A stretch of DNA of 33,944 bases from contig PKTT01000018.1 of assembly GCA_002869015.1 (NCBI GenBank), forward strand, positions 1 through 33,944, in the 5' to 3' direction. The position numbers were made by a program, and so were the translations under genes. This DNA is from Deltaproteobacteria bacterium (GTDB lineage Bacteria; Desulfobacterota; Deferrisomatia; Deferrisomatales; BM512). Under the pieces are notes generated by a model. It searched no databases. It saw only the letters and a list, made by a program, of their open reading frames with translations, and had not been told where the DNA came from. Positions 1 to 33,944 of the stretch are shown one piece after another. How positions within the stretch are numbered: position 1 is the stretch's first letter; every line of letters starts with the position of its first letter.

Positions 1-69
1 CTCCGCCAGGGATGGCGGCGCGAGGCGCTCGACCAAATCGAGGATATCGCCAGTGGTTGCTCCTGCCAA
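1..69 (-). CDS. Nif3-family protein, N-terminal fragment (runs off left edge)
   Basis: Only the first 23 codons are inside the window. The translation starts MAGATTGDILDLVERLAPPS and continues LAE. The pattern D-I-(x)n-L-x-x-LAPP-x-LAE is the usual opening of Nif3/YbgI-type dinuclear metal proteins (GTP cyclohydrolase I type 2 homologues). The start is taken as TTG at 69-67, because an in-frame TAA lies just three codons upstream and no ATG or GTG is available. A GGAG sits upstream but only two bases from the TTG, which is tight. The gene follows the tRNA on the same strand. Nif3 proteins bind two metals, but their cellular role is poorly defined. The identification rests on a very short stretch, so it is tentative. 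Confidence 0.55.
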   Translation of the reverse strand, partial: MAGATTGDILDLVERLAPPSLAE

Positions 70-93
70 CGCTCCTTACCTGATTTATCTTTG

Positions 94-113
94 CCGCGCT
101 CGGGGATGCGCGG
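94..113 (-). other. GC-rich hairpin between tRNA and the Nif3-family gene
   Basis: A perfect 6-bp inverted repeat, CCGCGC and GCGCGG with an 8-base loop, lies just beyond the encoded CCA of the tRNA. No T run follows it (the next bases are CAAAGATAAATC), so it does not look like an intrinsic terminator. It may mark the boundary for tRNA 3' processing or do nothing. Confidence 0.35.
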
Positions 114-121
114 GGGTTAAA

Positions 122-198
122 TGGTGGGCCCACCAGGACTCGAACCTGGGACCAACCGGTTATGAGCCGGTGGCTCTGACCAACTGAGCTATGGGCCC
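122..198 (-). tRNA. tRNA with CAT anticodon (tRNA-Ile2 or elongator tRNA-Met)
   Basis: The minus strand folds into a full 77-base cloverleaf. It has a 7-bp acceptor stem (GGGCCCA with TGGGCCC), a D stem GCTC/GAGC, an anticodon stem ACCGG/CCGGT with loop CTCATAA, a T arm CCAGG-TTCGAGT-CCTGG, discriminator A and an encoded CCA. The anticodon CAT is at 162-164. Base 1 is G paired with C72, so it is not the initiator. CAT can be elongator Met or the lysidine-modified Ile tRNA that reads AUA; sequence alone does not let me decide. Its own promoter lies just upstream, inside the terminator of the preceding operon. Confidence 0.93.
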
Positions 199-200
199 CG

Positions 201-236
201 AAAAAGAGGCGGTATTATGCTCCCGATGATACCGCC
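201..236 (-). terminator. Rho-independent terminator after hinT
   Basis: On the minus strand a perfect 8-bp stem (GGCGGTAT at 236-229 with ATACCGCC at 215-208) encloses a 13-base loop and is followed by TCTTTTT. It starts 11 bases after the hinT stop codon, so it should end the long purine/pyrimidine transcript. The same bases carry the promoter elements of the downstream tRNA. Confidence 0.8.
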
Positions 237-242
237 TGTCAA
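214..242 (-). promoter_or_regulatory. Sigma-70-like promoter of the CAT tRNA
   Basis: The minus strand shows a perfect -35 box TTGACA (242-237), a 17-base spacer and a -10 box CATAAT (219-214), which matches TATAAT at five of six positions. Start of transcription would fall around 205-208, about ten bases before the tRNA 5' end. The -10 overlaps the loop and 3' arm of the terminator hairpin. Confidence 0.75.
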
Positions 243-247
243 CCTAA

Positions 248-601
248 CTATTCGGCTCTTTTTATCATCGGCCCAATTGGCCTGCCGCCGAAGAGATGCA
301 TATGCAGGTGGAGCACTTCCTGTCCGCCATCAGGGCCATTGTTCACTATGAGACGGTACCCTGAGTCTAGGACCCCCTCCGCCTCGGCGACGGCTCTCGC
401 AGCCTTCGACATAGAGAGGAGGATATCTCCCTGCCCCTCTTTAAAATCCGCAAAGGTGACAATGTGTTCTTTCGGCACAATAAGAACATGGGTCGGCGCT
501 TTGGGGTCGATATCCCTGAAAACTATTACGTTTTCATCCTCCCACAGCGTATCAGAGGGTATATCTCCGGCAATTATCTTGCAGAAAATGCAATCGCTCA
601 T
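248..601 (-). CDS. hinT: HIT-family purine nucleoside phosphoramidase (HinT)
   Basis: 117 residues, the usual length of bacterial HinT/PKCI proteins. These hydrolyse adenosine phosphoramidates and related AMP conjugates in the cytosol. The histidine triad is present near the C terminus as QEVLHLHMHLFGGR; H98, H100 and H102 are visible and H100 is the expected nucleophile. An N-terminal CxxC pair (C4, C7) is typical of zinc-carrying members. The start ATG has AAGGAG seven bases upstream. It lies 19 bases after pyrE, at the end of the purine/pyrimidine run and immediately before a terminator, so it is probably the last cistron. Its place after nucleotide biosynthesis genes fits a clean-up role for adenylated by-products, which is inference. 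Confidence 0.92.
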   Translation of the reverse strand: MSDCIFCKIIAGDIPSDTLWEDENVIVFRDIDPKAPTHVLIVPKEHIVTFADFKEGQGDILLSMSKAARAVAEAEGVLDSGYRLIVNNGPDGGQEVLHLHMHLFGGRPIGPMIKRAE

Positions 602-620
602 AAGAGCTCTCCTTAAGAAG

Positions 621-1181
621 TTAGCCCCGAACCTGACTTTTGGTAAAGAGCGCCCTGAAGGGTAACCCCCTCTCCTCTATGGCTTCTCTGGCGCCCTCCT
701 CCCGATCGACAAGGGCCATCATGCCGACTACCTCGAACCCCTCCTCCTCAATGCGGTCAACCGCAACGAGACCGGAGCCGCCGGTCGTGACGACATCCTC
801 CACTACTACCACCTTGGCCTTTTCGGGGAGATTCTTTCGTCCCTCAATCCACCGCCTGGTCCCATGCCCCTTGGGCTCTTTACGGACTATGAAGGCAGGG
901 AGCTCCCGCCCCTCAAGGGAAGAAACCAGGGCAATGGAGGTAACAAGAGGGTCTGCGCCAAGGGTCGGCCCCCCAACCGCGTCAACCTCGCCGAACTCTC
1001 TTAGAAGCTCAAAGAATAGTCTGCCCGCAAGGTAAGCACCTCTGGGATGCAAAGAGGTCTGCTTGCCGTCAACATAGAAGTCGGACTTACGGCCTGAGGC
1101 AAGGGTCACCTCGCGTTGCTCATAGGACTTCTCTTTTACGAGAGAGAGAAGCTCCGCTCTCATAGCTGAAATATCTGCCAC
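621..1181 (-). CDS. pyrE: Orotate phosphoribosyltransferase
   Basis: 186 residues. Converts orotate and PRPP to OMP in pyrimidine synthesis. The PRPP-binding motif VVVVEDVVTTGGSG lies at 124-137, and the flexible catalytic loop with RKEPKGHGTRR is at 100-110. The start is GTG at 1181, with AGGAGG overlapping the purF stop codon about ten bases upstream; an in-frame ATG at codon 7 is a possible alternative. The small size and the loop sequence fit the bacterial stand-alone enzyme, not a fusion with PyrF. It is placed between purF and hinT, only 15 bases from purF, so purine and pyrimidine synthesis are likely co-transcribed here. Confidence 0.94.
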   Translation of the reverse strand: MADISAMRAELLSLVKEKSYEQREVTLASGRKSDFYVDGKQTSLHPRGAYLAGRLFFELLREFGEVDAVGGPTLGADPLVTSIALVSSLEGRELPAFIVRKEPKGHGTRRWIEGRKNLPEKAKVVVVEDVVTTGGSGLVAVDRIEEEGFEVVGMMALVDREEGAREAIEERGLPFRALFTKSQVRG

Positions 1182-1196
1182 TTTAAAAAAACCCTC

Positions 1197-2585
1197 CTAA
1201 AAGAGACCCAGCTGCACACCCTCAACGCCATCGGGGCGTACGGGGTAGTCGCCGGTGAAGCAGGCATCGCAAAAGGTGAAACCCTCGCCGCCCACCGCTT
1301 GGCGAAGGCCCTCAACTGTGAGGTAGCCCACCGAATCGGCGGTGATGTAACGGGCGATCTCTTCAGTGGTGTGTGTATGGGCGATGAGCTGATTTTTGGT
1401 CGGCGTATCTATGCCGAAAAAGCATGAGTGAGCGGTGGGAGGAGAGGAAATCCTCATGTGAACCTCCTTGGCACCCGCCTCGCGTATCATCTTGATTATC
1501 TTGCGGGAGGTTGTGCCCCTGACAATCGAGTCGTCAACCACCACCACGCGATTGCCTTTTAATACGCTCTTCACGGCATTTAGCTTTAGCTTTACGCCAA
1601 AATGGCGAATTGATTGCTCCGGCTCGATAAAGGTTCTGCCGACATAGTGGTTGCGCATAAGGCCCATCTCAAAGGGAATACCAGCTTCCTCTGCGTAACC
1701 TAAAGCGGCGACTATGCCGGAATCCGGTACCGGTATAACTATATCCGCTTCAACGGGGTGCTCTTTGGCTAGCTGCGCGCCGAACATCTTCCTGACAGGG
1801 TAAACTGGCTTGCCGAAGATTATGGAGTCGGGCCTTGCGAAGTAGATATACTCGAAGATGCATTTGCGCGGATTAACCGTGCCGAAGGGTCGATAGGATT
1901 CGAGCCCCTTGCGGCTTATCATCACCATCTCGCCGGGCTCCACCTCCCTCACATACTCCGCCTCGATGAGGTCAAGGGCGCAAGTCTCAGAAGCAACCAC
2001 CCAGCTATCGCGAAGCCGCCCCAGGACAAGGGGCCTGAAGCCCAGCGGGTCCCTCACAGCCACAAGGCGTGATTCTACCAGTGCTACCAGCGAATAGGCT
2101 CCACGCACACGGGAGAGGGCATCGACCAAACGCTCATGGAGCTTTGTCTTCCGTGAGCGGGCGTAGAGGTGGGCGAAAACCTCTGTGTCCATAGTCGATT
2201 GAAAGATGGAGCCAGCCTCCTCAAGCTCGTGCTTTAGCGAGGCGGCGTTTACTAAGTTACCGTTGTGCGCAAAGCCAATGGGCCCGTGCGCGGTCTCTAC
2301 AAAACAGGGCTGCGCGTTTTTAACAACCGAGGACCCGGTGGTCGAGTAGCGCACATGCCCTATGGCGTGGATGCCGGGGAGTTTGTCCAGCGTATCCTCA
2401 TCGAAAATATCGGAGACCAGCCCCATTCCAAGATGCAGGTGCATCTTCAGCCCGTCTGAGGTGACTATACCAGCCGATTCCTGCCCCCGGTGCTGTAATT
2501 GATGTAGCCCCAGATAGGTGAGGTTTGACGCCTCCGGATGGTTGTATATCCCAAACACACCACATTCTTCGTGGAGTTTGTCCAT
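1197..2585 (-). CDS. purF: Amidophosphoribosyltransferase
   Basis: 462 residues. First committed step of purine synthesis: glutamine plus PRPP to phosphoribosylamine. The N-terminal nucleophile is C8, after a 7-residue propeptide MDKLHEE, so the protein should be self-processed. The Ntn glutaminase domain covers about 8-230; the phosphoribosyltransferase domain has the PRPP motif [14 protein letters not shown] at 347-360. Cysteines C242, C388, C439 and C442 sit in the contexts that ligate the 4Fe-4S cluster in the Bacillus-type enzyme (the last pair reads FCDAC), so this is the oxygen-sensitive iron-sulphur form. The start ATG has GGAGG 11 bases upstream, with a small GGC-TTTA-GCC hairpin just before it. 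Follows purQ by 32 bases. Confidence 0.96.
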
Positions 2586-2617
2586 TTTTATTTAATCCTC
2601 CGGCTAAAGCCGCCGTG

Positions 2618-3433
2618 TCAGGATTGACGTATATATTCTGCCGCGTTCTTGTAGAGAATAAGTCCGAGCCCCTCCTCAGGCAAGTCCTCTCGCGTCCAGC
2701 GGGGGTGCTGGGTGCGGTGAACGAAAGCCTCAGGGTGCGGCATGAGCCCGAAAAGCCTGCCGGTGGGGTCACAAAGCCCTGCGATTGCGTTTACTGAACC
2801 ATTAGGGTTCCAAGGATATTCACTGGTAATTTCACCCTTGGGAGTAGTGTACCTGACCGGAACAAGTTTTTGAGCCTCTATGGCTGAAAGGGTCTCATTC
2901 GAGGAGGGGATAAACTTACCCTCTCCATGCCTAACGGGGTAATACAGATTTTCAGCGCCACGGGTAAAGACACAGGGGCTATCCGGCTCAACCGCAAGGT
3001 AAACCCATCTATCCTCAAAGCGGCCTGAATCGTTGTGGCTGAGGCTGACGCTTTGTTTTAGCTTCCCCTCCATGAAGGGAAGAAGACCCATCTTGACCAT
3101 TAGCTGAAAACCGTTGCACACACCCAGGACAAGCCCGCCGCGCTCGACTAACCCCAGGAGTTCATCTTCAAAGCGCGCTTTGCTGCCCTCTTTGACGACC
3201 TTGCCATACTTAAATCTTACCGCGCCGGCTTTGGCGGAGCCCAAATCGTCACCATCCAGGAAGCCGCCGGGGAAGTATAGGAAGTTGTAATCCTTCAGCT
3301 GGACTTCACCGGAGAAGATCAGCGCCATGTGCGCTATATCCGCTTCCATCCCGGCCAGACGGCAGGCATGTGCTGACTCTCGTTCGGTATTTATCCCATT
3401 ACCGGTGATGACCAGCGCTTTAGGAGTTCTCAT
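2618..3433 (-). CDS. purQ: FGAM synthase glutaminase subunit PurQ
   Basis: 271 residues, a class I glutamine amidotransferase that feeds ammonia to PurL in the fourth step of purine synthesis. The nucleophile is C106 in GVCNGFQ, and the catalytic His/Glu pair is H233 and E235 in PHPEAF. It is longer than the roughly 230-residue PurQ of Bacillus; extra length includes the segment around 60-90 and the C-terminal tail. It lies 30 bases downstream of the PurS-PurL fusion gene, with which it must form the working enzyme. The start ATG has AAGGGA four bases upstream. Motifs and adjacency make the call secure. Confidence 0.93.
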   Translation of the reverse strand: MRTPKALVITGNGINTERESAHACRLAGMEADIAHMALIFSGEVQLKDYNFLYFPGGFLDGDDLGSAKAGAVRFKYGKVVKEGSKARFEDELLGLVERGGLVLGVCNGFQLMVKMGLLPFMEGKLKQSVSLSHNDSGRFEDRWVYLAVEPDSPCVFTRGAENLYYPVRHGEGKFIPSSNETLSAIEAQKLVPVRYTTPKGEITSEYPWNPNGSVNAIAGLCDPTGRLFGLMPHPEAFVHRTQHPRWTREDLPEEGLGLILYKNAAEYIRQS

Positions 3434-3463
3434 GACGTCCCTTCACTCTCTTTCAAAGTTATG

Positions 3464-6463
3464 CTAGAGCGCCGCAAGCGGTGTCTGCCATGCTTCTTTT
3501 AGGGCAACAGTGCCGGTCTCAACGATGCGCTCTTTGCCGAGGCCGTCAATGATGAGCTTCTCACCCTCAGTAACCTCTCCAACCAGCGCGAAGGCTGAAC
3601 CTCCCATCTCCGCCTCAAAGGAGGCCTTCTTCTCAGGCGAAACCGTAACAACGAAGCGGCCGGCAGACTCTGAAAAGAGCAGCTCGTCATTCCTGACGAC
3701 TCCATCAATCGGAGCTTTTGAGAGGTCAACACTAGCGCCAAGGTCTCCAGAGAAGACGCTCTCTGCTATTGCGACGCCCAGACCACCGTCAGAGCAGTCG
3801 TGACAGGAGGCGACGAGGCCATCCTGGATCGCCTTCTCAAGGGCCCGGTAAAGCTCTTTGTTGGCAACTGCGTCTACCTTGGGCACCGAATTTCCGGTGT
3901 ACCCCTTAGCCGCCCAATACTCGGAACCACCTAGCTCGGGAAGAGTCTTGCCAAGGACATATATGAGGTCGCCCACCCGCTTGGCGTCCATCGAGACTGA
4001 CTTTCTTATATCGGGGACCTTGCCGATAACGCTGAAAAGCAGGGTCGGCGGTATTGAAATCTTGGTGCCACCTATCGAGTAATCGTTCTTCATCGAGTCC
4101 TTGCCGGAGACAAGGGGAACCCCGTAAGCGGTAGTGTACTCATAGAGTGCCTTTGATGAGCGCACCAGCTGAGCCAGTTTGTAGCGGCCGTCGGGGGTCT
4201 TCTCCGACTCCACCGGGTCGCACCAGCAAAAATTATCAAGCCCGGCGAGGTGGTCAAGCGTGCCGCCAACCGCTATCGCGTTTCTTATCGCCTCATCTAC
4301 GACCAAAGCCGTCATCCAGTAGGCGTCAATGTCGGAGTATCTTGGTGAAATTCCATTTGCGGTTACTACCCCTTCAAAGGAATCTAGGAGCGGGCGGTTT
4401 ACCGCTGCGTCACTTGGCCCGTCGTTCTGGGCCCCTACAAAGGGCTTTATTACCGACCCCCCCTGAACCTCATGGTCATAGCGGCGAACTATCGACTCCT
4501 TGGAGCAGATATTTAATCTTCCCAGAAGGCCCGTCAGCTCTCCGGTTAGGTCATTGGGACACTCGAAAGTAGGTTCCTCATGTTGGGGAGGTGTCCACTT
4601 GGCGTTAAGCAGCATCGGCGGCAGACCGTCGTGGAGAAACTCTAGGGGCAGGTAACCGACTGTTTTGCCATCGTATAGGAGATGGAAGGCACCCTCATCG
4701 GTAAACTCACCCATAACAACGGCTTCAACCCTCATCTTCTCTGCGAGGGCCATAAACTCATCTATATTCTCCTCAGGTACCGCTATGGACATCCGCTCCT
4801 GCGACTCTGAGACCAGAATCTCCCAAGGATGAAGGCCCGGGTATTTAAGCGGCGCTCTGTCGAGGTTGAGCCTAGCCCCGCCGGTCTGCTCCGCCATCTC
4901 GCCTATCGATGAGGAGAGGCCACCGGCGCCGTTGTCTGTTATGGAGGAGTAAAGGCCACGGTCACGGGCAATGAGGAGAAAATCATATAGCCGTTTCTGT
5001 GTAATCGGGTCGCCAAGCTGGACTGCGGTGGCGGGGCTGCCCTCGTGAAGCTCCTCCGAGGAGAAGGTGGCGCCGTGGATGCCATCCTTGCCGATGCGGC
5101 CCCCCGCCATAACAACGAGGTCACCTGCTTTAGTGCGCTTGTTATGACCCGGCCCGCCATTGAGGGTACGGGGTATGAGGCCGGCGGTCCCGCAAAAAAC
5201 CAGCGGCTTGCCAAGAAATCGGTCGTCGAAGTAAACAGTGCCGTTGACAGTGGGTATCCCGGACTTATTGCCGCCATGCTCCACACCCGTGACGACCCCC
5301 TCATAGATCCTACGTGGATGGAGCAACCTTGGCGGGAGCTCCTCCTCATGGAAGGGGTTGGCAAAGCAGAAGGTATCCACATTGAATATCAGCTGTGAAC
5401 CCATTCCCGTGCCCATAGGGTCGCGGTTGACGCCTACTATGCCGGTGAGGGCACCTCCGTAGGGGTCCAGGGCTGAGGGTGAGTTGTGCGTCTCGACCTT
5501 GAAGCAGAGGGAGTAGTCATCATCAAAGGCTATGACCCCTGCATTATCAATAAAAACAGAGAGGCAGTAGTCATCCTCACCGAGGTCTTCGCGCACCTTT
5601 TTGGTAGCGCCCTGTATGTATGTCTTAAAGATCGAGGTGATGACCTCTACGTTACCGCCCTCATCCTCATAGTTTATGGTGGCGTTGAATATTTTATGTT
5701 TACAGTGCTCGGACCACGTTTGCGCGAGGCACTCAAGCTCAACGTCGGTAGGTTTATCGGCGGGGAGCCCCAGGGCGGCTCGCTTGGCTTGATTTTGCTC
5801 TTCTCTGTAAAAATCGCGAACGGCCTGCATCTCACCTACTGTCAGAGCCAGCAGTCCCTTTTTGGATATCTCAAGGAGTTCCTCGTCGGAGACTTCAAGG
5901 TCAATCTCATTCACAATTGGTTTTGAAACACCCGTCACTCGGGGAACCTCAGGTGAGACACCGCCCGAAGCTTCATACTCCTCGCGGGAGAGGATACGCC
6001 AACGTTGTATTAGCGGATTCGCAAGGAGGCCTGCGGCGATCTTCTCAACGGTCTCACGCTCCAGCGAGCTGCCCTTAATTAGGTACTGAACCGAGGTATA
6101 AACTTTCTCCTGATGAGGGAGGCTCCGTTCGAGGAGCATCTCCACCGCCTCTTTAGCTGTGCGCCCCTCGTTGTCCGTCACGCCGGGAAGGTAGCCGACC
6201 TCAAGCAGCCAATCGAAGGAGGGAAAAATTTCAGCGCCCAGCATACCCCCCGTGGAGGAGACCTGTATCACGGGATCGGAGAAGACCTCTTTGGCCAGAG
6301 CGGCAAGCTCTCCATCGGTGACCTCAAAATCTAGGGTGAAAGCGTCGAGGGTCCTGACCCCCTCAAGGGGTATATGGAGGAACTCTTCTATCTCCCTCGC
6401 GCACCCCTCTCCACGGGAATCTCTGAGTTCGGGATTAACAGCAACTTCAACCCTCTTCGCCAT
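3464..6463 (-). CDS. purL: FGAM synthase, PurS-PurL fusion
   Basis: 999 residues from the chosen start. ATP-dependent conversion of FGAR to FGAM using ammonia from PurQ. The first 75 residues look like PurS and a second PurS-like half follows at about 122-160, mimicking the PurS dimer; the rest is PurL. The catalytic His motif TWSEHCKHK is at 249-257, and the metal/ATP segment VETHNSPSALDPYGG is at about 323-337. There is no glutaminase domain, which explains the separate purQ. The open frame extends 22 codons further upstream to 6529 and would overlap purB, but that ATG has no Shine-Dalgarno sequence. The ATG at 6463 begins MAKRVEVAVNP, has GGAAGAG upstream and leaves a 28-base gap after purB. 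Confidence 0.93.
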   Translation of the reverse strand: MAKRVEVAVNPELRDSRGEGCAREIEEFLHIPLEGVRTLDAFTLDFEVTDGELAALAKEVFSDPVIQVSSTGGMLGAEIFPSFDWLLEVGYLPGVTDNEGRTAKEAVEMLLERSLPHQEKVYTSVQYLIKGSSLERETVEKIAAGLLANPLIQRWRILSREEYEASGGVSPEVPRVTGVSKPIVNEIDLEVSDEELLEISKKGLLALTVGEMQAVRDFYREEQNQAKRAALGLPADKPTDVELECLAQTWSEHCKHKIFNATINYEDEGGNVEVITSIFKTYIQGATKKVREDLGEDDYCLSVFIDNAGVIAFDDDYSLCFKVETHNSPSALDPYGGALTGIVGVNRDPMGTGMGSQLIFNVDTFCFANPFHEEELPPRLLHPRRIYEGVVTGVEHGGNKSGIPTVNGTVYFDDRFLGKPLVFCGTAGLIPRTLNGGPGHNKRTKAGDLVVMAGGRIGKDGIHGATFSSEELHEGSPATAVQLGDPITQKRLYDFLLIARDRGLYSSITDNGAGGLSSSIGEMAEQTGGARLNLDRAPLKYPGLHPWEILVSESQERMSIAVPEENIDEFMALAEKMRVEAVVMGEFTDEGAFHLLYDGKTVGYLPLEFLHDGLPPMLLNAKWTPPQHEEPTFECPNDLTGELTGLLGRLNICSKESIVRRYDHEVQGGSVIKPFVGAQNDGPSDAAVNRPLLDSFEGVVTANGISPRYSDIDAYWMTALVVDEAIRNAIAVGGTLDHLAGLDNFCWCDPVESEKTPDGRYKLAQLVRSSKALYEYTTAYGVPLVSGKDSMKNDYSIGGTKISIPPTLLFSVIGKVPDIRKSVSMDAKRVGDLIYVLGKTLPELGGSEYWAAKGYTGNSVPKVDAVANKELYRALEKAIQDGLVASCHDCSDGGLGVAIAESVFSGDLGASVDLSKAPIDGVVRNDELLFSESAGRFVVTVSPEKKASFEAEMGGSAFALVGEVTEGEKLIIDGLGKERIVETGTVALKEAWQTPLAAL

Positions 6464-6491
6464 TTTTCTCAGCTCTTCCTTCCCAGCCAGG

Positions 6492-7787
6492 CTACTTGCC
6501 GAAGACTCGGGAAAAAATTGTGTCAACATGTTTTAGATGGTATCCGATGTCAAAGGCCTCGTCGATCTCCTCCTCGGAGAGGAGTCTGGAAACGTCGGCA
6601 TCCGCCTTAAGAAGCTCCTTATAATCAGCCCCCTCTGTCCAGACCCTCATAGCGTTTCGCTGCACCATCGCGTATGCCTCCTCGCGGGTTACACCCTTGC
6701 CGACGAGGGCCAGCATCAGCCGCTGGCTGTTGGGGAGGCCTCCGGTTATATCAATGTTTTTCTGCATATTCTGGGGGTAGACCATAAGGTTTTTAATAAC
6801 CCCGGTGAACCTTACCAGCATGTAATGGAGGAGTATCGTTGCGTCGGGCCCGATCACCCTCTCAACCGATGAGTGAGATATATCCCGCTCATGCCAAAGG
6901 GCCACGTTTTCCAACGCAGCCTGGGCATAGGAACGCATGAGTCGCGCGCAGCCCGTTAGGTTCTCCGTGGCGATCGGGTTTCTTTTGTGGGGCATCGCCG
7001 AAGAGCCCTTCTGCCCTTTGGAGAAAAACTCCTCTGCCTCCAGCACCTCCGTACGCTGCATGTGGCGTATCTCCACGGAAAATTTCTCTATGGAGGTTGC
7101 GACAAGGGCCAAGAGGGAGAAGAACTCCGCATGGTGGTCCCTTGAGATTACCTGCGTGGAGACCTTGGCAGGCCTTAGCCCGGCGCGCGCGCAGACGTGC
7201 TCCTCCACGGAGGGCTCTATATTGGCGAAGGTTCCCACCGCACCGGAGATCATCCCCACCGCCACCGCTTCGCGGGCTCTGGCAAGACGCGAAAGGTTAC
7301 GCGTCATCTCGTCATACCAGGAAGCTAGCTTTATGCCAAAGGTGACAGGCTCCGCATGGATGCCATGGCTTCGCCCCATCTGGGGGACCATTTTGAACTC
7401 CTCAGCACGCTCACCTATCGCGGCGGTGAGCTTCTCTGTCTGCGCTATTAGGAGGTCCGAAGCCTCAACCAACTGCATCGCCAGAGCTGTATCGAGGACG
7501 TCTGAAGAGGTCATTCCCATGTGGATGAAGCGGGAATCGGGTCCTACATGCTCCGCGACGTTGGTTAGAAAAGCGATAACATCGTGCTTAACCTCCTCCT
7601 CAATCTCAAGGATGCGGTCAACCTCGAATGCAGCCCTCTCCTGGATGACCTTTAGCGAGTCATCCGGTATCTTCCCCAGCTTGTTCCAACCCTCGCAAGC
7701 GTAAACTTCAACGTCGAGCCACTTTTTAAAGCGATTTTCATCTGTCCAAATCGCCGCCATCTCCGGCTTAGTATAGCGCGGTACCAT
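6492..7787 (-). CDS. purB: Adenylosuccinate lyase
   Basis: 431 residues, the usual size for the Bacillus/Thermotoga-type enzyme. It cleaves fumarate from SAICAR and from adenylosuccinate, steps 8 and 12 of AMP synthesis. The fumarase/aspartase superfamily signature GSSAMPHKRNP lies at about 262-272, and the histidine motif MGRSHGIHAEP at about 138-148 supplies a catalytic His. The ATG start has GGAGG eight bases upstream. It is followed by purSL. A small 6-bp hairpin (7804-7819) lies in the 45-base gap upstream. Confidence 0.96.
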   Translation of the reverse strand: MVPRYTKPEMAAIWTDENRFKKWLDVEVYACEGWNKLGKIPDDSLKVIQERAAFEVDRILEIEEEVKHDVIAFLTNVAEHVGPDSRFIHMGMTSSDVLDTALAMQLVEASDLLIAQTEKLTAAIGERAEEFKMVPQMGRSHGIHAEPVTFGIKLASWYDEMTRNLSRLARAREAVAVGMISGAVGTFANIEPSVEEHVCARAGLRPAKVSTQVISRDHHAEFFSLLALVATSIEKFSVEIRHMQRTEVLEAEEFFSKGQKGSSAMPHKRNPIATENLTGCARLMRSYAQAALENVALWHERDISHSSVERVIGPDATILLHYMLVRFTGVIKNLMVYPQNMQKNIDITGGLPNSQRLMLALVGKGVTREEAYAMVQRNAMRVWTEGADYKELLKADADVSRLLSEEEIDEAFDIGYHLKHVDTIFSRVFGK

Positions 7788-7803
7788 CTATGGTTCCTCC
7801 TCA

Positions 7804-7819
7804 CTCTCCCCATGGAGAG
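7804..7819 (-). other. Small inverted repeat upstream of purB
   Basis: Perfect 6-bp arms CTCTCC and GGAGAG around a 4-base ATGG loop (minus strand), located between the stop of the MBL-fold gene and the purB ribosome binding site. No T run follows, so it is not an obvious terminator. It could affect purB translation or mRNA stability; this is speculative. Confidence 0.3.
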
Positions 7820-7832
7820 ATGATTTCAAATT

Positions 7833-8621
7833 CTAGATATCCACGACCCTGCCGGGCACGGACTGCCTCGCAACGAGGAGAAGCACATCCTCCTCAGCGC
7901 CCTCAAGGGTGAGGGCCGTGTGCGCTTCGCCAAAAGCGACGGCTGGTTCGTTGTTGGTTTCAGAGAGGTGTCCGAGGACCACCCCTTTAAGGTTCGGATT
8001 TACAAGTTTTCTAAGAAGCTTCGAGGCATCCTCGTTGGAGAGGTGGCCTAGCGCTGAGGCTATCCTGCGTTTTAGAAAATAGGGGTAGGGCCCCTTCCTC
8101 AACATCTCCTCGTCGTGGTTGGATTCCAGATAGAGCAAATCACAACCCTCTAATGCGCGCTCCACAATTTCATTTACGCAACCAAGGTCGGTGGCGAAGC
8201 CTATGGCTGCAAGGCCGTTCCTGATGCGAAAGCCCACGGAAGCATGCGCGTCATGGGATGTTTTGAAGGAGGAGAACTCCATCCCATCAATAGCGAATGC
8301 GCTGCCTGGCTCAAACTCCTCGACCTTTACGCGGTTTAATGTCCTCTCTCCATAGCTGGCAGCGATTGCTGCTGGAACTCCGGAGGGCGCATATAGCTTT
8401 ACACCATAGCGCCTTGCCCACACACCTGCGCCGTGGCAATGGTCTCGGTGGTCATGGGTAAGGACTAGCGCGCCTATGCTTTTGGGGTCTATGCCCGAAG
8501 CGCCCAGCCGCTCTTCCAACTCTCTGCCGGAGAGCCCTGCGTCAATCAAGACGCCGAACCCTTCGGAGGCCACATAAATGGCGTTACCCTTGCTTCCGCT
8601 TGCCAGCGCACAAAACTTCAG
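7833..8621 (-). CDS. MBL-fold metallohydrolase, YycJ/WalJ type, probable CTG start
   Basis: 262 residues from the chosen start. The family opening (M)KFCALASGSKGNA is followed by the metal-binding motif THDHRDHCHG at about 55-64 and further conserved residues at ATDLG, NHDEE and LGHLSE. YycJ/WalJ-type proteins are soluble metal-dependent hydrolases, thought to be exonuclease-like, with a role linked to cell-wall control in Bacillus; the function here is not proven. The frame is open upstream to a TTG at 8690, but that codon has no ribosome binding site. A CTG at 8621, seven bases after GGAGG and exactly at the family N terminus, is the better start. It follows the fatty-acyl-AMP ligase gene. 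Confidence 0.8.
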   Translation of the reverse strand: MKFCALASGSKGNAIYVASEGFGVLIDAGLSGRELEERLGASGIDPKSIGALVLTHDHRDHCHGAGVWARRYGVKLYAPSGVPAAIAASYGERTLNRVKVEEFEPGSAFAIDGMEFSSFKTSHDAHASVGFRIRNGLAAIGFATDLGCVNEIVERALEGCDLLYLESNHDEEMLRKGPYPYFLKRRIASALGHLSNEDASKLLRKLVNPNLKGVVLGHLSETNNEPAVAFGEAHTALTLEGAEEDVLLLVARQSVPGRVVDI

Positions 8622-8702
8622 GGGAGTTCCTCCAGAGAAAGGTCTTTCACTACGAGCCCGAATAATAGCTGACGAGGCGCGGCGGTTCAAGGTTGGTGAG
8701 CG

Positions 8703-10454
8703 TTATTTACCGCCCTTTTTATCATATGCGCCAAAGAGCGCCCTCAAAGCGCCAAAAAGCGAACTGACGAAGCCGCTTTTGGATAGGCCTCCACCAACCC
8801 CCAGGCGCCCCTCAAGATACCATTGGCGAGCCTTGTAGCGCTGTAATTTTCCGGAGGATGTTTTAGGGATTGACCGGGGAGCGATAACTTCTACGCGGTC
8901 GGGCCTGAGCCCGGTAACTTCGCTGACCATCGCGCTCACCTCGGCGGCGAGCTCCTCCCGGTGGGATACGGCCTCTACTATCACGACGATCTCCTCTTCG
9001 CCCCCTTCGCCGTAAATGGAGAATGCCACTATGCCGCCCTGCCTTACGCCATCCACTTGGGAAGCCGCAAGCTCAATGTCCTCTGCGAAATAATTCCTGC
9101 CCCCCTTTATAAGGAGGTCTTTAATTCGCCCGCATATAAAATATTCACCGCCCATGGTGAATCCGAGGTCGCCCGTATGGAGGCCATCCTCCTTTATCGC
9201 CCTCTTTGTCTCCTCGTCATTTCTCCAATAGCCGCGCATAACGGAGGGGCCATTTACCACCAGCTCGCCCTGATGACCAGGGGGCAGCTGGCCCCCATCA
9301 CGGCCCACTATCTTGACCGTAACTCCCTCTATCGGTTTTCCAACGCTTACGATTTTTCTCGACTTCTTACCCTTTGCAGGCTCGGTAACCACACCCTCTA
9401 TATAGAGCTTCTCTGCATCAACTTCAGCTATAACAGGCGGCTTTCCAAGCTCAGAGAATGTCACCGCGAGGGTATTTTCAGCCAGTCCGTAAGCTGGGAA
9501 AAATGCACCCGGATCAAATCCGAATGGGGCGAAACGTTCCTTAAAGAGAGAGACTGTGACCTCGGAGATGGGCTCCGCGCCACATAGCGCAACACGCCAT
9601 TTCGATAAATCCAGCCCCGATATCTCGCTCTCACGCACCTTGCGTGAAATAAGTGAATAGGCAAAATTCGGCGCGGCGGATATCGTTCCGCCACTATTTG
9701 AGATCATCCTGAGCCAGCGGGAGGGGCGGCGAAGAAAATCTATTGGGGAGAGGGCTACAAGCTCCACCCCCCAATAGAGGGCCCCCAGCATGTTGCCGAT
9801 AAGACCCATGTCATGATAGAGGGGGAGCCAGCTGACCGCTTTATCTTCCTCCCTAACGTCTAGAGCCCTGCCCATTGCGCGGATGTTGGCGAGGAGATTC
9901 CCATGCGTGATAACCGCGCCCTTCTGAGTCCCAGTCGCACCGGATGTGTATTGAATTAAAGCTATCTGGTCCCCATCGACAGCCGGCAGCGCTTCAGGAA
10001 TCTCCTTACCCACCTCAGAGGGGACAATTACTGATACTGCTTCGGGGGCAAAACCCAAAAATGGGCGTATCTTCCTGTCCGTGACTATAAACCGGGCGGT
10101 GGAGTTATCAACAATGGTGGTCAAGTTTCGCCGGTAGTCCCCCAGCCTGTCCATCCTTACGGGCGGATAGAGTGGGACGGGGATGCCTCCGGAGAGGAGC
10201 ACGCCTAAATAGGACTCATAGAAGGGCACTCCGGTGGGAAGGATAATGAGCACCCTCGCGCCGCTAGATATTCCCCTTTTTAAAAGCTCGCCTGCCCATT
10301 TCAGCGCGCCCTCGTAGAGCTCTCCATAGGTAAGGGTCCGATAAACTTTGTCGCGGTAATAGAGGGTGAGCCATAACGTATCAGTGTCCTTCAACGCCCG
10401 TGCGGTTAGGACCTCGTTAAGGCTTTTGGCAGCTAAATAACTGTCAGCCTTCAT
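8703..10454 (-). CDS. Fatty-acyl-AMP ligase (FAAL-like adenylating enzyme)
   Basis: 583 residues, ANL superfamily. Such enzymes adenylate a fatty acid with ATP and pass it on, usually to an acyl carrier protein rather than CoA. The phosphate loop TSGATGTQKG is at 170-179, the A5-like YGLAENTLAVT at 322-332, the hinge region YFICGRIKDLLIKGGRNYF at 438-456, and the C-terminal lysine motif PKTSSGKLQRY at 530-540 (K537). The segment GGIPVPLYPP at 89-98 and an insertion at about 340-370 are typical of FAALs as opposed to acyl-CoA synthetases. A glycine-rich link and a short amphipathic tail (about 553-578) end the protein. It overlaps the acyltransferase gene by 11 bases; no carrier protein gene is in the window. 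Confidence 0.85.
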   Translation of the reverse strand: MKADSYLAAKSLNEVLTARALKDTDTLWLTLYYRDKVYRTLTYGELYEGALKWAGELLKRGISSGARVLIILPTGVPFYESYLGVLLSGGIPVPLYPPVRMDRLGDYRRNLTTIVDNSTARFIVTDRKIRPFLGFAPEAVSVIVPSEVGKEIPEALPAVDGDQIALIQYTSGATGTQKGAVITHGNLLANIRAMGRALDVREEDKAVSWLPLYHDMGLIGNMLGALYWGVELVALSPIDFLRRPSRWLRMISNSGGTISAAPNFAYSLISRKVRESEISGLDLSKWRVALCGAEPISEVTVSLFKERFAPFGFDPGAFFPAYGLAENTLAVTFSELGKPPVIAEVDAEKLYIEGVVTEPAKGKKSRKIVSVGKPIEGVTVKIVGRDGGQLPPGHQGELVVNGPSVMRGYWRNDEETKRAIKEDGLHTGDLGFTMGGEYFICGRIKDLLIKGGRNYFAEDIELAASQVDGVRQGGIVAFSIYGEGGEEEIVVIVEAVSHREELAAEVSAMVSEVTGLRPDRVEVIAPRSIPKTSSGKLQRYKARQWYLEGRLGVGGGLSKSGFVSSLFGALRALFGAYDKKGGK

Positions 10455-11202
10455 TTATGATCCTTCTTCTGGCTTCAACCAATTCGCTTACTGCGTGGTG
10501 CGCCCTTGTGGCAAGGTTTTTTCGCGTTTGAGCCGGGTCATGCGGGATCGGCTCCCCAAAGGCGACCTCAACCACAATATCACCATCCTCGGGGAATAGA
10601 TTATGGCGCATATGCTCGACGACAGAGCCCTCCTCCCAGTGCCAGGCGCTACGGCTCGCGTTACCTCCATATATAAGGGCGGCGGGCACAACAGGTGCTC
10701 CCGCCTCTACAGCTGCCTGAAAAAACATCGTCCTGAAAAGCTGAACTGTCACACCATCACCGAGGATGCCCCCCTCGGCAAAGAGGTGTACTCGCTCCCC
10801 CGAAGTTAGCCGTTTTACTATCGGACTCATCGCGGAGTGTGAGTTCTTAAAGGATTCACGCTCTACAAATATCGTACTGCCAATCCTTGCCGCAAAGCCT
10901 ATAAAGGGCCATTTATCAACCTCAGCCTTGGCAAGAAATGAACCGGGAGCTACCGATCCGATCACTATGGGGTCAAAAAAGCTGACGTGGTTGAAGGCGA
11001 CTAGTGACCCCTTTTTGGGCATAGGGCCTGAGAAGTGAACTTTTATATCAAAGATAGCAAGCAGGACTTTGCCCCAGTATTTCATCGCAAAGTCCCGCCC
11101 ACCAAGCCATGAGACCACCCTTAGGGGTGGGAGGAGAAGGAGGAGCAGGGTGACGCCGAAAAACCATCGAATCCTTTTAAATAGTTTGTAAAACAACTTC
11201 AC
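10444..11202 (-). CDS. PlsC-family lysophospholipid acyltransferase
   Basis: 252 residues. A hydrophobic segment at about 13-31 should anchor it in the inner membrane. The catalytic HX4D motif is NHVSFFD (H72, D77), the second block includes IFVERES, and the third is FAEGGILGD instead of the usual FPEGT. These enzymes acylate lysophosphatidate or a similar acceptor. The start is GTG at 11202, overlapping the stop of the stress protein gene as GTGA. Because it is translationally coupled to both the stress protein and the fatty-acyl-AMP ligase, it may use fatty acids activated by the ligase, in a recycling or special-lipid pathway. Its acceptor cannot be told from sequence; it could be the main PlsC of the cell. 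Confidence 0.85.
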   Translation of the reverse strand: MKLFYKLFKRIRWFFGVTLLLLLLPPLRVVSWLGGRDFAMKYWGKVLLAIFDIKVHFSGPMPKKGSLVAFNHVSFFDPIVIGSVAPGSFLAKAEVDKWPFIGFAARIGSTIFVERESFKNSHSAMSPIVKRLTSGERVHLFAEGGILGDGVTVQLFRTMFFQAAVEAGAPVVPAALIYGGNASRSAWHWEEGSVVEHMRHNLFPEDGDIVVEVAFGEPIPHDPAQTRKNLATRAHHAVSELVEARRRIINEG

Positions 11203-12056
11203 CGCTCTTTTTTTAAAGCGCGAGGGGGGGAGAGGAGCACATCGCAGTGGGCCTTATGGGCGGACTCCTTCGCTACGGAGCCCAGAAGAAGGTGACGTAG
11301 CCGCCCACCAGAGTGCATACCCACCGCCAACAGGTCTGCATTTGCCCGCTTTGCCTCTTCAAGGAGGGCCTCTCTAGGGTCTCCCGCAACTACTACAGAA
11401 TGGAAATTTGGCAAACCCTCTTGTTCAGCCCAGCGTCTTAAGAGCTTCTCCCGTAAGCCGATAACCTCTTTAACTTCCTGGGGGTTATGCTTAAAAGCGC
11501 CTGTCGGGATTATATTCACTAAGGTAAATGATGCGCCGGGTGCTGACAGAGCCAAGGCTGGCTCCAACTCTGCACGTTCCAGGTTTGACAGGTCAACCGC
11601 AATTACGACCCTATTATAGCTTTCGGCGGGTGAATTTCTTGCAATCACTACGGGGGCGGTGCTGCCGCGCAGTACTTTTCCAAGCGTGGCGGCCAGGCTA
11701 CGCCCGGGGTGGGGGGCGCCCATAAAAAGTAGTGAATTCGGGGAGGAGTTAAGCTCGGCAAGCACATGCTCCGATGCGGAGCCTTCAAGGAGCTTCTCAA
11801 TAAATTGCTCACCGGGGGCGAAGGCTTTTTTTAAAAGCTCGTCAAAAGCCTCCCTGGTTTCTCGCCGGGCATCCTCGACCCAGCCCCTAAGGATTGGGAG
11901 GAGCAGGCGCTCATCCTCTTCGCCATACTCCTCCATCACATGAAGAACTGTAAGTTCGCCGCCGCACCTTTTGGCGCAAGCCTTCGCAGCGGCAATGACC
12001 ACGGTTGAGATCATCGATAGGTCAACAGCCGCTACGATTCGCTTAAAACCGGCCAT
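11199..12056 (-). CDS. Universal stress protein, tandem UspA domains
   Basis: 285 residues made of two UspA folds, about 5-143 and 150-281. Each ends with a nucleotide-binding glycine signature: GAPHPGRSLAATLGKVLRGS in the first and GMHSGGRLRHLLLGSVAKES in the second, both of the G-x2-G-x9-G-S/T form, so ATP binding is likely in both halves. The start ATG has GGAGG five bases upstream. Its stop overlaps the GTG of the acyltransferase gene. Stress proteins of this type are cytosolic signalling or protective proteins; a role in membrane-lipid adjustment is suggested only by the neighbours. The gene follows purC by 31 bases. Confidence 0.9.
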   Translation of the reverse strand: MAGFKRIVAAVDLSMISTVVIAAAKACAKRCGGELTVLHVMEEYGEEDERLLLPILRGWVEDARRETREAFDELLKKAFAPGEQFIEKLLEGSASEHVLAELNSSPNSLLFMGAPHPGRSLAATLGKVLRGSTAPVVIARNSPAESYNRVVIAVDLSNLERAELEPALALSAPGASFTLVNIIPTGAFKHNPQEVKEVIGLREKLLRRWAEQEGLPNFHSVVVAGDPREALLEEAKRANADLLAVGMHSGGRLRHLLLGSVAKESAHKAHCDVLLSPPRALKKER

Positions 12057-12087
12057 CTATTCCTCCAAGGGGTGGGCCGGGAAGGTG

Positions 12088-12969
12088 TCAGGCCTTGAGG
12101 ATTTCTACTATCTCCGCATACCTTCGCGCCGCCTCCCGCGCAACCTCGGGGGGCAGCTCCGGCCCCGGATCACTCTTATCCCAGTCGAGGGATTCAAGGT
12201 AATTTCTTATATACTGCTTGTCTAGAGACTCCTGGACTTCACCGGCCTTATAGGTTTCAGCTCTCCAGAAGCGTGATGAATCAGGGGTCATAAGCTCATC
12301 AATGATGATCAGCTCTCCATCAAGCAGGCCGAACTCCATCTTGGTGTCCGCTATAATTATACCCCTGCCGGCGGCATATTCCGAACCCCTGAGGTAAACG
12401 GCCAGAGCGACCTCCCTGACCCTCTCAGCCAGTTCAGGGCCAAGGAGCTTTACGGTCTCCTCAAAGGAGATATTCTCGTCATGCTCACCGATTTCAGCCT
12501 TAGTCGAGGGGGTATAGATAGGCTCTGGAAGTTTCTGCGATTCCAGCAAACCCTCAGGCAGCGGCAGGGAGCAAACGGTGCCTGACTTTTTGTACTCTTT
12601 CCATCCCGAGCCTGAGATATACCCGCGGATAATGCACTCCACCGGTAGCGGCTTTGCCTTCTTGACCAACATCGAGCGCCCGGCCAGCTCTTTAGAGTAC
12701 TTTCTGGCCACTTCAGGGTACTGGTCCGGGTCAGCCGTTATGACATGGTTTGGTACTATATCAGCCGTCTTCTCAAACCAGAAGAGGGAGAGGTTGTTAA
12801 GCACCTTACCTTTATCCGGTATTGGTGTTGGCAAGATCACATCAAAAGCGCTCAACCTGTCCGTAGTTACAATGAGCAGGGAGTCCCCAAGGTCATAGAT
12901 ATCCCGCACCTTGCCGCGATTAACCAGCTTAAGATCGGGAAATTCCGTTTCAAATATTGTTTTTGACAT
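12088..12969 (-). CDS. purC: SAICAR synthetase
   Basis: 293 residues from ATG at 12969. Joins aspartate to CAIR with ATP in purine synthesis. The family signature [16 protein letters not shown] and the later IADTKMEFG are both present, as is the N-terminal NRGKVRDIY glycine-rich segment. The frame is open to a GTG at 12984, but that codon lies within the GTGAGGAG that serves as ribosome binding site seven bases before the ATG, so the ATG is preferred. The protein is longer than the roughly 240-residue Bacillus form and resembles the group of about 290-300 residues. It is 18 bases after greA and is the first of the pur genes in transcription order. Confidence 0.95.
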
Positions 12970-12987
12970 AGCGCCGCTCCTCACAAA

Positions 12988-13455
12988 TTAACTTATCTCA
13001 AGGATTTCATATTCTTTTGTTTTGCCTGGCGCCTCAACGACAATATCATCGTCAAGCCCTTTTCCAATGAGCGCGCGGGCGATTGGGGAGGTCACCGAGA
13101 TAAGGCCCTTGTTTATATCGGCCTCGAAGGGACCGACTATCCTGTAGGTCTTCACCTCATCCGTATCAAGGTCTTCGAGCTTGACGGTGCTGCCGAAGAT
13201 CACTCGGGTCTTGGGTCCGGGTGGGCAATCAATGATCTCCGAGGAGGCAAGATTATTTTCAATATCCCTAATTTTCGCCTCTATGATCCCCTGCTTTTCG
13301 CGGGCAGCATGGTACTCTGCATTCTCGGAGAGGTCCCCATGTGACCGCGCCTCTTTGATCTCAAGGATGACCGCAGGGCGCTCAACACGCTTTAAACGGT
13401 CAAGCTCATCGCGAAAACGCTGAAAACCCTCGCGTGTTACAGGAATTCTATCCAT
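12988..13455 (-). CDS. greA: Transcript cleavage/elongation factor GreA
   Basis: 155 residues, standard GreA length. The N-terminal coiled coil (about 8-75) carries the acidic tip D41 and E44 in HGDLSENAEY, which reaches the RNA polymerase active site and triggers cleavage of backtracked RNA. The C-terminal FKBP-like domain ends with SPIARALIGKG and KTKEYEILEI. The ATG start is preceded by GAGGAAG. It lies 30 bases after the TatD-radical SAM gene and just before purC, so it seems to belong to the same long transcription unit. Confidence 0.95.
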   Translation of the reverse strand: MDRIPVTREGFQRFRDELDRLKRVERPAVILEIKEARSHGDLSENAEYHAAREKQGIIEAKIRDIENNLASSEIIDCPPGPKTRVIFGSTVKLEDLDTDEVKTYRIVGPFEADINKGLISVTSPIARALIGKGLDDDIVVEAPGKTKEYEILEIS

Positions 13456-13485
13456 CTTGAATCTTCCTCTTTAATTTGTAGCGAT

Positions 13486-14865
13486 TCACCCGACCTCATT
13501 GAATGGGCGTCGCCTGAAGTTCACATTTAACTTCCCGGCCACCCGCTCGCAAGCTTCAACATCCAGGTCGGGCAGCTCGACCGCCGTAGCTGTAACGGTC
13601 TCTATATTTTCGGCAGCCTTTTTAAGAAAATCAAGGAGCGCCGGGTATGCACCCTCCACCTGAGGGCGGCAAATTTTTTCATAGGTTGTGGCGTCAGGGG
13701 CATTTAGGCTTACGGATATCTCATCTATAAGCCCCGCCAACTCATAGGTAACATCCCGGCCATGCACCAGATTCGCCAATCCATCGGTATTAACCCGCAC
13801 TGATTTGGCCCCTCGCGCCTTTAGCTCTCTTGCAATTGTCTTAACCTCTTCGATTCTCAAGAGAGATTCGCCAAAACCGCAGAAAACCACCTCATCGAAA
13901 GCCGCGGCCCCACCCTCGTCCTCAACAGCCTTCAAAACTTCCTCAACAGAGGGCTCTTTTGAGAGGGTCAGGTCGTGGCCCTTAACCTCCGAAGATATAT
14001 TCTTAGCGCAGAATACGCAGCGGTTTGTGCATCTGCCGGTTATATTCAGGTAGAGAGAATTTCTGATGCGATAGGCGAGCTTGACGCCCTCCTCCACCTC
14101 ACCGATTCCAAAGAGCTCCTTCGCTCCTCGGGTAGTTATCCTCCCCACATCGTCCAGTGACAGCCCCTTTAGCTCGGCGACCTTAGCCGCCGTATGGACA
14201 ATATATGCCGGCTCATTTCGCTTACCCCGGAATGGCTGGGGGGTGAGAAAGGGGCAATCTGTCTCAAGCAGGCAACGCTCAAGGGGCACACCTTTCACCA
14301 CCTCCTGAAGCATTGTATTCTTCGGGTAAGTTACGGTACCCGGAATGGAGATGAAAAAGCCTAGCTTTATAACCTCCTTGGCGTAGGCGAGGTCACCTGA
14401 AAAACAGTGTACCACACCCCTTAAACCTCCCGAGGCCAGCTCTCTCAGCACCGCCAGCGTCTCCTCGTGGGCGTCGCGGTCATGCACTATCAACGGCAGG
14501 TCCAGGTCGCGAGCCATCGCCGCCTGCATCTTGAACCATTTGCGCTGAAGGGGCGCCGGTGAGTGGTTCCTGAAAAAATCGAGGCCCGTCTCACCCCACG
14601 CAACCACCTCTGGCTCAAGGGCGAGGAGGGCAAGCTCATCCAGCGTCTTCTGGTCAAGGCTCTCAGTATCGTGGGGGTGTACTCCGACAGAGCAGTAAAC
14701 GTCTGCTTCCCGTTTAGCCAGCTCATAGGCCCGCCTGGAGTCCTCTCCGTCTATCCCAACTGTAATGAAAGCGCCCACCCCTTCGGCGCGCGCTCTCTTA
14801 AGGACGTTATCCGTATCTTCCACGAGCCCCCTGTAGGTCAGGTGCGCGTGGGTATCGACTATCAC
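13486..14865 (-). CDS. TatD-family metal-dependent hydrolase fused to a radical SAM domain
   Basis: 459 residues in two parts. Residues 1-255 are a TatD deoxyribonuclease-like TIM barrel with the expected metal ligands H6 and H8 (DTHAHL), E92 (GETGLDF), H128 (VHDRD), H153 (HCFSG) and D203 (ETDCPFL). Residues about 265-459 are a short radical SAM domain with the cluster motif CTNRCVFC (C279, C283, C286). It resembles the TatD-linked radical SAM proteins known as a family, normally encoded next to tatD and here joined to it. The substrate of the radical SAM part is unknown. The start is GTG at 14865, overlapping the metG stop as GTGA, with GAGG four bases upstream. The setting downstream of tmk, holB, ricT and metG matches the conserved Bacillus-like order. 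Confidence 0.9.
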   Translation of the reverse strand: MIVDTHAHLTYRGLVEDTDNVLKRARAEGVGAFITVGIDGEDSRRAYELAKREADVYCSVGVHPHDTESLDQKTLDELALLALEPEVVAWGETGLDFFRNHSPAPLQRKWFKMQAAMARDLDLPLIVHDRDAHEETLAVLRELASGGLRGVVHCFSGDLAYAKEVIKLGFFISIPGTVTYPKNTMLQEVVKGVPLERCLLETDCPFLTPQPFRGKRNEPAYIVHTAAKVAELKGLSLDDVGRITTRGAKELFGIGEVEEGVKLAYRIRNSLYLNITGRCTNRCVFCAKNISSEVKGHDLTLSKEPSVEEVLKAVEDEGGAAAFDEVVFCGFGESLLRIEEVKTIARELKARGAKSVRVNTDGLANLVHGRDVTYELAGLIDEISVSLNAPDATTYEKICRPQVEGAYPALLDFLKKAAENIETVTATAVELPDLDVEACERVAGKLNVNFRRRPFNEVG

Positions 14866-16403
14866 TTTGCCTCAATCCTCGGGAACAGCGGCTCACCCCT
14901 CGTAGTCTCAACGCCGCCTCTCAGACCTCCCCACTCCTCGATATCACCAAAGCGCCCCTCTGCGGCGGGCTTCTCAACACCGAGGCGGCTCCATATCTCG
15001 GCACCGGTGCCTGGCATGAAGGGATAGACAAGGAGCCCGATGGCGCGCAGCGCTTCAAGCATGTTGTAAAGAACTTTGTCCAGCTCATCAGCTTTATCTT
15101 CGTCCTTGGCAAGCGCCCAGGGGCCTGTAGTATCAACGTATTTATTAACAAGCCTGACAAAGGTCCAGATAGTAACAAGCGCCTTGTGAACGGCTTGGTC
15201 GTCGACGCACTTTCTCGTCTCTGCCAGTGTAACCTTAAGCGCCTCCCGAAGCTCCACATCTTCAGGGTTATCGCCAAAGCCGGAGACCTTTGGAACAACG
15301 CCGTCCCTGTACTTCTTAACCATCGAAAGTACACGAGAGACAAGGTTGCCAAGGTCGTTTGCAAGGTCGGAGTTTATCCTATGCACAAGCGCTTCACGCG
15401 AGAAGTCTCCATCGAGACCGAAGGGAACTTCGCGCATGACGAAGTAGCGGATCTGGTCTATCCCGTACTCCTCGGCCATAGCTCCTGGGTCCACGACGTT
15501 GCCCAGTGACTTGGACATCTTCTTGCCCTCTACAGTCCACCAGCCGTGCGCAAAGACGCGCTTGGGCAGGGGAATACCCGCGCTCATAAGGAAGGTGGGC
15601 CAATAGACGGTGTGAAAGCGCAGGATATCCTTCCCTACGACATGTACGTCAGCGGGCCAGAATTTTTTAAAGAGGCCCTCCTCATCGGGGAAGCCGACGC
15701 CGGTAATGTAGTTGGTCAGCGCGTCAAACCAGACATAGATGACGTGGGTGTCGTCTCCTGGAACGGGAATGCCCCAGTTGAAGGTTGTGCGCGATATGGA
15801 AAGATCGCGGAGACCTTCTCGCACGAAGGAGATAACCTCATTCCTGCGGCTCACCGGCTGGATGAAATCCGGGTTCTCCTCAATATGTTTTAGCAGGTGT
15901 TCGCCATACTTCGACATACGAAAGAAGTAGCTCGGCTCCGAGAGCTTCTGGGTTGCTCTGCCGCAGTCCGGGCAAGTGCCTTCAATAAGCTGGGTCTCTG
16001 TCCAGAAAGCCTCGCATGGGGTGCAGTACCAATCTTCGTAAGCGCCGAGGTAGATATCACCATTGTCGTTTACACGGTTGAAGATCGCCTCAACCGACTT
16101 TTTGTGGGCCTCCTCGGTGGTACGAATAAAGCGGTCGTACTCAACGTCAAGCTTCTCCCAAAGCTCCTTGAACCTGTTGACCACCCTGTTCGCCAGGTCT
16201 ATAGGCTTTTCACCTCTCTCCTCAGCGGACTTCTCAACCTTCTGGCCGTGCTCATCGGTGCCAGTGAGAAAAAAAACATCATAGCCATCTGCCCGCTTGA
16301 AGCGTGCGAGGGAGTCGCAGACGATTGTCGTATAGGCATGGCCTATGTGCGGCACGTCGTTGACGTAATAGATGGGTGTAGTTATGTAAAATGTCTTATC
16401 CAT
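14862..16403 (-). CDS. metG: Methionyl-tRNA synthetase
   Basis: 513 residues. Charges tRNA-Met with methionine. The class I signatures are clear: HIGH at 19-22 and KMSKS at 295-299. Four cysteines in the connective insertion, C127/C130 (CTPC) and C144/C147 (CPDC), should bind one zinc. The protein ends after the anticodon-binding helical domain and lacks the C-terminal Trbp111-like dimerisation domain found in longer forms. The start ATG overlaps the 3' end of ricT by eight bases, and the 3' end overlaps the TatD-radical SAM gene by four. Confidence 0.96.
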   Translation of the reverse strand: MDKTFYITTPIYYVNDVPHIGHAYTTIVCDSLARFKRADGYDVFFLTGTDEHGQKVEKSAEERGEKPIDLANRVVNRFKELWEKLDVEYDRFIRTTEEAHKKSVEAIFNRVNDNGDIYLGAYEDWYCTPCEAFWTETQLIEGTCPDCGRATQKLSEPSYFFRMSKYGEHLLKHIEENPDFIQPVSRRNEVISFVREGLRDLSISRTTFNWGIPVPGDDTHVIYVWFDALTNYITGVGFPDEEGLFKKFWPADVHVVGKDILRFHTVYWPTFLMSAGIPLPKRVFAHGWWTVEGKKMSKSLGNVVDPGAMAEEYGIDQIRYFVMREVPFGLDGDFSREALVHRINSDLANDLGNLVSRVLSMVKKYRDGVVPKVSGFGDNPEDVELREALKVTLAETRKCVDDQAVHKALVTIWTFVRLVNKYVDTTGPWALAKDEDKADELDKVLYNMLEALRAIGLLVYPFMPGTGAEIWSRLGVEKPAAEGRFGDIEEWGGLRGGVETTRGEPLFPRIEAK

Positions 16404-17496
16404 CTTTCTTTGTCTCCCTCGACTGGGATGGCTTTTTCTTTCGTCTTCGTCTACGTCTTGAGGACCCGGAGGGCGGCGCGTTCTCTCGTGGTTGTTTTTC
16501 GCCCGCCTCTGAAGGCTTATCTTCTTGTTCCTGCCTCAACTGCTCAACAGCGCCGCTATCGGGCTGACCGGCCCCCTGCTTTGGGCGCCTCTGCCGGGGC
16601 GGGCGCACTTTGGGGCGCTCCCGCTGCTGCGATTGATTCTCTTTACTGTTTGTCTGGGGGTCCGCCTCCGGCTTGGCAGGAGGAAGCTCACCTTTTCTGG
16701 CCTTGAACTCATCAAGGGGAACCTCAACTTCGCCGCCGTCGGTGAAGATGACAAAGCTCCTCTCAAGTGTATTCCGCCTTATTACCTTGCCCTCACCCAG
16801 ATGTGTGGAAATACGCTTGCCAACCTTCGGCATGCCCCGGCTGAGCTCTTCATACATCTTGTGCTCATAGGCCAGGCAGCACATCAATCTGCCGCAGATA
16901 CCTGAAATTTTTGCTGGGTTCAGGGCAATATTCTGGCTCTTGGCCATCCTGACCGAGATAGGGGCGAACTCGCTCAGCCATTTTGCGCAGCATAGCTCAC
17001 GCCCGCAGCAGCCGACGCCACCCACAATCTTGGCTTCGTCGCGAACACCTACCTGGCGCATTTCAATACGAGTGTGGAAACGCCGCGCCAATTCGCGCAC
17101 AAGCTCCCTGAAATCAACCCGCCCCTCTGAGGCGAAGTAGAACACTACCTTGGAGCGGTCGAAGAGCGACTCTACGCTGAGGAGCTTCATCGGCAGGTTG
17201 CGTTCACGGATGCACTTACCGCACTCCTCAAAGGCTTCCCTCTCAAAGACCCTATTCTTCTCTTCGGTTTGAAGGTCCTCCTCATTAGCTACTCGCAAGA
17301 CCTTCTTTAGCGGCTGCGCCGGAGGACCATCCAGTTCCTCAGGTGAGGAGACGATTTTGCCAAGGGCCGTTCCACGCTCAGTCTCAAGGACGACGCGGTC
17401 CCCCGGCCGGAGCTCAAGGTCCCCGGCGGCAAAGGTGTATACCTTGCTTGCGCGCTTAAAGCGTACGCCCACAGTCTTCAAACTAACTCTTCCCAC
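16396..17496 (-). CDS. ricT: RicT/YaaT-like PSP1-domain protein with long basic tail
   Basis: 366 residues. Residues 1-270 form the PSP1 domain of the RicT/YaaT family, which in Bacillus is part of the iron-sulphur Ric complex needed for RNase Y-dependent mRNA maturation. Conserved cysteines are seen at 163, 164, 169, 170, 201, 206 and 207. Residues 271-366 are a low-complexity tail rich in P, Q, E, K and R, ending with a run of arginines and lysines at about 347-355; this is absent from the roughly 275-residue Bacillus protein. The frame starts at GTG 17496; a TTG at 17481, which overlaps the holB stop as TTGA and has GGAAGAG upstream, is an alternative. It lies between holB and metG, as in many bacteria. 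Confidence 0.88.
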   Translation of the reverse strand: MGRVSLKTVGVRFKRASKVYTFAAGDLELRPGDRVVLETERGTALGKIVSSPEELDGPPAQPLKKVLRVANEEDLQTEEKNRVFEREAFEECGKCIRERNLPMKLLSVESLFDRSKVVFYFASEGRVDFRELVRELARRFHTRIEMRQVGVRDEAKIVGGVGCCGRELCCAKWLSEFAPISVRMAKSQNIALNPAKISGICGRLMCCLAYEHKMYEELSRGMPKVGKRISTHLGEGKVIRRNTLERSFVIFTDGGEVEVPLDEFKARKGELPPAKPEADPQTNSKENQSQQRERPKVRPPRQRRPKQGAGQPDSGAVEQLRQEQEDKPSEAGEKQPRENAPPSGSSRRRRRRKKKPSQSRETKKDG

Positions 17497-18407
17497 CCCC
17501 CGTCGTCCTCCAGTAAGAAGAGGGCGTCAAGGGCAAGTTGCAGGTTTACATTGCGCTCTATCAGAGCGCTAACGGTAAAGAGTCTCCCCATTGTGTCGAG
17601 CGCGTCGGGGTCATCCGCTTGCATTCTACGGAGGCTGCGCTCCAGGCAATCGAGCCTTAGCGGCAGCGACTCTTTATCTTTTGACCACCGCTCCGAAAGC
17701 TCAAGTCGCTCGGCGGGGCTCATAACCCTTAGATTTTTGGCAACGCTGTCAGCCTCATCCCGCGCTTTGATCAGGCTTTCCATGTCGTGTGCCATTGCCA
17801 TACCGGCCGACCCGCCGGAGAGGGACGCCAATACTTTAGCATCGTCCGCCTCTACACCTTTTAGCAAGAGAACTTCCTCCACCTCTCCATCAGTGAGAGG
17901 GTCAAAACGCAGCGGCTGACACCTTGACACCAAAGTAGGGAGCAGTTGGCTCCTATGGTGCGCCAGCAAGAAAAGGTGCGTCTCTGGAGGAGGTTCCTCC
18001 ACGGTTTTTAAAAGAGCATTGGCTCCTTCACGGCTCATTCTGAATGAATCGCGAATTATAGCAATCTTACGGCCCCTTTCAAAGGATTGAAAGGATAGGG
18101 TCTCCTGCAACTTACGAACATCCTCCACGGAGATCACCTTATCTCCGGGGGCGAGAAGGTGCATATCGGGGTGCCCCTCCCCTCTCATCTTTGCGCAGGA
18201 GTCGCAATGTTCGCATGGAGCGCCGCGCTTTAGGGCTCCGCTATCTTTGCAGAGGAGCAGCTGGGCGGCATAGCGTGCGACCCGCTCCTTTCCGCAACCG
18301 TCGGGGCCCCAAAAAAGATAAGCGTGCGCAGTACGACCCGACGCCATAGCCCTCAAGAGAACCCTGATCGGGCGCTCATGGCCTACAATTGAAAGAGTCT
18401 CGGTCAC
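17478..18407 (-). CDS. holB: DNA polymerase III delta-prime subunit
   Basis: 309 residues, a clamp-loader AAA+ protein that helps load the beta clamp. The zinc module is visible as C53, C65, C68 and C71 (CEHCDSC). The P-loop reads GPDGCGKE at 34-41, with glutamate instead of Ser/Thr after the lysine, so ATP binding is probably lost, as in the delta-prime of E. coli. The sensor/SRC region TLVSRCQPLRF is intact. The start is GTG at 18407, overlapping the tmk stop as GTGA. The pairing tmk-holB is widely conserved. Confidence 0.92.
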   Translation of the reverse strand: MTETLSIVGHERPIRVLLRAMASGRTAHAYLFWGPDGCGKERVARYAAQLLLCKDSGALKRGAPCEHCDSCAKMRGEGHPDMHLLAPGDKVISVEDVRKLQETLSFQSFERGRKIAIIRDSFRMSREGANALLKTVEEPPPETHLFLLAHHRSQLLPTLVSRCQPLRFDPLTDGEVEEVLLLKGVEADDAKVLASLSGGSAGMAMAHDMESLIKARDEADSVAKNLRVMSPAERLELSERWSKDKESLPLRLDCLERSLRRMQADDPDALDTMGRLFTVSALIERNVNLQLALDALFLLEDDGGWEELV

Positions 18408-19051
18408 GAGGCTTCACCGAAGAGATCTTTAAGCGCCTCCCATACCCTTACCTCAACCTCCTCCACCGTGCCATCGCCGTCGATTAGACGAAAGCGGTCA
18501 CGATTTTCTTTCATGAGTGCTCTGTAGCCCTCAGCTACCCGCTTATGAAAGGCTGCCTCCTCCTCTTCAAAGCGAGACTCTGCCTCGTCTAAAGCAGCCT
18601 CTCTGGCAAGCGAGCGGCGCACCCCCTCGCTGTGGTCAAGCTCAATGAGGAGGGTGCGTTTGGGCCAAAGCCCCCCCGTGGCTATTTTGTTTAGTTCATT
18701 AATTAGCGAACGGTCCAGACCCCGCCCGAAACCTTGGTATGCGACGGTCGCATCGGCGTAGCGGTCGCATAGTACAACATGACCTGCCGCTAGCGCAGGC
18801 TTTATAACTCCCTCAACGTGCTGGGCGCGGTCGGCGGCATAGAGAAAGAGCTCTGCCGTTGGCACAGGCGGGTCATTGGAGTTTGCCACCAGATGGCGGC
18901 GTATCTCGACCCCGAGCGGGGTGCCCCCCGGCTCACGGGTAAGGGTAACCTCCCTACCCAGCTTCTCCAGCCGCTTTTGAAGGAGTCCGAGCTGGGTTGT
19001 CTTGCCGGTGCCCTCCCCCCCCTCAAAGGTTATAAAGATAGGCGTCTTCAT
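18404..19051 (-). CDS. tmk: Thymidylate kinase
   Basis: 215 residues from ATG at 19051. Phosphorylates dTMP to dTDP. The P-loop FEGGEGTGKTTQ is at about 9-20; the DR(Y/H) motif appears as CDRYADATVAYQGFGRG. The lid region carries REAALDEAESRFE. The frame continues six codons further to a TTG at 19069, but that would overlap gpsA and has no better ribosome binding site, while the ATG has GAGG five bases upstream. It lies seven bases after gpsA and overlaps holB by four. Confidence 0.95.
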   Translation of the reverse strand: MKTPIFITFEGGEGTGKTTQLGLLQKRLEKLGREVTLTREPGGTPLGVEIRRHLVANSNDPPVPTAELFLYAADRAQHVEGVIKPALAAGHVVLCDRYADATVAYQGFGRGLDRSLINELNKIATGGLWPKRTLLIELDHSEGVRRSLAREAALDEAESRFEEEEAAFHKRVAEGYRALMKENRDRFRLIDGDGTVEEVEVRVWEALKDLFGEAS

Positions 19052-19058
19052 TACCCCC

Positions 19059-20072
19059 TCAACTCTCAAGATGCCAGAATTCTCGCCTTAGCGGCCGCCC
19101 CATGAGCTCCTCAACGCCCTCTTGGGGATTTTTCTCCTCGTGGAGGACCTCCCACATCTTTGAAGCTATTGGCATCTCAACGCCTATCTTCTTTGCGAGC
19201 GCGACCGTTGAGTCGCAGGTCTTGACCCCCTCCGCCACCGCAACCATCGATGAGAGGATATCCTTTAACTTTTCACCTTTGCCCAAGCGCATACCGACGG
19301 TCCGGTTGCGGCTCAAGTCCCCGGTGCAGGTCAAAACCAAATCGCCAATGCCGGATAGGCCCATAAAGGTAAGGGGGTTAGCGCCAAGCTCAACTCCTAT
19401 GCGACTGATCTCCGCTATTCCCCTGGTTATGAGCGCGGCCCTGCTGTTGTGGCCGAAGCCCAGGCCGTCTGCCACCCCTGCGGCAAGAGCTATTACATTT
19501 TTGAGCGCACCGCCTACCTCAACTCCGACCACATCGTCTAGGGTGTAAACACGGAAGAAGGGTGTATTAAAAACCTCTTGCAGCGTGTTGGCTACCTCCG
19601 GCACAGAGGCCGCTAGACTTACCGCTGTTGGCATCTCCAGGGCGGTCTCTTTGGCGAAGGAGGGGCCCGACAAAGCAGCCACGCGTCCCTTGTGGGCTTC
19701 GGAGAGAACCTCCTCAAGCACTTCATTCATCAGCATAAGGGTATTGTTCTCAATCCCCTTAGAGGCGGATACGATAAGGGCGTCATCCGGGACATAGGGG
19801 GCGGCTTCACTCATCACTCGCCGTACAACCTGCGAGGGGCTCACAGAGAGGACGACTTCCGCCCCCTCAAGGGTCTCGGGGAGGGAGCTTGAAGCAATAA
19901 TGCCACTGTGAATATTTATCTCAGGCAGATAAATAGTGTTCTGATGGTGCTCATTTACAGCTACCGCGACCTCCTCTTCATACGCCCAAAGCTTAACGTC
20001 GTTTCCGCCGGAAGCGAGCACATGCGCGAGCGCCGTGCCCCAAGCTCCAGCGCCGATAACGGAGACACGCAT
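19059..20072 (-). CDS. gpsA: Glycerol-3-phosphate dehydrogenase [NAD(P)+]
   Basis: 337 residues from ATG at 20072. Makes sn-glycerol-3-phosphate from dihydroxyacetone phosphate for phospholipid synthesis. The Rossmann motif GAGAWGTA is at 7-14, the catalytic lysine is in GGALKNVIALA, and the substrate loop GLSGIGDLVLTCTGDLSRN follows. The open frame goes back to a GTG at 20093, but the ATG has AGGAGG nine bases upstream and lies one base after the rsfS stop codon. The product could feed PlsY, encoded at the other end of this cluster. Confidence 0.95.
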   Translation of the reverse strand: MRVSVIGAGAWGTALAHVLASGGNDVKLWAYEEEVAVAVNEHHQNTIYLPEINIHSGIIASSSLPETLEGAEVVLSVSPSQVVRRVMSEAAPYVPDDALIVSASKGIENNTLMLMNEVLEEVLSEAHKGRVAALSGPSFAKETALEMPTAVSLAASVPEVANTLQEVFNTPFFRVYTLDDVVGVEVGGALKNVIALAAGVADGLGFGHNSRAALITRGIAEISRIGVELGANPLTFMGLSGIGDLVLTCTGDLSRNRTVGMRLGKGEKLKDILSSMVAVAEGVKTCDSTVALAKKIGVEMPIASKMWEVLHEEKNPQEGVEELMGRPLRREFWHLES

Positions 20073-20073
20073 C

Positions 20074-20469
20074 TTAGAGGACCTCCTCTCCACCGGTGCC
20101 GGCCTGAAGATATTCAGCGGGAATCTTTACCCTTGCCGCATCTGACCAGAGCCCTTCAAGGTCGAAGTTACCCCTTACCTCTTCATAGAAAATATGTACT
20201 ATCCATGGTCCGAAATCCAGAAGCGCCCAGCGTCCCTCTCTCAGCCCTTCAGCACCCAGAGCAACAATCCCCCTATCCTTCATCTCCTGACGGATGGACT
20301 CGGCGATGGTTTTGACGCGGCGATCTGAGGAGGCGCTGATGAGGAGAAAATAATCCGTGTAGCTGGTAAGCCCCGCAACATCCAAAAGGAGGATATCGTC
20401 CCCCCTTTTATCTACGGCAACCCTAGCGCATTCAAAGACATTCTCAAGAACTTCGGCGGTCTCAGTCAT
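20074..20469 (-). CDS. rsfS: Ribosomal silencing factor RsfS
   Basis: 131 residues, a DUF143/Iojap-family protein. It binds ribosomal protein L14 and blocks subunit joining when nutrients are scarce. The family signatures LDVAGLTSYTDYFLLIS and WALLDFGPWIVHIF are both clear. The start ATG has GGAGAG upstream and overlaps the end of nadD by eight bases. The nadD-rsfS pair is a widespread arrangement and supports both calls. Confidence 0.95.
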   Translation of the reverse strand: MTETAEVLENVFECARVAVDKRGDDILLLDVAGLTSYTDYFLLISASSDRRVKTIAESIRQEMKDRGIVALGAEGLREGRWALLDFGPWIVHIFYEEVRGNFDLEGLWSDAARVKIPAEYLQAGTGGEEVL

Positions 20470-21106
20470 TTAACTCTCCGGGACCGAAATGGCCCTCTTT
20501 TTCAAGTATTTCACGGACGGTCTCCGGCACCAGATACCTTATTGATCGCCCTTCGCGTATCGCCTCGCGTATGGCTGTTGAAGAGATATCAAGGGGGGTT
20601 ACGGAGACAAATCGCACTGCTTTGCCGGAGGAGTGGACATAACCCCATTCCTCAGCCAGAAACTCCCCCTCAAGCGCCCTGGGCAATAAGTGCGCTCTTA
20701 TGCCGGGGGGGCGGCTCATTACAGCTATGTTCACCAGCGAGAAGAGCTCCTTATACTTATACCAGCTGTCGATCTCCGAAAAAGCGTCCTCGCCAACGAC
20801 AAACCAGAACTCGTCGCCCGGGTGTTCTTTGATAAAACGCTTAATCGTGTCTATGGAATAGGAGGGGCCGCCCCGTTCGAGCTCCACGCGTGAGAGCTCA
20901 AAGCGCGGGTTTTCTGAGATTGCAGCCAAGACGCAGCGCTCCCTTACCGGGGGAGCCGCCAACTCATGGCCCTCCTTGTGGGGGGGGATGTTAGCGGGTA
21001 TAAAAACCATCCTTTCAAGGTCAAGCGCCTCAGAAATCTCCTCGGCGGCCCTGAGGTGACCCAGGTGGATGGGATTGAAGGTCCCGCCAAATAGTCCGGC
21101 CCTCAA
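20462..21106 (-). CDS. nadD: Nicotinate-nucleotide adenylyltransferase
   Basis: 214 residues. Transfers AMP to nicotinate mononucleotide in NAD synthesis. The nucleotidyltransferase motif GGTFNPIHLGH is at 7-17, and ISSTAIR near the C terminus is the second ATP-binding motif. The start is TTG at 21106, seven bases after the proA stop; no ATG or GTG in frame gives the complete N-terminal strand, and the ribosome binding site is weak. Coupling with proA translation is likely. Confidence 0.93.
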   Translation of the reverse strand: MRAGLFGGTFNPIHLGHLRAAEEISEALDLERMVFIPANIPPHKEGHELAAPPVRERCVLAAISENPRFELSRVELERGGPSYSIDTIKRFIKEHPGDEFWFVVGEDAFSEIDSWYKYKELFSLVNIAVMSRPPGIRAHLLPRALEGEFLAEEWGYVHSSGKAVRFVSVTPLDISSTAIREAIREGRSIRYLVPETVREILEKEGHFGPGELND

Positions 21107-21113
21107 AGAGACA

Positions 21114-22370
21114 TCACTCCCTTATCTGTCCATTGCCGTAAACGATGAATTTGGTGGTTGTAAGGTCCTCCGCGCCCATCGGGCCGAAGGAGTGAATTTT
21201 GGTGGTGGAGATTCCTATCTCGGCGCCGAGGCCAAACTGCTGGCCGTCGCTAAAGCGCGTTGACGCGTTGACCATAACGGTTGAGGAGCCAACCTCCTCA
21301 AGAAAGCGCTGGGCGTTCTCGTAGCTCTCGGTCACGATAGATTCCGTATGCAGGCTCGACCAGCGGTCGATATGGTCTATGGCCTCGTCTAGGGAGTCAA
21401 CAACACGCACCGATAAAATAAGATCCACATATTCGGTGTCCCAGTCCTCCTCGGTAGCGGGAACCACATCCGGCACAATAGCGGCAGTGCGTCGGCAGCC
21501 CCTTACCTCTACACCCTCAGCCTTCAGCTTGCCTATGATATCCGGCAGGAAGGTGGTAGCGAGGTCGGCGTGGACAAGGAGGGTCTCCATTGAGTTGCAG
21601 ACACCGGGTCTTTGCACTTTGGCGTTTATCGCAATGCGTTCAGCCATGTCCAGGTCCGCCGAGGCGTCTATGAAGACGTGGCAGACACCCTTATAATGCT
21701 TTACAACCGGTATGCGCGAGTTCTCCGAGACGAAGCGGATAAGCCCCTCACCCCCACGGGGTATGATTAGGTCGATATACTCTTCGAGCTTTAGCATCTC
21801 CACGACGGCGTCGCGATCCGTCACCCCAACGACCTGTATGGCCCCCTCAGGAACCCCGGCTTCGGCTGCGGCTCCCGTAAGCACCTCCGCGATAGCCCGA
21901 TTGGAGTTGATAGCCTCTTTGCCCCCCCTCAAAATCGTCGCGTTACCAGCCTTCAGGCAGAGGGCGGCGGCATCCGCGGTCACATTTGGGCGAGACTCGT
22001 AGATTATCCCTATTACCCCCAAGGGGATGCGCTTTTTGCCGATGAGGAGCCCGTTGGGACGTTTCCACATCTTGGTTACCTCCCCCACCGGGTCATCCTG
22101 GGCGGCGACCTCTCGGATACCATCAGCCATTTGAGCAACCACGGCATCGGATAGGGTGAGGCGATCAATCATTGCCGCCGTAAGACCATTCTCCTTTGCA
22201 GCAGCAAGATCAATTGCGTTGGCCGCCTGGAGTTTATCTTTGGCAGCCTCTATGGCGTCGGCCATTTTAAGGAGTGCCCCAACCTTTATATTTGAATCAA
22301 GGCGCGCCAGCTTACGCCCCGCGAGGCGAGCTTTTGCGCCCATCTCGACCAGTTCTTTTTTAAGTGACAT
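21114..22370 (-). CDS. proA: Gamma-glutamyl phosphate reductase
   Basis: 418 residues, an aldehyde dehydrogenase-fold enzyme that reduces glutamyl-5-phosphate with NADPH in proline synthesis. The catalytic cysteine is in [13 protein letters not shown] (about C258 in this numbering). The N-terminal AxLxxxKKNxAL-like region and the [18 protein letters not shown] block are typical. The start ATG overlaps the proB stop as TGATG, with AGGAG six bases upstream; a TTG one codon earlier is less likely. Confidence 0.95.
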
Positions 22371-23527
22371 CAACCTCTCCTTGGAGTCGATACCTGCTCG
22401 ATTGCGCTACCCAATACCATGTCGTCTCTATGGACGACCTCGTCATAGTATTTATATCCGAGTCTATCAACGATCTCCCACGATGCCAACCCGGCGATTG
22501 CTTCAACCTCCTTGGCCGAGTAGTGCGTCAGTCCCTTCGCCACTCGCTTTAAATCACGGTCTACAATCCACACGGCGTCGCCACGGTCAAAATCGCCACG
22601 GCAGGAGACTATGCCTTTGGGCAGAAGAGAGGTTCCCCGTGATGCGATAGCACGTGCCGCTCCCTCGTCAACCACTATCTGCCCGCTTGACTTAACAGTG
22701 TAGGCTATCCAGTGCTTGCGCCTAGCCAGGCGATCTCCCTCTGCCTTGAAGGCCGTGCCAATCTTCTTGCCGGCAAATATATCAACAAGCGCATGGGGGC
22801 GCCGGCCCGACGCGATCACGGCCTTAGCGCCCGCGTGGACTGCGCGGCGCACGGCGGTGAGCTTAGATGCCATCCCACCCGTGCCGACGAGGGTCTTTGA
22901 CTCGCCGATGAACTCATCCGGGTTTTCTTCTGATAGCTCAACCGACTCTATGAGAGTCGCATCCGGGTTTGTTTTGGGGTCTTTGTCATACAGCCCCTCC
23001 ACATCCGAGAGGATTATCAGGCAATCCGCCTCGATAAGGTTGGAAACCAGCGCTGAGAGGTTGTCATTGTCCCCGAAGCGGAGCTCTTCAACCACGACGG
23101 TGTCGTTTTCATTGATTACCGGTACTACGTCACGCTTAAAAAGCTCATTCATCGTGTTCTTAGCGTTCTGGTAGCGCCTTCTATTGTGGAAATCCTCCCT
23201 CGTGAGGAGTATCTGGGCCACAATCATGCCGTGGGCGTTGAAGTGCTCGCGGTAGGTCCACATGAGATTTAGCTGCCCCACCGAAGCTAGCGCCTGCTTC
23301 TCCGGTATGGTAGCCGGGGGTTCGCTGAAGCCGAGACGCCCCATACCCGCGGCAACGGCTCCCGAGGAAACAATCGCGACCTCGACCCCCTCTTTGGTCA
23401 ACGCCTTGATATCCTCGGCAAGCCACGAGAAGAGCTCGCCGGAGAGGGCCCTCTTCTCATCGGTTAGCACCTGGCTTCCGAGCTTAACTACAACCCTCTT
23501 TACATCTTTAAAAGCACCGCTAATCAT
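22370..23527 (-). CDS. proB: Glutamate 5-kinase
   Basis: 385 residues. Phosphorylates glutamate, the first and feedback-regulated step in proline synthesis. The amino-acid kinase domain (about 8-260) has [27 protein letters not shown] and [15 protein letters not shown] domain follows at about 280-360. The start ATG overlaps the 3' end of obg by eight bases. proB next to obg is common in many bacteria and the order obg-proB-proA-nadD-rsfS is a well-known cluster. Confidence 0.96.
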
Positions 23528-24545
23528 CTTCGACGCGCTCCTTATTCATGCTCAAGAGCTTCTCCCCAAGGGCGCGGACCACCGGCTGAAGTCCATCCCC
23601 GGCAACGGCAGAGATCATCCAAACCCGCTTGACCCCCGCCTCTTCGGCGAAACGTTTGGAAAGCTCCTCCGCCCCTTCACGCGCCTCGGTTATGTCCATC
23701 TTGGTCAAGACGACAAATTCCGGCTTGGCGGCCAGCTCGGCGCTGAACTTATCAAGCTCGCGCCTTAGAGCTATATATTTCTCCACCGGGTCCTCGCCAT
23801 CCACAGGGTCGACGAGGTGGAGCAGCAGCCTTGTACGCTCCACATGCTTTAAGAATTGGATACCTAGCCCAACCCCCTCGCTCGCCCCTTCGATGATGCC
23901 GGGGATATCGGCAACTACGAAGGCCCTCTCTTCACCCCAGCTCACAACGCCAAGGTTTGGCACCAGGGTGGTGAATGGGTAATCGGCTATCTTGGGGCGG
24001 GCCGCGCTTATTCGTGAGATGAGGGTCGACTTTCCCGCGTTTGGAAAGCCCAACAGCCCGACGTCGGCCATCAGCTTCAGCTCAAGCCTTACCTTGGTTT
24101 TGACTCCGGGAAGCCCCTGCTGGGCGTAGGTAGGCGCCCTATTTGTGGAGGTGGCGAAGCGCGCGTTGCCCTTCCCCCCCTTGCCACCCTCAAGCAGCAC
24201 TACGGGAACCCCCGGCTCGGTGAGGTCGGCGAGTAGCTCTTCGCTCTCCGTGTCAATTACCATAGTGCCTACCGGCAGCCGTATGAGCAGATCCTCACCA
24301 TTTTTGCCGTGCTTATTTGAGGATTGGCCTGGCTCACCATGTTTTGCCTTGAGACGCTTCTTCTGCCTGAAATCCAGGAGGCTCGTCATCGAGGTGTCCG
24401 CGACAAGCACAACGTCTCCGCCTTTGCCGCCGTCGCCGCCGTCAGGGCCGCCCTTGGGTACGTACTTCTCTCTTCGGAAGGAGGATGACCCCCTACCTCC
24501 GTTACCTGACGCTACCTCTATCTCTACTTCATCTACAAATCTCAC
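23520..24545 (-). CDS. obg: Obg-family GTPase (ObgE/CgtA)
   Basis: 341 residues. Binds the 50S subunit and takes part in ribosome assembly and stress signalling. The glycine-rich Obg fold fills about 1-158, including PKGGPDGGDGGKGGDV. The G domain has G1 GFPNAGKST at 166-174, G2 in DYPFTTL and G3 DIPGI at 213-217. The G4 motif reads TKMD at 281-284 instead of NKxD, a variation in the guanine-binding residue. There is no long C-terminal extension. The start is GTG at 24545 with GAGG six bases upstream. It comes right after the rpmA terminator, in the conserved order rplU-rpmA-obg. Confidence 0.95.
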   Translation of the reverse strand: MRFVDEVEIEVASGNGGRGSSSFRREKYVPKGGPDGGDGGKGGDVVLVADTSMTSLLDFRQKKRLKAKHGEPGQSSNKHGKNGEDLLIRLPVGTMVIDTESEELLADLTEPGVPVVLLEGGKGGKGNARFATSTNRAPTYAQQGLPGVKTKVRLELKLMADVGLLGFPNAGKSTLISRISAARPKIADYPFTTLVPNLGVVSWGEERAFVVADIPGIIEGASEGVGLGIQFLKHVERTRLLLHLVDPVDGEDPVEKYIALRRELDKFSAELAAKPEFVVLTKMDITEAREGAEELSKRFAEEAGVKRVWMISAVAGDGLQPVVRALGEKLLSMNKERVEDD

Positions 24546-24577
24546 GTTCAGCCTCGCTAGCTCCTGCGGTTAAACGC

Positions 24578-24611
24578 AAAAAGGCCCGGCGGGGCATTAC
24601 CCGTCCGGGCC
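24578..24611 (-). terminator. Rho-independent terminator after rpmA
   Basis: On the minus strand GGCCCGG and CCGGGCC form a 7-bp stem. An additional CGGG/CCCG pairing inside it gives a nearly continuous hairpin, and TTTTT follows. It lies between rpmA and obg, so most ribosomal-protein transcripts should stop here while some may read through into the obg run. Confidence 0.82.
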
Positions 24612-24643
24612 GAAATCTACATCTCAAGGCCGGGAAGGACGCC

Positions 24644-24916
24644 CTAGGCGGCACCCTCCTCGGTAGGGACTACATTGACGTGTGTGCGGCGTTCGCGGCC
24701 TTTGGCCTCAAACTCCACAACGCCGTCGATAAGCGCGAAGAGGGTATAGTCTTTACCCATTCCGACATTCTTGCCGGGCTTGTATTTGGTGCCGAGCTGG
24801 CGAACGAGGATATTTCCCGCTACGACGGCCTGACCGCCAAAGCGCTTTACGCCACGCCTCTGACCCGCTGAGTCGCGACCGTTCCTTGAACTACCACCCG
24901 CTTTTTTATGAGCCAT
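24644..24916 (-). CDS. rpmA: 50S ribosomal protein L27
   Basis: 90 residues. The N terminus [16 protein letters not shown] is the mature form that reaches the peptidyl transferase centre; it lacks the cleavable extension found in Firmicutes. The conserved [14 protein letters not shown] and HPGxNVG-like region (here [18 protein letters not shown]) are present. The gene lies 17 bases after rplU and ends before a clear terminator. Confidence 0.97.
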
Positions 24917-24933
24917 TTTACCTTACCTCGTCA

Positions 24934-25245
24934 CTATGCTTCTATGGAGTCGACTTTAATGCCGGTGTAAGCCTGGCGGTGACCCTGTTTTTTACGGAAA
25001 CCTTTACGGCGCTTCATCTTGAAGACGATGATCTTTTTGCCGCGACCCTGCTCGACGATAGTGCCGGAAATTTTGGCGCCATCAACTGCGGGCGCTCCGA
25101 CCTTGAGGTCGCCGCCGTCGGATACGAGGAGGACGTCATCTAGGACGATCTTCTCACCGACTTCACCCGCGAGCTTCTCGACCTTGAAGAAGTCGCCTTC
25201 GGAAACAACGTACTGTTTTCCGCCGGTTCGCACTACTGCGTACAT
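24934..25245 (-). CDS. rplU: 50S ribosomal protein L21
   Basis: 103 residues from ATG at 25245, starting MYAVVRTGGKQYVVSEGD, the standard L21 N terminus. The C-terminal KMKRRKGFRKKQGHRQAYT binds 23S rRNA. The frame is open for 37 more codons upstream, but those would cover the promoter and leader hairpin. The chosen ATG has GGAGG eight bases upstream. The gene has its own strong promoter and a leader hairpin that could regulate it. Confidence 0.97.
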   Translation of the reverse strand: MYAVVRTGGKQYVVSEGDFFKVEKLAGEVGEKIVLDDVLLVSDGGDLKVGAPAVDGAKISGTIVEQGRGKKIIVFKMKRRKGFRKKQGHRQAYTGIKVDSIEA

Positions 25246-25258
25246 ACTATTTTCCTCC

Positions 25259-25280
25259 AAAAACCCCGCTACGGCGGGGG
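25259..25280 (-). terminator. Terminator-like hairpin (attenuator candidate) in the rplU leader
   Basis: Minus strand CCCCGC, loop CGTA, GCGGGG, then TTTTT. The T run ends exactly where the rplU Shine-Dalgarno GGAGG (25258-25254) begins. The hairpin lies about 17 bases after the predicted transcription start and downstream of the promoter, so it could stop both new rplU transcripts and read-through from mobA. Feedback by L21, as for known L21 leaders, is possible but not shown here. Confidence 0.65.
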
Positions 25281-25302
25281 TGGCTGTCAGACAAGAGCAG
25301 GG

Positions 25303-25331
25303 AATATATAAAATAGCACCCCCCCTGTCAA
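25303..25331 (-). promoter_or_regulatory. Strong sigma-70-like promoter for rplU-rpmA
   Basis: Minus strand -35 TTGACA (25331-25326), a 17-base spacer and -10 TATATT (25308-25303). Only one of twelve positions departs from consensus. The predicted start is near 25296, giving a leader of about 50 bases before rplU. Confidence 0.8.
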
Positions 25332-25376
25332 GCGTCTTATGACTGAATTGTAGCAATATCCATAGGAAATATGATC

Positions 25377-25979
25377 CTAAAGCCCCTCGCCATCAAGCTC
25401 AGCAAGGGCGGCAAGGTCCTCCGGGCGATTGACATTGAAAAATGAACGACCGTCGGGATCGAGTCCAGCCAGCTCTTCGCCGGACACCTCTCTCGTTTTA
25501 AGCATGCCAAAAAGGGCTCTTACCCTAAGGTTACCCGACTCAATCTGCGACGCGACCTTGCTGAAAGATGAGGCGCGGTATATTGCAAGCAGCGGCTCGT
25601 ACCCCTCGGGGTTTTTGGGCACCACTATCTCGTATCCGTCAGCCCGCTCCACCAACCCCTTAATCAGCTCACGTCTTATGAGGGGCATATCGCATCCGAC
25701 GCATAGCACCAAAGCGTCTTCGCCAACTTTTTGCTTTGCATAGTTTAAAGCAGTCGCAATACCGCCGAGGGAGTCGGCTCCGGGGAAGAGGTCCGGTACG
25801 GTGACCACCGGCAGTCCCACGTCTGTACCTATGCAAATCGTCTCACCGGCAAATGGGTGAACCGCTTCGTAGACTCTCTCAACGAGCGGCACTCCACCTG
25901 TTGGCACGAGGGACTTGTTAACCCCCATACGGGTTGCCCGCCCTCCCGTTAGGATGGCGGCAAAATCAAGCTGCTGCAA
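25377..25979 (-). CDS. mobA: Molybdenum cofactor guanylyltransferase (MobA-like)
   Basis: 200 residues. Adds GMP to molybdopterin to form the guanine dinucleotide cofactor used by DMSO-reductase-type enzymes. The nucleotide-binding signature is LTGGRATRMGVNKSL at 10-24, with asparagine where many members have aspartate before the lysine. CVGCDMPLIRRELI carries the metal-binding Asp, and FFNVNRPEDL is the C-terminal signature. The start is TTG at 25979 with GGAGG five bases upstream, one base after the selA stop codon, so the two are translationally coupled. A generic NTP-transferase role cannot be fully excluded. Confidence 0.87.
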   Translation of the reverse strand: MQQLDFAAILTGGRATRMGVNKSLVPTGGVPLVERVYEAVHPFAGETICIGTDVGLPVVTVPDLFPGADSLGGIATALNYAKQKVGEDALVLCVGCDMPLIRRELIKGLVERADGYEIVVPKNPEGYEPLLAIYRASSFSKVASQIESGNLRVRALFGMLKTREVSGEELAGLDPDGRSFFNVNRPEDLAALAELDGEGL

Positions 25980-25980
25980 G

Positions 25981-27387
25981 TTACCCTCCAGCCTCCAGGC
26001 AGGCCGCCGCCAGAGCTTTGGCGACCAGAGGATAATCTTCAGGCATCAACGTTCGCGGGTCGAAAAGGAGGGAATCCTCCTTGAGCCTCGCCACCACAGG
26101 AACCTCCTGAGCCCTGAGCCAGCGCTCGACTTTGGAGAGGCCCCCGTTGGTTGATGTAACTCGTGCGCACCACGTAGGAAACTTTGCCAGGGGAAGCGAA
26201 CCACCTCCGGCTTCCGAGCTCTCCGGCACCACCTCGACTGCAAATGAGGCGGGCAAAACTTCTCTAATCAAGCCCGCCAGCATCTCGGCGTCCGCCTTTA
26301 TCGATTCAGCATCTTTTGTGAGCATCATCACTACGGGCACTTCCCGTCGGGCCCTCTCTGGGTCACGGTAAAGCCTTAACGTCGCCTCAAGCGCCGAGAG
26401 AGTCACCTTGTCAGGCCTTAGCGCTCTCATCAGCGGGTGCCTTCGGCAAAGCTCTACGGCGCGCTTTTTTCCGACTATGATGCCGGCTTGCGGGCCGCCA
26501 AGGAGCTTGTCGCCTGAGAATGTTACAAGGTCGGCGCCCGTAGAAACCCGCTCCGCGACCATTGGCTCCCTACCACCCTCGAAGTAGCCCAGGTCGTGGC
26601 ATAGGCCTGAGCCTAAGTCTTCTACGACAAAGAGGTTGTTCTTAAGCCCAAGCCCGACAAGCTCTGCGGTGGTAGCCTCCTGGGTGAAGCCAAGGACGCG
26701 ATAGTTGGAAGTATGCACCTTCATCAGCATCGCGGTTTCCGGATTTATGGCTGCCTCATAGTCCCTTAAGTGCGTTTTGTTTGTGGTTCCCACCTCCCGG
26801 AGGAGTGCCCCCCCCTGAACCATGACTTCGGGGACTCGAAAAGCACCACCGATCTCAACCAGCTCGCCACGGGATACTATTACTTCCCTCCCCTTCGCCA
26901 ACGCACCTAAGACAAGGAGTACCGCCGCGGCGTTATTGTTCACTACGATGGCATCCTCTGCACCCGTGATCTCAAGCAGAATCCCACGCACAAGGTCATG
27001 CCGGTAGCCACGGGTTCCGCGCTCAAGGTCATACTCTAGGTTGCAATAGCCCGAAGCGTTTTTCATTGCTTCGACTGCTGCTGCGGTCAGGGGAGCGCGG
27101 CCCAGGTTAGTGTGCAGGACCACGCCCGTTGCGTTTATCACCCGCTTAAATGAGGAGGCATCAAGGCGGCGCGAACGCTCAACAACAGCGCTCACAATAC
27201 CATCGGCTGATGTATCAGGAGTCTCACCCGCAAGCACCGACTCCCTAAGCTCACCTAAAACCTCGCGAATTGCGCGCAGGGCGACGGAGCGGGGGATTGT
27301 ACCCTCATCCACCATCGATGAAACGGACTCCTCCTGGAGGAGCTTTTCAACCGCAGGTATATTTCTCAACAATTCATTTTTGCCCAT
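25981..27387 (-). CDS. selA: L-seryl-tRNA(Sec) selenium transferase
   Basis: 468 residues from ATG at 27387. A pyridoxal-phosphate enzyme that converts Ser-tRNA(Sec) to Sec-tRNA(Sec) with selenophosphate. The PLP lysine is K294 in TFSGDKLLGGPQAG; NATGVVLHTNLGRAPL at about 85-100 and VVNNNAAAVLLVL are further family hallmarks. The frame is open 73 codons further upstream into plsY, but the ATG at 27387 has AAGGAG five bases upstream and gives the family N terminus (ELLRNIPAVEKLL). Implies that the organism makes selenoproteins; selB, selC and selD are not in the window. One base separates it from mobA. Confidence 0.95.
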   Translation of the reverse strand: MGKNELLRNIPAVEKLLQEESVSSMVDEGTIPRSVALRAIREVLGELRESVLAGETPDTSADGIVSAVVERSRRLDASSFKRVINATGVVLHTNLGRAPLTAAAVEAMKNASGYCNLEYDLERGTRGYRHDLVRGILLEITGAEDAIVVNNNAAAVLLVLGALAKGREVIVSRGELVEIGGAFRVPEVMVQGGALLREVGTTNKTHLRDYEAAINPETAMLMKVHTSNYRVLGFTQEATTAELVGLGLKNNLFVVEDLGSGLCHDLGYFEGGREPMVAERVSTGADLVTFSGDKLLGGPQAGIIVGKKRAVELCRRHPLMRALRPDKVTLSALEATLRLYRDPERARREVPVVMMLTKDAESIKADAEMLAGLIREVLPASFAVEVVPESSEAGGGSLPLAKFPTWCARVTSTNGGLSKVERWLRAQEVPVVARLKEDSLLFDPRTLMPEDYPLVAKALAAACLEAGG

Positions 27388-27397
27388 TAAGGCTCCT

Positions 27398-27988
27398 TCA
27401 CCCCTTGTCGCCCAGGCGGCTCTCCTCGCCACGAGATATTCGCTGGAGGTTGCCTGAATGTTTGTATGTGGCGATAAGGGCAAATGCAATTGATAGCGCC
27501 ACAATATACCTACCTTCACCGACAAGATAGGATGCAAAAGGCAGAGAGATCGATGAAGCGACGCTGGCAAGCCCCACATAACGCCAACCAATGAGCACCA
27601 AAACAAAGATGGCGAAGGCGCATAATAGGGTAAGAGGCGAAATTGCTAAAAATACCCCGGCCCCTGTCGCGATCCCTTTGCCGCCTTTAAACTTAAGATA
27701 AATGGGGAAACAGTGTCCAACAAAGGCGGCCAGCCCCACAGCCGCCGCTCCCCATTCGGGCTCCAGTAAGTTCGTGGCGGCCAAGACAGGTAGCGCCCCT
27801 TTGAGAAGGTCGGCAATCAGCGTGAGTGCGCCCGCCTTCTTGCCCTGCGTCCTCATAACGTTTGTCGCGCCTATGTTGCCGGAACCACTAAGACGAGGGT
27901 CGTGCCCGCCGAGAGCTCTCGATATTATAACGCCGAATGGCACCGCTCCCAGCAGGTATGCGCCAAACAGCCAAGCGTAAATCTCCAT
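27398..27988 (-). CDS. plsY: Glycerol-3-phosphate acyltransferase PlsY
   Basis: 196 residues from ATG at 27988, an integral membrane protein with about five hydrophobic spans. It transfers acyl from acyl phosphate to glycerol-3-phosphate, the first step of phospholipid synthesis. The three family motifs are visible: LSGSGNIGATNVMR, KFKGGKGIATGAGV and a later SxxA-rich region. The frame begins earlier at 28030, but ATG 27988 has GGAG four bases upstream and starts just before the first membrane segment. It lies 10 bases before selA and diverges from the amidohydrolase gene. Confidence 0.93.
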   Translation of the reverse strand: MEIYAWLFGAYLLGAVPFGVIISRALGGHDPRLSGSGNIGATNVMRTQGKKAGALTLIADLLKGALPVLAATNLLEPEWGAAAVGLAAFVGHCFPIYLKFKGGKGIATGAGVFLAISPLTLLCAFAIFVLVLIGWRYVGLASVASSISLPFASYLVGEGRYIVALSIAFALIATYKHSGNLQRISRGEESRLGDKG

Positions 27989-28076
27989 TTTTCTCCAAAT
28001 CGCCAAGGGTAAACGGCAAAAAAGTAACACAGCAGCGAAGCCGTAACAAGCTAAGCCTCTCTATCGCTACGTCCTA

Positions 28077-28105
28077 TGGACAGCCATTACCTCTCTGGGT
28101 ATCAT
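28077..28105 (+). promoter_or_regulatory. Sigma-70-like promoter for the plus-strand island
   Basis: -35 TGGACA (28077-28082), 17-base spacer, -10 TATCAT (28100-28105); each box matches consensus at five of six positions. Predicted start is near 28112, with AAAGGA then placed eight bases before the ATG at 28134. The 145-base intergenic stretch 27989-28133 also has to hold the divergent promoter for plsY, for which I see only a weak candidate. Confidence 0.65.
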
Positions 28106-28133
28106 ATTTTTTTACCCTAAAAGGAACTCGACG

Positions 28134-28976
28134 ATGATAATCGACGCGCATACCCACATATGTCCCTCCGAGATCCGGGAGGATCGCAGCGCTTTTTTCA
28201 AAGGGGAGGAGGACTTCGCCCTCCTCTATGAAGACCCCTCTGCCCGCCTCATAGGAGCTGGCGATCTGGTGGAAGCCCTTGATGGCTGGGGCGCTGAGGC
28301 CGCATGCGCTTTCGGCTTTCCTTTCAATGATGACGGCAAGACCCGCCTTGTCAACGACTACGTCCTCTCCTCCGCGGCAGATAACCCCGGTAGGGTTATA
28401 CCTTTTGCCTGCGTAAACCCCCTTAAGGGGGAGGCTGCGATTAAGGAGGCCAAGCGGTGTATCGACAGCGGGGCAAAGGGAATTGGAGAGATCGCCACCT
28501 ACAAAGCAGGGATGACAAAGGAAGTACGTGATGCCTTGGCTCCGCTGGCGGAGCTCTCGGCAGAGGCCGGCATCCCCTTGCTGCTGCATACAAATGAGCC
28601 TTTAGGGCACAAATACCCCGGCAAGGCAGCTATCTCGCCGGAGGAAACATACGCACTCGTCAAGGCGCACCCTAAGACCAAATGGATTCTAGCGCACCTG
28701 GGTGGAGGATTATTCACCTACGCGTTGTTAAAGCGCGAGGCTCAGGAGGCGCTAAAAAACGTCTGGTACGATACCGCCGCCGCCCCATTCCTTTACAGGC
28801 CAGAAGTATACCGGGCCATGCGTGAGGCCGTAGGCATAGAAAAGATAATTTACGGCAGCGACTACCCTCTCCTGCCCCTTGAGCGCTACAAAACTTCCTT
28901 GGTTGAAGCAGGCCTCTCCGCCGAGGAGCAAGCCGCTGTCCTTGGAGGCAATATGGCCGGGGTGCTTGGACTTTGA
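28134..28976 (+). CDS. Amidohydrolase-family metal-dependent hydrolase (COG2159-like)
   Basis: 280 residues, a TIM-barrel hydrolase or decarboxylase of the Amidohydro_2 type. Candidate metal ligands and catalytic residues are H6 and H8 (DAHTHI), E119 (GIGEIATY), H152 (LLLHTNEP), H188 (ILAHLGGG) and D243 (IYGSDYPL). The substrate is not apparent from sequence. The ATG start has AAAGGA eight bases upstream. It is the first gene of a plus-strand set and its stop codon overlaps the TTG start of the HAD gene. The coupling suggests that the three products act together, but the pathway is unknown to me. Confidence 0.85.
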   Translation: MIIDAHTHICPSEIREDRSAFFKGEEDFALLYEDPSARLIGAGDLVEALDGWGAEAACAFGFPFNDDGKTRLVNDYVLSSAADNPGRVIPFACVNPLKGEAAIKEAKRCIDSGAKGIGEIATYKAGMTKEVRDALAPLAELSAEAGIPLLLHTNEPLGHKYPGKAAISPEETYALVKAHPKTKWILAHLGGGLFTYALLKREAQEALKNVWYDTAAAPFLYRPEVYRAMREAVGIEKIIYGSDYPLLPLERYKTSLVEAGLSAEEQAAVLGGNMAGVLGL

Positions 28977-29638
28977 GAGAAGAGGAGAGGGTCGCCTTAA
29001 TAATTGACTTCGACGGTACCGCCGCAACTACAAACGTTGGGATGTCGCTTATAGAGGCCTTCGCCAAAGATGATTCATGGCGAGTCATTGACGACGACTA
29101 CGAACGTGGGAAAGTTGGTTCAAAAAGGGCCTTTGAGCTCCTTGCCGAGGTGCTCGGGGGCACCCCCGAGGAGTGGGCGGGCTTCATTGAAACGGGGCAC
29201 ACACTGGACCCGGACCTCTCCACTCTGGTAGAGTGCGCAACCTCTAAGGGGTGGAGCGTGGAAATTTTGAGCGATGGGCTCGATTTCTATATCCACCGCA
29301 TGCTGGAGAGGGAGAATATCTCCCTGCCTGTCCGCGCCGCGACCCTATCGCACAATGGAGTGCGGGCCATCATTGAGATGAGCTACTCCGATGTCGATTG
29401 CGGACGTTGCAGCACCTGCAAGAAGTCGCGGGTTGAGGAGCTTTTAGCCGGAGGGTACCGTACCATTTTCATCGGTGACGGCCTCTCGGACAGATGCGGA
29501 GCTCCCAGCGCCGACAGGATTTTCGCGAAGGACAAGCTCGCCGAACACCTAAGAGAACATGGGATCGGCTTCGAGCACTTCGAGACTCTCAGCGATGTTA
29601 CCCAAGCGCTCTTCGGAGCGGAAGATAAAGGGGATTGA
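28973..29638 (+). CDS. HAD-superfamily phosphatase, MtnX-like
   Basis: 221 residues. HAD motif I is DFDGT (D12, D14), motif II lies in EILSDGLDFYI (S100) and motif IV is GDGLSDRC (about 168-175). A three-cysteine cluster CGRCSTCK (C143, C146, C149) is typical of MtnX-like phosphatases (HAD-IB subgroup), which in methionine salvage dephosphorylate a ketopentenyl phosphate. No other salvage gene is nearby, so the substrate is uncertain; phosphoserine phosphatase is the main alternative but its pattern fits less well. The start is TTG at 28973, overlapping the upstream stop as TTGA; no ATG or GTG lies before motif I, which makes this unusual start likely. Confidence 0.8.
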   Translation: MREEERVALIIDFDGTAATTNVGMSLIEAFAKDDSWRVIDDDYERGKVGSKRAFELLAEVLGGTPEEWAGFIETGHTLDPDLSTLVECATSKGWSVEILSDGLDFYIHRMLERENISLPVRAATLSHNGVRAIIEMSYSDVDCGRCSTCKKSRVEELLAGGYRTIFIGDGLSDRCGAPSADRIFAKDKLAEHLREHGIGFEHFETLSDVTQALFGAEDKGD

Positions 29639-29640
29639 TG

Positions 29641-30597
29641 ATGGATCGTAATCTGGCACTTGAATTGGTCAGGGTAACCGAGGCAGCGGCGCTTGGCTGC
29701 GCACGCCTTATGGGACGCGGCGACAAGATGGGCGCTGATGAGGCTGCCACCGACGCAATGCGAAGAACCCTAAATGACATAAACTTCACCGGCAGGGTAG
29801 TTATCGGCGAGGGGGAGATGGATGAGGCCCCCATGCTCTATATCGGTGAAATCGTCGGCACAGGCAAAGGGGACCTTCGGGTGGATATAGCCGTAGACCC
29901 TTTGGAGGGCACAAACCTCTGCGCCACGGGCCAGCCAAACGCCATAGCAACAATTGCAGTCGCCAACGAAGGGTGCTTCTTACACGCCCCGGATATGTAT
30001 ATGGATAAGATTGCAGTTGGCCCTCGCGCCAAGGGTGTTATCGACCTCGCCGCCCCGCCCCGCGAAAACGTCCTAAAGGTGGCGAAAGCGCTGGGGATGG
30101 ACCCGGATGAAATGACAGTCGTTATCCTTAACAGAAAACGTCACGAGAACCTTATAAATGAGGTCCGCGCTACAGGGGCACGCATAAAGCTGATAACAGA
30201 CGGCGATGTGGCTCCAGCAGTGGCGGCAGGGCTGGAGGACTCGGGCGTACAGATGATGATAGGGATAGGCGGGGGGCCGGAGGGTGTGCTGGCAGCCGCT
30301 GCGCTAAAGTGCCTTGGAGGAGACTTTCAGGGAAGGCTCCACTTTACCGAAGAGGGAGAAGAGGAGCGCTGCAAAAAGATGGGGATAGAAGATCCCCACC
30401 ACATCTTTACGATTGACGAGTTGGCTGCGGGGGATGTTATGTTCGCGGCCTCGGGGGTAACCGACGGAGATCTCCTGGACGGTGTACGTTTCTACCACGG
30501 AGGGGCAACTACACATTCCATCGTGATGCGCTCAAAGACTAGAACTGTACGTTACATCTCTGCCGACCACTCATTTGATGGCGGCCCGAAATACTAA
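29641..30597 (+). CDS. glpX: Class II fructose-1,6-bisphosphatase GlpX
   Basis: 318 residues from ATG 29641, starting MDRNLALELVRVTEAAALG, the usual GlpX N terminus. Converts fructose-1,6-bisphosphate to fructose-6-phosphate in gluconeogenesis or in a Calvin-type cycle. Conserved segments include IGEGEMDEAPMLYIGE, VDPLEGTNLCA and GIGGGPEGVLAAAAL. Two other in-frame starts (TTG 29635, ATG 29638) exist; ATG 29641 is best placed, six bases after GGGGA. It lies immediately after the HAD gene and ends before a bidirectional terminator. Confidence 0.95.
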   Translation: MDRNLALELVRVTEAAALGCARLMGRGDKMGADEAATDAMRRTLNDINFTGRVVIGEGEMDEAPMLYIGEIVGTGKGDLRVDIAVDPLEGTNLCATGQPNAIATIAVANEGCFLHAPDMYMDKIAVGPRAKGVIDLAAPPRENVLKVAKALGMDPDEMTVVILNRKRHENLINEVRATGARIKLITDGDVAPAVAAGLEDSGVQMMIGIGGGPEGVLAAAALKCLGGDFQGRLHFTEEGEEERCKKMGIEDPHHIFTIDELAAGDVMFAASGVTDGDLLDGVRFYHGGATTHSIVMRSKTRTVRYISADHSFDGGPKY

Positions 30598-30617
30598 CCA
30601 GCTAAAACAATAAACTT

Positions 30618-30649
30618 AAAAAGTCCCGCTTCAAAGGCGGGGCTTTTTT
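30618..30649. terminator. Bidirectional Rho-independent terminator
   Basis: A 12-bp stem of AAAAAG-T-CCCGC with GCGGG-G-CTTTTT (one T-G pair) closes a 7-base loop, TTCAAAG. T runs flank it in both directions. It serves the convergent ends of glpX (plus) and the DUF4292-like lipoprotein gene (minus), whose stop codon sits inside it. Confidence 0.88.
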
Positions 30650-31460
30650 AATTGCTCTTTTCGCTTAACTCTTTGGTAGAGAGCCCAATGCGGTTGAGTA
30701 TTCTCTCCGCACCACCCTCTTGTATCTTAACCCCCGGAGGAAACCTCAGGGCAAAAACTGAATTTTCACCCTCATTAAGGCGTATGACCCTGCCGGGCTC
30801 AAGGGTAAGCCGTTCATCTCCATCCTCATCCAAGAGGGTTACGCTTTCCGGGTACCAGCCCCCTCCCTCCACTTCAAAACGATCGCCAAAGAGGACTCCG
30901 GCGGATGGGCGCGCCCCCGTATCCCCATAATAGAGCTCTTCAGTGAGGCCGTCTTCTCCAACAACAGCCACCATATACCTGCCTCCGCCCTCCACCCTAA
31001 GATTTACTTTGTCCTCGCCAAACCTCCACGCCCTGATATCGCCGTCGCCGATTTCAACCCGCCCCGTGAGGAGCGTCTCAATTAAGGGCTGTAAGCGATC
31101 ATCCTCCCTATAGAGGGTCTTCTCATCCACAACGTAGATATCGCAACCCGAACCAAACGCGCACGCCAAAGTCAATATCGGCTTTAGTAGTGGTCCCGCG
31201 TCGATCTCAAGAACCACGCCGTGGCCGGCCAGCACTCGCGCTCCATAGACCAGACGGCTCTCACCTTGGATTGCCGCCTTTCCCGTTACCGCCAGGGACT
31301 TCAGGCGAGCGTTGTTTTCACCTATCGCTGATAGGATGGGTGCAGGGTCTGTCGGCTCCAGATTTTTTGGCAGCGTAAGCTCCCGTGTGGTACAGCCGGC
31401 AGCCAAGAGCAGCAAAGCCACCAGCACCCAAAGGTTGGGAAGCCGCCGCCCTATATTCAC
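30648..31460 (-). CDS. Outer-membrane-type lipoprotein, DUF4292-like
   Basis: 270 residues. A signal peptide with lipobox LAAGC gives lipidated C23; residue +2 is Thr, so sorting to the outer membrane is expected. The rest is beta-rich, with repeated KSLAVTGKAAIQ- and FEVEGGGWYPESVTL-like strands, reminiscent of the LolA/LolB fold and of DUF4292 proteins. Function is unknown; related proteins are often assumed to take part in envelope lipoprotein or lipid handling. The start is GTG at 31460 with GAGGAG five bases upstream, overlapping the TPR gene stop as GTGA. Coupling with the TPR lipoprotein suggests a shared envelope task. Confidence 0.75.
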   Translation of the reverse strand: MNIGRRLPNLWVLVALLLLAAGCTTRELTLPKNLEPTDPAPILSAIGENNARLKSLAVTGKAAIQGESRLVYGARVLAGHGVVLEIDAGPLLKPILTLACAFGSGCDIYVVDEKTLYREDDRLQPLIETLLTGRVEIGDGDIRAWRFGEDKVNLRVEGGGRYMVAVVGEDGLTEELYYGDTGARPSAGVLFGDRFEVEGGGWYPESVTLLDEDGDERLTLEPGRVIRLNEGENSVFALRFPPGVKIQEGGAERILNRIGLSTKELSEKSN

Positions 31461-33073
31461 TTAAGCTCCTCTAGCTTCCCTTTGACATCTGCGTTTTCCG
31501 GGTCGAACTTCAGAGATTTTTCGTAAGCTTCACGGGCAGCATCGATATTGCCCAGCTTAACCTCTACATCCCCTAGATGCTCGACTATGACGGCGTCGTC
31601 AGGGGAGAGGGCCACAGCGCGCGTTAACTCCTCTCGCGCCTCCTCATAGCGCCCGGCCTTATATAGAACCCAGCCCAGCGTGTCGAGGAAGGGGCCGCTC
31701 TCGGGCTTTGCCTCAAGAGCGCGGCGCACCATGCTCTCAGCCTCCACGAGGTCTCCGCCGTTAATGGAGTGAGTGTAGGCAATGTAATTTAGGGCATAGG
31801 GGTCATCGGGCTCCAAAGCAAGGACCTCCCGCATCGCCTCAATGCTGCCGGACCAATCTCCAAGGGAGTCTAGGACGGTCCCCTTTGTGAAGAAGAAGCG
31901 CGGGTCCGCCGGTTTTCCGTGGGCGGTGATATACCCCTCAAGCAGGGCCAGCCCCTTTTCACCCTCTCCATCCAGCGAGAGAAACTCTGCGAGGGCGTAT
32001 ACGGGGGTGGGGTCTTCAGGGATATCGGAGAAAATTTCGTCGAGGATGGCCCTACCCTCCTCTTTCTTCCCGGACCGAGAGAGCGACACATAAATATTTG
32101 CCTGGGCCATGTCGAAGAACTCTTTATCGGCGACCTCCCTAAAAGCTTTGACAGCGCCATCGAAATCTCCTTTGCGCGCTTTTACCGTTCCCAGGAGGTA
32201 CCAATAGCCATCTTCTGGCTCCTGCTCGATGAGGCTGTCCAAATAAACAATGGCAAGGTCAAAATCGCCAAAGTCAGCGGCGAGCACACCATAGCGTGAG
32301 AGAAGCTCCGGCTGGGTGGTGAAGCCTACCCCTTCGCGAATTACCGAGAGCGCCTCCTCGACACGTCCATCCCGCGCAAGTAGCTCGACCAGCATGCCCC
32401 GCTGAAGCTCCGCAGCTGGCCTGATCTCAAGGAGCCGCTTGAAGTAGGAGAGCGCTTTCTCCTTATCTCCTTTAGATTGGCTATAAAGCGCGAGCACGCT
32501 AAGGCTGTTTGCGTGGTTTGGATCGGCGGCAAGGGCATCTTCGTAGGCTTTGATCGCCTTCTCTTCCTCACCAGCCTCAGCGAGCTTCTTGCCATAGGTG
32601 TAATGGGCCTCAGGGTTTTGCCCCTCCGTATTGCTCCAGATTCTGGCCACCTCAAGGGATTCATCCGCCCTCCCCGCTCCATCGAGAAGGTGGATTGCAA
32701 AACGCTGCGTATCACTTCCCGCGCCAGATTCCACTGCCTCAAAGGCTGCATCGGCGGCAAGATCATTCCAGCCTAGCTCCCACAATGAGCGAGCTTTAAG
32801 GTGCAGAAGGGAGGGGTCTCCGGGCGATGAGGATAAACCCTCTTCACATATGCGGAGCGCCGCGTCGGGGTCTCCCGCTGCCAAAAGCTCCTTTGCAAGC
32901 GCTATCCTCACATCGACAGCCTCCGGCTCCTCTTCAAGCATTAGGGCGAGCTCCTCGATACCGGCGGGAATCTCTCCTTGAGGGGGCTGGATATTTTTTT
33001 GAGTAGGCGCGCACCCCAAAAAGATGACGAGGGCGACGGCAACCGTCAGAGCATTGTAAAGCTTTATCTTCAA
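31457..33073 (-). CDS. TPR-repeat lipoprotein
   Basis: 538 residues. Signal peptide with lipobox IFLGC gives lipidated C21; +2 is Ala. About ten or more tetratricopeptide repeats fill residues 40-535, with classic units such as [19 protein letters not shown] and [16 protein letters not shown] scaffolds bind partner proteins at the membrane. The start is TTG at 33073, overlapping the mutS stop as TTGA, with GGAAAG upstream. It is followed by the DUF4292-like gene. The exact partner is unknown. Confidence 0.85.
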
Positions 33074-33944
33074 TTTTTTTTCTTTCCGGGCGCTATCTCG
33101 CGCGCCCGCTTTCTAAGTTCATCCAGCTTTAGCAGGGCCTCCAGGGGTGTCAGCTCCTCAACCTCAAAACGCGCCAACTCCTCAATCAGTTTCACTTTGC
33201 GGGTATCCTCAGCACCTATGAAGAGGTCCAGCTGTCTGTGCGCTATCTGAGGGTCCACGCTCTGCGACGCGGCTATCCTGGGAAGGCCTGTTTCGTCCAG
33301 CTCGCCGCTTTCAAGGTTTTCAAGTATTTCCTTTGAACGCTTTACGACTTTTTTTGGCAACCCAGCAAGTTTAGCAACCTCAATGCCATAGGATCGGCTC
33401 ACCCCACCCTCAACCAACCTCCTCAAGAAGACGATCTTGCCCTGCCACTGTTTTACCGCAACGTTGAAGTTGGCAACCCCCTTCATCGTCCGGGCGAGGT
33501 CTGTCAGCTCGTGGTAATGGGTGGCGAAGAGGGTGCGCGCGCCCAGCTCATGTATATACTCGGCAACCGCCCAGGCTATTGAGAGCCCATCGAAGGTGGA
33601 GGTCCCCCTTCCAATCTCATCCAGGATTACAAGGGAGCGCGGGGTTGCATTGTGCAGTATAGCCGCTGACTCCATCATCTCGACCATAAAAGTGGAGCGT
33701 CCACGCGCAAGGTCGTCGGAGGCGCCTACGCGTGTAAAAATCCTGTCAACGATCCCCACTTTGGCTGACTCTGCGGGGACGAAGGAGCCAAGCTGCGCCA
33801 TCAGGGCAATCAACGCCGTCTGCCTAAGTATTGTAGATTTGCCTGACATGTTTGGGCCGGTAATCACCAGCAGCCTGTTAGCTTCCTCATCGAATTTAAC
33901 ATCGTTAGGCACAAAGCGTTCGCCATCGGCGAGTTCCTCGACCA
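33070..33944 (-). CDS. mutS: DNA mismatch repair protein MutS, C-terminal part (runs off right edge)
   Basis: About 291 C-terminal codons are in the window; the frame continues past 33944, where the first codons read [15 protein letters not shown]. The ABC-type ATPase domain has Walker [10 protein letters not shown], the signature STFMVEMME and Walker [18 protein letters not shown], followed by the [11 protein letters not shown] helix and the helix-turn-helix dimerisation region. The protein ends [20 protein letters not shown] plus a basic tail KKK, so the end looks complete. MutS binds mismatches and starts repair with MutL. The stop overlaps the TPR lipoprotein start by four bases. Confidence 0.96.

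Follow-up and report, generated by a model that had tools for sequence, protein, structure and literature searches.

A short hairpin followed by a run of thymines, lying between the promoter of a ribosomal protein gene and its ribosome binding site, raises the question of whether it ends transcription, controls translation or serves as structure on the mRNA. Such an arrangement precedes rplU in a stretch of 33,944 nucleotides from a bacterium of the order Deferrisomatales; the whole of this stretch is referred to below as the window.

Organization of the rplU promoter and leader

The initial annotation had described a near-consensus promoter and a CCCCGC-CGTA-GCGGGG hairpin whose TTTTT abuts the GGAGG of rplU. 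All of these parts are present on the minus strand (Table 1), and the promoter, TTGACA-17-TATATT, agrees with the consensus at 11 of 12 letters. The spacing of about 17 bases given there between promoter and hairpin holds when counted from the likely transcription start near position 25296, while the distance from the -10 element is 23 bases. Downstream of rplU are genes for L27 (PF01016), an Obg GTPase (PF01018) and, by Pfam, an amino acid kinase with a PUA domain, which we read as proB. Upstream and in the same direction lies a gene for a MobA-like NTP transferase (Pfam NTP_transf_3, PF12804). An rplU match was found in 55 of the 59 genomes searched, the window's own genome included. The window's own leader is denoted L001, and the other Deferrisomatales rplU leaders L002 to L011.

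Table 1 Features of the rplU promoter and leader, in window coordinates.
Feature	Position	Strand	Basis or remark
-35 element TTGACA	25331-25326	minus	promoter scan
-10 element TATATT	25308-25303	minus	promoter scan; 17-nt spacer from -35
Sigma-70-type promoter of rplU, TTGACA-17-TATATT	25303..25331	minus	scan and order leaders
5' untranslated leader, about 50 nt	25246..25296	minus	start placed by its distance from -10
6-bp hairpin CCCCGC-CGTA-GCGGGG	25264..25279	minus	predicted -11.1 kcal/mol
T5 tract TTTTT, terminator-like	25259..25263	minus	shared with L002 and L003; interrupted or missing in most of the other families
Shine-Dalgarno (SD) sequence GGAGG	25254..25258	minus	invariant across the 11 order leaders
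rplU start codon ATG	25245-25243	minus	
rplU, ribosomal protein bL21, 103 aa and stop	24934..25245	minus	Pfam Ribosomal_L21p (PF00829), E 4.8e-41

Occurrence of the promoter and hairpin in Deferrisomatales

The order sample comprised 12 Deferrisomatales genomes, of which all except G004 gave an rplU match; L031 to L036 were left out as repeats of leaders already counted (the L036 leader is identical to L010, G006). All 11 leaders contain TTGACA, with -10-like hexamers ranging from TATATT to TATCCT located 17-18 nt downstream. The conserved hairpin that an attenuator would call for in close relatives is likewise present, on sequence, in every one of the 11 leaders, which span 8 genera: a candidate hairpin ends 3-8 nt before GGAGG, the hairpins being hand-picked and the 3-8 nt range set after the sequences had been seen. 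The stem letters vary, from CCCCGC/GCGGGG in the window's genus to CCCCG/CGGGG in L003, GGCCCC/GGGGCC in L006 and CCCCT/AGGGG, with a nine-base loop, in L004. No loop or stem letters common to the whole order were found among the 11 leaders.

A free hairpin search before the SD sequence gave energies of -5.7 kcal/mol or lower in all 11 rplU leaders and of -9 or lower in 9, although it chose another hairpin for L005 and a longer one for L008 and L011. The same search on leaders of rplM, rpsB, rpsT and rpmB reached these levels in 6 and 2, respectively, of the 41 scored (42 were extracted; L165, whose contig begins 40 nt before the start, was skipped). When the rplU leaders were folded alone, the mean probability of the outer five pairs ranged from 0.33 (L004) to 0.99 (L007), and in L001 these five pairs have probabilities of 0.92-0.996. 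With 30 nt of coding sequence added, the mean pair probability of the hairpin is at least 0.75 in seven leaders (L001, L002, L006, L007, L008, L009 and L011), 0.50 in L003, 0.44 in L005, 0.28 in L004 and 0.02 in L010. The minimum-energy fold of L007 with coding sequence, computed from a slightly different start, does not contain the hairpin.

Exact matches to GGGGTTTTTGGAGG occur six times in the 12 genomes; three are rplU leaders, and the other three (L177, L182 and L185) have no start codon within the short stretch examined. Upstream of rplM in L131, L132 and L134, which belong to one genus, CTTCCGG-CTTTCGT-CCGGAAG is located near the likely transcript start. In the window's own genome, CGCCGTAATTGCGGCG-CTTTTTGGAG precedes a chorismate mutase/prephenate dehydrogenase gene (L120, about 9108-9075, minus strand).

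Comparison with chance expectation

GC-rich leaders often fold, and shared descent could keep such a fold in view across an order, so that the hairpin would owe its recurrence to chance. Folding energies before the SD sequence barely beat those of shuffled sequences (L001, p 0.073; Stouffer z -1.40 over 10 leaders, not significant), as this account would have it. With position taken into account, shuffles match the leaders less often: a hairpin of the observed strength ending 3-8 nt before the SD sequence arose in shuffles with p 0.008 for the window, and the same test over the 11 leaders ranged from 0/1000 (L002) to p 0.127 (L009). Single leaders at p 0.087-0.127 (L005, L007 and L009) fit a chance fold, while the recurrence of one hairpin place in 8 genera with differing letters does not, with a Fisher p of about 4e-6 for one leader per genus, a value that ignores relatedness and uses a range chosen post hoc. 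L002, being nearly identical to L001, was omitted from the combined tests.

Gene starts elsewhere point both ways. In a crude gene sample from the window's own genome, a stronger hairpin ends no more than 10 nt from the SD sequence at 5 of 81 starts, going by the values listed. Only 6 of the 81 reach an energy of -10, and this argues against chance. For the GC-rich relative G007, hairpins of -10 or lower occur at 22 of 46 starts; the starts were called crudely and many are probably wrong, but the figure speaks against significance of the hairpin in GC-rich families. The loss or low probability of the hairpin in L010 and L004 once coding sequence is added also favours chance. A generic terminator scan of positions 23500-28000 found 7 candidates against 4.2 +/- 2.2 in shuffles, which is unremarkable; with no regional excess of terminator-like matches, one match alone proves little. 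Taken with the constraint described below, chance appears to us a rather improbable account of the hairpin.

Sequence constraint in the leader

L001 and L002 differ at a single one of 56 leader positions, which lies in the hairpin loop. At the four-fold sites of rplU the count is 8 of 39, and the sequence upstream of the leader has diverged. This constraint is not expected of a chance fold. Between L001 and L003, 15 of 31 four-fold sites have changed, and most of both arms, T5 and the SD sequence are kept. The letters retained beyond the stem suggest that, in the window's family, more than plain structure is involved. The genus of L006 and L007 behaves otherwise: leader and four-fold sites differ alike (7 of 56 and 5 of 36 positions), indicating no excess constraint there, and the variation of the L006-L008 leaders at the four-fold-site rate is what a chance fold would give.

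Pair changes were counted in L006-L008 only, because MAFFT gave no stem alignment between families. Two of 12 stem columns vary, both still paired as G-U, and two of four loop columns vary. No two-sided compensatory change occurs among these three sequences, the only genus set that could be aligned. Taken as a yardstick, the order's own rpsB leaders have conserved letters and several two-sided pair changes, unlike the rplU hairpin, which across the order has neither. These structured leaders lie upstream of rpsB in 11 Deferrisomatales genomes (L141-L151); in an Rfam search of L141, L147, L148 and L151, only L151 gave a match, below threshold, to t44, which we take to be the rpsB leader.

Terminator-like features of the hairpin

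The initial annotation regarded the hairpin as a candidate attenuator. In such a scheme, hairpin and T5 would terminate rplU transcription near +38 whenever L21, or some other factor, is in surplus. We scored the leaders by stem energy per length plus a weighted T-tract. The score is 33 in L001 and L002, 21 in L003 and 15 to 23 in L009, in keeping with attenuation, as are the promoter in front of the hairpin in all 11 leaders and the retention of T5 and arms from L001 to L003 despite the change at four-fold sites. It is marginal in L011 (1.4) and negative in 6 of 11 leaders (L004-L008 and L010, with L006 only at -3.0), which tells against attenuation. A GC-rich stem followed directly by a T-rich tract, the mark of an intrinsic terminator, is found in the window, where the terminator scan also detects it, and not in those 6 of the 11 order members. 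The T-run is therefore not order-wide, and from these sequences the hairpin is probably not a conserved transcription switch.

Within the window's own genome, 22 of 128 sampled gene ends score positive, 7 of them below 33, as attenuation would allow, and 15 above the rplU hairpin; each gene-end score is a maximum over many positions within 100 nt, whereas the rplU score is for one place. The 15 higher-scoring ends have stems of -10.9 to -23.4 kcal/mol, and 9 of the 15 carry T6 or T7. The rplU hairpin lies within the range of predicted terminators of its genome, towards the lower end. It shares with them a GC stem followed by a T-tract, but the higher scorers mostly have T6-T7, whereas the T5 of rplU runs into the SD sequence.

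An attenuator would also be expected to have a rival structure. The B. subtilis rplJL leader, as described in part of PMC4538822, forms an anti-antiterminator, an antiterminator and a terminator, and the operon is attenuated by its own product, L10(L12)4. Although both ribosomal protein leaders contain a terminator-like hairpin, that of rplU has a single predicted hairpin in place of the three overlapping structures of rplJL. No structure is predicted before the 3' arm in L001 and L002 (0.0 kcal/mol), and hence no antiterminator, which speaks against an RNA-only switch there and leaves room for a protein-driven one; weak structures precede the 3' arm in L003 (-0.9), L006 (-2.2) and L009 (-4.3). 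The attenuator proposal is weakened by the missing or broken T-run in most of the order, by the lack of a predicted antiterminator in L001 and L002 and by the 15 of 128 gene ends that score higher, although the window's hairpin itself has a terminator-like score and L001 and L003 share T5. Regulated attenuation seems to us unlikely overall.

The upstream mobA-like gene

The initial annotation also considered that the hairpin might insulate rplU from read-through out of the mobA-like gene. In the window this gene runs in the same direction as rplU and stops about 130 bases upstream of it, an arrangement suited to such a role. A BLASTP search (E 1e-3, open frames of at least 70 aa) found a mobA-like gene upstream in 6 of 11 leaders (L001, L005, L006, L007, L008 and L010), at about 130 to 815 bases. 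There was no match within 1.5 kb upstream in L002, L003, L004, L009 and L011, and yet L002 and L003 keep both hairpin and T5. The promoter precedes the hairpin, moreover, so rplU's own transcripts would be stopped too. In view of the 5 of 11 loci without a mobA-like match in the 1.5 kb searched, an insulator is highly improbable.

Ribosome entry and possible L21-dependent control

A different possibility is a translational operator, in which bL21 would bind the hairpin and block ribosome access to the adjoining SD sequence. In favour of an operator, the hairpin adjoins the SD region and precedes rplU, whereas the four other ribosomal protein genes mostly lack one; short hairpins also precede rplU in some Myxococcota. 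The predicted accessibility of the SD sequence, though, is much like that of shuffled leaders, which gives no predicted effect on ribosome entry, and loop and stem letters are unshared across the order, unlike those of the rpsB leader. Since the rplU hairpin lacks rpsB-like conservation across the order, sequence-specific L21 binding becomes less likely.

In many minimum-energy folds the pyrimidine-rich 5' end is base-paired to the SD region. Sequestration of the SD sequence in this way was dropped as a candidate: accessibility resembles that of the shuffles, and a CTTT-like start also follows, by eye, the promoters of rpsT, rplM and rpmB.

The initial annotation called the leader much shorter than the known L21 leader of Firmicutes and possibly a different solution; that it is not the Firmicutes leader is supported by Rfam. 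The L21 leader model RF00559 gave no match at the window site, at the gathering score or with E up to 10, and none at the gathering score in L006, L008, L010 and L011. Of three Firmicutes rplU loci used as controls, L041 (Syntrophomonadaceae) matched with 46.5 bits, and L052 and L098 fell below gathering. The RF00559 element is, like the leader in the window, a structured leader before rplU, but it is a 77-position model with letters of its own, which the leader in the window does not match. Nothing credible was found at the site; four sub-threshold Rfam matches lay far under their gathering scores and were rejected.

A passage of PMC3766115 reports the L21 leader motif as confined to Firmicutes and Thermotogales. 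The review PMC10931766 states, in the portion relevant here, that E. coli rplU-rpmA does not respond to its own products, which weighs against an operator, and the main text of a paper on 20 candidate leaders (PMC7247131) does not contain the terms L21 or bL21. For Shewanella, part of PMC2659441 lists a predicted structured rplU 5'-UTR, a computed RNA motif before rplU outside Firmicutes and in that respect similar; its table row carries no terminator or attenuator mark, and the likeness is one of description, the sequences being uncompared. Our literature search returned no paper on the rplU leader in Deferrisomatales. We regard an L21-binding operator as unlikely.

A more specific form of feedback can be imagined, in which a minimal element of about 50 nt, with one stem next to the SD sequence, reads L21 levels by SD blocking in most of the order and by added termination where T5 is present; it would have an origin apart from the Firmicutes L21 leader, with the Myxococcota rplU leaders perhaps in parallel. 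This composite we hold to be doubtful. Were L21 feedback to act through this hairpin, it would represent a second solution to the control of L21, in the form of a very small ribosomal protein leader.

Proposed role of the hairpin

We tentatively favour a role for the hairpin as a stem in the 5'-UTR that acts on the rplU mRNA and that, in some lineages, carries a weak terminator-like tail. This reading draws on the place of the hairpin in 8 genera, its rarity in shuffles and before the four other genes, the L001-L002 constraint, the G-U pairs kept in L006-L008, the negative terminator scores and the contrast with the rpsB leaders. Weighing against it are the folding energies close to those of shuffles, the lack of two-sided changes in L006-L008, whose leaders vary about like four-fold sites, the lower hairpin probability with coding sequence in L003, L004, L005 and L010, the SD accessibility near that of shuffles, the G007 starts and, in the window's family, the letters kept beyond the stem. 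We rank it first, followed by the L21 operator, then by attenuation and chance on a par, and last by the insulator. The presence of the stem, and not its letters, is kept across the order, which is why we interpret it as plain structure on the mRNA. In this pathway, the rplU operon of Deferrisomatales would have a strong promoter of its own, giving an mRNA whose leader is about 50 nt long if the start is placed correctly, and a short G+C-rich stem would form 3-8 nt ahead of the rplU ribosome binding site. The stem may then shield or compact the 5' end and set the context for ribosome entry. In the window's lineage, the adjoining T5 may lead to a degree of premature termination or to pausing, or may offer ribosomal protein S1 a U-rich site.

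Stem-loops in the 5'-UTR stabilise the ompA mRNA of E. coli. Like these, the rplU hairpin is a short stem near the 5' end of a highly expressed mRNA; it differs in that about 17 unpaired bases would precede the stem if the predicted start is right. The case cautions that a hairpin and thymines before a ribosome binding site need not constitute an attenuator, and a comparison of the T-tract across relatives helps to tell attenuation from structure on the mRNA.

rplU leaders outside Deferrisomatales

A hairpin of -5.7 kcal/mol or lower occupies the corresponding place in 15 of 89 rplU leaders taken from other groups, and 8 of these 15 carry a Myxococcota name in the record title. The leader patterns found outside the order are leads, not results. 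In one set (L065, L067, L068, L069, L071, L072, L086, L104 and L107), whose records mostly bear Myxococcota titles, there is a small stem, for example CCCTG-AAACC-CAGGG; GGAGG is absent, and an invariant GGATTCA precedes the start. When these nine were aligned, 81.5% of cells pair, a level matched by 19-20 of 500 shuffles, and two pairs have a two-sided change, both in L086; L075 was aligned and then left out of the pair counts, its stem lying elsewhere. Four larger rplU leaders (L074, L085, L108 and L110, at about 1430-1510), from Myxococcales or 'Deltaproteobacteria', share CTTCCGTCG ... GACAACCTGGAGG and have no Rfam match at gathering. In these four, 3 of 16 pairs have a two-sided change, and a 5' CTTCCG is predicted to pair with the TGGAGG of the SD sequence.
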